Below are positions 1-64,000 of a stretch of DNA of 64,000 nt, one piece after another. Numbering within the stretch: the stretch's first letter is position 1; each line of letters begins with the position of its first letter. The notes under the pieces are model-generated. The model was given only the letters and a program-made list of their open reading frames with translations. It made no database searches and had not been told where the DNA came from. Source of the stretch: Actinomycetota bacterium. GTDB lineage: Bacteria; Actinomycetota; Thermoleophilia; Gaiellales; Gaiellaceae. The DNA lies in contig CANFDS010000003.1 in assembly GCA_947445525.1 (NCBI GenBank), forward strand, positions 1 to 64,000, in the 5' to 3' direction. A program made the position numbers and the translations under genes.

Positions 1-599
1 ACCTCGACCGGCGTCGTGCGTGCGAGGCAGGCGACGATCCCGTCACGGTCGGGCCCGGCCTCGAGCTCGATGTGGAAGGCGTGCGTGAAGCGGTTCCAGC
101 CGTTGAACATGCACGACATCAGGGTAAGCTCGGCGATCTCGGCGTCGCTGAAGTGCTCACGCAGCGCGGCCAGCGCGGCGTCGTCGGCCGCGGCTGTGTT
201 CCGCGTGATCGCCGACGTCCAGGCAACGAGCGCCTTCTGGCTGTCGGTCAGCAGCGGACTGTCGGCGAAGTCAGGCGCGATGGCCGCCAGAATGACATCC
301 ATGGAGAGGCCCACCGCCTGGCCGAGGTGGACGTTGTGGCCGAGGCAGTACTCGCAGCCGTTCATGTGCGAGGTGCGGATGGCGACGAGCTCCTTGTCGC
401 GCACGTCGGTGATCGAGCCGCCCTGCTCACCCTGCAGGTTGTAGAAGAGGCGCGCCAGCGAGGCCAGGATCTGCGGTGAGTGCCCGAGCGGCTGCCAGTC
501 GGTGAACACCTGCCCGCCCCACAGCGAGCGGATCTCGTCGTAGGCGGCCTGGGTGGCGGGCGGTGCGGTCGCGGGATCGACGAGGGCGATGCGGGCCAC
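1..599 (-). CDS. Carboxymuconolactone decarboxylase / alkylhydroperoxidase-like family protein (3' end outside window)
   Basis: Reverse-strand reading from GTG at 599: VARIALVDPATAPPATQAAYDEI...NGCEYCLGHN...; CxxC motif of the CMD family; AAGGAGAT ribosome site upstream. Confidence 0.8.
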   Translation of the reverse strand, partial: MARIALVDPATAPPATQAAYDEIRSLWGGQVFTDWQPLGHSPQILASLARLFYNLQGEQGGSITDVRDKELVAIRTSHMNGCEYCLGHNVHLGQAVGLSMDVILAAIAPDFADSPLLTDSQKALVAWTSAITRNTAAADDAALAALREHFSDAEIAELTLMSCMFNGWNRFTHAFHIELEAGPDRDGIVACLARTTPVE

Positions 600-666
600 G
601 GTAGATCTCCTTGCTCTTCGACGGTTTCACGCCAGCATACGACCCCACAGGGTCTACGCTGCTCCG

Positions 667-1506
667 GTGACGACGGCACGCGACATCGAGCTCCCGGGCC
701 GCGGTAGCTTCCACGTGGAGGTGGCCGGGCCCGTCGGCGCGCCTGCTCCGGACGCTGCGCCCACCGCCACCCCCGTCCTGCTCCTGCACGGGCTCGGCGC
801 CGACTCGACGCTCTGGTACCGGGCCCTCCCGCTGCTCGCCCGCGAGCGCACCGTCTACGCCTACGACCTGCGGGGCCACGGCGAAACGCACGCCAGCGGC
901 GCCGACTGCTCGCTGGCGGCACACGCGGCCGACCTGCTCGCCCTCGCCGACGCGGTCGCCCCCGCGGTACGGCCCCACGTGCTGGGAACGTCGCTGGGCG
1001 GCGTCGTCGCGCAGATCGCAGCCGCCGCGGCCCCCGCGCGGTTCGCCTCGCTCGTGCTCGCCTGCACGTGGGCGGCAGCGCCGCCGGGCCTCGACGCCGA
1101 GAGCCTCGCCGCCGCCATCGCGGCCGCGCCCGACATCCGCGTCCACTTCGCCGGCGTCGTGCGGGCGATGCTGCCCGACCACCCCGACGACGCGCTGCTG
1201 CTGCTCGACGCCATCGCCGCCGTCGATCGTGCCGCGCTCGCGCAGGGGGCGCGGGAGCTGTTCGCGTACGACGGCCGGGCCCGGCTCGCGGCGATCACAG
1301 CGCCCGCCCTCGTCCTCTGCGGAGCGAACGACGAGATGTTCCCGTTCGCTGCCTCGCGCGTCATCGCCGACGGGCTGAGCGATGCCCAGGTGGGCGTGCT
1401 GGCGCGGTCGGGGCACGCGCCGTACCTCGACCATCCGGGCGCGTTTTCGACGGCGGTCACGGGCTTCTGGGCCGAGCGCGACGCGGCGGCCGCCCCGGGC
1501 GTCTGA
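667..1506 (+). CDS. Alpha/beta hydrolase (3-oxoadipate enol-lactonase-like)
   Basis: VLLLHGLGADSTLWYRALPLL, nucleophile elbow GTSLGG, C-terminal SGHAPYLDHP; GTG start at 667 in frame with track ORF. Confidence 0.8.
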   Translation: MTTARDIELPGRGSFHVEVAGPVGAPAPDAAPTATPVLLLHGLGADSTLWYRALPLLARERTVYAYDLRGHGETHASGADCSLAAHAADLLALADAVAPAVRPHVLGTSLGGVVAQIAAAAAPARFASLVLACTWAAAPPGLDAESLAAAIAAAPDIRVHFAGVVRAMLPDHPDDALLLLDAIAAVDRAALAQGARELFAYDGRARLAAITAPALVLCGANDEMFPFAASRVIADGLSDAQVGVLARSGHAPYLDHPGAFSTAVTGFWAERDAAAAPGV

Positions 1507-1535
1507 CCCCGGCGCTCGCTCCGGGCGCCTGACCC

Positions 1536-3041
1536 CTACGACAGCTCGGCGATCAGCGGTGCCGTGTCGAGCGGCGCGTACCCGATGCGGGCGGCGATCT
1601 CCTCGGTGGACGGCTTCGTCCCCTCGGCGAAGAGGCCGCGCAGGATGTCGCCTGCCTTCGGGTTGCGCCACCAGTCCTCGCCGACCTCGCGCACGAGCTG
1701 CTGCCGCAGCTGGGCCGAGCGGATCCAGGCCCGCAGGTAGTCGGCCGAGTAGAAGCCCGCGTCCATGTCGGCGAGGAAGGCGTCGGGGCGGTAGCGCAGA
1801 CCGACAGCCTGGCCCAGCGTGTCGGCATACCCCTCGGGGGTGCCGCCATCCTGCGGGTAGCGCGACCAGAAGCCGAGCTCGAAGCGGAGCTTGCCGACGT
1901 AGCGCCGGAACAGCCAGGCCTCGAGGAACGTCGTCGCCTCGGCGTTCTCCTGCGCCTGGGCGGCCGACAGCCCGAAGTGGTGGCGATGCCACTCGGGCTC
2001 ACGCGTGATCGCCTCGCAGATGTACGAGTAGATCTCGGTGAGCGCGTGATCGCGCGAGAGCTTGCGGAAGGTGTACGAGAGGGCGGGGTCGCAGCCGCCG
2101 TAGTGCAGGGCATGCCCTGCCTCGTGTAGGAACGCCTGGTAGTCGTGGAGGCCGCCCTGGGCCCGGGTGATGAGATGGACGACGTCCGGTGGGTCGCTCG
2201 CGATGACACAGGCCCGCGGGCTCTTCTGCGGCCGGTCGTCGAGGTCGAGCCGGATGTTCGGCTGCGCCGCGAGATCGAAGCCGAGGGCCTGCAGGGTCTC
2301 CATGCAGACGGCCGTCGCGCGCTCCTTCGTGTACGTCGCCTCGAGCGGCGACAGGCGCCGCATCCAGGCCGAGTGCGACGAGGTCGGCAGCGTGTCGCGC
2401 TCGGCCCCGAGCAGCCGGTCGAACCAGCGCGCCCGCAGCGGCTCCCAGGCGGCGTCGACGGCGGCCGAGGCGGCAACGAGCGCCGCTTCCAGCTCGCGCA
2501 GCGAGATCCCCTTCTCCTCCTCGCTGCGAGCGATCGCGTCGGGCTGGTCCGAGAGCTCGGCAGACAGGCTCTCGCCGGCGCGCAGCAGCGCGAGCCGGTC
2601 GGGGTTGAACGTCGCCGACAGCTCGCCCTGGATCTCCCCGAGCTCCTCCCGGTCGGCGTACGACGGCAGCACGGCGAGCTTCGCCTGCGCGGTGCGCAGC
2701 GGCATCTCCTCGCCCCTGAAGGTGAGCCGCGCGGCCAGCTGCGCGTTCTCGAGCGCATCGCCCTGCGCCGCAAGCTCGGCGGCGATGATGCCGCCCTCAC
2801 AGGTGGAGCGCAGCCGGTAGAGCCGCTCCTTCACGTCGCCGCTGGCGGCGTCCTCGGCCGTGCGCAGCGCCGCGATCTGCTCGCGGCTGAAGAGGTCGGC
2901 GTAGCGCGCAACGATGGCCGCCTGATCCGACGTCTCCTTCTCGCCGACGCGCACCGCGCGGCCCTCCTCGGAACGCTCGAACAGGTAGTGGCGGAGGCGC
3001 TCTTCGAAATCGGTCGGGGTACGGACGAGAGCTGCAGTCAT
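1536..3041 (-). CDS. Zinc metallopeptidase (HExxH, M3-like)
   Basis: 501-aa ORF with HEAGHALHY motif and downstream conserved E in TEIYSYICEAIT. Confidence 0.65.
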   Translation of the reverse strand: MTAALVRTPTDFEERLRHYLFERSEEGRAVRVGEKETSDQAAIVARYADLFSREQIAALRTAEDAASGDVKERLYRLRSTCEGGIIAAELAAQGDALENAQLAARLTFRGEEMPLRTAQAKLAVLPSYADREELGEIQGELSATFNPDRLALLRAGESLSAELSDQPDAIARSEEEKGISLRELEAALVAASAAVDAAWEPLRARWFDRLLGAERDTLPTSSHSAWMRRLSPLEATYTKERATAVCMETLQALGFDLAAQPNIRLDLDDRPQKSPRACVIASDPPDVVHLITRAQGGLHDYQAFLHEAGHALHYGGCDPALSYTFRKLSRDHALTEIYSYICEAITREPEWHRHHFGLSAAQAQENAEATTFLEAWLFRRYVGKLRFELGFWSRYPQDGGTPEGYADTLGQAVGLRYRPDAFLADMDAGFYSADYLRAWIRSAQLRQQLVREVGEDWWRNPKAGDILRGLFAEGTKPSTEEIAARIGYAPLDTAPLIAELS

Positions 3042-3115
3042 ATCCGGGACGATACCTCCGGCCCGCCGCCGTCCGCCCGTGCAGGAGCGCCGGTATCATC
3101 GCTCCTTCGAAGCCG

Positions 3116-3691
3116 ATGACGATTCCCGGGGCAACGCAGACGTATGCGACAGAGCTGGCCGGCCTCTGGACCGGCCTCTCGCGCGCGCTCTCCGACCTCG
3201 ACGCGCTCGCGGCCCGCCCCGAGCAGCGGCTCGCCGACCTCGACGCGGGGGCTACGCTCGGCCGGCTGCGCTACGTCCTGCACACCGCCGGCGAACTGAC
3301 CCTCGGCATCGCTCCGCCCGAGGGCTCCGAGCGAGCGCACGGCGAGCTTGCCTTCGCCCTCGCCAACGCGCGTGACGCGACCGCGGTTATCGCCGACCTG
3401 CTCGAGGAAGGCGGCATCGAGGCGATCCAGCCGGTGCTGCACGAGTGGCGGGGCACCCTGTTCGCCGTCCGGCTCGCCCGCACCCGTGCCGCCGTGCCGG
3501 CGATCGAGAGCGCCACCCGCGAGGCCTCGTCGCCGTTGCCGCCCCCGGCTGCCGCGCTCAGCGCGATCACCCTCATCGTCCTCGGCGCCGCCACGTTCGC
3601 GGGCGGCACGCTGCTCCACCGCTGGCCGCTGTGGACGATCGGGCTCTTGCTGCTGACCGTCGGCTGCGCGTTCTCGGCGCAACGGCGCTGA
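3116..3691 (+). CDS. Hypothetical protein with two C-terminal transmembrane segments
   Basis: ORF with C-terminal hydrophobic segments (ALSAITLIVLGAATFAGGTLL, LWTIGLLLLTVGCAF). Confidence 0.6.
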   Translation: MTIPGATQTYATELAGLWTGLSRALSDLDALAARPEQRLADLDAGATLGRLRYVLHTAGELTLGIAPPEGSERAHGELAFALANARDATAVIADLLEEGGIEAIQPVLHEWRGTLFAVRLARTRAAVPAIESATREASSPLPPPAAALSAITLIVLGAATFAGGTLLHRWPLWTIGLLLLTVGCAFSAQRR

Positions 3692-4431
3692 CGGAGCTCC
3701 GCGTACGCCGCCTGACGGCCGCCGTAGCAGTGCCCGTGGCGCTGTTCACGCTGCTCGCCGTGCTGATCGCCGCCGGGGCCTTCACCTGGCTCGACCAGTA
3801 CGCCGTCGACCACCTGATGCCAGGGCTCGACCGCGGCCCCGGCTCCTGGGGTGGCGGCTTCATCGGCTCGGTCACCCTCACGGAGGTGCTGATCCCCGGC
3901 TTCAAGGCGCCACGCGCCGGCAACGAGACGGTCGCGGCCATCACCTACGCAGTCGTCGTACTGGCGTCGGTGCTGCCGTCGGTGCTCGTGGCCGGGGGCT
4001 CGCTGGCGCTGCTCGTCCGGCGCGGGCAGCGGGCCCTGGCAGCCACGCTCGGTGTCGCCTTCGTGGTGGCCACACTCGCAGAGGTCAGCTCGAAGCTGTT
4101 GCTCGAGCGGCCCGGGCTGCACACAGTCGGCCCGGCGGGGGCGCTGCCACGCATCCTGCCGTTCGACCAGTCGTACCCGAGCGGGCACGCCCTGCGGGCG
4201 GCCCTGATCGCCGTGTGCGTGTACGCCGTCTGGCGCAGGGCCCGCGGCCCGCTCGCGGCGTGGGCGCTGGCGGTGCCCGTCATGCTGGTGGTGGGTGGCT
4301 GGCACACGCCGACCGATGTCGTCGGCGGGACGCTGCTGGCGGTCGCGTTCGCGGCGGCGGCGGTGGCGGTGGCGCCCTGGGCGGCGGCGCGCTGGCCGCG
4401 CCTGCTGGGCGACCGGCTGCCGGGCGGCTAG
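3688..4431 (+). CDS. PAP2-family phosphatase (membrane); start uncertain (3688-3730)
   Basis: Multi-TM protein with KLLLERPGLH...YPSGHALRAAL...GGWHTPTDVVGG (PAP2 signature). Confidence 0.75.
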   Translation: MTELRVRRLTAAVAVPVALFTLLAVLIAAGAFTWLDQYAVDHLMPGLDRGPGSWGGGFIGSVTLTEVLIPGFKAPRAGNETVAAITYAVVVLASVLPSVLVAGGSLALLVRRGQRALAATLGVAFVVATLAEVSSKLLLERPGLHTVGPAGALPRILPFDQSYPSGHALRAALIAVCVYAVWRRARGPLAAWALAVPVMLVVGGWHTPTDVVGGTLLAVAFAAAAVAVAPWAAARWPRLLGDRLPGG

Positions 4432-5696
4432 GAGGCGCGCGCCGCGGCGACGGCGAGCCGCGCCAGCGACTCGTCCCGGCCCAGCAGCTCGATGCTCTCG
4501 AACAGCCCGGGCGACACCTTCGACCCGGTGATCGCCACGCGAACCGGCGTGAAGGCGTCGCGCGGCTTCAGCCCGAGCGCCTCGACGGCGGCGCGCAGCA
4601 CCGCCTCGATGCCGACGCGCTCGAACGGCTCCAGCCCGCGCAGCCCGTCGGCGACGGCGCCCAGGATCGGTGCAGCGCCCGCCAGCAGCTCGGCCGGCGG
4701 GTCGACCGGCCCGAACAGGAACCCGGCGTACCCGGCGAACTCGTCCAGCTTCGTGATCTTCTCCTGCACGATCGGGGCGGCCGCCAGCACCGTCTCGCGC
4801 GGCCAGTCGCGGCCCTCGACGTCGCGCAGGAAGCCGCTCAGCCGCTCGGCGTAGGCGTCCGGCGCCAGCGCGCGCAGCACCATCCCGTTCAGCCAGTCGA
4901 GCTTGTCGTAGTCGAACGTCGCGGGGCTGACGCCGACGCGCTCCAGCGTGAAGCGCTCGACCAGCTCGTCGCGCGACATGATCGTCGTGTGGTCGTCGTA
5001 CGACCAGCCGAGCAGCGCGAGGAAGTTCATCAGCGCCTCCGGCAGGTAGCCGGCGTTGCGGAACTCGTCCACCCCCACCGAGCCGTGGCGCTTCGAGAGC
5101 TTCTTGCCGTCGGTACCCAGGACGCTGGGGACATGGGCGTAGACGGGCGGCGTGCCGCCGAGCGCCGCGATCACGTTGAGCTGCTTCGGCGTGTTTGAGA
5201 CGTGGTCGTCACCGCGGATGACGTGCGTGATGCGGTCCTCGAGATCCTCGAACGGGTTCGCGAAGTTGTAGACCGGGCGGCCGTCAGAGCGGACGATCAC
5301 CATGTCGTCGAGCTGCGTGTTGGGGAACTCGATGCGGCCCTTGATCGCGTCGTCCCAGGCGGTGACGCCATCCTTCGGCATGCGGATGCGGATCGCGCCC
5401 TCGTCCAGATAGGCCTTGTCCTCGTGGAGCAGGCGCTGCGCGGCCGCCGCGGCGCGCTCCATGCAGTCGAGCTGGAAGGTGACGGGGCCATCCCAGTCGA
5501 TGCCGACCCAGCGCAGGCTCTCCTGGATCTGCTCGACCGCCTCCGACACCTCGCGCGAGACGTCGGTGTTCTCGATGCGCAGCAGGCACTCGCCGCCGCG
5601 CCCGCGCGCAAACAGGTAGTTGAAGAGGAAGGTGCGGACGCCGCCGACGTGGAGGAAGCCGGTGGGCGACGGGGCCATGCGGACGCGGACGCTCAC
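4428..5696 (-). CDS. gltX: Glutamyl-tRNA synthetase
   Basis: MSVRVRMAPSPTGFLHVGGVRTFLFNYLFAR (HIGH region) and KKLSKRHGS (KMSKS). Confidence 0.93.
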   Translation of the reverse strand: MSVRVRMAPSPTGFLHVGGVRTFLFNYLFARGRGGECLLRIENTDVSREVSEAVEQIQESLRWVGIDWDGPVTFQLDCMERAAAAAQRLLHEDKAYLDEGAIRIRMPKDGVTAWDDAIKGRIEFPNTQLDDMVIVRSDGRPVYNFANPFEDLEDRITHVIRGDDHVSNTPKQLNVIAALGGTPPVYAHVPSVLGTDGKKLSKRHGSVGVDEFRNAGYLPEALMNFLALLGWSYDDHTTIMSRDELVERFTLERVGVSPATFDYDKLDWLNGMVLRALAPDAYAERLSGFLRDVEGRDWPRETVLAAAPIVQEKITKLDEFAGYAGFLFGPVDPPAELLAGAAPILGAVADGLRGLEPFERVGIEAVLRAAVEALGLKPRDAFTPVRVAITGSKVSPGLFESIELLGRDESLARLAVAAARAS

Positions 5697-5752
5697 GGGG
5701 GGCGATGGTACCGGCGAGGCCCGCCCACCGCCCCGGCCGCTAGCCTCCCCGC

Positions 5753-6616
5753 GTGCTCTTCGGCGCCCACGTCTCCACCGCAGGCGGCATCGACACCGGC
5801 ATCGACCGCATCGCCGAGCTCGGCGGCACCTGCGTCCAGGTGTTCACCCAGAGCCCGCGCATGTGGAAGCCGACGGCGCACCGGCCCGAGTCGATCGAGC
5901 GCTTCAAGGCACGCCGCACCGAGGCCGGCATCGGCGCCGTCGTGTGCCACGCGCTCTACCTCGTCAACCTCGCCGGCCCCAACGAGGACTTCTACGAGAA
6001 GTCGATCGTGGCGATGCGCTCCTCGCTGGAGGCGGCCGTGGCGATCGAGGCCGAGGGCGTCATCTTCCACGTCGGCTCGCACCTGGGCGCCGGCTTCGAG
6101 GCGGGGCTCGAGCGGATCGTGCCGGCCCTGCGGCAGATCCTCGAGCTGACGACCGAGCGCACCTGGCTGCTGATGGAGAACTCGGCGGGCGCGGGCGGCA
6201 CCGTCGGGCGCGACCTCGACGAGCTGGTGGCGATCTACGAGGCGCTCGACCGGCATCCACGCCTCGGCCTGTGCCTCGACACCTGCCACCTGTTCGTCAG
6301 CGGCGTCGACGTCGGCGACCCCGCCGTGCTCCAGGCCACGCTCGACGACCTCGACGCGCGCATGGGCCTCGACCGGCTGCGCTGCCTGCACGTCAACGAC
6401 TCGAAGGCGCCGCTCGGCTCGAACAAGGATCGCCACGACAACCTGCTCGACGGCCTCATCGGCGAGCGCCTGGCGACCGTGCTCGGCCACCCGCAGCTGC
6501 AGCACCTGCCGGCAGTGCTGGAGACGCCCGGCCACGAGGGCAAGAACGGCCCCGACCACGAGGAGATGCAGCGCTTCGCGCAGCTCCATGCGGCGGGGCT
6601 CGCGCAGTACGCCTGA
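5753..6616 (+). CDS. nfo: Deoxyribonuclease IV (AP endonuclease)
   Basis: MLFGAHVSTAGGIDTGIDRIAELG...VQVFTQSPR...LCLDTCHLFVSG...HVNDSK. Confidence 0.92.
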   Translation: MLFGAHVSTAGGIDTGIDRIAELGGTCVQVFTQSPRMWKPTAHRPESIERFKARRTEAGIGAVVCHALYLVNLAGPNEDFYEKSIVAMRSSLEAAVAIEAEGVIFHVGSHLGAGFEAGLERIVPALRQILELTTERTWLLMENSAGAGGTVGRDLDELVAIYEALDRHPRLGLCLDTCHLFVSGVDVGDPAVLQATLDDLDARMGLDRLRCLHVNDSKAPLGSNKDRHDNLLDGLIGERLATVLGHPQLQHLPAVLETPGHEGKNGPDHEEMQRFAQLHAAGLAQYA

Positions 6617-6647
6617 CAGCCGCGCCGCCGCCGATTAGGATCGAGCC

Positions 6648-8201
6648 ATGAACGCCGCCGGCGTCCTCCACCATCACGCCGACCGCTTCCCCGAGCGCGT
6701 CGCCGTCGGCTTCGACGGCGAGGTCGTCACCTACGCAGGGCTCGTCGAGCGCGCGGCGGTGACGGCGGGGGCGCTGCGCGGCCTCGGCGTCGGCCGCGGC
6801 GACGTCGTCGCGCACCTGCTCTACAACTCGCTCGACTTCATCGACCTGATGGTCGCCTGCGCGCAGCTGGGCGCGGTCTTCATGCCGCTCAACTGGCGGC
6901 TGGCGGGGCTCGAGCTGGAGTACATCGTCAACCATGCGGGCGCCCGCGTGCTCGTCAGCGAGCCGGAGCTGGAGCCGCTGGTGGCGCCGGTGCGGGCCGA
7001 CCTCGTCTGCGAGCGCTTCGTCCGGGTGGGCGCGGCCGGGGCGGGCAGCCCGGCCACCGGCGCCGACGCCTGGGAGCCGCTCGACGGCCTGCGCGCCGCA
7101 GCCACACCGGTGCGCCAGATCGCCCGCGTCGACCGCGACGACCTGCTCCGCCTGATGTACACGTCAGGCACCACCGCGCGGCCGAAGGGCGTAATGATCA
7201 CGCATGGCAACCTCGACGCCAAGAACACGGCGCACGCGGTCGAGCTCGGCTTCGGCGACAGCGACGTCGGGATCGTCGGCGGCCCGCTCTACCACGTCGG
7301 CGCGCTCGACCTGACCACGACAACGCTCCTCCATGTGGGCGCAACGACGCACATCCTGCGCAAGTTCGACGCGGCCACGGTGCTCGACGCGATCGAGCGG
7401 CTGCGCGGCACCACCGTCTGGCTCGCCCCGGCCATGGTCAACCTCGTGCTCGCCGACCCGTCGCTCGCCAGCCGCGACCTCTCCTCGATGCGCGTCATCA
7501 TCGACGGTGGCGAGAAGATGCCGCTACCGCTGATCGAGCGCGTGCTCGATGCGTTCCCCAACGCCTGGTTTGCCGACGCGTACGGCCTCACCGAGACGGT
7601 CAGCGGCGACACGTTCCTCGACAAGGGTCTGTCGCGGCACAAGCTCGGCTCGGTGGGAAAACCGGTGATCCACCTCGAGCTGCGCGTCGTCGACGAGCAG
7701 GACGAGGACGTGCCCGCGGGCGAGCCCGGCGAGATCGTGCTGCGCGGCCCCAAGGTGTGCAAGGGCTACTGGCGCGACGAGGTGGCAACCACCCGGGCGT
7801 TCCGCGGCGGCTGGTTCCACACCGGCGACGTCGGCATCCTCGACGACGAGGGCTTCCTCACCATCGCCGACCGCATCAAGGACATGGTCATCTCCGGCGG
7901 CGAGAACATCGCCACGCCCGAGGTCGAGCGCGTCCTCTACGAGCATCCCGCCGTGCTGGAGGCCGCCGTCGTCGGCAGCCCCGACCCGCGCTGGGGCGAG
8001 GTGCCCGCCGCCTACGTCGCCCTGCGCCCGGGCAGCGAGGTGACCGCCGAGGAGCTCGTCGCCTTCTGCGCCGCCCGGCTCGCCAGGTTCAAAGCGCCGA
8101 AGATCGTCCGCTTCGTCGACACGCTGCCGCGCAACCCCTCGGGGAAGGTGCTCAAGCGGGAGCTGCGCGACGAGGAACACCACCACATGGAAAGGACCTG
8201 A
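6648..8201 (+). CDS. AMP-binding acyl-CoA synthetase
   Basis: LMYTSGTTARPKGVMITHGN, DAYGLTET, GWFHTGDVGILDDEGFLTIADRIKDMVISGGENIATPEVE, NPSGKVLKRELR. Confidence 0.92.
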   Translation: MNAAGVLHHHADRFPERVAVGFDGEVVTYAGLVERAAVTAGALRGLGVGRGDVVAHLLYNSLDFIDLMVACAQLGAVFMPLNWRLAGLELEYIVNHAGARVLVSEPELEPLVAPVRADLVCERFVRVGAAGAGSPATGADAWEPLDGLRAAATPVRQIARVDRDDLLRLMYTSGTTARPKGVMITHGNLDAKNTAHAVELGFGDSDVGIVGGPLYHVGALDLTTTTLLHVGATTHILRKFDAATVLDAIERLRGTTVWLAPAMVNLVLADPSLASRDLSSMRVIIDGGEKMPLPLIERVLDAFPNAWFADAYGLTETVSGDTFLDKGLSRHKLGSVGKPVIHLELRVVDEQDEDVPAGEPGEIVLRGPKVCKGYWRDEVATTRAFRGGWFHTGDVGILDDEGFLTIADRIKDMVISGGENIATPEVERVLYEHPAVLEAAVVGSPDPRWGEVPAAYVALRPGSEVTAEELVAFCAARLARFKAPKIVRFVDTLPRNPSGKVLKRELRDEEHHHMERT

Positions 8202-8202
8202 G

Positions 8203-8589
8203 TTGGCAACGGAGCTGACACCAGAGCAGAAGCAGCTGCGCGACGAGTTCATCGAGGCGCGCGGCTACTGGAACGAATTCTGGGACGGGCTGCTGCAGCT
8301 CGACCCCGACTTCTTCCAGGCGTACATCGCGTTCTCAGGCGTGCCCTGGAAGAAGGGGCCGCTGGAGCCGAAGTTCAAGGAGCTGATTTACATCGCCATC
8401 GACGCGGCGACGACGCACCTCTACGAGCCGGGCCTGCGCCAGCACATGCGCAACGCGCTCAAGTACGGCGCGACGAAGGAGGAGATCATGGAGGTGCTCG
8501 AGCTCGTGTCGGTGCTCGGCATCCATGCCTGCACCCTCGGCGTGCCGGTGCTGATGCAGGAGCTCGCGGCCGCCGGACAGGAGATCTGA
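8203..8589 (+). CDS. Carboxymuconolactone decarboxylase family protein
   Basis: Small helical protein KELIYIAIDAATTHLYEPGLRQHMRNALKYGATKEEIMEVLELVSVLGIHACTLG; TTG start directly after the CoA ligase. Confidence 0.8.
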   Translation: MATELTPEQKQLRDEFIEARGYWNEFWDGLLQLDPDFFQAYIAFSGVPWKKGPLEPKFKELIYIAIDAATTHLYEPGLRQHMRNALKYGATKEEIMEVLELVSVLGIHACTLGVPVLMQELAAAGQEI

Positions 8590-8590
8590 G

Positions 8591-9607
8591 ATGGACATCG
8601 GCATCACCATGCCCACGCACGGCCTGATCGAGCGCGACGAGCAGAATTTCTACCTCCAGCGCCTCGCGCCCGAGAACGTGCGACCGTACGAGTTCGCGCA
8701 GCTCGCCGACCGGCTCGGCTTCCACTCGCTGTGGTTCAGCGACCATGTCGTGATGGGCGCCGACCCCGATACGTACTACCCGCCGAACGAGTCGGGCAAG
8801 AAGGCGTACCCGTACCGGCCGACGATGTTCGACGCCGTGGTCGTGATGGGCGGCCTCGCTGCCGTCACCGAGAACATCCGCTTCGCGCCATCGGTGCACA
8901 TCGCCCCGTACCGCCATCCGCTCTCGACCGCGCACCAGTTCGCCACGGCCGACTACCTGTCGAAGGGCCGCCTGATCATGACGGCCGGCATCGGCTGGGA
9001 GCCCGAGGAGTTCCGCGCGCTGGGCGCCGACTTCAAGAACAAGGCGAAGATCACCGAGGAGTGCATCGAGATCTGGAAGCGCGCCTGGACCGACGAGGTC
9101 GTCCGCTTCAAGGGTGACTTCTTCGACATCAAGGACGTCACGATGGATCCGAAGCCCTGGCAGCAGCCGCGGCCGCCGATCTACTTCGGCGCCGTCACCG
9201 AGCTCGGCTCGAAGCGCGCCGCGCGCTGCACCGACGGCCTCTACACGGTGCACCTCGAGCCATACCCCAGCGCCTCGATCTGGAAGGGCTCGATGGAGGC
9301 GGCGTTGAGGGAGGGCGAGCGGGTCGGCAAGGACATGCAGGACTTCTGGTTCGGCTCGTTCTGCTCGTGCCTGCCCGTCGGCGCCGACAGCGACTGGGCG
9401 AAGCAGGAGAAGCGGCCCACCCTGACCGGCACGAGCGAGCAGATCCTCGAGGAGATCGCGGAGTTCGCCGACCTGGGCTACCACCACCTGACGCTGCACG
9501 TCGTCTGCGACAGCGGGACGATCGAGGAACTGTTCGAGCTGACGCAGAAGCTCGGCGAGGAAGTGCTGCCCGAGGCGAAGAAGATCAAGACCAGATCTCT
9601 TGTCTAG
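8591..9607 (+). CDS. LLM-class (F420/flavin-dependent) oxidoreductase
   Basis: MDIGITMPTHG...LGFHSLWFSDHVVM...APYRHPLSTAHQFATADYLSKGRLIMTAGIGWEPEEFRALG. Confidence 0.85.
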   Translation: MDIGITMPTHGLIERDEQNFYLQRLAPENVRPYEFAQLADRLGFHSLWFSDHVVMGADPDTYYPPNESGKKAYPYRPTMFDAVVVMGGLAAVTENIRFAPSVHIAPYRHPLSTAHQFATADYLSKGRLIMTAGIGWEPEEFRALGADFKNKAKITEECIEIWKRAWTDEVVRFKGDFFDIKDVTMDPKPWQQPRPPIYFGAVTELGSKRAARCTDGLYTVHLEPYPSASIWKGSMEAALREGERVGKDMQDFWFGSFCSCLPVGADSDWAKQEKRPTLTGTSEQILEEIAEFADLGYHHLTLHVVCDSGTIEELFELTQKLGEEVLPEAKKIKTRSLV

Positions 9608-9747
9608 GGCCCGCACCGCGACGTGGATGCGCGAGCGCGTCCTCGTGCGCGGCGCGCTGTTCGGCCGCTTCGCCGACGGCCGCATCACGCACTGGCTCGT
9701 GTTCAACGACCTGGCGCTGCTGCCAGCCTGACCGGGGCATGCTCCTT

Positions 9748-9814
9748 CCGGGCGCTGTCGCCGAACTCACCCTCCAGGCGTCTCTGGAGGGTGAGTTCGG
9801 CAAGAGGCGCCCGG
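9748..9814. terminator. Strong hairpin: 18-bp perfect stem (9760-9777 / 9784-9801) inside an 8-bp outer stem (9748-9755 / 9807-9814), between convergent genes
   Basis: gccgaactcaccctccag-gcgtct-ctggagggtgagttcggc; outer ccgggcgc...gcgcccgg; no U-tract. Confidence 0.65.
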
Positions 9815-9830
9815 CAGTGACCCGGGGGCG

Positions 9831-10289
9831 CTAGCGCCGGCCGAGGTCGCCGCGGGCGAAGACCTTGAAGGTCGGCTCGCCGCGGGGCACCTCGAAGAAC
9901 TCGGGGTTGATGCACCCCAGCTTGCCGACCCGGTGCTCGAAGCATTTGTCCACCTCGACCTTGCACATCGGCAGCGGCTCGCGCTTCGCCTTGAAGCCAC
10001 CGAAGCCGACGCGCGACGCCTCGGCGCGGCGCAGCAGGTCGATGTCGATCTCGACGGTGTAGACCTTCTGCATGCAGCCCATGAAGGTGTGCCCGTGATC
10101 CTCGTAGGCGTAGACGAACGGGCAGCTGCGCTCGAGGCAGGCCGCGGGGTATACAACCTTGTCGCAGTGAACGTGGCAGCGACGGCACTCGACCTCGTCC
10201 TGGGGACGCAGCGGCAGCGCCCGGGAGCGGCGCGCGGCGGCGCGGCTCTGCGGCGGGCTGCCGTCGGCGGAGGTCGGAGGCTGCTGCAT
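9831..10289 (-). CDS. Cysteine-rich protein of unknown function
   Basis: MQQPPTSADG...VECRRCHVHCDKVVYPAACLERSCPFVYAYEDHGHTFMGCMQKVYTVEIDIDLL...PMCKVEVDKCFEH...GCINPEFFE. Confidence 0.65.
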   Translation of the reverse strand: MQQPPTSADGSPPQSRAAARRSRALPLRPQDEVECRRCHVHCDKVVYPAACLERSCPFVYAYEDHGHTFMGCMQKVYTVEIDIDLLRRAEASRVGFGGFKAKREPLPMCKVEVDKCFEHRVGKLGCINPEFFEVPRGEPTFKVFARGDLGRR

Positions 10290-10448
10290 TCTCCAATTGT
10301 GCGGCCATGCGGGGTGGCTGCGCAACCTTGCGGTGCAGCGTGTTTCGCGCTATGCGCGCGGTCTGGCAGAGGCCGAGCGGGCGGCCCGGCGGAGCCGCGA
10401 GCGGTAGATCGCTGCGGCAGGTGCCTCGACCGGTAGGTTATCGGCCGC

Positions 10449-11489
10449 ATGACGAAGCGTATCCTCATGGCGGGGCTCGGCCTGGCCCCCGTCGTCATCG
10501 CCCTCCACTACGGCACCGATCTCTCGGACACCGTGCTGTTCGTGCTGGCAGCTCTGGCTCTCATCCCACTCGCCTGGCTGATCGGCGAGTCGACTGAGCA
10601 CGCCGCGCACCACACGGGCCCCGGCGTCGGCGGCTTCCTGAATGCGAGCTTCGGCAATGCGCCCGAGCTGATCATCGCGCTGCTCGCCGTCCATAACGGG
10701 CTGACCGACGTCGTCCGCGGCTCACTCGTCGGCTCGGTCATCGGCAACCTGCTGCTCGTTCTCGGCTTCTCGCTGATCTTCGGCGGGAAGGGCGACCTCG
10801 ACCGGATATCGTCGCTCGTGTCACTGGCGATCGTCGTCCTGGCAAGCGCTCTGTTCCTGATCCCGGCGATACCGAGCTGGAGCGGCGACCCCGACCGGCA
10901 CTCGCTCGCCGTCCTCTCCCTGCCGGTGGCGATCGTGCTGTTCGTGATCTACCTCGTCGTCACCTGGCTCGCGCTGAAGCGCCACCGCAGCCTGCACACC
11001 TCCGACGAGGCCAGCGAGATGGCGGGGTGGTCGCTGCGCACGTCGCTGCTCGTGCTCACCGGTGCCACCGTGGTCACGGCCCTGGTCGCCGAGGTGCTGA
11101 TCAAGACGGTCGAGACGTTCGCGCACAAGGCGCACCTCTCGGAGTTCTTCGTCGCGGTCGTGATCATCGCGATCGTCGGCAACGCGGCCGAGCACGGCGG
11201 CGCCGTCGTCGTCGCTGCCCGCGGCAAGATCAAGCTGGCCGCCGAGATCGCGCTGTCGTCGGGCGCGCAGGTCGCGGTCTTCCTGATCCCGGCGGTCGTG
11301 CTGGTGTCGTGGGCGATCGAACCGCTCGCGCTCTCGTTCCGGCCGGTGGAGCTAGCCGCGCTGGGTGGGGCGACGCTGTTCACGGCGGTGACGCTTCACC
11401 CGGGCCGGTCGAGCCGGCTGCGCGGTGGGCTGCTGGTCGGTGCCTTCGTCGTGCTCGCGGTCATCTTCTTCATCGTCGGCAACCGCTAG
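10449..11489 (+). CDS. cax: Calcium/proton antiporter (CaCA family)
   Basis: GGFLNASFGNAPELIIALLAVHNGL and second repeat FVAVVIIAIVGNAAEHGGAVVVAARGKIKLA. Confidence 0.9.
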   Translation: MTKRILMAGLGLAPVVIALHYGTDLSDTVLFVLAALALIPLAWLIGESTEHAAHHTGPGVGGFLNASFGNAPELIIALLAVHNGLTDVVRGSLVGSVIGNLLLVLGFSLIFGGKGDLDRISSLVSLAIVVLASALFLIPAIPSWSGDPDRHSLAVLSLPVAIVLFVIYLVVTWLALKRHRSLHTSDEASEMAGWSLRTSLLVLTGATVVTALVAEVLIKTVETFAHKAHLSEFFVAVVIIAIVGNAAEHGGAVVVAARGKIKLAAEIALSSGAQVAVFLIPAVVLVSWAIEPLALSFRPVELAALGGATLFTAVTLHPGRSSRLRGGLLVGAFVVLAVIFFIVGNR

Positions 11490-11490
11490 C

Positions 11491-11520
11491 CGGCCACCGC
11501 CGGCCACCGCCCGCCACCGC
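11491..11520. repeat. Three 10-bp tandem units (cggccaccgc x2, ccgccaccgc) between convergent genes
   Basis: Direct reading. Confidence 0.8.
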
Positions 11521-12495
11521 TCAGGAGCCGCCCAGCCGGACGATCGGCGCCAGGCGGGGCCAGAGCGCGGCCCTCGTGGTGGCGACGTCATAGAGGCTGG
11601 CACCGACGACCTCCTGCTGCAGCGCGCCGCGCACGAAGCCCGCGACGTCCGCCGTCGTGAGAGCATTCGCAATACCGCCGACCACATGCACCGGCACTAT
11701 CGGATTACCCGCCAGCGCCCGCACGAGCGCGACGTTCGCGACCGTGTACGCAAAGGCGCCGTCGGCCCCGATCGAGCGGTAGCTCGAATACGCCATCGGG
11801 ACGAAGGCGTCCAGCGAGGCGTTGAGCCGCTGCCAGGGGAAGCCCGGCCAGTAGTCGGGCTTGAGCAGCATGCCCAGCGGCGACGCGACGATCGCGCCGA
11901 GCGCGTACGGGCCCGGCGCGGCCGCGCGCACCCGGGCGACGAGGGCGAGCAGCCGGCTGGTACGGAGAGCCACGTTGCGCACGGTGGTGTCCTCGATGTC
12001 GAGGGCGAAGCTGTCGAACGAGCCGCCCGCTGCACTGCGGAAGCGGATGGCGGCAAGGGAGCGGCGGGCGTCGAGCGCGACGTTCTGGAAGCCGGGTAGG
12101 TACCAGGCGACCACGCGCAGCCCGGCCGCGTGGGCGGTGTCGAGAAAGACGCCGGTGAGGTCGGGCGACTGCAGGTCGTAGGGCCGCGACCAGCTCGACG
12201 TCTCCAGGAAGACGGTCGAGACGCCGCGCCGGACGAGCAGCGCGACCGTCGCCGAGGCGTTACGGCGGAGGTCGGTATCGAACACGTCCAGCCAGGCACC
12301 GAGGCCCTCGTAGGCAGTGGTGTCGACATAGGCGCGGGCCGGGGTCGGGGCGACTGGCCTGGTCGGGACGGCTGGCCCGGTTGGGGCGGCGCCCGTCGGA
12401 GAGGCGGCGAGGGCCGCGGCGACGACCGCGGTGACGAGAGTCGCGACGAGGGCGCCGGCGACGGGCCGGCGGCGCGGGCGGCGGCTACGCGCCAT
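11521..12495 (-). CDS. Secreted glycoside-hydrolase-like (TIM-barrel) protein
   Basis: Signal-like N-terminus, then YEGLGAWLDVFD...GVSTVFLETSSW...AGLRVVAWYLPGFQN...FDSFALDIED...AFVPMAYSSYR. Confidence 0.55.
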   Translation of the reverse strand: MARSRRPRRRPVAGALVATLVTAVVAAALAASPTGAAPTGPAVPTRPVAPTPARAYVDTTAYEGLGAWLDVFDTDLRRNASATVALLVRRGVSTVFLETSSWSRPYDLQSPDLTGVFLDTAHAAGLRVVAWYLPGFQNVALDARRSLAAIRFRSAAGGSFDSFALDIEDTTVRNVALRTSRLLALVARVRAAAPGPYALGAIVASPLGMLLKPDYWPGFPWQRLNASLDAFVPMAYSSYRSIGADGAFAYTVANVALVRALAGNPIVPVHVVGGIANALTTADVAGFVRGALQQEVVGASLYDVATTRAALWPRLAPIVRLGGS

Positions 12496-13858
12496 CGCCG
12501 CCCTCCACCACGAACGACTGCGGCTGGCGTGTCACCGCGTACGTGGCCCAGGTCATGCTCTCCACGGCGCCCGACAGGGCTCGGTGCAGCCGCAGCAACT
12601 CGCCGCGCTCCCGGCCCGCGCTCACGCGGTAGAGGTCGTCGCCCTCCTGCACAAGGCGCGACACGAACCGGCCGCGCGCCGCGCCCACCGGCTGCGCCTC
12701 CAGCGCGTCGTCGCGCCAGCGAAACGTGAACTCCGCGCCCTCCGACCACCAGCTGCCCAGCACCGAGCGCAGCGCGTCCGGCGCGGTCGTTCCCGGGCGC
12801 CACTCGTCGGGCCCGGCGAGCGCCTCGACGGCCTGCTCGGCCAGGTCGAGCGCGAGCGCCTGCGTGTCGAAGCCCGACGTCGTGTTGACGAGCACCACGG
12901 CGCCGATGCGATCCTTCGGGGCATAGACGACCTCGGCCAGGAAGCCCGGCATCGCGCCGCCGTGGCCGACGTAAATGCGCTCGCCGCGCCGGTAGAGGAT
13001 GACGCCCAGGCCAACGCCACGCAGCCAGGCGATCTCGTCGGAGATCGTCTGCGGGACGCGCAGCTCCTCCGCGGTGGCAGGCGCAAGGACGGCCGGGTCG
13101 GGGTCGGCGAGGAAGGCGCCCCAGGCGCAGAGATCGGCTGCGGTGCTCCAGAGCTGGGCGGCCGCCGCCGTCGCGGCCAGGCGGACGTGCGGCTCGCGGT
13201 CGGCGACGTCCTCCCACGGGCGCACGTAGAGGCCCTGCGCGTGCGGCCCGACAGGGTCGAACGAGGTGCGCGCGAGGCCGAGCGGGTCGAGCAGGCGCTC
13301 GCGGACAACCGCCTCGTACGGCGCTCCTGCCCGCCGCGCGACGACCTGCCCGAGCAGCGCGAACGCGAGGTTGGAGTAGTGGAAGCGCTGGCCCGGCGGC
13401 AACGCCTGCTCCGCCTCGGGCAGTCGGGCAAGCAGCTCCTGCTCGTCGTGGTCGACGAGCGACTGCCAGATGGCGCCGGGCGGCTCGCGCTGCAGGCCGG
13501 AGAGATGCGCGAGCAGGCGCCGGATGGTGGGGCCACGGTGCGCCGGGACATCGAGGTGCTGCTCGAGCCGGTCGTCGAGGTCGAGCGCCCCCTGGTCGCG
13601 CAGCTGGAGGATCGCCACCGCCGTGAACGTCTTGGTGATCGAGCCAATGCGGTACGCGTGGTCGACGGTGGCGGGCGTCGGGGCAACGCCGTCCGCCGCG
13701 CCCGGCGCCGCGATGCCGACTGCGGTGCTCCACACCACGTCGCGCCCGTGCACGACCGCGGCGACCACGCTCGGCGAGCGCCGCTCGGACTGTGCCACCC
13801 GGACGAGCCGCTCGAGCGCGGCGGCCGGCACCTGACCGGCGCCCACGCGCTCAGCCAC
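12485..13858 (-). CDS. Serine hydrolase, beta-lactamase class C / penicillin-binding-like
   Basis: YRIGSITKTFTAVAILQL (SxxK), FHYSNLAFALLGQVV (YxN), HGGAMPGF. Confidence 0.88.
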   Translation of the reverse strand: MAERVGAGQVPAAALERLVRVAQSERRSPSVVAAVVHGRDVVWSTAVGIAAPGAADGVAPTPATVDHAYRIGSITKTFTAVAILQLRDQGALDLDDRLEQHLDVPAHRGPTIRRLLAHLSGLQREPPGAIWQSLVDHDEQELLARLPEAEQALPPGQRFHYSNLAFALLGQVVARRAGAPYEAVVRERLLDPLGLARTSFDPVGPHAQGLYVRPWEDVADREPHVRLAATAAAAQLWSTAADLCAWGAFLADPDPAVLAPATAEELRVPQTISDEIAWLRGVGLGVILYRRGERIYVGHGGAMPGFLAEVVYAPKDRIGAVVLVNTTSGFDTQALALDLAEQAVEALAGPDEWRPGTTAPDALRSVLGSWWSEGAEFTFRWRDDALEAQPVGAARGRFVSRLVQEGDDLYRVSAGRERGELLRLHRALSGAVESMTWATYAVTRQPQSFVVEGGDGA

Positions 13859-14888
13859 GGACGCCCAGCGCCTGCGGCATCAGCACGGCAGCCCGATCGA
13901 TGTCGTCGTCCGAGACGTCAAGGTGGGTGACGGCACGCAGCACCGTCGGCCGGATCGTCCCCGTCAAACCGACGCCGGCAGCCGCCAGCCGGCGGATCGC
14001 CTCGGCCCCGGTGAGGCCGAGCGGGCCGACGTCTACCTGCACGAAGTTCGTCTCCGAGCGCGCCGGATCGACGGCCAGGCCCGCTGCCGCAAGCGCCTCG
14101 GCAAGCCTGCGGGCGCGGACATGGTCGTCGGCCAGCCGCGTGACGTTGTGGTCGAGCGCGTACAGCCCGGCCGCCGCGACGATGCCCGCCTGGCGCAGAG
14201 CCCCGCCGAACAGGTGCATCAGCCGTCGCGCCTCGGCCATCAGCTCCGCCGACCCGGCGAGCAGGGCGCCCAGGGGGCAGCCGAGCCCCTTCGACAGGCA
14301 GAGCGTGACGGTATCGAACGGCCCACCCAGGTCGGCCGCCGGCACACCGAGCGCAACCGCCGCGTTGAGCATGCGCGAGCCGTCGAGATGGAGCGCCAGC
14401 CCCAGCTCGCGGGCCGCCTCGACCACGGGCGCCAGCTCGTGCAGCTGCCACACCGCGCCGCCGGCGCTATTGTGCGTCGTCTCCAGCGCGACGATGCGGG
14501 TGCGCGGGTAGTAGTGGGGCCGGTCGGGCCGCACCGCGGCCCGTACCTGCGCGGCAGAGATCTTCCCGTGCTGCCCCGGCAGCCCTCTGCAGACCAGGCC
14601 GGAGTGGACAGCCGGCCCGCCCTGCTCGCTGATGAAGATGTGCTGGCTCTCCTCGCCGAGCACCTCGTCGCCGGGCCGGGAGAGGATCCGCAGGGCGATC
14701 TGGTTCGCAAGCGTCGCCGACGGCAGGAAGAGCGCCTCGTCCTGGCCGAGCAGGACGGCGCCGCGCCGCTCCAGCTCCACAACCGTCGGATCCTCGCCCA
14801 TGTGGCTGTCACCGACCTCGGCCGACGCCATGGCGGCACGCATGCCGGCGCTCGGGCGGCTCTTCACGTCACTCCGCAACTCGATCAT
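13851..14888 (-). CDS. ltaE: Low-specificity L-threonine aldolase
   Basis: MIELRSDVKSRPSAGMRAAMASAEVGDSHMGEDPTVVELE...LHLDGSRMLNAA...VTLCLSKGLGCPLGALLAGS. Confidence 0.88.
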   Translation of the reverse strand: MIELRSDVKSRPSAGMRAAMASAEVGDSHMGEDPTVVELERRGAVLLGQDEALFLPSATLANQIALRILSRPGDEVLGEESQHIFISEQGGPAVHSGLVCRGLPGQHGKISAAQVRAAVRPDRPHYYPRTRIVALETTHNSAGGAVWQLHELAPVVEAARELGLALHLDGSRMLNAAVALGVPAADLGGPFDTVTLCLSKGLGCPLGALLAGSAELMAEARRLMHLFGGALRQAGIVAAAGLYALDHNVTRLADDHVRARRLAEALAAAGLAVDPARSETNFVQVDVGPLGLTGAEAIRRLAAAGVGLTGTIRPTVLRAVTHLDVSDDDIDRAAVLMPQALGVRG

Positions 14889-14961
14889 GCAAGCGATTGT
14901 CGCAGCCGCCACTCCGCGCCGCGCATCTCACCGGCCCGCGGCCGGCAGCTACCCTCCACGG

Positions 14962-15957
14962 GTGGATCTCGACCTGCTCGACAAGACGCTCGCCGCCGGC
15001 GGCCAGCCGAAGTACCGCGCCGGGCAGATCTGGGACTGGCTCGCAGGCGGCGTCCGCGGCTATCACGACATGTCGAACCTGCCGGCCGGGCTGCGCGAGC
15101 AGCTCGCGCAGGAGGTGCCCTTCTCGACGCTCGAGCTGGTCACCGAGGCGACCGCGAAGGACGGCACCGTCAAGGCGCTGTTCCGCACGCACGACGGCCA
15201 TCCCGTCGAGGCCGTGCTGATGCGCTACAAGGATGGGCGCCGCTCGATCTGCGTCTCCTCACAGTCCGGCTGCCCGCTCACGTGCACCTTCTGCGCGACC
15301 GGTCAGATGCGCTTCGGGCGCAACCTGACGCCGTGGGAGATCGTCGACCAGGCACTCCACTTCCGGCGCAAGGAGGCGATCAATCACTGCGTCTTCATGG
15401 GCATGGGCGAGCCGCTGCTCAACCTCGACAACGTGCTGGCCGCGATCGAGCGCCTGCCCGCCATCGGCATCACGCACCGGCGCACCTCCGTCTCCACCGT
15501 GGGCTGGCTGCCGAACCTGACGCGCTTCATCGACGAGGTCGAGATCCCGATCCGCCTCGCGCTCTCGCTGCACGCGCCCGACACGGCGACGCGCAACAAG
15601 CTGATGCCGGTGAACGAGAAGTACCCGCTCGAAGCGGTGCTCGCGGAGTGCCACCGCTACTCGGTGCTGCGCAATCGCCGCGTGTACATCGAGTACGTCA
15701 TGCTCTCCGGCGTCAACGACCGGCCCGACCAGGGCAAGGCGCTCGCCCGGCTGCTCGGCCGCGAGCACTTCAAGGTCAACCTGATCCCGTACAACCCCAC
15801 CGGCGGCCTCTTCGACGGCTCATCGCGCGAGCGCATCGACGCCTTCCTGGCCGAGCTCGAGCGCGGCGGCGTGCCCACCACGGTGCGCCTCACGCGCGGC
15901 CGTGACATCCAGGCAGCCTGCGGCCAGCTCGCCGCCGAGCGCGCCCCCGCGGCGTAG
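14962..15957 (+). CDS. rlmN: 23S rRNA (adenine2503-C2)-methyltransferase
   Basis: Radical SAM CxxxCxxC: SSQSGCPLTCTFCATGQMRFGRNL; MGMGEPLLNLDNV; GTG start in frame. Confidence 0.92.
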   Translation: MDLDLLDKTLAAGGQPKYRAGQIWDWLAGGVRGYHDMSNLPAGLREQLAQEVPFSTLELVTEATAKDGTVKALFRTHDGHPVEAVLMRYKDGRRSICVSSQSGCPLTCTFCATGQMRFGRNLTPWEIVDQALHFRRKEAINHCVFMGMGEPLLNLDNVLAAIERLPAIGITHRRTSVSTVGWLPNLTRFIDEVEIPIRLALSLHAPDTATRNKLMPVNEKYPLEAVLAECHRYSVLRNRRVYIEYVMLSGVNDRPDQGKALARLLGREHFKVNLIPYNPTGGLFDGSSRERIDAFLAELERGGVPTTVRLTRGRDIQAACGQLAAERAPAA

Positions 15958-15966
15958 GCTCCCCGC

Positions 15967-16554
15967 ATGGGCAAGGTCTTCGACGAGATCGACGAGAAGC
16001 TCGCCGCGTGGATCGGCCAGCAGGCGTTGTTCTTCGTCGCAACGGCGCCGTCGGGCGCCGACGGCCACGCGAACGTCTCGCCGAAGGGGCCGATCGGCTC
16101 GCTGCGGGTCGGCGGCCCGCGCGAGATCGCGTACCTCGACATCCTCGGCTCCGGCTCCGAGACGATCGCGCACCTCCACGACAACGGGCGCATCTGCGTG
16201 ATGCTCTGCGCCTTCGCCGGGCCTCCGCGGATCGTCCGCCTCCACGGGCGCGGCGAGGTGCACCAGATCGGCGATCCTGGGTTCGCCGCGCTGGCGGCAC
16301 GGTTCGACTTCACGCCCGACCGGGGCGCCCGCTCGATCATCCGCATCGACCTCGAGCGCATCGCCGACTCGTGCGGCTTCGACGTCCCGCTGCTGGAGCT
16401 CACCGGCACGCGCCCGCAGCGCGAGGCGTGGAACGAGAGCCGGCTGCGCAGCCACGGCGAGGGCGGCCTGCTCGACTACATCCGCGAGAACAACGCACAG
16501 AGCATCGACGGGTTGCCGGGCATCGCCGTCGAGCGGCTGCCCGCACGCCCGTGA
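15967..16554 (+). CDS. Pyridoxamine 5'-phosphate oxidase family protein
   Basis: FFVATAPSGADGHANVSPKGP...AYLDILGSGSETIAHLHDNGRICVMLCAFAGPPRIVRLHGRGEVH. Confidence 0.8.
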   Translation: MGKVFDEIDEKLAAWIGQQALFFVATAPSGADGHANVSPKGPIGSLRVGGPREIAYLDILGSGSETIAHLHDNGRICVMLCAFAGPPRIVRLHGRGEVHQIGDPGFAALAARFDFTPDRGARSIIRIDLERIADSCGFDVPLLELTGTRPQREAWNESRLRSHGEGGLLDYIRENNAQSIDGLPGIAVERLPARP

Positions 16555-16564
16555 GCACAGCCCG

Positions 16565-17269
16565 GTGACCTCTTTCGTCCTCCTCCACGGCGCCTGGCAC
16601 GGGGCCTGGTGCTGGGACGGGCTGGCGCCGCTTCTCGGCGGGCACGTCGAGGCGGTCGACCTGCCGGGGCACGGCGCCGACACCACGCCCGTCGCCGGCT
16701 GCACGCTCGACGCCTACGTGGCGCGCGTTGTCGAGGCGCTGGAGCGCGCGCCGCAGCCGGCCGTGCTCGTGGGCCACAGCCTGGGCGGCATCACGGTGGC
16801 CCAGGCCGCCGAGCAGCGCCCCGACCTCGTCCGCGCGGCTGTCTTCCTGGCTGCGTACATGCCGCGCGACGGCGAGAGCGGCTACGGCCTCGCGCGGCTC
16901 GACACCGCGTCGGCGATCACCCCGGACTGCTGCGTCATGCGCGCCGGCGACGGCCTGCTCGACCTCGTCCCGGGGCGGATCCGCGACGCGCTGTACGACG
17001 GCTGCCCGGAGGTGCTGGCGGACGCGGCGGTCGCGCGGCTCTGCCCCGAGCCGCTGAAGCCGATGGGCACCCCGGTCGCGCTCACCGCCGAGCGCTTCGG
17101 CAGCGTCGAGCGCGTGTACGCCCTGTGCCTGCGCGACCGGATCGTGACGCCCACGCTGCAGCGGCAGCTCGTCGCGGCGCAGCCCTGTCGCATCGTCGAG
17201 CTGGACGCCGGCCACTCGCCGTTCCTGAGCCACCCGCGCGAGCTCGCCGTGGCGCTCTCGGCGCTCTAG
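16565..17269 (+). CDS. Alpha/beta hydrolase (esterase-like)
   Basis: MTSFVLLHGAWHGAWCWDGLAPLL, VGHSLGGITVAQAAEQ, AGHSPFLSHP. Confidence 0.85.
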   Translation: MTSFVLLHGAWHGAWCWDGLAPLLGGHVEAVDLPGHGADTTPVAGCTLDAYVARVVEALERAPQPAVLVGHSLGGITVAQAAEQRPDLVRAAVFLAAYMPRDGESGYGLARLDTASAITPDCCVMRAGDGLLDLVPGRIRDALYDGCPEVLADAAVARLCPEPLKPMGTPVALTAERFGSVERVYALCLRDRIVTPTLQRQLVAAQPCRIVELDAGHSPFLSHPRELAVALSAL

Positions 17270-17272
17270 ATG

Positions 17273-17304
17273 GGCGCCGCGTCGGGACGGCGCCGCGTCG
17301 GGAC
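17273..17304. repeat. Two exact 16-bp tandem units (ggcgccgcgtcgggac)
   Basis: Direct reading. Confidence 0.8.
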
Positions 17305-17321
17305 GGGGCCGCGCCGCCGGG

Positions 17322-17822
17322 TCAGGCGGGCGAGCCGTCGCGCGTGAGCACGAGCCCCGTGGCCAGGCCGGTCTCGAGCAGGCGCGTGAACACCGAGCGC
17401 ACCCCGATCACGCGCTTCTCCGGCAGCTTCAGCGACTCGGCGAGGGCGCTCCCGTAGACCTGCTCGAGCACCGCGACGGTCGCGGGGTCGCAGTGCTCGG
17501 CGATGATCGCGCTGCGGCCGCGCTCACACACCTCGTCCAGAGCCCACGAGAAGCGGAGACCGAGGTCGGCCGGCTGCTCGCGCCGCTCGGGCAGGTACAC
17601 GCCGATCAGCAGGCCCGCCGCGAACGCCTCGGCGCCGTTGGTGAGCCCATCCCAAAGCGCGTCGGTGGCATGAACCAGCAGCTCCTCGGCGACGCCGAGC
17701 ACCTGCCACACGAGGTACTCCCACTCGATGCCGAGCGCCTCGACGATGGCCGAGAGCGACCTCGCCGTGCCGACGATCTCGACGGCACGGGCGAAGTCGG
17801 CCTCTGTGTATCCGGTGCTCAT
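17322..17822 (-). CDS. Hypothetical protein
   Basis: MSTGYTEADFARAVEIVGTARSLSAIVEALGIEWEYLVWQVLGVAEELLV...; no family recognised. Confidence 0.55.
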   Translation of the reverse strand: MSTGYTEADFARAVEIVGTARSLSAIVEALGIEWEYLVWQVLGVAEELLVHATDALWDGLTNGAEAFAAGLLIGVYLPERREQPADLGLRFSWALDEVCERGRSAIIAEHCDPATVAVLEQVYGSALAESLKLPEKRVIGVRSVFTRLLETGLATGLVLTRDGSPA

Positions 17823-17876
17823 GGTGAACATCTCCACAGCCGATCATCGACCGTCCACGGAATGAGGTAAGCAGAT

Positions 17877-19351
17877 TCACTCGGGCGAGTGGACTGCGCG
17901 CTCCGCCTCAAGATCGGGGTGGCTCTCGTAGCCGTAGCGCAGCACCAGCCGCTTCGCCGCGAGCACCTCGTCGAGGCGGCGAACCGGCCGCGAGGTCGGC
18001 GCCTCCTTGACCCGCTCGGGCTCCTCAGCAGCCTCGCGCGCGATCTCGAGCATGGCGTCGCAGAAGGCGTCGAGCGTCTCCTTTGCCTCCGACTCGGTCG
18101 GCTCGATCATCAGCGCCTCGGGCACGACGAGCGGGAAGTAGACGGTAGGCGGATGATAGTCGAAGTCCATCAGCCGCTTGGCGACGTCGAGCGCGGTAAC
18201 GCCGTGCTCGCGCTTGAGCCCGCGGGCCGAGAGGACGAACTCATGCATGCAGAGGCGGTCGTACGGCACCTCATAGGCGCCCTTCAGTCGGGCGAGCATG
18301 TAGTTCGCGTTGAGCACTGCCGCCTCGGACATCTCCTTCAGCTCCGGGCCGTAGCGCCGGATGAACGCGTACGAGCGGACGAAGACGCCGAACGGGCCGA
18401 GCCAGCCGCGCACCTTGCCGATCGACTGCGGCCGGTCGTGGTCGAGCCGGAACACGTCGCCGTCGCGGACGACCTGCGGCTTCGGCAGGAACGGGTCGAG
18501 CATGGCGCGCACGGCGATCGGCCCGCCGCCCGGCCCGCCGCCGCCGTGCGGCTGCGAGAACGTCTTGTGCAGGTTGATGTGGACGACATCGAAGCCCATG
18601 TCGCCCGGGCGCGAGATGCCGCACACCGCGTTGAGGTTGGCGCCGTCGTAGTACATGAGGGCGCCGGCGCCGTGCATGATCGCCTCGATCTCGGCGATGT
18701 TCTCCTCGAACAGGCCGAGCGTCGACGGGTTCGTCAGCATCAGGCCCGCGGTGCGCGGCCCCACCTTGGCCCGCAGGTCGGCGACATCGATGTTGCCGCG
18801 CTCGTCGGTCTTCAGGCCGACCACCTCGTAGCCCGCCATGATCACGCTCGCCGGGTTCGTGCCGTGCGCGGTGTCGGGGAGGACGATCTCACGCCGCTCG
18901 GCGTCCTCGCCGCGAGCCTGGAAGTACGCCCGCATCACCAGCAGCCCCGTCAGCTCGCCCTGCGAGCCGGCCGCCGGCTGCAGCGTCACCGCGTCGAGGC
19001 CGGTGACCTCGCACAGGATCTCCTGCAGGCGCCACATCAGCTCGAGGGCGCCCTGGGCGGCCTCCTCGGCCTGGCACGGATGGAGGTTGGCAAAGCCGGG
19101 CAGGGCCGCCGCGCGCTCGTTGAGGCGCGGGTTGTGCTTCATCGTGCAGGAGCCGAGCGGGTAGAAGCCGGTGTCGATGCCGAAGTTGCGGTTGGCGAGC
19201 GCCGTCACATGGCGGACGAGCTCGGGCTCGGCGACCTCCGGCAGGCGCGGCGCCGCGGCGCGGGCGAGCTGCGCGGGCACGGCCACCACCGGCAGTCCCG
19301 CATACGCGGGCAGCGAGCCGGCGCGCCGCCCGGGGCGCGACTTCTCGTAGA

Positions 19352-19361
<10 letters not shown>
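17877..19361 (-). CDS. gcvPB: Glycine dehydrogenase (decarboxylating) subunit 2
   Basis: GFYPLGSCTMKHNPRLNE; YYDGANLNAV; VHINLHKTFSQPHGGGGPGGGPI (PLP lysine motif); GTG start at 19361. Confidence 0.93.
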
Positions 19362-20685
<1,324 letters not shown>

Positions 20686-20686
<1 letters not shown>

Positions 20687-21081
20687 TACTGCGTCGCCAC
20701 GTGCGCGCGGTAGGCGTCCGGGCTCATCAGCTTCGCCGTCTCGCCCGGGTCGGTGAGGCGGATGCGTATCAGCCAGCCGTCGCCGTAGGACGCCTCGTTG
20801 ATCGTCTCGGGCTCGTCGGTCGCCTTCGCGTTGACCTCGAGCACGACGCCCGACAGCGGCGAGATGAGGTCGCTGACGGCCTTCACCGACTCGACCTCGC
20901 CGTACGCCTCGCCCATCAAGATCGCGGCGCCGACGTCGGGCGCCTCGTAGTGGACGATCTCGCCCAGCGCATCCTGCGCGAACCAGGTGATGCCGAGCGT
21001 CGCCTCATCGCCCTCGATGCGGGCCCAGTCGTGCTCGTGGTGGTATAGCAGTCCGTCGGGGTAGATCTCAGGAGCCGCCAT
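20686..21081 (-). CDS. gcvH: Glycine cleavage system H protein
   Basis: MAAPEIYPDGLLYHHEHDWARIEGDEATLGITWFAQDALGEIVHYEAPDVG...GEVESVKAVSDLISPLSG (lipoyl Lys motif). Confidence 0.93.
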
Positions 21082-22135
21082 CGGTGCCCTCCTCCTTGCG
21101 ATAGATCGGCTTCTGGACGACGCGCGCCCGGGCCTCGCGGCCCCGCACGTCGATGGTGATGGTGGAGCCCGGCGTCGCCAGCGCGGCAGGCACGTAGCCC
21201 AGGCCGATACCCACTTCCAGGGACGGCGAGTGGGTGCCCGAGGTGACCTCGCCGCCCTCGCGGATCGCCATGCCATGGCGCGGGATCGCCTTCTCGGCCA
21301 TGACGAAGGCGGCCAACCGGCGGGCCGGCCCCTTGGCCTTGACGGTGCGCAGGGCGGCAGCGCCCGTGAACTCCTTGTCGAGCGCGCACACCCAGCCGAG
21401 CCCGGCCGAGATCGCATCCGTCTCCGCGGTGATGTCGTTGCCGTGCAGCGGGTAGCACAGCTCCAGGCGCAGGGTGTCGCGCGCGCCCAGGCCGCAGGGG
21501 ACGACGTCGCGGGCGAGCACCGCGTCCCACAGGCGCACCGCGTCGCTCTCCGCGCACATCAGCTCGACGCCCTGCTCGCCGGTGTAGCCGGTGTGGCAGG
21601 CCATCACCTCGATGCCGTCGACGGTGGCGGGCGCGTGCGTGAACGCGGGCGCGGCAGGCAGCCCGAGCCGTTCGAGCGCGCGCGGGCCCTGCACGGCGAT
21701 CAGGGCATGGTCGTCGGAGACGTCGCGGACGTCGGAGCCACGCAGCTCGCGCTCCTTCAGCCAGGCGAAGTCGTCATCGCGGTTGCCCGCGTTGACGACG
21801 AGCAGCCAGCGAAACGCATCGAGCCGGTAGGCGATCAGGTCGTCGACGATGCCGCCCTGCTCGTTGGTGAGGAGCGTGTACTGCGCCTGGCCGGGTGCGA
21901 CGCGGTCGAGGTCGTTGGAGAGCACGCCCTGCAGGAACTCCAGCGCGCGTGGGCCCTCGACCTCGAACTCGCCCATGTGCGAGACGTCGAACGCACCGGC
22001 ATCGCTGCGGACGGCCCGGTGCTCGCCAATCACGCCCTCGTACTGGACGGGCATCTCCCAGCCGGCGAACAGCACGATGCGTGCGCCCAGGGCCACGTGG
22101 CGGTCGTAGAGCGGGGTCCTGCGCAATTTTGGCAC
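21068..22135 (-). CDS. gcvT: Aminomethyltransferase (glycine cleavage T protein); start uncertain
   Basis: LRRTPLYDRHVALGARIVLFAGWEMPVQYEGVIGEHRAVRSDAGAFDVSHMGEFEVEG. Confidence 0.9.
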   Translation of the reverse strand: MPKLRRTPLYDRHVALGARIVLFAGWEMPVQYEGVIGEHRAVRSDAGAFDVSHMGEFEVEGPRALEFLQGVLSNDLDRVAPGQAQYTLLTNEQGGIVDDLIAYRLDAFRWLLVVNAGNRDDDFAWLKERELRGSDVRDVSDDHALIAVQGPRALERLGLPAAPAFTHAPATVDGIEVMACHTGYTGEQGVELMCAESDAVRLWDAVLARDVVPCGLGARDTLRLELCYPLHGNDITAETDAISAGLGWVCALDKEFTGAAALRTVKAKGPARRLAAFVMAEKAIPRHGMAIREGGEVTSGTHSPSLEVGIGLGYVPAALATPGSTITIDVRGREARARVVQKPIYRKEEGTDGGS

Positions 22136-22142
22136 CAAAATT
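22125..22142. promoter_or_regulatory. AT-rich perfect palindrome AATTTTGG-CA-CCAAAATT over the gcvT start; candidate operator
   Basis: 8-bp perfect arms with 2-nt centre in otherwise GC-rich DNA, between divergent genes. Confidence 0.5.
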
Positions 22143-22165
22143 AATCCTAGCGACGGGGGTGGCGG

Positions 22166-22486
22166 GTGGCGGCAGACGTGGAGCGCCCGGGGAGCCCGGC
22201 GCCCGACACGACTCCGGCACGCGGCTGGCACGGACTCGGCAATCACTCGCTGGAGGCGACATTGCGCGTAGGCCGTGATCCCGAGACGATCCGCCGCTGG
22301 ATCGGTTCCGGCCGACTGCGAGCGAGCAAGGTCGGTACCCAGCACGTGATCGAGGAGGCCGACCTCGACGGGGTGATCGACGAGGGAGCTGCACTCCACC
22401 TGCGGGCCGCGTGGGCCGTCACCCGCTCGGGTCGGCCGATACCGAATCCCGTGGCGGCCATTGCACGAGCTCGCAGCGGACGTTGA
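22166..22486 (+). CDS. Helix-turn-helix (excisionase/antitoxin-like) DNA-binding protein
   Basis: LEATLRVGRDPETIRRWIGSGRLRASKVGTQHVIEEADLDGVIDE; ends in a TTGA overlap with a PIN-domain start. Confidence 0.6.
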   Translation: MAADVERPGSPAPDTTPARGWHGLGNHSLEATLRVGRDPETIRRWIGSGRLRASKVGTQHVIEEADLDGVIDEGAALHLRAAWAVTRSGRPIPNPVAAIARARSGR

Positions 22487-22573
22487 CGCTCGTCGTCGAC
22501 GCGAGTGTCGCGGTTCCAGCCTGCCTCTCGGCAGAGGGCTTCGAGCCTGACGAACGACCTCGACCTGCGCTAG
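22483..22573 (+). pseudogene. Truncated PIN-domain toxin (VapC-like) remnant
   Basis: LTLVVDASVAVPACLSAEGFE (PIN N-terminus) then coding similarity is lost; ~20 bp before the ftsZ 3' end. Confidence 0.55.
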
Positions 22574-22593
22574 CGCCGAGCGCCGTCAACACC

Positions 22594-23697
22594 TCAGTTG
22601 TCGCGCAGGAAGCTCGGCACCTCGAGGACGTCCGCGGGGACGTCGAACGAGGTGGTCGTCGACTCGGGCTGGCGCTCGCTGCTCGACCGGTCGGCGCCGC
22701 GGCCATACGGCTCGCGGGCAGCCTCACGACGGGGCCGGCTTTTCTTCGGGCCGAACCCGGTGGCGATCACGGTGACGCGCACCTGGTCGCCGAGCGAGTC
22801 GTCGATGACGGCGCCGAAGATGACGTTGGCGTTCTGGTCGGCGGCGCTGGTGACGACCTCGGCCGCCTCGTTGACCTCGAACAGGCCGATGTCGCTGCCC
22901 GCGGTGATGTTGAGCAGGATGCCGGTGGCGCCGTCGATGGCGGCCTCCAGCAGCGGCGAGCTGACGGCCATGCGAGCGGCCTCGGCGGCGCGGTTGTCGC
23001 CCGTGCCGATGCCGATGCCCATTAGGGCGGAGCCGGCGTCGCGCATGATCGTGCGCACGTCGGCGAAGTCGAGATTGACGAGGCCGGGCACCGTGATCAG
23101 GTCGGTGATGCCCTGCACGCCCTGGCGGAGCACGTCGTCCGCCTGCCGGAACGCCTCGACGATCGTCGTCTTGCGGTCGACCACATGGAGCAGCCGGTCA
23201 TTCTCGATCACGATCAGGGTGTCCACGCGGTCGCGCAGGTCGGCGATGCCCTCCTCGGCCTGGGCCGAGCGCCGCTTGCCCTCGAACAGGAAGGGCCGCG
23301 TGACGACACCGACGGTGAGCGCCTCCAGCTCGCGCGAGAGCTCGGCGATGATCGGCGCGGCGCCCGTGCCGGTGCCGCCGCCCTCGCCGGCGGTGACGAA
23401 GACCATGTCGGCGCCCTTCAGCGCCTCCTTCAACTCGTCGCGCGTCTCGATCGCGGCGGCACGCCCCACTGCGGGGTCTGCGCCGGCGCCGAGGCCACGC
23501 GTGGTCTTCGAGCCGATATGGATCTTGACGTCGGCGTCGCACATCTGGAGCGCCTGAGCGTCCGTGTTGACGGCGATGAACTCGACGCCCGAGACGCCTG
23601 CGTCGACCATCCGGTTGACGGCGTTCGTCCCGCCGCCGCCGACGCCGACGACCTTGATCACTGCGAGGTAACTACCCGACTGGTCTCTCATGCTCAA
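22594..23697 (-). CDS. ftsZ: Cell division protein FtsZ
   Basis: [53 protein letters not shown]-terminal VPSFLRDN. Confidence 0.97.
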
Positions 23698-23756
23698 CGC
23701 GGCTCGATCTCAAGCTGTAGTGGAGGGTGTGGGTGCCGAGCCTCTCCTTTCACCTG

Positions 23757-23785
23757 AGAGTACGTGTAGCGGGTCACCGTGTCAA
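23757..23785 (-). promoter_or_regulatory. Candidate ftsZ promoter: -35 TTGACA, 17-nt spacer, -10 TACTCT
   Basis: Minus-strand TTGACACGGTGACCCGCTACACGTACTCT upstream of ftsZ. Confidence 0.6.
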
Positions 23786-23823
23786 CGCCCTTTCTGGGGA
23801 TGTGCAGGGGACAACCCTAACCC

Positions 23824-24687
23824 TCAACCTTCGACTTGAGAGTTTGTGCCGGCGACCGGACGCTCGGGAACGCTCACGTCGACGTAGCGCTGGGCGGTGC
23901 CGCCGGCGAGGATCCGGCGCGCGATCGCGAGCTTCAGCGGCAGCTGCTGCAGCGATCCCAGGCGCACCTCGAGACCGTTGCGCAGGGTGTAGCTGAGCTT
24001 GTCCTCGCCGGCGTCGACGAAGCGCACGCGGAGACCGCCGACCCCGTCGTGGAAGACCGCGGTGGCTGCCTGGACGGCCGCCAGCAGGCGGGCCTCCCCG
24101 ACGGTGCCACCCACCCCGAGGTCGGTCTCCGTGGACACCCAGATCCGTGGCAGCAGCAGCTGGACGGTACGCGGGACGGCGGCCAGGATCCGGCCGCGCT
24201 CGGAGACGACGTAGGAGCTCTTGCCCTGCCGCAGCACCGCGACCCGGCGTGCTGTCGTGATCGACACGCGCAGGTCATGCGGGAAGGCCCGGTCGATCGT
24301 GGCGGTCTCGACCTCCGGCAGCAGGATGAGCCGCTCGGCAACATCGGCGCTGCCGACGCGTAGCAGGCTCTGGCCCTGGAGCGGCTCGAGCGCCACCCGG
24401 ATGCGGCCGGCGAGCGGGCCCGACACGCCCTGCACCTCGATGTGCCGCACGGCGACCAGCGCTGTCTGGCGGGCCACCACGAACAGCGCCACCGCGATGC
24501 CAACGAGCGCGAAACCGACCAGCAGCGAGCGGCCGGAAGGGATCAGCCGGTCGAGTACGGCGGCGGACGGACGCGGCTGCGCCACCGTGATGGCGCGCGC
24601 TCTCCCCCGGGCTGCGGTTCTCGGCACCCTCCCCTGTTCGGCGTCGGGCTCCCGTGTCCTACTCGACGGCCGGCAACTCGAGGCCAC
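23824..24687 (-). CDS. ftsQ: Cell division protein FtsQ/DivIB (POTRA); start may be 24627
   Basis: Single TM plus VRHIEVQGVSGPLAGRIRVALEPLQGQSLLRV...FPHDLRVSITTARRVAVLRQG; dcw position. Confidence 0.85.
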   Translation of the reverse strand: MASSCRPSSRTREPDAEQGRVPRTAARGRARAITVAQPRPSAAVLDRLIPSGRSLLVGFALVGIAVALFVVARQTALVAVRHIEVQGVSGPLAGRIRVALEPLQGQSLLRVGSADVAERLILLPEVETATIDRAFPHDLRVSITTARRVAVLRQGKSSYVVSERGRILAAVPRTVQLLLPRIWVSTETDLGVGGTVGEARLLAAVQAATAVFHDGVGGLRVRFVDAGEDKLSYTLRNGLEVRLGSLQQLPLKLAIARRILAGGTAQRYVDVSVPERPVAGTNSQVEG

Positions 24688-25561
24688 CCAGCAGCACGAC
24701 CTCGTGCTCGAGCATGACCCCGAACTGGTCGCGAGCGCGCCGCCGCGCCTCCACCATCAACGCCACCGCGTCGGCCGCCAGCGCACCGCCCTCGTTCTCG
24801 ATGAAGTTGGCATGACGCGGCGAGATCACGGCGCCGCCGCTGCGGTGGCCCTGGAGGCCGCACAGCTCGATCAGCCGACCTGCCCCGAGCTCGCCCGGCG
24901 GGTTCTTGAAGACGCTGCCGAACGTGCGCCGGTTGGTCGGCTGGCTCGCCTTACGGCGCGCGTTCAGCTCGGCGACGTGGGCCCGGATCTCGGCCGGGGG
25001 CCGCTGCGTGAGGCGGTACTCGACGACCGCCACCACCTGACCGGGCGCCAGGCCGGAGTGGCGATAGGTGAGGTCGAGCCCGGCCGGGGTGCGCCAGGCC
25101 GCGCCGCCGGCATCCACCACGAGCGCGCGCTCCATGACGCTCGCCCAGTCGCTGCCGTAGGCGCCGGCGTTCATGCGGACGCCGCCACCGGCGGTGCCGG
25201 GAATCGCGCAGGCGAACTCGAAGCCGCCGAGGCCGGCGCGGCGGGCGTGGTGGAGGCACACTGCGTTGGCGGCGCCGCCGCCGGCGACGAGCAGGCTGCC
25301 CTCGACGATGACCGCGGCAAGGGCGCCGCCCAGGCGCAGGACGAGCGCGTCGACGCCGTCATCGTGGGCGAGCAGGTTCGAGCCGAGCCCGAGCGGCACC
25401 ACCACCACAGAGCGCTCGGCGGCCCAGTGCAGCGCCTCCTCCAGCTGCGAGAGCGTCGCCGGCTCGGCGTACCAGCGGGCAGGGCCGCCCGCACCGAAGG
25501 TGGTGTGCCGCGCCAGCGAGACGTGCTCCCTGACCTCCAGAGTACCGTCCCCGGCGCTCAT
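24659..25561 (-). CDS. murB: UDP-N-acetylenolpyruvoylglucosamine reductase
   Basis: HTTFGAGGPARWYAEPATL; VVVPLGLGSNLLAHDDG; AIPGTAGGGVRMNAGAYGSD; RRTFGSVFKNP. Confidence 0.93.
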   Translation of the reverse strand: MSAGDGTLEVREHVSLARHTTFGAGGPARWYAEPATLSQLEEALHWAAERSVVVVPLGLGSNLLAHDDGVDALVLRLGGALAAVIVEGSLLVAGGGAANAVCLHHARRAGLGGFEFACAIPGTAGGGVRMNAGAYGSDWASVMERALVVDAGGAAWRTPAGLDLTYRHSGLAPGQVVAVVEYRLTQRPPAEIRAHVAELNARRKASQPTNRRTFGSVFKNPPGELGAGRLIELCGLQGHRSGGAVISPRHANFIENEGGALAADAVALMVEARRRARDQFGVMLEHEVVLLGGLELPAVE

Positions 25562-26760
25562 GCCAGCTCCGTGAGCAGCAGCGCCCCGGCCGACTCGACG
25601 TCGCCGGCGCCGACCGTCAGCACGACGTCGCCGGGCCGGGCCAGCGCCGCCAGATAGCGGGCGCCGTCCGCGAGCGCCGGCATCCAGCCGATCGGCATAC
25701 CGGGGCGGCGCGCCGCGAGGGCTTCGACCACGAGCTTGCCGGTGACACCGGGGACGGGTTGCTCGCGGGCCGGGTAGATGTCGGCGACCGCGACGGCGTC
25801 GGCGTCAGCCAGCGCGACGGCGAACGCGTGCTGCAGGTGGAGCGTCCGCGAGTAGAGGTGCGGCTGGAACAGCACGAGCACGCGCGTGAAGCCGGCGCTG
25901 CGGGCGGCGGCGATGGTTGCCGCGACCTCGGTGGGGTGATGGCCGTAGTCGTCGACGACAGTGACGCCGCGCACCTCGCCCTTGCGCTCGAAGCGGCGGC
26001 CGACACCGCGGAAGCGCGCGAGCACCGGCGCCGCCTCGGCGGGCGTGACGCCCGCCAGCTCGAGCGCGGCCAGCGCAGTGGCGGCGTTGCGCCGGTTGTG
26101 GTCGCCGGGGACGGCGAGCGGGAAGTCGACGGGCTGGAGCAGGCTGCCGCGAACCGCGTGCGGCGCCCGGCCGAGCCAGGCTTCGAACAGCTCCTCCACC
26201 TCGGCGAGCGAGGCGAAGGTCGTGTGGTGGTCGAGATCGACGTTGGTGACGACGGCGATCTGTGGCGCCAGCAGCTCGAGCGTGCGGTCGGACTCGTCGC
26301 CCTCGGCCACGAGCCAGCCCTCCCCCGCACCGGCGTTGCCGCCGAGCTGTGGCACCAGCCCGCCGATCAGGTACGACGGGTCGCGCCCGAGCTCGGCCAG
26401 GGTGAAGGCGATCATCGACGACGTCGTCGTCTTGCCGTGAGCGCCGGCGACGACGATCGACGGGCGCAGCGAGACGAGCTCGGCGAGGAAGGCGCCGCGG
26501 GAGCTGCCGTCGGCCCGCCCGGCGTAGGCCGTCGAGACGATCACCTCGTAGCCCGGCGGCGGGGCCGGTGGCTCCGGCGCGATCGTGATCGCCACACCGG
26601 CCAGCGGCGCCAGGTACGGCGTGTCGTTGCGATCCCAGCCGGCCACCTCCGCGCCCCACGCCCGCGCCACGACGGCGAGCGCGCTCATGCCGGCGCCGCC
26701 GATGCCGGCGAACCAGATGCGGCGCCCGGCGAGCGGGCCCGCCACCCCGTCAGCGGGCAA
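25558..26760 (-). CDS. murC: UDP-N-acetylmuramate--L-alanine ligase
   Basis: IWFAGIGGAGMSALAVVAR; VAGAHGKTTTSSMIA; DDYGHHPTEVAATI; FQPHLYSRT. Confidence 0.95.
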   Translation of the reverse strand: MPADGVAGPLAGRRIWFAGIGGAGMSALAVVARAWGAEVAGWDRNDTPYLAPLAGVAITIAPEPPAPPPGYEVIVSTAYAGRADGSSRGAFLAELVSLRPSIVVAGAHGKTTTSSMIAFTLAELGRDPSYLIGGLVPQLGGNAGAGEGWLVAEGDESDRTLELLAPQIAVVTNVDLDHHTTFASLAEVEELFEAWLGRAPHAVRGSLLQPVDFPLAVPGDHNRRNAATALAALELAGVTPAEAAPVLARFRGVGRRFERKGEVRGVTVVDDYGHHPTEVAATIAAARSAGFTRVLVLFQPHLYSRTLHLQHAFAVALADADAVAVADIYPAREQPVPGVTGKLVVEALAARRPGMPIGWMPALADGARYLAALARPGDVVLTVGAGDVESAGALLLTELA

Positions 26761-27853
26761 GCGCGATCAGCTCCCGCGCTATCTCGTCGGCCGCCTGGGG
26801 CCGCGCCAGCACCAGCATCGCGGCCCGCATCGCCGCCAGCCGGCCGGGGTCGCCGAGCAGCTCCCGGATCAGCGGCGGCACGCGCTCCAGCTCGGGCTGG
26901 GGGACGATGACGGCGCCGCCGCCGGCCTCGAAGTGGCGGGCGTTCTTCGTCTGGTGATCGCCGGTCGCGAAGGGGAAGGGAACAAGGATGGCGGGCTTTC
27001 CGGCGGCGGCGACCTCCCACACGGAGCCGCCCGAGCGGGCGACGACGAGGTCGCTTGCCGAGAGCGCGGCGCCGAAGTCGTTGGTGAACGCGACGAGCCG
27101 GTACCCGGCGCGGGCGACCCGGGGCTCGAGGGCGGCGTAGTCGCGCTCGCCGCACAGATGAAGCACTGCCGGGCCGTGCCCACCGCCGCCCGCTCTGCCC
27201 CCGCTCTCGGCGCCACCGAACTCCGCGACCACGAGCTCGTTGAGCGCCCGCGCGCCCTGGCCGCCACCGAACACCAGCAGCACCGGCCCCTCGGCCGGCA
27301 GCCCGAACAGCTCCCGCGCCGCGGCGGGATCCACCGGCCGCGACCGGGCCGGTACCGGCCGGCCCGTCACGCGCACCTTCGAGCCCGACACACCGTCGAC
27401 CGGGAGGGCCAGGAAGAGGCGCCGCGCGAACGGCAGCGCGAGCCGGTTCGCCAGCCCGAGATGCGCATCCGACTCGGTGAGGGCAGCCGGGATACGGCGC
27501 AGCGCGGCAGCCATCACCATCGGTCCGGCGACGTAGCCGCCGCCACCCAGCACGACGTCCGGCCGGCGTGCGGCGAGGATCCGTAGACACGCCAGCGGCG
27601 CCATGGCCGCCCGCCCGAGGGCGTACAGGAGCGGCAGGCCGGGCCGGCGCGGAAAGCCGGAGATCCGGAAGCTGTCAAAGGGGTAGCCGGCCTCAGGAGC
27701 GAGACGCGCTTCGACGCGATCCGGCGACCCGGCCCACGTCACTTGCACGCCGCGCTGCTGGAGCGCTTCGGCGATCGCCAGTGCCGGCAGGACGTGCCCT
27801 GCTGTCCCCCCGGCTGCGATCAGGCACCGCAGCTGTCTTTTCTGCAACGTCAT
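26750..27853 (-). CDS. murG: Undecaprenyldiphospho-muramoylpentapeptide beta-N-acetylglucosaminyltransferase
   Basis: LIAAGGTAGHVLPALAIAEAL; VVLGGGGYVAGP; VFGGGQGARALNELV; VVARSGGSVWEVAAAGKPAILVPFP. Confidence 0.95.
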   Translation of the reverse strand: MTLQKRQLRCLIAAGGTAGHVLPALAIAEALQQRGVQVTWAGSPDRVEARLAPEAGYPFDSFRISGFPRRPGLPLLYALGRAAMAPLACLRILAARRPDVVLGGGGYVAGPMVMAAALRRIPAALTESDAHLGLANRLALPFARRLFLALPVDGVSGSKVRVTGRPVPARSRPVDPAAARELFGLPAEGPVLLVFGGGQGARALNELVVAEFGGAESGGRAGGGGHGPAVLHLCGERDYAALEPRVARAGYRLVAFTNDFGAALSASDLVVARSGGSVWEVAAAGKPAILVPFPFATGDHQTKNARHFEAGGGAVIVPQPELERVPPLIRELLGDPGRLAAMRAAMLVLARPQAADEIARELIALAR

Positions 27854-28928
27854 GGCTCCTGGCGATGTTAAGGAGAACGCCCACGGCTGCGAGCGTCACG
27901 ATCAGTGCGGTGCCACCGTACGACACGAACGGCAGCGGGATGCCGGTGAGCGGCGCCAACCCCATCACGGCGGCCAGGTTGATCGCCGCCTGCCCGCAGA
28001 CGAGCACCGTCATACCGGCGGCGAGCCGCTTGCCGAACGGGTCGCGGCAGGCAAGCGCGATGCGGAAGCCCGCATAGCCGAAGAGGATGAAGCCGGCGAT
28101 GACGGCGACCGAGCCGACGAGCCCGAGCTCCTCGCCGATGATGGCGAAGATCATGTCGGTGTGCGACTCGGGCAGGTAGAAGATCTTCTGGACGCCGTTG
28201 CCGAGCCCGACGCCGAAGATGCCGCCGGAGCCGAGGCCGATCAGTGCCTGGACAGTCTGGAACCCTGCCCCCTGCGGGTCGGCCCACGGGTCGAGGAAGC
28301 TGAGGACGCGGGCGCGGCGGTACGGCTCGATCCAGACCACGACTGCCCCGATTGGCAGCGTCACGCCCATCGCCAGCGAGAGCGGTCGCAGCGGCGTCCC
28401 GGCGATGAGCAGCATGCCGGCGACCATCACAACCAGCGAGATTGTCGTGCCGAGGTCGGGCTGCGCGAGCAGCAGCACCGCGAAGAGCCCGATCAGCAGC
28501 CCCCACGGCCGGGCGAGCTCGCCGAGGGTCTGCGGCGGGCGCTGCCGGGCGAGCAGGCTGGCAGCCCAGATCGCCACGGCGAACTTCGCGAACTCCGAGG
28601 GCTGGAAGACGAGCGGGCCGAAGCCGATCCAGCGGCGTGCGCCGTTGATGACCGGCCCCAGGCCGAGCACGAGCAGCAACAGCAGCAGGCTGGCGCCGAT
28701 CAGCATCGGTGCGAGCTGGCGCAGCCGGCGGTAGTCGGTGCGGGCGAGGATCGCCAGCAGGGTAACGCCGATCGCCGCCCAGATCCCCTGGCGCATGAGG
28801 TAGTAGGTCGGGTTGCCGCTCGTGACGGTGGCCGAGCCGGAGGTGGCGCTGAACACCATCACCAGGCCGAAGGCGAGCAGTGCGAGCGTGACGAGGACGA
28901 GCAGGTTGGACTCGACGCGGGACTTCAC
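27693..28928 (-). CDS. ftsW: Peptidoglycan polymerase FtsW
   Basis: LLVLVTLALLAFGLVMVFSATSGS; GPLVFQPSEFAKFAVAIW; SHTDMIFAIIGEELGLVGS; GIPLPFVSYGGTALIV. Confidence 0.92.
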   Translation of the reverse strand: MKSRVESNLLVLVTLALLAFGLVMVFSATSGSATVTSGNPTYYLMRQGIWAAIGVTLLAILARTDYRRLRQLAPMLIGASLLLLLLVLGLGPVINGARRWIGFGPLVFQPSEFAKFAVAIWAASLLARQRPPQTLGELARPWGLLIGLFAVLLLAQPDLGTTISLVVMVAGMLLIAGTPLRPLSLAMGVTLPIGAVVVWIEPYRRARVLSFLDPWADPQGAGFQTVQALIGLGSGGIFGVGLGNGVQKIFYLPESHTDMIFAIIGEELGLVGSVAVIAGFILFGYAGFRIALACRDPFGKRLAAGMTVLVCGQAAINLAAVMGLAPLTGIPLPFVSYGGTALIVTLAAVGVLLNIARSHDVAEKTAAVPDRSRGDSRARPAGTGDRRSAPAARRASDVGRVAGSRRSASRS

Positions 28929-28983
28929 GGCCGGCCCTCGCGGGCCTTGCCCCGGACCGTGCCGAGCAGCTCTCGCCGGAGAA

Positions 28984-30198
28984 TCACCCGTCAAGGTTCG
29001 ACACGAGCCTGCGGTATTCCTCGCCGCGGTGCTCGAAGTTGTCGAACTGGTCGAAGCTCGCGCACGCCGGCGACAGCAGCACGACGTCGCCGGGGCGCGC
29101 GGCGGCAGCAGCGTGGGCGACCGCGACGGCCAGAGTGCCGGCACGCTCGTAGGTGGCCCCGGCACGGTCGAGCGCCGCCGCCAGCTCCTCGGTCGCCTCG
29201 CCGATCAGGTAGATGGCCCGCGCCCGGCCGCGCGTGTCCGCGGCCAGCTCGTCGAAGCTCTCTCCCTTCAGCGAGCCACCCAAAATCACCAGCAGCGGCG
29301 CCGCGAACGCGGCCAGGGCGCGGCGGGCGGCAGCAGTGTTCGTCGCTTTCGAGTCGTTCACGTAGCGCACGCCGGCGAGCTCGCGCACGGGCTCCAGCCG
29401 GTGCTGGACGCCAGGAAAGGTCAGCAGCGCCTCGGCGATCGCACTGTCCGGGATGCCTGCCGCCCGCGCCGCGGCGGTAGCAGCGGCGGCGTTCTCGCGG
29501 TTGTGGGCGCCGGGGATGAGCGGCTCGGCCGGCAGCGCGTCGGTGGCCGCGAACTCGCTGCGCCGCCCCTCACCCGGAACCGCAGCGAACCCGCGCGGGA
29601 CGACCGCCACGTCGGCAGGCCCCTGCGCCGCGAAGATGCGCAGCTTCGCTGTCCGGTACGCAGCGAGGGTGCCGTGCCGGTCGAGATGGTCGGGCTCGAG
29701 GTTCAGCAGCACGGCGATGCGCGGCCGGAACGACTCGACGTCCTCGAGCTGGAACGACGACGTCTCGCAGACGACCCAGGCCTCAGGAGCCGTCGCCTCC
29801 GGGTCGACGCTGGTGAGGGCGCGGCCGACGTTGCCGGCAACCTCCACGGGCAGGCCTGCGGCCCGGAAGATCGCGCCGAGCAGCTCCGTCGTCGTCGTCT
29901 TGCCGTTGGTGCCGGTCACGGCCACGAACGGCCGCGGAGCGAGCAGTCGGAAGCCGAGCTCCACCTCGCTCCAGACCGGCACGCCGCGTCGCCCGGCCTC
30001 GGCCACGAGCGCGTGCTCGCCCGGCACACCGGGGCTCTTGACGAGCAGCCCGGCGCCGTCCAGCAGCGCCGCGTCGTCGTCGGGCCCGAGCTTGCGGTCG
30101 ACGCGCACGACCTCGACGCCCCGCCGCTCGAGCGCCGCTGCAGCGGCCATGCCCGAGCGCGCCAGCCCCAGCACGACGACCCTCCGAGGCAGCTCCAT
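28984..30198 (-). CDS. murD: UDP-N-acetylmuramoylalanine--D-glutamate ligase
   Basis: MELPRRVVVLGLARSGMAAAAALE; AVTGTNGKTTTTELLG; YVNDSKATN; ATGA overlap with mraY stop. Confidence 0.94.
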   Translation of the reverse strand: MELPRRVVVLGLARSGMAAAAALERRGVEVVRVDRKLGPDDDAALLDGAGLLVKSPGVPGEHALVAEAGRRGVPVWSEVELGFRLLAPRPFVAVTGTNGKTTTTELLGAIFRAAGLPVEVAGNVGRALTSVDPEATAPEAWVVCETSSFQLEDVESFRPRIAVLLNLEPDHLDRHGTLAAYRTAKLRIFAAQGPADVAVVPRGFAAVPGEGRRSEFAATDALPAEPLIPGAHNRENAAAATAAARAAGIPDSAIAEALLTFPGVQHRLEPVRELAGVRYVNDSKATNTAAARRALAAFAAPLLVILGGSLKGESFDELAADTRGRARAIYLIGEATEELAAALDRAGATYERAGTLAVAVAHAAAAARPGDVVLLSPACASFDQFDNFEHRGEEYRRLVSNLDG

Positions 30199-31211
30199 CA
30201 GCCGCGGAAGAACTTGAAGTAGTAGCGGTAGTACAGCGCGAAGCCGCCCGCGCAGAGGATCGCCGCGATGATCCAGAAGCGCACCATGATCTTCGTCTCC
30301 GACCACGACTTCATCTCGAAGTGGTGGTGAATCGGCGCCATCAGGAACACCCGTTTGCCGTAGCGCTTGAACGAGGCGACCTGGATGATCACCGAGAGCG
30401 CCTCGATCAGGAAGATGCCCCCGATGAACAGCAGCAGCACCTCCGTCTTCATGACGATTGCGAAGCCGGCGAGCGCCCCGCCCAGGGCCATCGAGCCGGT
30501 GTCCCCCATGAAGACCTCGGCCGGAAAGGCGTTGAACCAGATGAAGCCGACGATGCCGCCGATCAGCGCTGCGCAGAGGATGGCCAGGTCGAGGTAGAGC
30601 TGGTTTCGGCTGCCGGGCGGCCCCGAGCGGATGTACGCGATCACGATCATCGAGAGAAAGGTGAAGAGGGCGATCACGCCGGTACCGCCCGCGAGGCCGT
30701 CGAGGCCGTCGGTCAGGTTCACCCCGTTGGCGGCGCCCGCGATGATCAGAAAGAGGAAGGGGTACCAGCCGTACGAGAGCGGCAGCGAGACGTCGGCGAT
30801 CGGGATGTAGACCGAGGTCGAGAAGCCACGGTGCTGGAGGACGATCGAGACGACCACCGTGATCAGGGCGAGCAGCAGGAGCTTCCAGCGGCCGGAGAGG
30901 CCGAGCGAACGGCGCTTCGTCAGCTTTGCCCAGTCGTCGACGAAGCCGATCGCAGCGCAGCCCATCGTGATGAAGAGGACGAGCAGCGCGTTCGTCGTGT
31001 AGCGGTTGAGCGCAAGGAAGGGGATGATGGCCGCCACCAGGAAGAGCAGACCGCCCATCGTCGGCGTGCCCTGCTTGGCCCGGTGGTGCTGTGGCCCGTC
31101 CTCGCGGATCGGCTGCCCGAAGGTGTTCGTGCGCAGGAACTCGATGAACTTCGGGCCCGCGGCGATCGAGATCGCGAGCGCGATGAGTGCAGAGACGACG
31201 ATCCTAACCAT
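30198..31211 (-). CDS. mraY: Phospho-N-acetylmuramoyl-pentapeptide-transferase
   Basis: DGPQHHRAKQGTPTMGGLLF; GFVDDWAKL; NLTDGLDGLAGG; VFMGDTGSMALGG; PIHHHFEMKSWSETKIMVRFW. Confidence 0.96.
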   Translation of the reverse strand: MVRIVVSALIALAISIAAGPKFIEFLRTNTFGQPIREDGPQHHRAKQGTPTMGGLLFLVAAIIPFLALNRYTTNALLVLFITMGCAAIGFVDDWAKLTKRRSLGLSGRWKLLLLALITVVVSIVLQHRGFSTSVYIPIADVSLPLSYGWYPFLFLIIAGAANGVNLTDGLDGLAGGTGVIALFTFLSMIVIAYIRSGPPGSRNQLYLDLAILCAALIGGIVGFIWFNAFPAEVFMGDTGSMALGGALAGFAIVMKTEVLLLFIGGIFLIEALSVIIQVASFKRYGKRVFLMAPIHHHFEMKSWSETKIMVRFWIIAAILCAGGFALYYRYYFKFFRG

Positions 31212-31224
31212 CGTGCCTAGGTTC

Positions 31225-32514
31225 TCAGACGGCTCGGAGGGCGTCGGCCACGCGCTCCAGCCCCATCGACCGTGACGCCTTCACGAGCACGTGGTCGCCG
31301 GGCCGGAGAGACGTACGGGCGAGGGCGATCGCGGCGTCGGCGTCGGGCGCCCAGGCACCCGGCGGCCCCTCGTCGAGGTAGTGCCGGCCCAGCTCGCCGA
31401 CGGCGACCAGCTCGTCGACGCCGAGCTCACGCGCGATCCGCCCGAGCTCACGGTGCAGCTGCGGCCCCGTCGGGCCGAGCTCGGCCATCGTGCCGAGGAT
31501 GGCGACGCGCCGACGGCCGTGCGCCCGTCGCGCCTGGTGCTCGAGCGCGGCGCGCAGCGAGCCGGGATTGGCGTTGTAGGCATCGTTGACGAGGACACCG
31601 CCGCCGGCGAGCGGATACTCCTCGCCGCGCCAGGCCGCCAGCACGAGCCGCGAGGCGCCCTCGGCCGCCCGGTCGAGTGGCAGGCCGAGCGCGTCGTAGG
31701 CGACGAGCGCGGCCAGCGCGTTCTGGGCCTGGTGCATAGACGTAAAGCTCCAGTCGAGGGTGAGCCTTTGGCCGGCCAGGTCGAAGGTCACGCGACTGCC
31801 CCCGGCGGACTCCTCGAGCTCGACCACCCGATAGGCCGCGCCCGGTCCGGTGCGACGCAGCTCGATGTCGTCGCGCTGCAGCCATGGCTCGAGCTCGCGC
31901 ACGCCGTCGGGCACGACCGCGATGCCTCCCGGCACGAGCCCGGCGACGATCTCTGCCTTGGCGCGGGCAACGTTCCCGAGCGAGCCGAGCAGCTCGAGGT
32001 GCGCCGGTGCGATCGACGTGATGACCGCCACGTCCGGCGCAGCGATGGAGCAGAGCGAGGCGATCTGGCCCAACCCGCGCATCGCCAGCTCGAGCACGAC
32101 GAGCTCGGTGTCCGGCTCGACACGACAGAGGGTGAGCGGCACGCCGATCTCGTTGTTGAAGCTGTTCTCGGCCGCGACGGTGCGGCGGACAGGCCCGCAG
32201 AGGGCCGCCAGGATGTCCTTCGTCGAGGTCTTGCCGTTGGAGCCGGTGATTCCGACGACGCGCGCCCTGGAGCGAGCGCGCACGGCACGGCCGAGCGCCG
32301 CCAGGGCCTCGTGCTCATCGTCCGGGAGCAGGGTAGCTGCGGCCCCGGCGGCGAGCGCCTGGCCGCGGAACTCCACACCCCTGCCGATCGCGACGAAGAG
32401 GTAGCCAGGCCGCACCGCGCGCGAGTCGATCGTCACCCCCGCGACCGACGTGGCCCCGGCGGCAGCGTCGATCACGCCGAGGCCGACAAGTTCGGCGAGC
32501 GGCAGCGGGATCAC
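31225..32514 (-). CDS. murF: UDP-N-acetylmuramoyl-tripeptide--D-alanyl-D-alanine ligase
   Basis: IDSRAVRPGYLFVAIG; VGITGSNGKTSTKDILAAL; NSFNNEIGVPLTL; NDAYNANPGSLRAAL. Confidence 0.95.
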   Translation of the reverse strand: MIPLPLAELVGLGVIDAAAGATSVAGVTIDSRAVRPGYLFVAIGRGVEFRGQALAAGAAATLLPDDEHEALAALGRAVRARSRARVVGITGSNGKTSTKDILAALCGPVRRTVAAENSFNNEIGVPLTLCRVEPDTELVVLELAMRGLGQIASLCSIAAPDVAVITSIAPAHLELLGSLGNVARAKAEIVAGLVPGGIAVVPDGVRELEPWLQRDDIELRRTGPGAAYRVVELEESAGGSRVTFDLAGQRLTLDWSFTSMHQAQNALAALVAYDALGLPLDRAAEGASRLVLAAWRGEEYPLAGGGVLVNDAYNANPGSLRAALEHQARRAHGRRRVAILGTMAELGPTGPQLHRELGRIARELGVDELVAVGELGRHYLDEGPPGAWAPDADAAIALARTSLRPGDHVLVKASRSMGLERVADALRAV

Positions 32515-34031
32515 GGCGTCGCTCCTGCCGGGCAGCCTGCAGCGCCACCACCGGCCGCGCCACCACGCGACACTCCCCGGCCCAGCGCCCGCAGGGCCTC
32601 CGCCGCGACCACACGGTCGTCGAACGCGTGCGTCACCCCCGCCACCTCCTGCCCCTGCTCGTGGCCCTTGCCCGCAATCACGACGATGTCGCCCGCCCGC
32701 GCCTGCCCGACAGCCCGGGCGATCGCAGCGCTCCTTTCACTCTCGACCTCTACCTCAGCTATAGATCCGTCCACCACCTCGGCGATGATCGACTCCGGCC
32801 GCTCGCTGCGCGGGTTGTCGGAGGTGACGATGGCGATGTCGGCCTGCTGGCTCGCAATCCGCCCCATCTCGGGCCGCTTGCCGCGATCGCGATCGCCACC
32901 GGCACCGAAGACGGCGATCACCCGGCCACCGGTCGCCCGCGCCAGCTCCCGCGCCGTGAGCAGCACGTTCTCGAGACCAGCCGGCGTGTGCGCATAGTCG
33001 ACGACTACAGTAAAGGGCTGCCCCTCGTCGACCGCCTCGAAGCGGCCGGGCACCCCGGGCAGTGCCGCGATGCCCACCGAGATCGCCTCGGCCGGCAGCC
33101 CGAGCAGCAGGCTCACTGCAACGGCGCCGAGCACGTTCTCAACGTTGAAGCGGCCACGGAGACGGCTCTCGACATGCACGCCGCCCGCGGTGAAGCGGGC
33201 GCCCGCCCCATCGAGCTGCAGGCCCTCGGGCCGCACGTCGGCGTCGTCGGCAAAGCCGAAGGTGAGGAGCGGTGCCTCCCCGCGGGCACGGAGCTCACCG
33301 GCGAGCCTCCGCCCCCACGGATCAGCGCTGTTGACGGCCGCGGGCGGCGGCGCGGCGGCAGCAGGGACGAACAGGAGCCGCTTCGCCTCGAAGTACCGCT
33401 CCATCGTGCCGTGGAAGTCGAGATGATCCTGGGTGAGGTTCGTGAAGGCCAGCGCGGCGAAGCGGGTGCCGTCGAGGCGGTGGAGCGCTGCAGCGATCGA
33501 CGACGCCTCCATCGCGCAGGCCTGGTCGCCGGCCGCGAGCATGTCGCGGAACGCGCGCTGGAGATCGATCGCCTCGGGCGTCGTCCGCGCCAGCGGCCGC
33601 ACCTCGCCGCCGACCCGGCTCTCGACGGTACCGAGCAGTCCTGTCTGCAGCCCGGCGGCCCCGAGGATCGAGGCGAGCAGGTACGCCGTCGTCGTCTTGC
33701 CGTTCGTCCCGGTGACGCCGGCGACCCGGAGCTCGCGCGTCGGCTCGCCGAAGAACGCAGCCGCCGCCACGGCCATCGCCCGGCGGGCATCTGCCACCAG
33801 GAGCTGGGGCACGGGCAGCGGCAGCGGCCGCTCGCAGACGAGCGCCACGGCGCCGGCAGCCACTGCCTCGGCCGCGAAGTCGTGCCCGTCGTGCCGGAGG
33901 CCGGGGACGCAGAAGAAGAGCGCGCCGGGCCGCACTGCGCGGCCGTCGTAGGCGAGGTCGCGCACACCGACCGAGGCGCGCTTGACGACGCCGGTCGGAG
34001 CGAGCGCCGTGATCAGCCGCTCCAGGTTCAT
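32511..34031 (-). CDS. murE: UDP-N-acetylmuramoyl-L-alanyl-D-glutamate ligase
   Basis: DLAYDGRAVRPGALFFCVPG; VTGTNGKTTTAYLLASIL; TPEAIDLQRAF; TNLTQDHLDFHGTMERYFEAKRLLF; SDNPRSERPESI. Confidence 0.95.
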   Translation of the reverse strand: MNLERLITALAPTGVVKRASVGVRDLAYDGRAVRPGALFFCVPGLRHDGHDFAAEAVAAGAVALVCERPLPLPVPQLLVADARRAMAVAAAAFFGEPTRELRVAGVTGTNGKTTTAYLLASILGAAGLQTGLLGTVESRVGGEVRPLARTTPEAIDLQRAFRDMLAAGDQACAMEASSIAAALHRLDGTRFAALAFTNLTQDHLDFHGTMERYFEAKRLLFVPAAAAPPPAAVNSADPWGRRLAGELRARGEAPLLTFGFADDADVRPEGLQLDGAGARFTAGGVHVESRLRGRFNVENVLGAVAVSLLLGLPAEAISVGIAALPGVPGRFEAVDEGQPFTVVVDYAHTPAGLENVLLTARELARATGGRVIAVFGAGGDRDRGKRPEMGRIASQQADIAIVTSDNPRSERPESIIAEVVDGSIAEVEVESERSAAIARAVGQARAGDIVVIAGKGHEQGQEVAGVTHAFDDRVVAAEALRALGRGVSRGGAAGGGAAGCPAGATP

Positions 34032-34083
34032 CCGGAAGCGAGTCTAGCCGTGGCTGCCGCAGGAGGCGGGCAGCGGATGGCCG

Positions 34084-35871
34084 TCAGCCGGCGGTAGCGG
34101 CGGGTGCGGTTGCCGGCGCGGGCGGGGCCACCGGTGCGTCCGGTTGCACCTCGTAGTACTGCAGCGCGAAGCGGGAGATCTGCTGGAAGGCGGGCGCGGC
34201 GACGACCGAGCCAAAGATCGCTCCCTGCGGCTCGTCCACCATCACCAGCACGACGAAGCGCGGCTTCGATGCCGGCACGAAGCCGACGAACGACGCCACG
34301 TACTTGCCCTCGGCGTAGCCGCCGCGCGGGTCGGGCTTCTCGGCGGTGCCTGTCTTGCCGGCGACGAGGTAGCCAGGGATGGCCGCGGACTTGCCGGTGC
34401 CCTCGCTAACGACGTTTGTCAGCATGCCGACGACCTCATGGGCGAGCGGCGCCGAGACGACACGCGTCTTCTCGACTTTCGTGGGCGTGCCGCCGATGCT
34501 CTGCACCAGGCGCGGCGTGATGCGTATGCCGCCGTTGGCGATCGTCGCGTACGCGGTCGCCATCTGCAGCGGCGTAACGGCGATGCCCTGGCCGATCGGC
34601 ACGTTGCCGATGGTGGAGCCCGACCAGTCCGCCTTCGGCAGCAGGATGCCGGGGCTCTCGCCGGGGAAGTCGATGCCGGTGACCTTGCCAAAGCCGAAGC
34701 GGTCGATCCAGGACGACAGCCGATCCTTGCCGAGCTTCTCGGCCAGCGTGATGACGCCGACGTTCGACGAGCGGGCGAGGATGTCGCGCACGGAGAACCA
34801 CTCGGTGGGGCGCTCCTCGGCGTCGTGGACGACCCGGTCGGCAACCTGGATCTCGTACGGCAGGTTGAACTTCGTCGCCGGGGTGACGAGCCGGTCGCCG
34901 AGGGCGCCGGTGATGGTCACGAGCTTGAAGGTCGAGCCCGGCTCGTAGGTGTCCGTGACGGCGCGGTTGCGCTGTCGCGCCGGCCCAGCCTGCGGGTACC
35001 GGTTGGCGTCGAAGCCCGGCGCATTGGCCATCGCCAGCACCTCGCCGGTGCGCGGGTCGAGCACGACGGCCGCGGCGGACTTCGCGTGCCACTCCTTCAC
35101 CGTGGCGCGCAGGACAGCCTCGGTCTGGGCCTGGATGGTGTGGTCGATCGAGAGCACGACGCTCTGCCCCTGGCGCTCCGGCACCGAGCGGACGACGTCG
35201 AGCGTCGTGCCATGGGGATCCCGGATGACGGTCTGGCTTCCCGGATGCCCGACCAGGATCTGGTCGAGCGACACCTCGACGCCTGCGAGCCCGCGGTTGT
35301 CGAGGCCCGCGAAGCCGAGCACGTGGGCGGCGACGTTCCGCTGCGGATACGAGCGCCGCTCCTCGGCGTAAGACCCGAGTCCGGCCAGCTTCTTCTTCTC
35401 GAGCTGCGCCGCCTTGATCGGATCGGCCTGGCGAGCGACGTAGACGAAGTGGCTGGCCTTGCTCTGCAACGCCTTGTAGAGCCGGTTCGGGTCGACCCCG
35501 AGCGCCTCCTGGGCCGCGATCGCGACGGCTCGCGCATCCTTGACCTGGCGCGGATCGGCGTACACCGTGGTCGCCTGCTCGCCGATCGCGAGCTCGACAC
35601 CGTTGCGGTCGAAGATGGTACCGCGGCCGGCAGGAATGACAACGGTCTGCGTGTGCTGCTGGGTCGCTATCGCCTTGAGCGAGGGCCCACGCACCGCCTG
35701 CAGCCAGAAGGCGCGACCCAGCGCGACGACGAAGAGCGCGACGAAGACGAAGAGGAGGAGCCTGATCCGGCGGTTGACGAGCTTCGCAGACGCGACGCCC
35801 CCGCGCTGGCTGCGCCGGCGACGGACGGGTGCGGTTCGGGCTGCCGGCCCGGCTGCGCCCGCGCGGGCTAC
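34084..35871 (-). CDS. ftsI: Peptidoglycan D,D-transpeptidase FtsI / PBP; 5' end unresolved (first canonical in-frame start is 35694)
   Basis: GRGTIFDRNGVELA; YEPGSTFKLVTITGAL (SxxK); RSSNVG; VAGKTGTAEKPD (KTG); TM segment NRRIRLLLFVFVALFVVALGRAFWLQAVRGPS lies upstream of 35694 in frame. Confidence 0.88.
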   Translation of the reverse strand, partial: VARAGAAGPAARTAPVRRRRSQRGGVASAKLVNRRIRLLLFVFVALFVVALGRAFWLQAVRGPSLKAIATQQHTQTVVIPAGRGTIFDRNGVELAIGEQATTVYADPRQVKDARAVAIAAQEALGVDPNRLYKALQSKASHFVYVARQADPIKAAQLEKKKLAGLGSYAEERRSYPQRNVAAHVLGFAGLDNRGLAGVEVSLDQILVGHPGSQTVIRDPHGTTLDVVRSVPERQGQSVVLSIDHTIQAQTEAVLRATVKEWHAKSAAAVVLDPRTGEVLAMANAPGFDANRYPQAGPARQRNRAVTDTYEPGSTFKLVTITGALGDRLVTPATKFNLPYEIQVADRVVHDAEERPTEWFSVRDILARSSNVGVITLAEKLGKDRLSSWIDRFGFGKVTGIDFPGESPGILLPKADWSGSTIGNVPIGQGIAVTPLQMATAYATIANGGIRITPRLVQSIGGTPTKVEKTRVVSAPLAHEVVGMLTNVVSEGTGKSAAIPGYLVAGKTGTAEKPDPRGGYAEGKYVASFVGFVPASKPRFVVLVMVDEPQGAIFGSVVAAPAFQQISRFALQYYEVQPDAPVAPPAPATAPAATAG

Positions 35872-36323
35872 TTCGCACTCCGGAGGTCGAGGAACGTCGT
35901 CTCCTGCGCCGATGCCGGCACGAGGCCGAACGAGCGCTGGGCAAGCCCTTCGATGCGCGATGCGGCCACCGCGGCGGACACCCGCGAGGCAAGGCTCGCG
36001 TTCTCGGCCCGTAGCCGCGTACGCTCCCGGGTCGCCTGGTCGAGCTGGACGTTCTGGCGCAGCGCGACGACGCTTACCGCGACGACGCCCGTCAGCAGCA
36101 GGCCCGCGACGCCGATCCAGAACACGCCGAAGCTGAGGCGTCGCTGCTGCTGGGCCCCGGCACGCGCCTGCGGGCGTGCAACGGCCGTCGAGCGGGTGCG
36201 CTCCGCCGGGGTTGTGGGGCGCGCCTGACCGGGCGGGTGGGCCTTGGGGCGCGGCTGGCGCGGCAGCTGCGCCGGTGCGGCAGCGGCGGATGCCCGACTC
36301 GCGGCACGGGCAGCAGGGCTCAT
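35868..36323 (-). CDS. ftsL: FtsL-like septum formation protein
   Basis: Basic/Ala/Pro N-terminus, one TM (FGVFWIGVAGLLLTGVVAVSVVAL), coiled-coil LRQNVQLDQATRERTRLRAENASLASRVS; between rsmH and ftsI. Confidence 0.8.
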   Translation of the reverse strand: MSPAARAASRASAAAAPAQLPRQPRPKAHPPGQARPTTPAERTRSTAVARPQARAGAQQQRRLSFGVFWIGVAGLLLTGVVAVSVVALRQNVQLDQATRERTRLRAENASLASRVSAAVAASRIEGLAQRSFGLVPASAQETTFLDLRSAK

Positions 36324-37279
36324 CCGACCTTCATCACGCCGCGGAGGCGGGCCGACGCGGCACGCGGATTGACGGCAACCTCGCGGGTGCCCGGGCGGAG
36401 GGCGCGCGGCGTCAGTAGGCGCACCTCGGGGTCGCGGCTGCAGGCGCAGATCGGGAAGTCGGGCGGGCAGATGCAGCCCTTCGCCTCGGCGCGGAAGAAC
36501 TGCTTGACGATGCGATCCTCGAGCGAGTGGAACGCGATCACGGCGAGGCGGCCGCCGGGACGCAGCATGTCCACGGCTGCCGGCAGCGCGTCCTCGAGCG
36601 AGACGAGCTCGTCGTTGACGGCGATGCGCAGGGCCTGGAAGACGCGCTTCGCCGGATGCCCCTCGCCGAAGCGGGCGGGCGCGGGGATCGCATGCTTGAT
36701 CACGTCGACAAGATCGAGGGTGCGCTCGAAAGGCTGCTCGCGGCGGCGGCGCACGATCGCGCGCACGATCTGGCGCGCGTAGCGCTCCTCGCCGTACGTG
36801 TGGAAGATCTTGACCAGCTCCTTCTCGGGCCACTCGTTGACGAGGTCGGCCGCCGAGATCTCGTCGGACGGATCCATCCGCATGTCGAGCGGCGCGTCGG
36901 CGGCGTAGGAGAACCCACGCTCGGGCGTGTCGATCTGCATCGACGAGACACCGAGGTCGAGCAGGATCGCGTCCGCCTTCACGTCGTTGGCGCAGAGCTG
37001 CTGGAGGACGAGCGAGAAGTCGCCGCGGAGGAAGCGCGTCTGCGCGGGGGTCGTCTGCTCGAAGCGGGCGAAGTAGTCGCGGGCGCCAGGGTCGCGGTCG
37101 ATCGCGATCAGCTTGCCGCGTCCCTGCAGGTCGGCGGCGAGCAGGGTCGAGTGGCCGCCCGAGCCGAAGGTACCGTCGATGACGGTCTCACCAGGCTGCA
37201 CCGCGAGGAGGTCACGTACCTCCTCCGCGAGCACCGGGACGTGATCAGTCGCGCTTGGTCGCAAGACGCTCGGCAACAT
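36320..37279 (-). CDS. rsmH: 16S rRNA (cytosine1402-N4)-methyltransferase
   Basis: DHVPVLAEEVRDLLAVQPGETVIDGTFGSGGHSTLLA; ILLDLGVSSMQIDTPERGFSY; AFHSLEDRIVKQFFR. Confidence 0.95.
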   Translation of the reverse strand: MLPSVLRPSATDHVPVLAEEVRDLLAVQPGETVIDGTFGSGGHSTLLAADLQGRGKLIAIDRDPGARDYFARFEQTTPAQTRFLRGDFSLVLQQLCANDVKADAILLDLGVSSMQIDTPERGFSYAADAPLDMRMDPSDEISAADLVNEWPEKELVKIFHTYGEERYARQIVRAIVRRRREQPFERTLDLVDVIKHAIPAPARFGEGHPAKRVFQALRIAVNDELVSLEDALPAAVDMLRPGGRLAVIAFHSLEDRIVKQFFRAEAKGCICPPDFPICACSRDPEVRLLTPRALRPGTREVAVNPRAASARLRGVMKVG

Positions 37280-37679
37280 GCTCGGCACTCCCTTCCACCT
37301 CTTCGAGGTGCTTGCGCCAGGTGGCCCGGTCCCAGATCTCCAGGTGGTCGTAGACACCTGCCACGACCACGTCCTTCTGCAGGCCGGCGGCCTCGACCAG
37401 CGCGGCGGGAACCATCACGCGACCCTGCTTGTCCGGCTCGACCTCGGCTGCGCCCGAGAAGAAGAAGCGCTGCATCATCCGGGACTCCCGGTTGAGCGGG
37501 TCGAGCGTGGCCAGCCGTGACTCGACGAGCCGATCCCAGTCGGCCTTCGCGTAGGCCGTGATGCAGCCGTCCATACCGCGTGTCAGCACGAGCCCACCCT
37601 GGAAGGCGGCGCGGAACTTCGCCGGCAACGTGAGCCGGCTCTTGTCGTCGATGGTGTGGTCGTATTCGCCGAGAAGCAT
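37245..37679 (-). CDS. mraZ: Transcriptional regulator MraZ
   Basis: MLLGEYDHTIDDKSRLTLPAKFRAAFQGGLVLTRGMDGCITAY...EVEPDKQGRVMVPAALVEAAGL. Confidence 0.96.
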   Translation of the reverse strand: MLLGEYDHTIDDKSRLTLPAKFRAAFQGGLVLTRGMDGCITAYAKADWDRLVESRLATLDPLNRESRMMQRFFFSGAAEVEPDKQGRVMVPAALVEAAGLQKDVVVAGVYDHLEIWDRATWRKHLEEVEGSAEHVAERLATKRD

Positions 37680-37701
37680 GGTCTGCAGGTGGTTTGACCT
37701 A

Positions 37702-37742
37702 CCACGATGCCCCACTTTACTCCACAAACCCCCACTACGCAA
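37702..37742 (-). promoter_or_regulatory. MraZ-box array (four GTGG at exact 10-bp spacing) overlapping candidate promoter TTGCGT-N17-TAAAGT
   Basis: ccac on + strand at 37702, 37712, 37722, 37732; minus strand TTGCGTAGTGGGGGTTTGTGGAGTAAAGTGGGGCATCGTGG. Confidence 0.75.
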
Positions 37743-37809
37743 CACCAATGTTGCAGGAAATCGCCGCGCCGCCCCGACGAGGGGCGACGACGGGCCCCGA
37801 GGGGCTCGC

Positions 37810-37847
37810 CGCAGCGGCCGAGGGACCGGGCGCGCCGGGCCGCTGCG
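37810..37847 (-). terminator. GC-rich hairpin downstream of the PfkB kinase gene (10-bp perfect stem)
   Basis: cgcagcggcc (37810-37819) / ggccgctgcg (37838-37847); no clear U-tract. Confidence 0.4.
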
Positions 37848-37865
37848 CCCGCTGCCCGCCCGCCG

Positions 37866-38684
37866 CTACGCCGACGGCAGGCGGAGCTGGCCCGCGTACG
37901 CGCCGCTGCCGGTGAGCGCGGCCGCGCCACAGCGGGCGCCGAGCGCGAGCGCTTCGTCGCGGCCGAGGCCGGCGCCGAGGCCGTAGGTGACGCCGGCGGC
38001 GAAGGAGTCGCCGCAGCCGTAGGAGTCCACGACGGGCCCCGGGAGCGGCGCCGCCGGGTAGCGGCCGCCGGGCTCGGCACTGCCGCCGGCGACGCCCTCG
38101 GTGCGCACGACGACGCGCGGCGGCGGGTCGAGGTCGCCCGCCGCGTAAGCCTCGCCCGGGTCGCTCGCCGAGCCGATCAGCGCGTCCAGTTCGACGCCGG
38201 ACTCGCGCAGCGTGGCCAGCTCGCGCGGCGTCGCGGTGAGGATGCGGGCCAGCCGCGCCGTGCGTAGCGCGCCGGCGTCGCCGCCGGTGAAGTAGACGGC
38301 ATCGCAGCCCGAGAGCGCCCACCACGGCAGCGTGTCGTCGAGCCGCGGCACGAGCTTGTCGCCGAGCACGGTGATCGTGCGCTCGCCGGCCGCATCGACG
38401 AAGGTGAAGGCCCGCCGCGTCGGCTCGTCGCGGCGCGCGGCGCGCACGCGCACCCCGAGCGCCGTCAGCCGCTCGGCAGCCCTTGCCCCCAGCTCGTCGT
38501 CGCCGAGGGCGGTGTAGAGCTCGCAGCTGCCCGCCAGCCGCGCGATCTGCACCGCCGCGACGGCACCACCGCCGGCGGGCTCCTCCCAGCGGCCGCGCGC
38601 ATGGATGATCTCGCCGGCGAGCGGCACGCGGTCGACGCGGGCGAACTCGACCCACTCGACGTGACCGACGACGGCGAAGCGCAT
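37866..38684 (-). CDS. PfkB-family carbohydrate kinase
   Basis: MRFAVVGHVEWVEFARVDRVPLAGEIIHA...GGGAVAAVQIARL; PVVDSYGCGDSFAAGVTYGLGAG. Confidence 0.88.
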   Translation of the reverse strand: MRFAVVGHVEWVEFARVDRVPLAGEIIHARGRWEEPAGGGAVAAVQIARLAGSCELYTALGDDELGARAAERLTALGVRVRAARRDEPTRRAFTFVDAAGERTITVLGDKLVPRLDDTLPWWALSGCDAVYFTGGDAGALRTARLARILTATPRELATLRESGVELDALIGSASDPGEAYAAGDLDPPPRVVVRTEGVAGGSAEPGGRYPAAPLPGPVVDSYGCGDSFAAGVTYGLGAGLGRDEALALGARCGAAALTGSGAYAGQLRLPSA

Positions 38685-38727
38685 GCTCCCAGTCTCACAT
38701 CCCGACCGCCTCGCCCGTTAGAAGAGG

Positions 38728-39240
38728 GTGATGGCAGTCCCCTCCCCCGCCCCTGTCGCCCCCGCGACCCCGCCGCCCGTGCCGCCGTTCGAGCGCTTCT
38801 ACACGACGCACGCGCCGGAGGTGCTGCGACTGCTGCGGCGGCGGCTCGGCGCCCAGGCCGCCGAGGACGCGTTCCAGGAGACGTTCCTCCGCGCCCTCCG
38901 CGCCTACCCGGGCCTGCGCCATGGCGAGCACCTGCGCGCGTGGGCGCTCACCATCGCGAGCCGCGTAGCGATCGACCTGCTCCGCCGTCCCGGCAGCGCC
39001 GACGAGCCGCCCGACGAGCTCGTCGCCCTCGACGATGAGCCCGCCTACCGCCAGCTCGCCCACCTCACCGACGGCCTCCCACCCACCGAACGTGCAGCCG
39101 TCGTGCTGCGCTACGGCTACGACCTGCCCTACGAAGCGATCGCCGCCGCGCTCGGCTCCTCGCCCGACGCCGCCCGCCAGGCCGCCTCGTCGGGTGTCCG
39201 CCGCCTCCGCCGCACCCATGCCAGCAAGGAGAAGCCATGA
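38728..39240 (+). CDS. ECF-type RNA polymerase sigma factor
   Basis: FERFYTTHAPEVLRLLRRRLG...AEDAFQETFLRALRAYPGL...WALTIASRVAIDLLRR; region 4 LPPTERAAVVLRYGYDLPYEAIAAALGSSPDAARQAASSGVRRLR. Confidence 0.85.
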   Translation: MMAVPSPAPVAPATPPPVPPFERFYTTHAPEVLRLLRRRLGAQAAEDAFQETFLRALRAYPGLRHGEHLRAWALTIASRVAIDLLRRPGSADEPPDELVALDDEPAYRQLAHLTDGLPPTERAAVVLRYGYDLPYEAIAAALGSSPDAARQAASSGVRRLRRTHASKEKP

Positions 39241-39839
39241 CCGCCGCTGCTACCGCCTCCGCCACACCCACCCCCGCCGAGACACTCCCCGTCGAGCTCG
39301 ATGCCCGCTTCCGCGACAGCGCCGCCGCCGAGGGGCTGCTCGACGCCGCCTGGGACATCGCCGAGTCGCCGATCGGGCCGCTCCTGCTGGCCGCAAGCGC
39401 ACGCGGCCTTGCCTGGGTCGGCTTCGACGCCAACGACAGCGCGCTCGACCGGGCCGCCGCTGTGCTCGGGCGCCGCCTGCTCCGCGTCCCGCGCCTGCTC
39501 GACCCCACCCACCGCCAGCTCGACGGCTACTTCGCCGGGCACCTCCACGCGTTCGAGCTGACGGTCGACCTCGTAGCCCTCCCCGCCTTCCAGCGCGGCG
39601 TGCTCGAGGAGCTGCAGCGGGTGCCCTACGGCGGCACGGCCACCTACGCCGAGCTGGCGGTGCGCGTCGGCAAGCCGCGGGCGGCCCGCGCCGTGGGTGG
39701 GGCACTCAACCGTAACCCGGTGCCGATCGTCGTGCCGTGCCACCGCATCGTGGGCTCGTCGGGCTCGCTCACAGGCTACGCCGGCGGCCTCGAGCGCAAG
39801 CGAGCGCTGCTCGCGCTCGAGGCCGCGACGCTGCTCTGA
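39237..39839 (+). CDS. ogt: Methylated-DNA--protein-cysteine S-methyltransferase
   Basis: VPYGGTATYAELAVRVGKPRAARAVGGALNRNPVPIVVPCHRIVGSSGSLTGYAGGLERKRALL. Confidence 0.92.
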   Translation: MTAAATASATPTPAETLPVELDARFRDSAAAEGLLDAAWDIAESPIGPLLLAASARGLAWVGFDANDSALDRAAAVLGRRLLRVPRLLDPTHRQLDGYFAGHLHAFELTVDLVALPAFQRGVLEELQRVPYGGTATYAELAVRVGKPRAARAVGGALNRNPVPIVVPCHRIVGSSGSLTGYAGGLERKRALLALEAATLL

Positions 39840-39870
39840 GCTGCTGGCGGCACCGCTGTATAGTCGGCGC

Positions 39871-40824
39871 GTGGCTCGGAGCTCCCGGAACGCGGCCGTG
39901 GCGCCACTCCTGCTGCTCGTGCCGGGAGTGTTCTTCTGGGGCAGCTCGTTCCGGGCGACGACGATCGGCGTCGAGCACACTCCGGCGATCATGCTCGCGA
40001 TGCTGCGCACTGCACCGATCGGCGTCCTGATTCTGCTGCTGCCCCTGCTGGGCAAGCCGTTCCTGCGCGGCCGCATGCTCGTGCAGGCGGCAGTAACCGG
40101 CATCCTGAGCGTCGGTGTGCTCTACACGGCGCTCTCGATCTCGACCGACCTCGCCGGTCCGGGCAACGCCTCCGTGCTGATCAACTCGTCGCCGTTCTTC
40201 GTGCTGCTGCTGGGGTTCCTGTTCCTGTCGGAGCGGATCTCGCGGCTCGCGCTGCTCGGCCTCGTCGCCGGCTTCGCCGGGGTCGTGCTCATGGTGTCGT
40301 CACAGCTCGGGGGCGACGTCAGCACCGGCCGCCTCGCCGGTGGCATGGCGATCGCCCTGGCCGGCTCGGTCTCGTGGGCGATCTGCATCCTCTGGGTGAA
40401 GGCGCAGGCGCAGCAGAATGCACAGCTCGACCTGGTTCAGCTGACCCTGCACCAGTTCGCGTTCGGAGCTGCGCCGCTCGTCGCCATTGCCTTTCTCTGG
40501 AAGGGCTTCGGCAGCACCGACTGGGGCTCGGGCGAGCTGTGGGTCACCGTGGCGTGGCTGGTGATCGGTGCCGGTGCGATCGCGACGCTCACCTTCTTCC
40601 TGGCGCTCCGCCGCCTGTCGGCGACGACGACGGCCTCGTCGCAGTTCCTTGTGCCCGCCGTCGCCGTGCTGATCGAAATCGGCCGTGGCAGCAGCCCGGG
40701 TACCGCCGCGCTCACCGGCATGATCGTGGCCATCCTCGGCGTCGCCGTGTGCGTGATCGGGGACTCGCTCATCCGCTCGCTGCGGCCCGGCCTGCGCCCC
40801 CGGGACGGCACAGGAGCCGCCTGA
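39871..40824 (+). CDS. EamA/DMT-family transporter
   Basis: Ten-TM pattern; FFWGSSFRATTIGVEHTPAIMLAMLRTAPIGVLILL; GTG start. Confidence 0.85.
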   Translation: MARSSRNAAVAPLLLLVPGVFFWGSSFRATTIGVEHTPAIMLAMLRTAPIGVLILLLPLLGKPFLRGRMLVQAAVTGILSVGVLYTALSISTDLAGPGNASVLINSSPFFVLLLGFLFLSERISRLALLGLVAGFAGVVLMVSSQLGGDVSTGRLAGGMAIALAGSVSWAICILWVKAQAQQNAQLDLVQLTLHQFAFGAAPLVAIAFLWKGFGSTDWGSGELWVTVAWLVIGAGAIATLTFFLALRRLSATTTASSQFLVPAVAVLIEIGRGSSPGTAALTGMIVAILGVAVCVIGDSLIRSLRPGLRPRDGTGAA

Positions 40825-40828
40825 GCCG

Positions 40829-41758
40829 ATGCAGCGCGGCTCCACTCCCATCGTCGCGTGGGCGCTGCTGGCCCTGCCCGTCGGCTTCTGGGGCGGCGGC
40901 TACACGGCGACCTCCGTCGCGACCGACCACACCTCGGGGCTGCTGCTCGCCGGCCTGCGCACACTGCCGACGCTCGCGGTGCTGCCGCTGGCGCTGCTGC
41001 TCGGCGCCCGGCTGCCACGCGGGGCGGACATCCGCGGAGCCATCATCTCGGGATTGCTGGTGGTGACGGTGTTCTTCATCGGCATCTCCGAGGCGACGAA
41101 GCACGCCGGCGCGGCCAACGCCGCGGTGCTCATCTCGGCGGCGCCACTCTGGGTGGCCCTGCTGGCCCGCATCTTCCTGCGCGAGCGGATCTCCCGCACC
41201 GCAGTCGCCGGCCTGCTGCTGGGGTTCGCCGGGATCGTCGTGATGGTGTCGCGCCAGCTGGGCGGCAGCCACGGTGCGAGCGACCTGACCATCGGCATCG
41301 GCCTCGCCCTTGCCGCCGGGATTGCCTGGGCAGCGGGGACGATGATCGTGCGACGGATGGCGGTGCGAAACCCGCAGCTCGACTTCGTGGGCCTGACGGC
41401 GGCCCAGTACCTCGCCGGGTCGCCGATCCTGATCATCGTTGCCTTCGCCGTCAAGGGCACGGGCGGCACCGACTGGGGCTCCATCGACCTGTGGGGCGCG
41501 ACGCTGTGGCTCGCGCTCGGCAGCTCGGCCCTCGCCACCGGGGCGTTCTTCATGTCGCTGCGCTGGCTGAACGCCGCGCAGACGTCGTCGTCGCAGTTCC
41601 TGGTTCCGGTCGTCGCCGTCATCGTCGAGCTCGGGCGCGGCCACACCCCGGGCGGGCTCGTTCTCGTCGGCATGGCGCTCGCCATCGCAGGGGTCGCGCT
41701 CGTGGTCGCAGGTGAGGACGTGCGCTCGGCGCTCGCCCGCCGGCTGCGTCCCGTCTGA
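40829..41758 (+). CDS. EamA/DMT-family transporter (tandem paralogue)
   Basis: VGFWGGGYTATSVATDHTSGLLLAGLRTLPTLAVLPL; same topology and motifs as the upstream gene. Confidence 0.85.
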   Translation: MQRGSTPIVAWALLALPVGFWGGGYTATSVATDHTSGLLLAGLRTLPTLAVLPLALLLGARLPRGADIRGAIISGLLVVTVFFIGISEATKHAGAANAAVLISAAPLWVALLARIFLRERISRTAVAGLLLGFAGIVVMVSRQLGGSHGASDLTIGIGLALAAGIAWAAGTMIVRRMAVRNPQLDFVGLTAAQYLAGSPILIIVAFAVKGTGGTDWGSIDLWGATLWLALGSSALATGAFFMSLRWLNAAQTSSSQFLVPVVAVIVELGRGHTPGGLVLVGMALAIAGVALVVAGEDVRSALARRLRPV

Positions 41759-41985
41759 GCCTGAATCCGTCGCTCTGCGCGGGCGGTGCATCCCATCCGG
41801 GCTCGCCAGGGCGCTTCCCGCCGGGCATTCGGCCTGTCCGCTGATGCGGACTGGCCTTCACCTCGGCGGTGCGCTCCGCGCTCCGTCAGCTGCGGACGGG
41901 CAACCAGCCCGTCCGCGGCAGCCAGAGCACGTCCTGACTGTCCGGACGGGCGCCCCGCGATCGCGCCGAGCGACGGATTCAGGCT
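41758..41985. mobile_element. 228-bp MITE-like non-coding element with 18-bp perfect terminal inverted repeats and internal hairpins (classification tentative)
   Basis: agcctgaatccgtcgctc (41758-41775) / gagcgacggattcaggct (41968-41985); hairpins 41831-41856 and 41892-41916. Confidence 0.55.
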
Positions 41986-41991
41986 GAGCGC

Positions 41992-42714
41992 TCAGCACCG
42001 GGCCTCGCCCCACCCCGGCAGCCGCAGCCGATAGCCAATGCCCCACTCGTTGACGACCAGCGGCTCTGGCACACCGGTCGCCGCGAGCTTGCGCCGCACC
42101 CGCGAGGCATGCGAGTCGACGGTGCGCGTCTCGATGCCGGCCGGGTAGCCCCAGACGCCCCGTAGCAGCTCCTTCTTCGGGAACACGCGGAAGGGATCGC
42201 GGGCGAGCGCCACCAGCAGGTCGAACTCCGTCGCCGAGAGCTGGACGAACCGGCCGCCGACCGCCACGTGCCGCGCGGCGATGTCGATGCGCACCGGCCC
42301 CGCCTCGATCACGTCGTGGCGGGCCGGTGCCGCACGCCTCAGCACCGCGCGCAGGCGCGCGAGCAGCTCCTCGTAGAGCACGGGCCCGGGCACGTAGTCG
42401 TCGGCGCCGTGGGCGAATGCACGCACGCGGTCGGTTGCGTCGCCGGCAGGGTCGCCGAGCACGATCACGGGGACGTCGCGATCCCATTCACGGCCGGGCG
42501 CACCCGTGCGCAGGCGCCTGCACACGTCGGCCCCCGACGACTGCTCCAGCCGGCTGGCGAGCAGGATGGCGTCGGGGCGTGCACGCTCGGCCAGCCAGAG
42601 GGCGCGCGTCTCGTCCTCGGCCCCGAGCACGGCGAACCCGTCCTCCGCGAGGTGACGCTCCAGGAGTGCCCGCGCGGCAGGTTCGGGCTCGGCAAGAAGG
42701 AGTGCAGTGCTCAT
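41992..42714 (-). CDS. OmpR/PhoB-type winged-helix regulator with degenerate receiver domain
   Basis: C-terminal wHTH VQLSATEFDLLVALARDPFRVFPKKELLRGVWGYPAGIETRTVDSHASRVRRKL; receiver has ILLASRLEQSSG in place of the LLDLxLPxxxG Asp loop. Confidence 0.85.
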   Translation of the reverse strand: MSTALLLAEPEPAARALLERHLAEDGFAVLGAEDETRALWLAERARPDAILLASRLEQSSGADVCRRLRTGAPGREWDRDVPVIVLGDPAGDATDRVRAFAHGADDYVPGPVLYEELLARLRAVLRRAAPARHDVIEAGPVRIDIAARHVAVGGRFVQLSATEFDLLVALARDPFRVFPKKELLRGVWGYPAGIETRTVDSHASRVRRKLAATGVPEPLVVNEWGIGYRLRLPGWGEARC

Positions 42715-42859
42715 GCCCCCCACGCTACGAGCGCCGCAAGGCGGCGAACAGGTGTCCATTCGGACGATTTTGTGTCGGCCTCTCCACCGGCCCGTCCACA
42801 TGCCTGTGCACAGCCGTCCCGGGCGGCGCCGTCTTACCGGAAGCCGTCCCAACGGGCTA

Positions 42860-44527
42860 CTACAGGCGGCCGGAGCGCAGCACGCCGAGCAGCAGCCACA
42901 GCCCGAGCACCGTCGAGAGCACGAACCCGAAGAACGAGATGGCGTTGATCCCGGCCACCTGCGGGCCGCTCTTCGCGAACACGCCGATCATGCTCGAGCC
43001 GATCAGCCCACCCCCGACGACGAGCGCGACGACGAGCCGGTTGAAGACGATGTCGATGCGGTGCATGAACTCGTCCAGGCCCTTGTGCACGAAGCCGACC
43101 TCGATCTGGCCCTCGCGTGCCTGCTCGAGGAAGTCGTGCAGCTGGTACGGCGCCTCGCGCAGGACGCGGGCCAGGCCAAAGGCCTCCGACCGCGCCGTGG
43201 CGGCCACCCGCGCCGGCGTGAAGCGCCCGGCCAGCAGGCCGCGCGCGTACGGCCGCGCCACCTCGAACACGTTGAAGTCCTCGTACAGCTCGACCCCGAC
43301 CGAGCCGATCGTGGCGATCGCCTTGTCCAGCAGCACGAAGCGCGTCGGCAGCCGGATGTTGTTGGCGTAGATCAGCTGAAACGACTCACGGATGACCTGG
43401 AGCGGGTCGATGTCAGTCAGCTTCGCGCCGTAGTAGCGGTAGTAGAGCTCGCGCAGGTCGGCAGCGAGCCGCTCCTCCCCCTCCTTCGGGTAGCGCACGC
43501 CGAGTTCGGCGAGCCGCTTCGGCAGCTGGTCGACGTTCTCGCTGGCGGCGTCGATGAACAGCCGCGTCAGCTTCGCCATGTCGTCGCCGCTGAGCCGGCC
43601 GGCCAGGCCGAAGTCGACGAGGCCGATGCGCGCGCGGTCGATCACGAGGATGTTCGCCGGATGCGGGTCGGCATGGAAGAAGCCGTGGCGGAAGATCATC
43701 GTCAGCCACGCCTCGGTGATGCGATAGGCGAGCTGCTTGCGCTCCTCGAGGGTGTAGGTGGCGAGATCGATGTCGCGGAGCTGGACGCCGTCGATCAGCT
43801 CGAGCGTCAGCACCCGCGCGCTCGTGTAGGTCGGGAACACCCGGGGCACGACGACGCTCGGGTCGTCGGCGAAGTTGCGATAGAAGGCCTGCGCGTTCCG
43901 CGCCTCGGAGCGATAGTCGAGCTCTTGCCGGAGGCCGCGCCCGAACTCGTCGACGAGCGCGCGCACGTCGATGAAGTCGAGGGCACGGATCCGCTCGCGC
44001 GCGAGCTTCGCCGCCTGGTCGAGCAGAGCGAGGTCGGACTCGATCTGGCGGGGGGCGCCGGGCCGCTGGATCTTGACGGCGACGCGGGTGCCGTCCGGGA
44101 GGACAGCGCGATGCACCTGCCCGATCGACGCCGCAGCGATCGGGCGCTCCTCGAACTCGAGGAAGAGCTGGGCGATGGAGAGGTGCAGATCCTCCTCGAC
44201 GACGCGCTCGATCTCGGAGTACGGCACCGGCGTGACGTCGTCCTGGAGCTTGCGCAGCTCGGCGACGATGTCGGGCGGAACGACGTCGGGCCGTGTCGAG
44301 AGCACCTGGCCGAACTTGACGAAGGTCGGCCCCAGCTCGTCGAGCATCTCCCGCAGGTGCTGCCCCCGCGAGGAGGTGGGGGCACCTTCGGCGGCAACGA
44401 GGCGCTGATGCCACGGCAGCAGGCCGCGCAGCCGGTGCGACTCGAGGAAGTAGCCGAAGCCGTGCCGGGCCGCCACCTGGGCGATCTCGGAAAGGCGTCC
44501 GATCTTGCGTTGCCTCGCGCGCGCCAT
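42860..44527 (-). CDS. ABC1/AarF/UbiB-family atypical kinase
   Basis: GPTFVKFGQVLSTRPDVVPPDIVAEL; AAASIGQVHRAVLPDGTRVAVKIQRPG; FFHADPHPANILVIDRARIGLVDFGLAGRL. Confidence 0.93.
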   Translation of the reverse strand: MARARQRKIGRLSEIAQVAARHGFGYFLESHRLRGLLPWHQRLVAAEGAPTSSRGQHLREMLDELGPTFVKFGQVLSTRPDVVPPDIVAELRKLQDDVTPVPYSEIERVVEEDLHLSIAQLFLEFEERPIAAASIGQVHRAVLPDGTRVAVKIQRPGAPRQIESDLALLDQAAKLARERIRALDFIDVRALVDEFGRGLRQELDYRSEARNAQAFYRNFADDPSVVVPRVFPTYTSARVLTLELIDGVQLRDIDLATYTLEERKQLAYRITEAWLTMIFRHGFFHADPHPANILVIDRARIGLVDFGLAGRLSGDDMAKLTRLFIDAASENVDQLPKRLAELGVRYPKEGEERLAADLRELYYRYYGAKLTDIDPLQVIRESFQLIYANNIRLPTRFVLLDKAIATIGSVGVELYEDFNVFEVARPYARGLLAGRFTPARVAATARSEAFGLARVLREAPYQLHDFLEQAREGQIEVGFVHKGLDEFMHRIDIVFNRLVVALVVGGGLIGSSMIGVFAKSGPQVAGINAISFFGFVLSTVLGLWLLLGVLRSGRL

Positions 44528-44553
44528 CGGCGGTCAGTGTTGCATGCGACCGG

Positions 44554-45609
44554 TCAGCGCGGACCGCGGCGACGCACGAACGTCGGCTCCGGCCTCGGGT
44601 CACGCAGTGCGCGCCGCTTCGTCTCGGCCCGCTCGTCGTTGGCCTCGAGCTCGTCGCGGAGCTGCCGGAAGCTGACCACCCGTGCGAGCGGAAGCAGGCC
44701 GGCCTCGACCGCGCCGAGCACCGCGCAGCCGGGCTCGCTCTCGTGCCGGCAGTCGGGGAAGCGGCACTTCTCGACGAGCGTGACCACGTCGGCGAATGCC
44801 TCGTCGACGCCTGCCTCGCTCTCCCACAGCTGCATCTCGCGCATCCCGGGCGTGTCCAGCACGACACCCCCGCCGGGAATCCGGAAGAGCTCGCGGGTCG
44901 TCGTCGTGTGCCGGCCCTTGCCGTCGGCGCGCACCTCTGCGGTGCGCTGCACCTCGGAGCCGAGCAGCACGTTGAGCAGCGTCGACTTGCCGACGCCGGA
45001 CGAGCCGAGCAGCGCCACCGTCCGGCCCGGCGCCAGGTACGAGCGGATCTCTTCCAGGCCCTCGCCGGAGCGGGAGGAGAGCAGGTGCACCGGGGTCTCG
45101 GAGGCCACCGCGACGGTGGCGGCGAGCGCCAGGGCGCGCTCACGATCACCGTCGAGATCGACCTTGCTGATGATGATCGCCGGCCGGGCGCCGCTCTCGA
45201 GCACGAGCGCCAGGTAGCGCTCGAGCCGGCGCGCCTTGAGGTCGTCGTCGAGCGACGTGACGACCAGGACGACGTCGACGTTGGCCGCCACCACCTGCTC
45301 GCGCATCGTGTCGCCGGCCGCCTTGCGCACGAACACGCTGCGGCGCGGCAGGACGGCGCGCACGGTCGCCTTGCCGTCGGCGCGCAGCTCGGCGGCGATC
45401 CAGTCACCCACGGCGGGCCGCCGCACCCGGTCGGAGCGCAGCGAGCGCGGCGCGTCGGCGAGCAGGTCACCCTCGGCCGTCGAGACGGCGTACCCGCCAC
45501 GGTGCTGCGCGATTACCCGTCCGGGCGCGAGCCCGCGCGCCGCGAACGGTGCGAACGCCTCAGCGACCGCAGCATCCCAGCCGAGCTCGTCGAGCACGGT
45601 GCTGCTCAC
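44554..45609 (-). CDS. rsgA: Small ribosomal subunit biogenesis GTPase RsgA
   Basis: Circularly permuted GTPase: IISKVDLDGD, LLGSSGVGKSTLLNVLLG, DTPGMREMQLW; zinc Cys motif CRFPDCRHESEPGCAV. Confidence 0.93.
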   Translation of the reverse strand: MSSTVLDELGWDAAVAEAFAPFAARGLAPGRVIAQHRGGYAVSTAEGDLLADAPRSLRSDRVRRPAVGDWIAAELRADGKATVRAVLPRRSVFVRKAAGDTMREQVVAANVDVVLVVTSLDDDLKARRLERYLALVLESGARPAIIISKVDLDGDRERALALAATVAVASETPVHLLSSRSGEGLEEIRSYLAPGRTVALLGSSGVGKSTLLNVLLGSEVQRTAEVRADGKGRHTTTTRELFRIPGGGVVLDTPGMREMQLWESEAGVDEAFADVVTLVEKCRFPDCRHESEPGCAVLGAVEAGLLPLARVVSFRQLRDELEANDERAETKRRALRDPRPEPTFVRRRGPR

Positions 45610-45621
45610 GCGACGGGCGCC

Positions 45622-45975
45622 TCAGCGGGGTCGATCGGGTGCCTCCCGGTCTGCCTCGACGAGGCGGAGCCGGTGCTCCAGCTGCGCGAGCCGGAGCTCG
45701 AGCTCGGCGAGCTCGGAGCGCCCGGCCAGCCCGAGCTGGCCAACCAGCCCGTGCAGGCTCTCACCGGCGCGCTCGCCGACACGGGCTGCGTCGCCGCGCC
45801 AGCGTCCCCGCACCTCCTCGATCACCTCGCGGACGTCGGCCCGGCGTGCCGAGCCGCGCTCTGCAAGCGCGTCGGCGAGCTCGTCTGCCCGCTCCGCCGT
45901 CAGGCTGGCGGCGCCCAGGCCCGCCAGCGCGAGTCGTCCGATCGCGTCGCGCAGAGAGCTAGCGGGCTCGTCCAT
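45622..45975 (-). CDS. Hypothetical helical/coiled-coil protein
   Basis: MDEPASSLRDAIGRLALAGLGAASLTAERADELADALAERG...SELAELELRLAQLEHRLRLVE. Confidence 0.6.
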   Translation of the reverse strand: MDEPASSLRDAIGRLALAGLGAASLTAERADELADALAERGSARRADVREVIEEVRGRWRGDAARVGERAGESLHGLVGQLGLAGRSELAELELRLAQLEHRLRLVEADREAPDRPR

Positions 45976-48900
45976 GCGGCCTCGAACTGCGGCGCTGCCG
46001 CCGCCGCTCGCGCTTGGCCTCGTCATCCTCGCCGGCCACCGTCGGCGCAGCCGTCGCTCCCCCCGCGGGGGACTCATCGACGGACTCGGCCAGCGCGGCC
46101 TCGATCACGGCGTCGGGCGTCGCGAACATCGGCGTGTCGGTGCTGGTGCGCTTCGCGATCTTCGCGGCTGCTGCGTCCGCCTCGGCCTCGGCCAGGATGC
46201 GCTCGCGGTCGCCTGCGTCGGTCGGCCGGTCGAGCGCCCGCTTGCGCTTCCACTCCGGCTCGCGCTCCTTCCAGATCGTGAGCAGCGGCGCTGCGATGAA
46301 GATCGACGAGTAGGCACCCGCACCGACACCGACCAGCAGCGCGAAGGCGAAGTCCTGCAGCGTCGCCCCACCGAAGAAGAGCAGCGCGGCGACCGGGAGC
46401 AGCGTGATGAAGGTCGTCGCCAGCGAGCGGCGGACCGTCTCCCAGAGCGAGACGTTGACGATCTGGGCGTACGACGATTTCAGCATGATCGGGGTGTTCT
46501 CTCGGATCCGGTCGAAGATGATGATCGTGTCGTAGATCGAGTAGCCGAGCACGGTTAACAGCGCGGCGACCGTCGACGACGTCAGCTCTCTCCCCGACAA
46601 CGAGTAGATGCCGATGGCGATCAACAGGTCGTGGACGAGAGCGATGATGATCGGCATCGAGTACTTGAAGTCGAAGCGGATCCAGATGTAGATGACGATC
46701 AGCAGCAGTGAGACGATGACGGCCCAGATGGCCAGCCTCGCTATCTGCCGGCCGAAGCTCTCGGACACGTTGCGGACACCGAGCGACTGCGCCTTGACGT
46801 TCTGCACGAGCAGCGCCGAGAGACGCGTCTGGGAGTCGCCCTTGAGCGCCTTCGTCCTGACCTGGAAGCTCGTGTAGTTGCCGTTCGTGGCCACACCCCG
46901 GCCCTGGATCACCGCACTTGCATCGCCGACGGTCTTGGCCTGGGCGCGCACCGTTTCAATCGAGGTCGGCGCCGCCGTCTTGAACGTGATCTGGGTGCCG
47001 CCCTTGAAGTCGATGCCGAGGTTGAGGCCGCGCACACCGAGCGAGACGATGGCGATCAGGACGATCGTCCCGGAGAGCGCGAACCAGACGTAGCGCTTGC
47101 GCATGAAGTCGATGTTCAGCCACTTGCCGCGCTGGACACCGGCGGCGCCCATGAAGCGCGGGCTGTCGAACCAGCGGAAGCCGGAGAGCAGGCCGAGCAT
47201 GGCGCGCGTCGCGGCAACGGCGGTGACGAGCGAGATGACCGTACCGATGAACAGCATCAGCGCGAAGCCCTTGACGCCGGCGGTCGCCACTGCGAAGAGG
47301 ACGAGGGCCGTGATGCACGTCACGACGTTGGCGTCGACGATCGTGTTGAAGCCCTTCTGATAGCCGGTCTGGATGGCAGCGCGCACGGTCTTCCCGGCGC
47401 GCACCTCTTCCTTGATCCGTTCGAAGATGACCACGTTCGCGTCCGCGGCCACGCCGATCGTGAGGATGATGCCCGCGAAGCCCGGCAGCGTCAGCGTGAC
47501 CCCGAAGAGCAGGATCGCGCCGTACAGCAGCACGCCGTAGATGGCGAGGCCGAGCACCGCGATCACGCCGAGGAAGCGGTAGAAGAGCAGCAGGAAGAGG
47601 ATGACCAGCAGGATGCCGCCGATCGCGGCCTTGACGGCCTGGTTCAACGAGTCCGCGCCCAGCGTCGCCGAGACGTCGGTGCGCTCGACCTGGATGAAGT
47701 TCACAGGCAGGGCGCCGGTCTGGAGGACAATCGCGAGATCCTTCGCCTCCGCCGCCGAGCTGATCCCCGTGATCTGGGCGCCGTTGATCGGGTCGATGCC
47801 GTCGGGGTACTGCTCGAAGTCGATCGAAGGGGCCGACTGGACGACGCTGTCCAGGACGATCGCGAAATGCTGGAGGAACGCCTGCGGGTCGGCGCCGCCA
47901 CCGGCCGTGCCGTAGAGCAGCTTGCCGCGCTGGGCCTCGCGCCGCGTGATGTCGTGGAACTTGTCGCCGCCCTTGCCGGTGAACTGCATCAGGACGACCG
48001 GCGCGTTGCTGCTGGGGTCGATGTCCGCGCGTGTGCCCGTCAGGCTGAGGTCCCTACCGGTCATCTCCGGAATCGGCTTCTTGGCGTCCGTCGGCTGGTA
48101 CTTCATCAGGTAGTGGTAGGTGACTCCGGCCGTCGGCGCGACGCCGCCGCCGGGGCCCGGGCAGTAGCGCTGCTGCTCGCCGCAGCTGATGACCTTCATC
48201 TGCTCGGGCAGCGCGAAGATCTTGAGCGCCTCCTTCACTGGCTTCACCGGGGCCGTCGGCTTGACGGGCGCCTTCGGCAGGGCGGCGGCGGTCGCGGCGG
48301 CAGCGCCGGTCGTGCCGGGCTTCGGGTCGGCACGGCGCACCTGCGTGGTGCGGGTGCCGGCAGGTGTGATCGTCGCCGGAGTCGTGGCGGTGCCGATGAC
48401 AGGCGGTGCGGAGGTGTCACCGAGCGACGCCTTCTTACCGGCCTTCTTGAGGGCTGCGTCGTACGCCGCCTTGTCTTTCGTGTAGGCCGCGAGCTTCTTC
48501 GCGTACTCGGCTTGGTCGGTCGTGAACTTCGCACTCGCAGCCTTGAAGTCGGCCTCGTTCTTGGGGCCGAGCGTCGCCAGCTGCTTCTCGAGGGCGGCGC
48601 GTGTGCCCACCGGCCCGGCGACGACCGTCTTGCCCTTAAAGAGGTAGTACTCGCTGGGCTCGCCCTGCTTGGCCTTCGCCTGCACGGGCGCGAGGACGTC
48701 GAACAGCGCCGTGTTTAGCACCGGCTGGCCCTGGATGCTGATCGAGACGCCGCGGACGAGGTCGGCCTCGAGGTCGTACAGCTCGAGCTGCGCGGTCCTA
48801 CCGATGATCGCCGCGGCGCGACCCTGGTCGTGGACGCCGGCCAGCTGGATGACGATCTGGTCGGGCTCCTGCTTGCGGATCTCCGGCTCGGACACGCCGA

Positions 48901-49132
48901 GCTTGTCGACGCGGTTGCGCATGATCGACACCGAGCGGTCGAGGTCCTCGGCCGTCAGCTTGTGACCCTTCGGCGGCACAGCCTTGAGAACGACCTCGAG
49001 GCCGCCCTGGATGTCGAGCCCCTTCGTTACCTGGCGATGCCCGGGCATGCCGGGGATGGCCAGGAAGGCAACCCCGAGCAGGGCCGCCAGGATGACCCCG
49101 ACGAGGGTGAGGTGATTGCGCCGCGTATGCAA
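45959..49132 (-). CDS. secDF: Fused protein translocase subunit SecDF
   Basis: SecD part ([44 protein letters not shown]) continues into SecF part ([41 protein letters not shown]) in one 1057-aa frame. Confidence 0.93.
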   Translation of the reverse strand: [1057 protein letters not shown]

Positions 49133-49143
49133 GATCGCTAAGG

Positions 49144-49539
49144 CTAGCCGGACAAGGTGGGGCGCGTGGGAGTGTCGACCGGCTCAGCGTAGTCGGTGTC
49201 GTCCACAACCTCGCCTTCGGCAGCTTCGCGGCCGTCGTCGGCGGCGTCGTCCTCGGCGTCCGCGGAGGGCGACTCGTGCGCAGGCACGACGTTGGCGATC
49301 GCACGGCGTGCGATGCGCATCTCGACGCCCTCGGCGATCTCGATGATGATCGACGTCTCCTCGGGGTCGTTCTCGATCACCGTGCCGTAGATGCCCCCCA
49401 GGGTGATGATCTCGGTGCCGGCGCCGGCAGACTGGACTGCCTGCTGAAGAGCCTGCTGCTTCTTCTTCTGGGGGCGCGCGATAAACCACCACATGCCGAG
49501 CGCCACGGCAGCGAGGACAATCAGGATCGATCCGTTCAT
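49144..49539 (-). CDS. yajC: Preprotein translocase subunit YajC
   Basis: LIVLAAVALGMWWFIARPQKKKQQALQQAVQSAGAGTEIITLGGIYGTVIEND. Confidence 0.92.
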   Translation of the reverse strand: MNGSILIVLAAVALGMWWFIARPQKKKQQALQQAVQSAGAGTEIITLGGIYGTVIENDPEETSIIIEIAEGVEMRIARRAIANVVPAHESPSADAEDDAADDGREAAEGEVVDDTDYAEPVDTPTRPTLSG

Positions 49540-50660
49540 CGGTTCTCCTCTGCAGAGCCGCCGAGCAGCCGATCGAGCGCGTCCGCCTTGAAACTGCGGA
49601 ACTCACCGCGCCGGATGGCCTGCCGCGCACCTGCGGTCAAGTCGAGCAAGAACCAGAGATTATGCAGGCTGAGCAGCCTGAGGCCGAACAGCTCGTTCTG
49701 ATTGACCAGATGCCGGAGGTACCCGCGGCTGAACCGGGAGCACGCCGGGCAGCCGCAACGCTCGTCGAGCGGGCCTGGATCGCGGGCCCAGCGGGCGTTG
49801 CGGAGGTTGACCTTGCCCGTGCTCGTGAGCGCCGTGCCGGTGCGGCCGAGGCGGGTCGGCAGCACGCAGTCGAACATGTCGATGCCGCGCTCGATCACCT
49901 CGAGCAGAGCCTCCGGGTCGCCGAGCCCCATGAAGTAGCGCGGCCGTTCGACCGGCAGCAGCGGCGCCGCCCAGCCGACGGTCTCGAACATCGCCTCCCG
50001 CTCCTCCCCGACGGCCAGGCCGCCGAGCGCGTTGCCGTCGAAGCCGAGCGCGGCGATCTCCTCGATCGAGCGCGTGCGCAGCTCCCGGTCGACGCCGCCC
50101 TGGGCGATACCGAAGCGCAGCTGGCCGGGGGCACGCGGCGCAGCGACCTGACGGGCGGCCCACAGCGCGGTGCGGCGCACGGCGTCCTCGAGCTCGGCGC
50201 GCGGCACGCCGGCAGGCGGGCACACATCGAGGCACATCGCGATGTCGGAGCCGAGCGCCGCCTGGATCGCCGCAGCCGACTCCGGCGTGAAGCGGTCGGC
50301 GGTGCCGTCGTACACCGAGCGGAACGTGACGCCGTCGTCGTCGACCCTGATCAGCGTGTGGCGCAGGCTGAACACCTGGAAGCCGCCCGAGTCGGTGAGT
50401 ACAGGGCCGTCCCAGCCCATGAAGCGCTGGATGCCACCGAGCTCCGCGATCACGTCCTCACCGGGACGGAGGTGCAGGTGGTAGGTGTTGCCGAGGACGA
50501 CGTGGGCGCCGGCCGCCCGCACCTCGTCCGGGTGCAGCAACTTGACCGACGCCTTCGTGCCGACGGGCATGAAAGCCGGTGTCGGGATGTCGCCGTGGGC
50601 GGTGCGGATCGTGCCGGCGCGCGCCGCGCCGTCGGTCGCCTCGAGTGTGAAGCAGCTCAC
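49536..50660 (-). CDS. tgt: tRNA-guanine transglycosylase
   Basis: GDIPTPAFMPVGTKASVKLLHPDEV; NTYHLHLRPG; DSGGFQVFSL; FDCVLPTRLGRTGTAL; CGCPAC. Confidence 0.95.
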   Translation of the reverse strand: MSCFTLEATDGAARAGTIRTAHGDIPTPAFMPVGTKASVKLLHPDEVRAAGAHVVLGNTYHLHLRPGEDVIAELGGIQRFMGWDGPVLTDSGGFQVFSLRHTLIRVDDDGVTFRSVYDGTADRFTPESAAAIQAALGSDIAMCLDVCPPAGVPRAELEDAVRRTALWAARQVAAPRAPGQLRFGIAQGGVDRELRTRSIEEIAALGFDGNALGGLAVGEEREAMFETVGWAAPLLPVERPRYFMGLGDPEALLEVIERGIDMFDCVLPTRLGRTGTALTSTGKVNLRNARWARDPGPLDERCGCPACSRFSRGYLRHLVNQNELFGLRLLSLHNLWFLLDLTAGARQAIRRGEFRSFKADALDRLLGGSAEENR

Positions 50661-50679
50661 GGGGCGAGGGTAGCGGTCG

Positions 50680-51621
50680 TCACAGGACGAGCATGGCATC
50701 GCCGAACGAGAAGAAGCGGTAGCCCTCGGCGATGGCGACGCGGTACAGCTCGCGTGTCTCCTCGACCCCGGCGAACGCCATCACGAGCGCCAGCAGAGTC
50801 GAGCGCGGCAGGTGGAAGTTCGTGAGCAGCGCGTCGACGCGGCGATAGTCGTAGCCCGGGGTGATGAACAGCTCGGTGCGGCCGGCGAGCGGGCCGCCGG
50901 CCGCGACCGTCTCGAGCGTGCGCACCGTCGTCGTGCCCACCGCGAGCACGCGCTCGGCGGCCCGGATGCGCTCCCAGGCGGCGGGCAGCACCGCGTAGCG
51001 CTCGCCGTGGATGCGGTGTTCGGCGAGGTCGTCCACCGCGAGCGGGCGAAAGGTGTCGAGGCCGACATGCAGGGTGACCCGCTCGACAGCGAGCCCGGCG
51101 AGCAGCTCCGGCGTGAAGTGGAGCCCGGCAGTGGGGGCCGCCGCCGACCCCTCCTCCCGCGCGTAGACGGTCTGGTAGCGCGCCGGGTCGGCGAGCGGCG
51201 TGGTGATGTAGGGCGGCAGCGGCGTCTCCCCCGTGACGGGGCCGTGCAGGCGCAGCTGCCAGCGCCCCTCGCCCAGCGGCTCGATCAGCTCCACCGGGCC
51301 GAGCCGCTCCCCGGGACGCAGCTTTCCCGAGGGCCGCGCCAGCCCCTCCCACAGCCCCTCCCCCGGGAGCCGCTCGAGCAGCAGCACCTCGGCCCGGCCA
51401 CCACTGGCGCGCGTCAGGTGCAGGCGGGCCGGCACCACCCGGGTGTCGTTGACAACGACCAGCTCGCCGGCCAGCTCGGCGTCGAGCTCGGCGAAGCGGC
51501 GATGGCGGATGGCGCCCGTCCGGCGCTCGAAGACGAGGAGCCGCGACCCGTCCCGCCGGGCCGTCGGCGTCTGCGCGATCAGCTCGGGCGGCAGCTCGTA
51601 GTCCAGCTCGGCCGACTTCAT
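50680..51621 (-). CDS. queA: S-adenosylmethionine:tRNA ribosyltransferase-isomerase
   Basis: YELPPELIAQTPTARRDGSRLLV; VNDTRVVPARLHLTRASGG; PTAGLHFTPELL; FITPGYDYRRVDALLTNFHLPRSTLLALVMAF. Confidence 0.95.
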   Translation of the reverse strand: MKSAELDYELPPELIAQTPTARRDGSRLLVFERRTGAIRHRRFAELDAELAGELVVVNDTRVVPARLHLTRASGGRAEVLLLERLPGEGLWEGLARPSGKLRPGERLGPVELIEPLGEGRWQLRLHGPVTGETPLPPYITTPLADPARYQTVYAREEGSAAAPTAGLHFTPELLAGLAVERVTLHVGLDTFRPLAVDDLAEHRIHGERYAVLPAAWERIRAAERVLAVGTTTVRTLETVAAGGPLAGRTELFITPGYDYRRVDALLTNFHLPRSTLLALVMAFAGVEETRELYRVAIAEGYRFFSFGDAMLVL

Positions 51622-51647
51622 CCGCGCCTCACGTTACCCTTCGGCGC

Positions 51648-52091
51648 ATGGAACAAGCCTGGATCGAAAGGGCGAAGGAGCGGCTCGGCCGCGTCTTCGA
51701 TCCCGCAGCCACCGATGCAGCCCTCGAGCGCGCCCGCGACGGGGTCGAGGCACTCGCTCAGGCCGCCGCTGAGCTCGAGGCAACCCTGCCGGGCCGCGTC
51801 GAGGACGCAGTCCGCTCGGGCGTGCACAGTCAGGCCGCGCCGATCGCACGCCAGCTCGCCGAGGTGCGCGGCCTCTCCAACCAGATCATCCGCCGCCTCG
51901 AGCGCCTCGAGACGGAGCTCGTCGCCGAGCGCAACGCGCGGGTCGACGACCTCGCGCTGCTCGTCGACCTGGTCTCCTCGGGCTGGCAGAGCGTCGACGA
52001 GCGCATGGGCCGCATCGAGCGGCACCTCGGTGCGGCGGAGCCGGCTCCAGTGCTCCGCCTTGAGGAGCGCCAGGCCGCCCCGAACGGCTAG
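51648..52091 (+). CDS. Hypothetical coiled-coil protein
   Basis: Heptad-rich ORF MEQAWIERAKERLGRVFDPAATDAALERARDGVEALAQAAAELEATL... Confidence 0.55.
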   Translation: MEQAWIERAKERLGRVFDPAATDAALERARDGVEALAQAAAELEATLPGRVEDAVRSGVHSQAAPIARQLAEVRGLSNQIIRRLERLETELVAERNARVDDLALLVDLVSSGWQSVDERMGRIERHLGAAEPAPVLRLEERQAAPNG

Positions 52092-53002
52092 CCGGGCCGC
52101 GTGGTTGGCGGCGCGGGCGGCGACTCCGGCTGGCGCCGCGCGATCCGCTCCTCGACGGCGAGCGCGACGAGTCCCACCGCGACGGCATACCAGAGCGTCG
52201 CGATCCTGATCAGCACCGTGGCCGCCGCCGCGCCGGCCGCAGTCGTGCGCGACAGCGCACGCAGGAGCCCGGTCATGCTCGTCTCGGCAACCCCGAGCCC
52301 GCCCGGCAGGAACGAGAGCGAGCCGACGAGGTTGCCGAGCGCGTAGGCGACCGCGGCGCTCGCCGCTACGACGTCGAGCCCGAGGCCCTTCACGCAGATA
52401 ATCGCCGCGCCCGCCTCGCACGCCCACGCCGCCGTCGAGACCACCGACATCGCCGCCAGCAGCCCCGGCGTGTGCAGCGCCAGCGCCGTGTCGCGGGCAG
52501 CCCGCACGCGATCTAGCTTTCGCGGCAGCGGCAGGCGCAGCACCGCGAGCACGGCAACCGCCACCAGCAGCCCCGCGAGCACGAGCGGCCAGCGCGACTC
52601 GGCGCCCGCCCACACCGCGGCGACGCCGGCGACGGCGACCGTGCCCAGCACGTCCGTGACCCGCTCCGCCAGCACGACGGGCGCGGAGCGATGCACGGGC
52701 GTCCCGTACGCCCGCCGCAGCAGCACGGACTTCAGCACCTCACCCACCTTCCCCGGCGACAGCGTCATCGAGAAGCCAGCGAGAAAGATGACGAGGCTGC
52801 GACCCGCCGGCACCTCGATGTCGATCCGCCGGAGATACACCTGCCAGCGGGCGAAGCGCAGCAGGTAGCCGACGGACGTCAGGGCCAGCACGGCCGGGAA
52901 CAGCTCCCCGCGGAACCCGGCGAGCGCCGTGCCGAGCTAGCCGAAGTCGGCGTAGAGGCCGAGCCCGACGGCGACCCCGGCCGCCAGCGCGACCTGCCTC
53001 AC
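52088..53002 (-). pseudogene. Lysylphosphatidylglycerol synthase TM-region/flippase-like membrane protein, interrupted by in-frame TAG at 52939-52937
   Basis: GTG 53002: VRQVALAAGVAVGLGLYADFG*LGTALAGFRGELFPAVLALTSVGYLLRFARWQVYLRRI...FSMTLSPGKVGEVLKSVLLRR...GSLSFLPGGLGVAETSMTGLL. Confidence 0.7.
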
Positions 53003-53046
53003 GCGCGCCCGGGCGACGCCGTGGCCTGGCGGTAGCGGGGCCCATC

Positions 53047-53955
53047 TCAGGTCGTCGCGAGCAGGACGGCGGCGACGACGACCCAGGCGCCGATCGCCGC
53101 GATCAGCGGCCGGTCGCGCAGCAGGACGTTCTCGGGCTCCTCGCCCAGGTCGTGGTGGTGGACGAGGTGGAGGTAGCGGCTGACGCCGACGACGACGAAC
53201 GGGATAGTGGCCGCCATCGCCCTGGAGTCACGCGACGTGAGCGTGTAGGCCGTGTAGGCGAGGACGGTGGCGATGGCCGCTCCCTGCAGGAGCCGCTCGC
53301 ACAGCTGCACCGAGTACCCCTCGAGCACGCGGCGGCCTGGCGTCAGCTGGGCGCCGACCAGCACCAGCTCACTGCGCCGCTTGGCGAGCGCCAGAAACAA
53401 CGCAAGCAGCGCGGTGCAGGCGAGCAGCCACAGCGAGATGCGGACGTCTATGGCCTCGGCTCCGGCGGCGGCACGCAGCACGAACAGCGTCGCGATCGCC
53501 GCGACGTCGAGCAGGACGACGTGCTTCAACCCGAGCGTGTACGCCGCCTGCAGCGCGAGGAAGCCGGCCAGGAAGAGCGCCGCCCACGAGCCGAGCAGCC
53601 CCACGACGACGAAGGCGCCGGCAACGAGCGCCGCTGCTAACCCGACCGCCACGCCCGGCGTCACCTCGCCGCGGGCGATCGGCCGCTCGCGCTTCGTCGG
53701 GTGCGCCCGGTCGGCTGCCCGGTCGCGGACGTCGTTGACGAGGTACGCGGCGCTCGACGCCGCACAGTAGGCCGCGAAGGCCGCGATCGCGGCCAGCCAT
53801 CTGCCGCCGTCGCCAAGCTTCGCTGCGAATACGATTCCGGCGAACAGCAGGAGATTCTTCGACCACTGGCGCGGGCGCAGGGCAACGACCGCCGCGCGGA
53901 TGCTGCCGCGACGCGCACCGGGCTCGCTGCCCTCGGCGACCTGCACGACACCCAC
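53047..53955 (-). CDS. UbiA prenyltransferase family; decaprenyl-phosphate phosphoribosyltransferase-like
   Basis: LRPRQWSKNLLLFAGIVFA; AYLVNDVRDRAADRAHPTKRERPIARG; AYTLGLKHVVLLDV. Confidence 0.85.
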   Translation of the reverse strand: MGVVQVAEGSEPGARRGSIRAAVVALRPRQWSKNLLLFAGIVFAAKLGDGGRWLAAIAAFAAYCAASSAAYLVNDVRDRAADRAHPTKRERPIARGEVTPGVAVGLAAALVAGAFVVVGLLGSWAALFLAGFLALQAAYTLGLKHVVLLDVAAIATLFVLRAAAGAEAIDVRISLWLLACTALLALFLALAKRRSELVLVGAQLTPGRRVLEGYSVQLCERLLQGAAIATVLAYTAYTLTSRDSRAMAATIPFVVVGVSRYLHLVHHHDLGEEPENVLLRDRPLIAAIGAWVVVAAVLLATT

Positions 53956-53966
53956 GGGGCGGAATC

Positions 53967-55358
53967 CTACTGGCGGGCTGGGCGCAACGGCAGCGTCAGC
54001 GCAAAGCGGCTGCCGCTGCCCGGGTCGCTGTGCACGCCCAGCCGGCCTCCCAGCGCGACCGCCAGCTCACGCGCGATCGCCAGCCCCAGGCCAGTGCCGC
54101 CGCCACGGGTGAAGAACGGGCGAAAAACGCGCTCCTGCTCCTCGGGCGGGATGCCCGAGCCGGTGTCCTCGACCGTGATCTCGACCGCGCCGACCCGCTC
54201 GTCCAGGCGCAGTGCGATACGGCCGCCGTCCGGCGTCCAGCGAAACGCGTTGGTCAGCAGGTTGAGCACGATCTGGTGGACACGGTCGCCGTCGGTGACG
54301 AGGGTCGGCCGGCAGCCGAGCATGATCGGGAAGTCGATGCCGCGGCGGCGCGCGTCCTCGGTGAACGCGTCGTGCGCCGACTCCAGCAGATCGGCGAGGT
54401 CGACCTCCTCGTCGACGAGCGTGAAGCGGTGTGCGTTCAGCTTGGTCAGGTCGAGGATGTCGCCGACCAGCCGCTCCAGCCGGCCAGCCTCACGGGCGAC
54501 CACGTCGAGCGACGCGGCGCGGAGATCCGGGTCGTCGGCAAGGCCTTCGCGCAGCGCGTCAACGTGGCCGCGAATCGCAGTGAGCGGCGTGCGCAGCTCA
54601 TGGGTGACGGTCATCAGGAAGTTGCGCTCGAGCGCCTCCGTCTCGCCGAGCCGACGCGCCATCTCGCCGAACCGCTCCGACAGGTGCTGGATCTCGCCGC
54701 CGCCCGACAGCGCGGGCAGCAATACCTCGTAGTTGCCTGCGGCGACCTCGTTGGTGGCGCGAGAGAGGGCCACGACCGGCCGCACGATGCGCCGTGTCAG
54801 CGTCCACGCCAGCAGCAGCACCACGATCAGGCCGCCGCCGAACGAGGCTGCGAGCAGCTTCAGCAGCGACACCGCCTGGGTGTGCGACGTCTGGTTCTCC
54901 TGCGCGATGACGATCGCGCCGAAGGTCTGCTTGCCGAGCCGTAGCGGCTGCGCGACGGCGTAGAAGAAGCGCTCCTGTCCCGGCGGCACGAACGTGAACT
55001 CGTCGACCTTGCCGTCCATCAGGCCGTTCCAGTCCACGTAGCGGCGCGCGAGCCCGCGCAGGCCGGACTCCTGGCCAGGGAAGATCGGCACGCCGACGTA
55101 GTAGATCCGGCTGCCGGTCGCCACCTCGAGCTGGGCGGCCGCGAAGGCGGGCGCCGTGCGCCGCTCGTCCACCGTCCGTAGCGCCTCCTCGGCGTAGAGC
55201 TGCGCGATGCCGCGGGCCTGCTGGCGCAGCTGCTGGACGACCTGGCCCCGCGTGTGCTGCTCGAAGAGCTGTGAGGCGATGACCGAGGTGACCACGGCCG
55301 CGAGCAGCAGCCCGCCGAGCAGGAGGGCAGGCAACCGGAAGCGCAGCGACCGGAGCAT
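53967..55358 (-). CDS. Two-component sensor histidine kinase (HAMP, HisKA, HATPase)
   Basis: FLMTVTHELRTPLTAIRGHVDALREG; NLLTNAFRWTP; VEDTGSGIPPEEQERVFRPFFTRGGGTGLGLAIARELAVALGG. Confidence 0.93.
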   Translation of the reverse strand: MLRSLRFRLPALLLGGLLLAAVVTSVIASQLFEQHTRGQVVQQLRQQARGIAQLYAEEALRTVDERRTAPAFAAAQLEVATGSRIYYVGVPIFPGQESGLRGLARRYVDWNGLMDGKVDEFTFVPPGQERFFYAVAQPLRLGKQTFGAIVIAQENQTSHTQAVSLLKLLAASFGGGLIVVLLLAWTLTRRIVRPVVALSRATNEVAAGNYEVLLPALSGGGEIQHLSERFGEMARRLGETEALERNFLMTVTHELRTPLTAIRGHVDALREGLADDPDLRAASLDVVAREAGRLERLVGDILDLTKLNAHRFTLVDEEVDLADLLESAHDAFTEDARRRGIDFPIMLGCRPTLVTDGDRVHQIVLNLLTNAFRWTPDGGRIALRLDERVGAVEITVEDTGSGIPPEEQERVFRPFFTRGGGTGLGLAIARELAVALGGRLGVHSDPGSGSRFALTLPLRPARQ

Positions 55359-55368
55359 CGAGTGAAGG

Positions 55369-56076
55369 CTACGGGGCGGTCGTGGCTTCGCGTGCCGGCG
55401 ACACCTTGTAGCCCACGCCCCACACCGTGACGATCGGTGCGGCCTCGCCGAGCTTGCGCCGCACCTGGCGGACGTGCACGTCGACGGTGCGGGTGTCACC
55501 CGCGAAGGTGTAGCCCCACACCCGCTCCAGCAACTGGTCACGGGTGAGCACCAGCCCGCGATGGTCGAGCAGCTCCCAGAGCAGCTCGAACTCCTTCGGC
55601 GCGAGCTGCACCTCGACGCCCTTGACCGTCACCTCGCGACGGCCCGCATCGATGACGAGGTCGCCGTGGACGATCCGCTCGCCCTGAGCCTCACGGCGCT
55701 CGGGCGTGACCCGCCGCAGGATCGACTTGACCCGGGCGACGAGTTCGCGCGGGTTGAACGGCTTCGTCATGTAGTCGTCGGCACCGACCTCGAGCCCGAT
55801 GATCTTGTCGACATCCTCGTCGCGCGCGGTGAGCATCAGGATCGGCACATCCGAGTTCTGGCGGATGCGCCGGCACACCTCGAGGCCGTCGAGGTCGGGC
55901 AGCATCAGGTCGAGGATGATCAGCGATGGCTCCCGCGTGTGCACGGCGGCGAGCGCATCGGTGCCGTTCTCGGCCGTGCGCACCTCGTAGCCGGCGTTCT
56001 TGAGGTAGAGCGAGACGAAGGAGGCGATCGAGGCCTCGTCCTCGACGACGAGGATCTCGGGGATGCCGCTGCTCAC
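55369..56076 (-). CDS. OmpR-family response regulator (canonical receiver)
   Basis: ILVVEDEASIASFVSLYLKNAGYEV; LIILDLMLPDLDGLEVCRRIR; DDYMTKPFNPRELVARVKSILRR; wHTH TVDVHVRQVRRKLGE. Confidence 0.95.
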   Translation of the reverse strand: MSSGIPEILVVEDEASIASFVSLYLKNAGYEVRTAENGTDALAAVHTREPSLIILDLMLPDLDGLEVCRRIRQNSDVPILMLTARDEDVDKIIGLEVGADDYMTKPFNPRELVARVKSILRRVTPERREAQGERIVHGDLVIDAGRREVTVKGVEVQLAPKEFELLWELLDHRGLVLTRDQLLERVWGYTFAGDTRTVDVHVRQVRRKLGEAAPIVTVWGVGYKVSPAREATTAP

Positions 56077-56642
56077 GGTCTGTCGGGGCCGAGGCCGCTC
56101 GGCAGCGGCGGCTGCCCCGCGAGCCCACCGGTCACGGTCATGGCCATCGGCATCAGCCCGAATGGGCGATAGGTGTCGCCGCCGTCGAGCGAGTACCAGC
56201 CGTCGTCGCTGCTGCCCGCGGGCAGCAGCGTGGCCGTGCCCTTGCCGACGAAGGAGAGGCTGACGCCACTCGCGACGAGCCGGAGCTTGAACTGGCCGCC
56301 GAGCACGCGGAAACGGAGATCGGTGCCGCTGTAGAGGATGGCGAACCGGCTCTGGCGCTGCGCCCGGTCGTAGCCCGACACGACGGGGACTCCGTCGGTC
56401 AGGTCGGCATCCTCGATCAGCAGCCTGCCCTTGCCCATCGACTGGCCGATGACGCTGCCGCGGCCGCTCAGCGTGAGGACGCCGTTCGCCGAGCGGATGG
56501 TCAGGATCCCGTCGGGCTGCAGCACAGGCGCGACGGCGGCTCCGCTCCGCTCGCGGGCAACCTCCGCTGCGGCCGCTGCCGGGAGGGCGAGCGCGACCAG
56601 CAGGAGGGCGGCGGCGAGGATGGGTGCGGTAGGGCGCATCAC
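56073..56642 (-). CDS. Hypothetical secreted protein
   Basis: Signal-peptide-like MMRPTAPILAAALLLVALALPAAAAAE then beta-rich sequence; ATGA-type overlap with the response regulator. Confidence 0.6.
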   Translation of the reverse strand: MMRPTAPILAAALLLVALALPAAAAAEVARERSGAAVAPVLQPDGILTIRSANGVLTLSGRGSVIGQSMGKGRLLIEDADLTDGVPVVSGYDRAQRQSRFAILYSGTDLRFRVLGGQFKLRLVASGVSLSFVGKGTATLLPAGSSDDGWYSLDGGDTYRPFGLMPMAMTVTGGLAGQPPLPSGLGPDRP

Positions 56643-56711
56643 TGGGAGTATGGGGCGAGCGGTTGTGCGAGGGATGATCGAGGCGTAAGGAATCCGTTAA
56701 CGTCGCCGCGG

Positions 56712-57926
56712 TCAGCGCGGGCGCAGCGCCTCGGTCGTGTAGACGCCGCCGGCGTTCCAGAGCAGGAAGCCGCCGACCCCGGCAGCCCGGGCTGCGGCGA
56801 TCTGCTGGCCGACCTCGAAGAGCGTGTATGTCCGGCCGAGCGAGAAGTCCTGGATCCAGGGGACGATGCGAGCGCCCCCTGGCCCGACCGACCGCTGGAA
56901 GTCGGCGAGCGAGAGACCGACTGTCTCGCCCGGCGCCGCCTCCGGGTCGGGCAGGTTGAACTCGCCGGAGCGGTAGTGCGACGGATACACCATGGGATAG
57001 ATCGCGTCCACGGTACGCCCGAGCGCGGCGGGATTCTGTCCGATGTGGAGCTCATGGGTCGCCGCCAGGCCAAAGACGTCGGCCGACACCCAGACACCCA
57101 GCGGGCGCAGCCGCGCGGTGGCGTACTGGAGGAAGCGCCGGATCGTCGTCGCCTTCGGCTCGATGCGCCTGCCGGGGTAGACGATCGATGTCACATCGCC
57201 ATCGCTCGGGAAGCGCACGTAGTCGAACTGGATCTCGTCGAATCCGGCGCGAGCAGCGCTCTCGGCGACGTCGACGGCATATTTCCAGACCTCACGGTCG
57301 TACTGGCTGACCCAGCTGAGGCCGGCGGAGTTGAGCCACAGCCGCCCATCCGCATGCCGCAGCGCGAGCTCGGGCCGGGCTTTCGCGAGCAGCGGATCCT
57401 CGAACACGACGACCCGCCCGATTAGATAGATGCCGAGTCCGTGGGCCGTGCGCGCCGCATACACGGGGTCGTAGTAGCGCCTCGCCGCGCCGATCGCGGC
57501 GGCACCAGGGGCGTGGCGGCTGACAAAGCCGACCTGGCCGGACTCGTCCTTCACATCCAACTCGATGGTGTTGAGGCCATATTGGCGCAGGCCGTAGTAC
57601 TGCTCCAGCCGCCCCGGCAGCGAGGCGAGCGCCATCGTCACGTGGACGCCGCGGATCTCCTTCGGCACCCTGCGGGGAACCCGCTTCCGCTTCGGTTGCA
57701 CAGGCCCGGACACGGGCAGCTTCGTCGCAGCCGGCGCCTCGAAGCGGCTGGCTGCACGCGAGCCGTCGCCCCCGACGACGAACACCGCGATGGGTGCAGC
57801 CGCGCCGGCAAGCAGAAGCGCCGCGATGAGCACGTTGCGGCGCCAGCGGCGCCGGCGGCGGTCACGATTTCGACGTTCGCGGAACTGCTCGTTCGGATCC
57901 AGGCGTTCGTGGACGAACACGAACAA
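56712..57926 (-). CDS. Putative glycoside hydrolase (DUF4015-like), N-terminally membrane-anchored
   Basis: KEIRGVHVTMALAS...YGLNTIELDVKDESGQVGF...DPVYAARTAHGLGIYLIGRVVVFEDPLLAKARPELA...GFDEIQFDYVRFPSDG...DAIYPMVYPSHY. Confidence 0.8.
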   Translation of the reverse strand: MFVFVHERLDPNEQFRERRNRDRRRRRWRRNVLIAALLLAGAAAPIAVFVVGGDGSRAASRFEAPAATKLPVSGPVQPKRKRVPRRVPKEIRGVHVTMALASLPGRLEQYYGLRQYGLNTIELDVKDESGQVGFVSRHAPGAAAIGAARRYYDPVYAARTAHGLGIYLIGRVVVFEDPLLAKARPELALRHADGRLWLNSAGLSWVSQYDREVWKYAVDVAESAARAGFDEIQFDYVRFPSDGDVTSIVYPGRRIEPKATTIRRFLQYATARLRPLGVWVSADVFGLAATHELHIGQNPAALGRTVDAIYPMVYPSHYRSGEFNLPDPEAAPGETVGLSLADFQRSVGPGGARIVPWIQDFSLGRTYTLFEVGQQIAAARAAGVGGFLLWNAGGVYTTEALRPR

Positions 57927-57986
57927 TCAACGGTACCGCCGGAATGGCGTCCCTGCAACTCCGCCGAGGCTGCTCGACAGCTACGG

Positions 57987-59048
57987 CTAGCCGGCGCCCG
58001 GGCCCCAGCGGAACCCGGCCTCGGCCGGCGCAGGGGCCAGCGGCGACTGCGGCAGCCCGGCAGCGGGCTCCGGCGCGTTGAAGCCGACGGGCGCGACGTC
58101 GTTGCCCGTCTCCGGGTGGAAGAGGGAGGCGAGGTACTGGATCTGGCCCCGGCCCGGCCCGAGCTCGAACTGGCCGCCGCCGTACAGCGCGATGCCGTCG
58201 CGCTCGCAGCGGTCGTAGAAGTCGAAGAGCGCGCGCAGCGGGCCGAACCGCGACGGCTTGACGTTGAGCGCACGTGGCTGCCAGCGCAGCTCGTCGAGGT
58301 CGACGGTCGAGTGGATGACAGCATCCCAGGTGATCCGCGCGGCGTGCGGCTCGAGCAGCGGCAGCGTGGCGGGCGTCAGGGCCGGGTCCTCGACCCAGGC
58401 CTCGGGGAAGGCGGCAAGAACACGGGCGTACAGCGCCGGGTCGGGAGCCTGATCGACGGCTGTGCCCTCGTAGGCGCCCTTCAAGTCGACGACCTCGACC
58501 GCGCCGAGCTCGGCCAGCTCGGCACAGAAGGCGTCGTCCCACGCGCTCGTGGGGTCGACCTTGAAGCGGAGGGCCGCGTCGGTGGCCAGGAGGCCCCGGA
58601 GCGCGTTCGCGACGGGCGGGTCACCCACCTGCCGAGACACGACGAAGCGCACGGGCCGCGGCGTCCGCTTCAAGAGCTCGTGCAGCGGCCGTCCCTGCTG
58701 GCGCAGCGCCAGGTCGAGAGCAGCGCTCTCGAACGCCCAGCGGCGGTAGTCGCGTGACGCAGCGAGGGCAGGCGGTGACGGGAAGAGGTCGACGCCGTCG
58801 AGCAGCGTCGAGAAGCTCTCGAGCGTGTGGCGGCCGTTGAAGGGGAGCCGGACACCCCAGACCTGCAGGGCGTCGTGCTCCTCGGTCGTGTAGGTGACGT
58901 CCTCGCCCACGCCCTCCTCGCCGTCGCCGAAGAGGCGCACGACGGTCGTCACGCGCTGGAACCCGCTCGAGACCTCCTGGGCCAGCCGCTGGAAGCCATA
59001 GCCCTCGATCCGGACGGGCAGTCCGGCAATCCGCTCCCACGTTGTCAC
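57987..59048 (-). CDS. Enolase-superfamily protein
   Basis: RRWAFESAALDLALRQQGRPLHELL; LRFKVDPTSAWDD; VEVVDLKGAYEG; EAWVEDPALTP; ITWDAVIHS; LNVKPSRFGPL. Confidence 0.7.
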   Translation of the reverse strand: MTTWERIAGLPVRIEGYGFQRLAQEVSSGFQRVTTVVRLFGDGEEGVGEDVTYTTEEHDALQVWGVRLPFNGRHTLESFSTLLDGVDLFPSPPALAASRDYRRWAFESAALDLALRQQGRPLHELLKRTPRPVRFVVSRQVGDPPVANALRGLLATDAALRFKVDPTSAWDDAFCAELAELGAVEVVDLKGAYEGTAVDQAPDPALYARVLAAFPEAWVEDPALTPATLPLLEPHAARITWDAVIHSTVDLDELRWQPRALNVKPSRFGPLRALFDFYDRCERDGIALYGGGQFELGPGRGQIQYLASLFHPETGNDVAPVGFNAPEPAAGLPQSPLAPAPAEAGFRWGPGAG

Positions 59049-59196
59049 CCTTCTAGCGTACCCGGCTAGCGCAGCGCCTGGCGTCGAGTGCGCTGATATG
59101 GTGAAAAACGGTGTGCCGGGAAGCCTGGTCGGCATCTGTCACCATGCGCCCGCTTCCCGCCTCCAACCGTCTCTCCCGCCCCCGGCGGGCCGCCCC

Positions 59197-60636
59197 GTGA
59201 CCGAGGTCGCGGACTTCGGCGCGATCGTGCTCGTCGTCGCCGGCGGCTTCGTGCTCGCGCTGGCCTCGACGAAGCTGACCCGGATCCTGCGCATCCCGGC
59301 GCCGGCGCTGTTCCTGCTGGTCGCGGCCGTCGCCTCCGACCTCTGGCCCCGCCTCGGCGAGGCCGTCTCGCTGAAGACGGTCGAACGACTCGCGACGGTG
59401 GCCCTGATCGTGATCCTGTTCGACGGCGGCATGCACATCGGCTGGAAGCGGATGCGCCGCGCCGCCGTGCCGGTGCTGACGGTCGGCGTGATCGGCACCT
59501 TCGGCACAGCCGCGCTGATGGCGATGTTCTCCCACTGGCTGCTCGGCGTGTCCTGGATCGTGGCGGGGATCATCGGTGCCGCCCTTGCTCCGACCGACCC
59601 GGCCGTGATGTTCTCGGTGCTCGGCGACAAGGAGATCGGCGGCCGCTCTGGCACGGTGCTCGAAGGTGAGTCGGGCGCGAACGACCCGGTCGGCATCGCG
59701 CTGATGATCGGGATGATCGAGCTTGCTCTGCACCCGGGCGGCAGCTTTGCGATCGTCGTCAAGGAGTTCGCGATCGAGATGGCGATCGGCCTGGCAATCG
59801 GCTGGGTGGCGGCGCGTGTGCTGCTGCCGCTGCTGCGCCGCGCCGCGCTGCCCGACGCCACGCTCCATCCGCTCGGCGCGCTCGCCGCCGCGGGCGTGGT
59901 CTACGGCGTGACGTCGGTCGCGCACGGCTCCGGGTTCCTCGCTGTCTTCGTCGCGGGAATCCTGATCGGCGACGAGCGAGCGCCGTACAAAGCGGACATC
60001 GAGCGCTTCGCGAAGTCGATGGCGAGCCTCGCCGAGGTCGTCGTCTTCGTCGCCCTCGGGCTGACGATCGACGTCTCCAGCCTCGGCCGCGACCACCTCT
60101 GGCGCGACGGGATCATGCTCGGGCTACTGCTCGCCTTCCTCGTGCGGCCGCTCGTCGTCGGCACGCTGCTGCTGCCCGTGCGCCTGCGCTGGGGGGAGCG
60201 GCTCTTCGTGATGTGGGGCGGGTTGAAGGGCGCAGTGCCGATCCTGCTCGGCGCCTTCGCCGTCCTCGCGGGCGTCGACCAGGCCGATCGCGTCTACGGC
60301 ATCATCTTCGTGGTGGTCGCGCTGTCGGTGCTCATGCAGGGCTCGACGATGCCGCTCGCGGCACGGCTGCTGGGCGTGCCCATGCGGCCCGCGGAGTCCA
60401 GCCACTGGCAGTTCGAGCGCTATGCCGTCGGTGCCGGGTCGCGGGCGGCCGGGCTGGCGGTGCGCGACCTGCCGCTGGGCGAAGGCGGCTGGGTGCAGTC
60501 GGTCGAGCGTGGCGGGGTCGCCCGCCGGCCGCGCGACTCCACGGTCATCGAGGACGGCGACGTCGTCGTGGTGCTGGCGCCAGCCGGCGCCGCCGGGGCG
60601 CTCGGGCGCTACTTCGGCGGCGACGCCTCGGGCTGA
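59197..60636 (+). CDS. CPA1-family cation/proton antiporter with C-terminal TrkA-C-like domain
   Basis: IVAGIIGAALAPTDPAVMFSVLGDKEIGGRSGTVLEGESGANDPVGIAL; MWGGLKGAVPILLGAFAV; C-terminal GSRAAGLAVRDLPLGEGGWVQSVERGG...IEDGDVVVVLAPAGA. Confidence 0.9.
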   Translation: MTEVADFGAIVLVVAGGFVLALASTKLTRILRIPAPALFLLVAAVASDLWPRLGEAVSLKTVERLATVALIVILFDGGMHIGWKRMRRAAVPVLTVGVIGTFGTAALMAMFSHWLLGVSWIVAGIIGAALAPTDPAVMFSVLGDKEIGGRSGTVLEGESGANDPVGIALMIGMIELALHPGGSFAIVVKEFAIEMAIGLAIGWVAARVLLPLLRRAALPDATLHPLGALAAAGVVYGVTSVAHGSGFLAVFVAGILIGDERAPYKADIERFAKSMASLAEVVVFVALGLTIDVSSLGRDHLWRDGIMLGLLLAFLVRPLVVGTLLLPVRLRWGERLFVMWGGLKGAVPILLGAFAVLAGVDQADRVYGIIFVVVALSVLMQGSTMPLAARLLGVPMRPAESSHWQFERYAVGAGSRAAGLAVRDLPLGEGGWVQSVERGGVARRPRDSTVIEDGDVVVVLAPAGAAGALGRYFGGDASG

Positions 60637-60678
60637 GACGCGCGCCGGGCGACAGCAGTCGCCGCCGGCCCCTGCCTT

Positions 60679-60702
60679 AGAACTCATTTCAGAATGAGTT
60701 CT
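60679..60702. terminator. AT-richer perfect hairpin (10-bp stem, 4-nt loop) between convergent genes
   Basis: agaactcatt-tcag-aatgagttct. Confidence 0.6.
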
Positions 60703-61628
60703 TACGCGCCGCGCACGAGCGTCGGGATCCTGTACACCGAGTGCGTTGCGCACACGTAGAGCGTGCGTCCGTTCGGCCCGCCGAACACGAGGTTGGCCGC
60801 GTGCTCGGGCGTCGCGACGATCCCCAGCCGCTCGCCCCAGGGACTGACGACCCAGATCCCCTCCGGGCCGGTGACCCAGACGTTGCCGGCCTCGTCCACC
60901 TTCAGGCCGTCAGGCAGGCCGTGAGGCGGTGTGCCGTGCTCGTCGATCCAGGCCAGGACCTCGGCGAGGTCGAGCTCGGCCTCCTGCTGCGCGAACAGGA
61001 CGCGGCCGCCGGTGATGCCACCACCGGGCTGCACGTCGAACACCCGGACGTGCATGCGTAGCGTGTCGACGATGTACAGCAGGGAGCCGTCCGGCGAGAA
61101 GGCCAGCCCGTTCGGCGTCCTGAAGTCGTCGACCAGCAACTCGGGCTCCTCGCCCGGAACCACCCGAAAGACGCCCTGGAAGTCGAGGAAGCGGGGACGG
61201 GCAACGCCGTGCGGCGGCCCGGCTCGGCCGTAGTGCGGGTCGGTGAAGTAGATCGCCCCGTCAGGCGCGACGACGACGTCGTTGGGGCTGTTCAGCTCCC
61301 TGCCCTGCCACGCCGTGGCGAGCACGGTGCGGCTGCCGTCGTGCTCGAAGCGTGAGAGCACGCTGGTGGCCGCCTCGCAGGCGACGACGCGCCCCTCCCG
61401 GTCGAGCGCGAGCCCGTTCGCCATGTTCGTATCGCTGCGCCAGACGCTGGTGCCCGTCGCATCGAGCTGCCAGATCGTCGAGGCCGGGATGTCGGTGAAC
61501 AGCAGAAAGCCACCCGGTCGGCTCCAGATCGGACCCTCGGCGAAGTGGAGACCGGTCGCAACCTGCTCGAAGCAGGCGTCCGCGGCGATCAGCGCGTGCA
61601 GGGCGGGTGAGTCGGCGCGGACGGTCAC
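60702..61628 (-). CDS. SMP-30/gluconolactonase/LRE family protein
   Basis: FAEGPIWSRPGGFLLFTDIPASTIWQLD; LNSPNDVVVAPDGAIYFTDPHYG; TPNGLAFSPDGSLLYIVDT; DGLKVDEAGNVWVTGPEGIWVVSP. Confidence 0.92.
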   Translation of the reverse strand: MTVRADSPALHALIAADACFEQVATGLHFAEGPIWSRPGGFLLFTDIPASTIWQLDATGTSVWRSDTNMANGLALDREGRVVACEAATSVLSRFEHDGSRTVLATAWQGRELNSPNDVVVAPDGAIYFTDPHYGRAGPPHGVARPRFLDFQGVFRVVPGEEPELLVDDFRTPNGLAFSPDGSLLYIVDTLRMHVRVFDVQPGGGITGGRVLFAQQEAELDLAEVLAWIDEHGTPPHGLPDGLKVDEAGNVWVTGPEGIWVVSPWGERLGIVATPEHAANLVFGGPNGRTLYVCATHSVYRIPTLVRGA

Positions 61629-61669
61629 ACGGAGCTTCTACCCCACCCGGACCAGGTATTCAAGCGGGC

Positions 61670-62542
61670 CTAGTCGACCCGGTTGCCCTGCTCGTCGTAA
61701 CGGAAGAAGCCCTCGCCGCTCTTGCGGCCGAGCAGCCCGGCGTTGACCATGTTGACGAGGCGGGACGGCGCAGCCATGCGTGGCTCCCTGAAGCCCTCGT
61801 ACAGCGCCTCGGAGGCGTGCACCTGGACGTCGACGCCGATCAGGTCGATCAGCGCGCATGGGCCGAGCGGCCAACCGAGGCCATAGCGGCAGCCCTTGTC
61901 GAGATCCTCGGGTGTGACGCGCGCCTCGTCGAGCACGCGCACGGCGTCGTTGAGCACCGGGATCAGCACGCGGTTGACGACGAAGCCGGGGGTGTCGTGA
62001 CACACGATTGGGTCCTTGCCGATCGCCTTGGCAAACGCGTAGACCTGCTGGGCGACGGCCTCGTCGGTGAGCTGCCCGCGCACGACCTCGACGAGCGGTA
62101 GCACCGGCGCCGGGTTGAAGAAGTGCAGGCCGACGACGCGGCCGGGGCGCTTCGTCGCGGCCGCGATCTCGGTGACCGAGAGCGCCGACGTGTTCGTCGC
62201 CAGGATCGCGTCGGCGTCGAGAATGCCGTCGAGCGCGGCGAACAGGTCGCGCTTCGGCCCCAACTGCTCGACGATCGCCTCGATCACGATATCGCAGCCC
62301 GCGAGGTCCTCGAGCTCAGTCGTCAGCGTCAGCCGGCCGAGCGCCGTGTCGCGCTCCTCCGCCGTCATCCGCCCCTTCTCGACGTTGCGGGCGAGGAACC
62401 GGCTGATCTGCGCATGTCCGCGCTCGGCGAACTCCGGCGTCATCTCGCGCCCGACTGTCTCGAACCCGGACTGGATGCACAGCTGCGCGATGCCCGCGCC
62501 CATCGTGCCCAGCCCCACCATGCCGACCTTTCTGATCTCCAT
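61670..62542 (-). CDS. 3-hydroxyacyl-CoA (3-hydroxybutyryl-CoA) dehydrogenase
   Basis: MEIRKVGMVGLGTMGAGIAQLCIQSGFETV; ILATNTSALSVTEIAAATKRPGRVVGLHFFNPAPVLPLVEVVRG; DTPGFVVNRVLIPVLNDAVRVLDE. Confidence 0.92.
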   Translation of the reverse strand: MEIRKVGMVGLGTMGAGIAQLCIQSGFETVGREMTPEFAERGHAQISRFLARNVEKGRMTAEERDTALGRLTLTTELEDLAGCDIVIEAIVEQLGPKRDLFAALDGILDADAILATNTSALSVTEIAAATKRPGRVVGLHFFNPAPVLPLVEVVRGQLTDEAVAQQVYAFAKAIGKDPIVCHDTPGFVVNRVLIPVLNDAVRVLDEARVTPEDLDKGCRYGLGWPLGPCALIDLIGVDVQVHASEALYEGFREPRMAAPSRLVNMVNAGLLGRKSGEGFFRYDEQGNRVD

Positions 62543-62567
62543 GGGAGATAATCGTAGACTTGCCGCC

Positions 62568-62810
62568 ATGACTGCAGAGATCGAACGCGCAAACGCCGTG
62601 CTGGTGGAGAAGGGCTACTCGGCGGCGCGACTGATCGTGCAGCCGGGGCTGGGTGCCGGGAAGGCGCTGCTGAAGGGCTCCGAGATCGTCAGCCCGCTCA
62701 GCGACACCGCCGTCACGATCCTGCGCGTGGTCGAGGAGATCGTGCCGCCGCTGGCCGAGCTCGAGCATCCGCTCGTCCCGCGCGAGATCCGCGCCCGCCT
62801 CGGCGCCTGA
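62568..62810 (+). CDS. Hypothetical 80-aa protein
   Basis: MTAEIERANAVLVEKGYSAARLIVQPGLGAGKALLKGSEIVSPLSDTAVTILRVVEEIVPPLAELEHP. Confidence 0.55.
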   Translation: MTAEIERANAVLVEKGYSAARLIVQPGLGAGKALLKGSEIVSPLSDTAVTILRVVEEIVPPLAELEHPLVPREIRARLGA

Positions 62811-62843
62811 GCTCGACGGCAGCCGCTGTTACGCGCCGGAGCG

Positions 62844-63554
62844 ATGGCGAGCGAACCGCGTGTCTGCCCACGCTGCGGCAGCCCGGCCGCAGGGAACCAG
62901 GGGATCTGCCTCGACTGCGGTGAGCGGCTCGACGGCAGGCGGCCGGCCGCGAGCTGGCTCGTGTTCGCGGCGGTGGCGCTGGCCGTCGCAGCGGCCGCAG
63001 CGGCGATCGTGATCGCGATCGGCAAGGACGACGGCGTGAAGTCGGTCGTGGCGCCGCCGCTGACGACGGTCGCACCGGCCGCCGTCACGACTGCCGTGGC
63101 AACCACCGCTGCGGCGACGACACCGGCCACGTCGCCCCCGCCCACGACGACCGCGACCCCGGCCACGACCACCGTGCCGGCCCGCACGACCACGACCGCC
63201 ACCGCGACGACACCGGCCCCCACGACGACGCAGCCCGCTGCGCCCACCACCGTTCCCAGGCTGCCCGGGCCACGGCTGGTCGTCTGGCCCGCCGGCACCG
63301 ACGGCTTCACGGTCGTGATCGCCTCGCTGCCGGCGGCGACCGGGGCCCGCTAGGCCGCCGAGCGGGCGCTCGCCGTGGCGCGGGGTGGCCTCCCCCAGGC
63401 CGGCGTGCTCGTCTCGGATGCGTTTGCCAGCCTGCACCCCGGCTACCTCGTGATCTTCAGCGGCGTCTACGCCACGCTTGCCGGGGCGCAGCGTGCAGCC
63501 GCGGCCGCCCAGCTCCGGTACCCGGGCACCTACTCGCGCCGAATCGCTCGCTGA
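62844..63554 (+). pseudogene. Zinc-ribbon, single-TM protein with Thr/Pro-rich linker and C-terminal SPOR-like region, interrupted by in-frame TAG at 63351-63353
   Basis: MASEPRVCPRCGSPAAGNQGICLDCGERL...TM...TTTATPATTTVPARTTTT...WPAGTDGFTVVIASLPAATGAR*AAERALAVARGGLPQAGVLVSDAFASLHPGYLVIFSGVYATLAGAQRAAAAAQLRYPGTYSRRIAR*. Confidence 0.7.
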
Positions 63555-63642
63555 GCAGGCAATCCCGGGCCTCGAGGTCGCCGTGCAGAGGCCTCGGGCA
63601 ACGTCACAATCGTTGCCGCCGAAGAATATTTTGGAAATGACT

Positions 63643-63671
63643 TTGTAACAGAGCGGAAAACAAGGTAGACT
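63643..63671 (+). promoter_or_regulatory. Candidate promoter TTGTAA-N17-TAGACT upstream of the right-edge ORF
   Basis: Low-GC intergenic region with -35/-10-like hexamers at 17-nt spacing. Confidence 0.45.
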
Positions 63672-63755
63672 CCGTTTCGCCGGATGCCGATCCATGCTGC
63701 TTTCCGCACTCTCTGGCTATTTCCGCGACTTTTGATAGGAGAATCACCACCTGCG

Positions 63756-64000
63756 ATGATCGAGTCGGGCCTCCAACTCCAGGACTGCATGTATCAGTAC
63801 TCTCGTGCCATCTACCGGTCGATCAAGGATCTCATCGACCCGTACGCCGCGCGCACCCTCCAGCTCGAGTATCGCCGGGACATCCTCTCGGCCTGCGAGC
63901 AGACGATGGGCCGCCTCGCGTCCGATCCGCATTACTTTGCGAACCCGGAGAAGGCCCTGTTCGAGGACATCCGCCGCTACTTCCCGATCACGAACCAGGC
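63756..64000 (+). CDS. Hypothetical protein, truncated by window end
   Basis: Open frame from ATG 63756: MIESGLQLQDCMYQYSRAIYRSIKDLIDPYAARTLQLEYRRDILSACEQTMGRLASDPHYFANPEKALFEDIRRYFPITNQ.. Confidence 0.6.
   Translation, partial: MIESGLQLQDCMYQYSRAIYRSIKDLIDPYAARTLQLEYRRDILSACEQTMGRLASDPHYFANPEKALFEDIRRYFPITNQ

Follow-up and report, generated by a model that had tools for sequence, protein, structure and literature searches.

A probable IS1380-type MITE with a conserved folded core between two convergent genes of a Gaiellaceae bacterium

MITEs, the non-autonomous transposable elements, are typically A+T-rich in prokaryotes and mostly derived from insertion sequences (ISs) (PMC10969869), and those of the Correia/NEMIS class have TA ends and are also A+T-rich (PMC2229807). 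The Correia/NEMIS repeats of Neisseria resemble the element described here in that they are small and bounded by terminal inverted repeats (TIRs), have a conserved core and a stable hairpin transcript, and lie next to genes; unlike them, this element has a G+C content of about 74%, a CTNAG target and no known RNase III or promoter role. The ERIC/IRU repeats of enterobacteria are likewise imperfect palindromes, of 100-200 bp, which can sit at gene 3' ends and are shared across genera, but they are unrelated in sequence and belong to another phylum, whereas a linked transposase family was identified here in relatives. MITEPye1 of Paracoccus shares TIRs that match an IS family, direct repeats and a long stem; it is, however, IS1182-linked rather than IS1380-linked, is present in 1-3 copies and, in the portion of its description available to us, has no reported conserved core (PMC11578231). 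The IS1380-family insertion sequences themselves (NF033539; e.g. IS1247, with 5-bp direct repeats; PMC3281130) are similar in their outer ends, CC..ATCCACCG, in the 5-bp duplication and, in this bacterial family, in CTNAG-like flanks. In contrast to them, the present element lacks a transposase and has an interior that does not descend from any of the IS copies seen.

The element lies in a window of 64,000 nucleotides, by which we mean the whole stretch of DNA analysed. An earlier note on this DNA had proposed a hairpin-rich element at 41758-41985, which could be a MITE, a large bidirectional terminator or a structured RNA. The exact 18-nt inverted repeat at 41758-41775 and 41968-41985 was indeed present, as were the two interior stems at 41831-41856 and 41892-41916, the latter of which extends to 41877-41931. 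Ungapped extension of the terminal repeat gave 27 nt at 93% (41755-41781 and 41962-41988). In 20 shuffled windows, no exact 18-nt inverted repeat with non-overlapping arms turned up within 260 bp. The RNA fold of the stretch reached -168 kcal/mol, compared with -120 in shuffles (z = -9.3). The element fills the gap between the stop codons of the EamA gene (41756-41758) and the regulator gene (41992-41994), and, as described, contains no convincing ORF, only spurious ones. The note had seen no clear target-site duplication, but a direct 5-bp repeat, CTGAG, was found at 41755-41759 and 41984-41988. Because this pair reads in the same direction on both sides (as part of the inverted repeat, it would read CTCAG at the right), it represents the target-site duplication, and the element proper is therefore 41760-41983. 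Thus, the inverted repeat was correctly placed, while the outermost bases of the proposed boundaries belong to the duplication. The features are as follows.

40829-41758, plus strand: EamA-family transporter gene, intact, whose stop codon is the insertion target (ORF, PF00892)
41755-41759: left target-site duplication CTGAG (sequence and direct-repeat pattern in 41 copies)
41760-41983: MITE proper, 224 bp (copies in its own genome and relatives; covariance-model match over the same span)
41760-41781, plus strand: left terminal inverted repeat CCTGAATCCGTCGCTCTGCGCG (repeat search; common to other copies)
41806-41819, minus strand: junction box GGGAAGCGCCCTGG, family consensus GGGAAGCGGCCTGG (94% mean majority identity, 16 divergent copies)
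41818-41869: inner hairpin holding the 11-bp stem 41831-41856, the part that varies most among copies in the alignment (fold and alignment)
41867-41878, minus strand: junction box CGGAGCGCACCG (92% mean majority identity, 16 divergent copies)
41877-41931: second inner hairpin holding the 10-bp stem 41892-41916 (repeat search, helices 3 and 4)
41930-41936, minus strand: box CAGGACG closing the three-way junction (87% mean majority identity)
41962-41983, minus strand: right terminal inverted repeat, reverse complement CCTGAATCCGTCGCTCGGCGCG (repeat search)
41984-41988: right target-site duplication CTGAG (sequence and direct-repeat pattern in 41 copies)
41992-42714, minus strand: convergent response-regulator gene (Response_reg and Trans_reg_C), intact (ORF, PF00072/PF00486)

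Elsewhere in the window, two EamA-like transporter genes apparently stand in tandem before the element (39697-41758; Pfam confirmed the second only), at 9760-9801 a 6-bp spacer separates the exact 18-nt arms of a perfect hairpin unrelated to the MITE, and a perfect palindrome of about 24 bp lies at 56207-56230.

We then examined the distribution of the element. A BLAST search of its own genome returned 25 matches to the stretch (E <= 0.001), and no fewer than eight copies in this genome are full-length or cut at a contig end; short palindromic derivatives occur as well. Full-length copies lie on contigs C3 (the window), C8, C16, C57 and C28, copies cut at contig ends on C7, C37, C52, C85 and C92, and shorter palindromic forms on C117/C12, C57 and C4. 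The C8 and contig-end copies are 99-100% identical to that on C16 and lie at unrelated sites; such near-identity implies recent spread and probably explains the breaks in the assembly at these places. Within the family Gaiellaceae, 11 of 101 genomes gave DNA-level matches, some of them weak, and the relatives together hold dozens more copies, with 61 terminal-repeat matches (at most one mismatch) in genome G046 alone. The single-copy case that the earlier note had allowed for is thus contradicted by dispersed copies in both the own genome and relatives. The plasmids and phages searched gave no match. Some copies are unusual in form. At L016:886-963 (G000:C57), a 67-bp derivative consisting of TIRs only sits on the stop codon of a gene that we take, from reading its translation, to be DnaJ-like, directly before a presumably PrmA-like methyltransferase gene. 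At L102:260-295 (G026:C89), two terminal repeats stand almost back to back in a 30-bp palindrome with CTAAG on both sides, an extreme deletion form. At L053:921-1157 (G046:C317), two MITEs seem to form a composite, either by insertion of one into the other or by recombination between them.

The same copies defined the target. A perfect 5-bp direct repeat flanked 23 of 41 copies, with a one-base difference in 10 more; the perfect duplications (n = 23) were CTGAG (10), CTCAG (9), CTAAG (2), TTAAG (1) and GTCAG (1). The middle base of CTNAG agreed across both sides in 21 of 24 cases (permutation p about 1e-5). In 23 of the 41 copies, the EamA case included, a stop codon within the duplication is the in-frame stop of the neighbouring gene, as counted with gene calls from a simple codon-usage script rather than a full gene finder. 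Where the duplicated TGA is the stop codon of the neighbour, as it often is, that gene stays intact after insertion. Only one of the 41 copies lies inside a called ORF, yet 25 of the 46 CTNAG sites in the window are coding. A special targeting of stop codons was considered and rejected, because non-coding CTNAG sites are already often at stops (13 of 21 in the window; the figure in other loci is 7 of 31); a CTNAG target together with the purging of coding insertions suffices to explain the pattern.

Comparison of the orthologous EamA-regulator junction gave both an empty and an occupied site. In the congener G032, whose regulator is 85% identical, the EamA and regulator stop codons overlap in CTAG with no element between them. 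In another congener, G046 (regulator 96% identical), the junction reads GCGCTCAG followed by CCTGAATCC and is occupied; here, the other arm comes first, so the element is inverted, and the contig terminates within it. This inversion may have arisen between the arms, whether by recombination or by template switching, or the element may have inserted independently. Neither junction fits the conserved, unstructured gap that had been named as the opposing case. Overall, the stretch is short, has no transposase ORF, and shows TIRs, a target-site duplication, dispersed copies and an empty versus occupied orthologous site, and its terminal repeat is shared with IS1380 insertion sequences (see below). 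These data indicate that, of the options offered by the earlier note, the MITE is the one borne out, and that the stretch is very probably a non-autonomous element of IS1380 type. It is a new family of a known kind of element with an unusually conserved core, and within a partial coverage of the literature we found no IS1380-derived MITE of this structure.

For this core, RNAalifold on 27 copies predicted a three-way junction, at which two inner hairpins join a long basal stem. Two-sided changes occurred in 29 of 72 pairs, a count reached by 0 of 500 shuffles and compared with at most 14 in slid controls. With 16 divergent copies, whose alignment was fitted to a covariance model, a procedure that favours the structure, the count was 44 of 72, again with 0 of 500 shuffles reaching it and slid controls far lower. 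Across these 16 copies, conservation was 92-94% in the junction boxes, 85% in the terminal repeats and 54-61% in the hairpin stems. Across the class, the covariance model detected the element in 12 of 399 genomes, and two further families of the order were represented among them. Also included, with a weaker match, was a genome (G177) from a different family of the class: its divergent elements (L229:1501-1653 and L237:1501-1655) differ in their ends, TGCCTATCCCGG and AACCTTTCCCGG, but have the same GGGCCGGTGGCCCGTTC hairpin and CTNAG-like flanks (CTAAG/CTAAA and TTTAG/CTTAG). The covariation is therefore strong, contrary to its absence, which the note had considered. The fold is real and conserved, more strongly than is usual in such elements, and a passenger element would not ordinarily be expected to keep such conserved junction boxes. 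The core may have a function; a part in transposition or replication of the element is no less likely here than a cellular RNA role.

One reading of the fold, which lies within the MITE explanation and is not an alternative to it, is that the covariation does not reflect selection: template switching between imperfect inverted-repeat arms would keep the arms matched and could invert the spacer. Both arm homogenisation and spacer inversion by this route have been described (PMC8604942), and a further report describes the maintenance of RNA hairpins in this way (PMC8794818). The inverted element in G046 fits the predicted spacer inversion, although terminal-repeat recombination or independent insertion could also have produced it. 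Template switching would thus account for the covariation and the inverted copy, but leaves unexplained the near-invariant junction boxes amid changing helices. We consider this reading a serious possibility that falls somewhat short of an even chance. More tentatively, the three-way-junction core might itself be the selected part, a folded module of RNA or single-stranded DNA whose junction boxes are invariant and which would have spread through Gaiellales, and perhaps other Thermoleophilia, while the terminal repeats (and possibly the transposase partner) changed and the core and CTNAG were kept; we regard this as rather doubtful.

A cellular function was also weighed, in which the IS1380-type MITE would carry the core as cargo and selection would act on it as a structured RNA, one that might for instance stabilise mRNAs or process their 3' ends. 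The paired changes (44 of 72), the junction boxes that exceed both terminal repeats and stems in conservation, and the occurrence of the same fold in other families of the order are all in line with such a role, and in 26 of 27 copies the more stable fold is that of the minus strand. However, on pairs common to both strand-derived structures, G-U and A-C changes stand at 15:12, with no strand preference; a first count of 52:24 for the minus strand was rejected as an artefact, since the structure had been chosen on that strand. Moreover, the element shows no single orientation with respect to the gene at whose stop it has inserted (a hand count gave about 13 to 10), and short derivatives without the core are common. 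A search of 4227 Rfam models (E <= 1) gave no match within the element, with weak spurious matches outside only, and a scan found no T-run, terminator-like site or promoter. The structured-RNA suggestion thus keeps its strong covariation across copies, while the strand tests lend no support to selection as RNA, and we consider such a function unlikely.

We also searched for the transposase that could move the MITE. The IS1380 domain (PF13701) was found in 7 of 103 genomes, and copies of one clade adjoin the same end as that of the MITE, in five related genomes:

G068:C120: transposase-flanking end CCTGGATCCACCGTTTTG
G030:C12: transposase-flanking end CCCGGATCCACCG
G030:C18: end CCCTGATCCACCG, intact 454-aa open frame, flank CTCAT
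G056:C181: CCTCGATCCACCG at both ends of a 1.1-kb decayed IS
G012:C189: end TCAATCCACCG, cut by the contig end
G028:C30: end CCTCAATCCACCG beside a transposase remnant

The transposase of G030:C18, which starts about 120 bp inside its end, is named IS1380 family by NCBIfam (NF033539, E 1.5e-98). Flanks of the IS1380 ends were TTTAG, CTTAG, CTGAG/CTCAG and CTGAG, that is, mostly CTNAG-like, and the 5-bp duplication of the MITE falls within the 4-5 bp of the IS1380 family. A different end, CCCGGATCCTGC, accompanies other IS1380 proteins, which are about 33-34% identical. A shared and conserved leader hairpin, TGACCTCCTGAGCAGG...CAGGAGGTCA, stands just before the transposase start in IS1380 elements of several genera (L126:1370-1450, upstream of the transposase in L128 and L124, and L202:45-120). 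The covariance model of the MITE gave no match in the IS interiors, so a simple internal-deletion derivative of the IS was rejected. An IS5-type transposase, first suggested by the CTNAG/TNA target, was dropped once IS1380 was found.

As relatives have IS1380 transposases adjoining this terminal repeat, with flanks that are mostly CTNAG-like, it is most likely, on comparative grounds, that an IS1380 transposase mobilises the MITE in trans. Against this link, the end of the window subfamily, CCTGAATCCGTCG, agrees with CCTGGATCCACCG, the most frequent IS-type end, at just 10 of 13 positions. A transposase of another family that shares the CTNAG target might do so instead. In its favour, no PF13701 transposase was found in the own genome and two congeners, all incomplete drafts, and the ends in G032 and G177 are divergent. 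Against it, the IS1380 elements of five genomes share the outer end and flanks, and the sole PF01609 match in the own genome is not tied to the ends, which makes this alternative improbable. Finally, a large bidirectional terminator conserved between the convergent genes, as the note had also offered, would suit the position between two stop codons and the very stable fold, but with no T-run or terminator-like site, no element at the orthologous G032 junction and many copies away from convergent junctions it is highly improbable, a terminator effect being possible as a side product.

For the IS1380-type MITE, we propose that a transposase acting in trans would recognise ends of the CC(T/C)NNATCC type, excise or copy the element, and insert it at CTNAG through a 5-bp staggered cut. 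As CTGAG contains TGA, insertion at the stop of a gene would regenerate the stop and be harmless, so such insertions could survive in a stretch that is roughly 94% coding. Thereafter, the element would be mostly a passenger, so that both converging transcripts would carry a very stable hairpin in their 3' tails. Correction of the arms by template switching may maintain its fold, as may a requirement for the fold or its junction boxes during transposition; the two could also act together.

These findings bear on a recurring problem, that of structured RNAs claimed from repeats: deep covariation together with near-invariant junction boxes offers a good test case for deciding whether a folded core is under selection or whether template switching maintains the palindromes. 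They also add a MITE family linked to IS1380 to a little-studied lineage of actinobacteria. Its target motif holds a stop codon, which shows how an element can abut the genes of a very compact genome and leave them undamaged.
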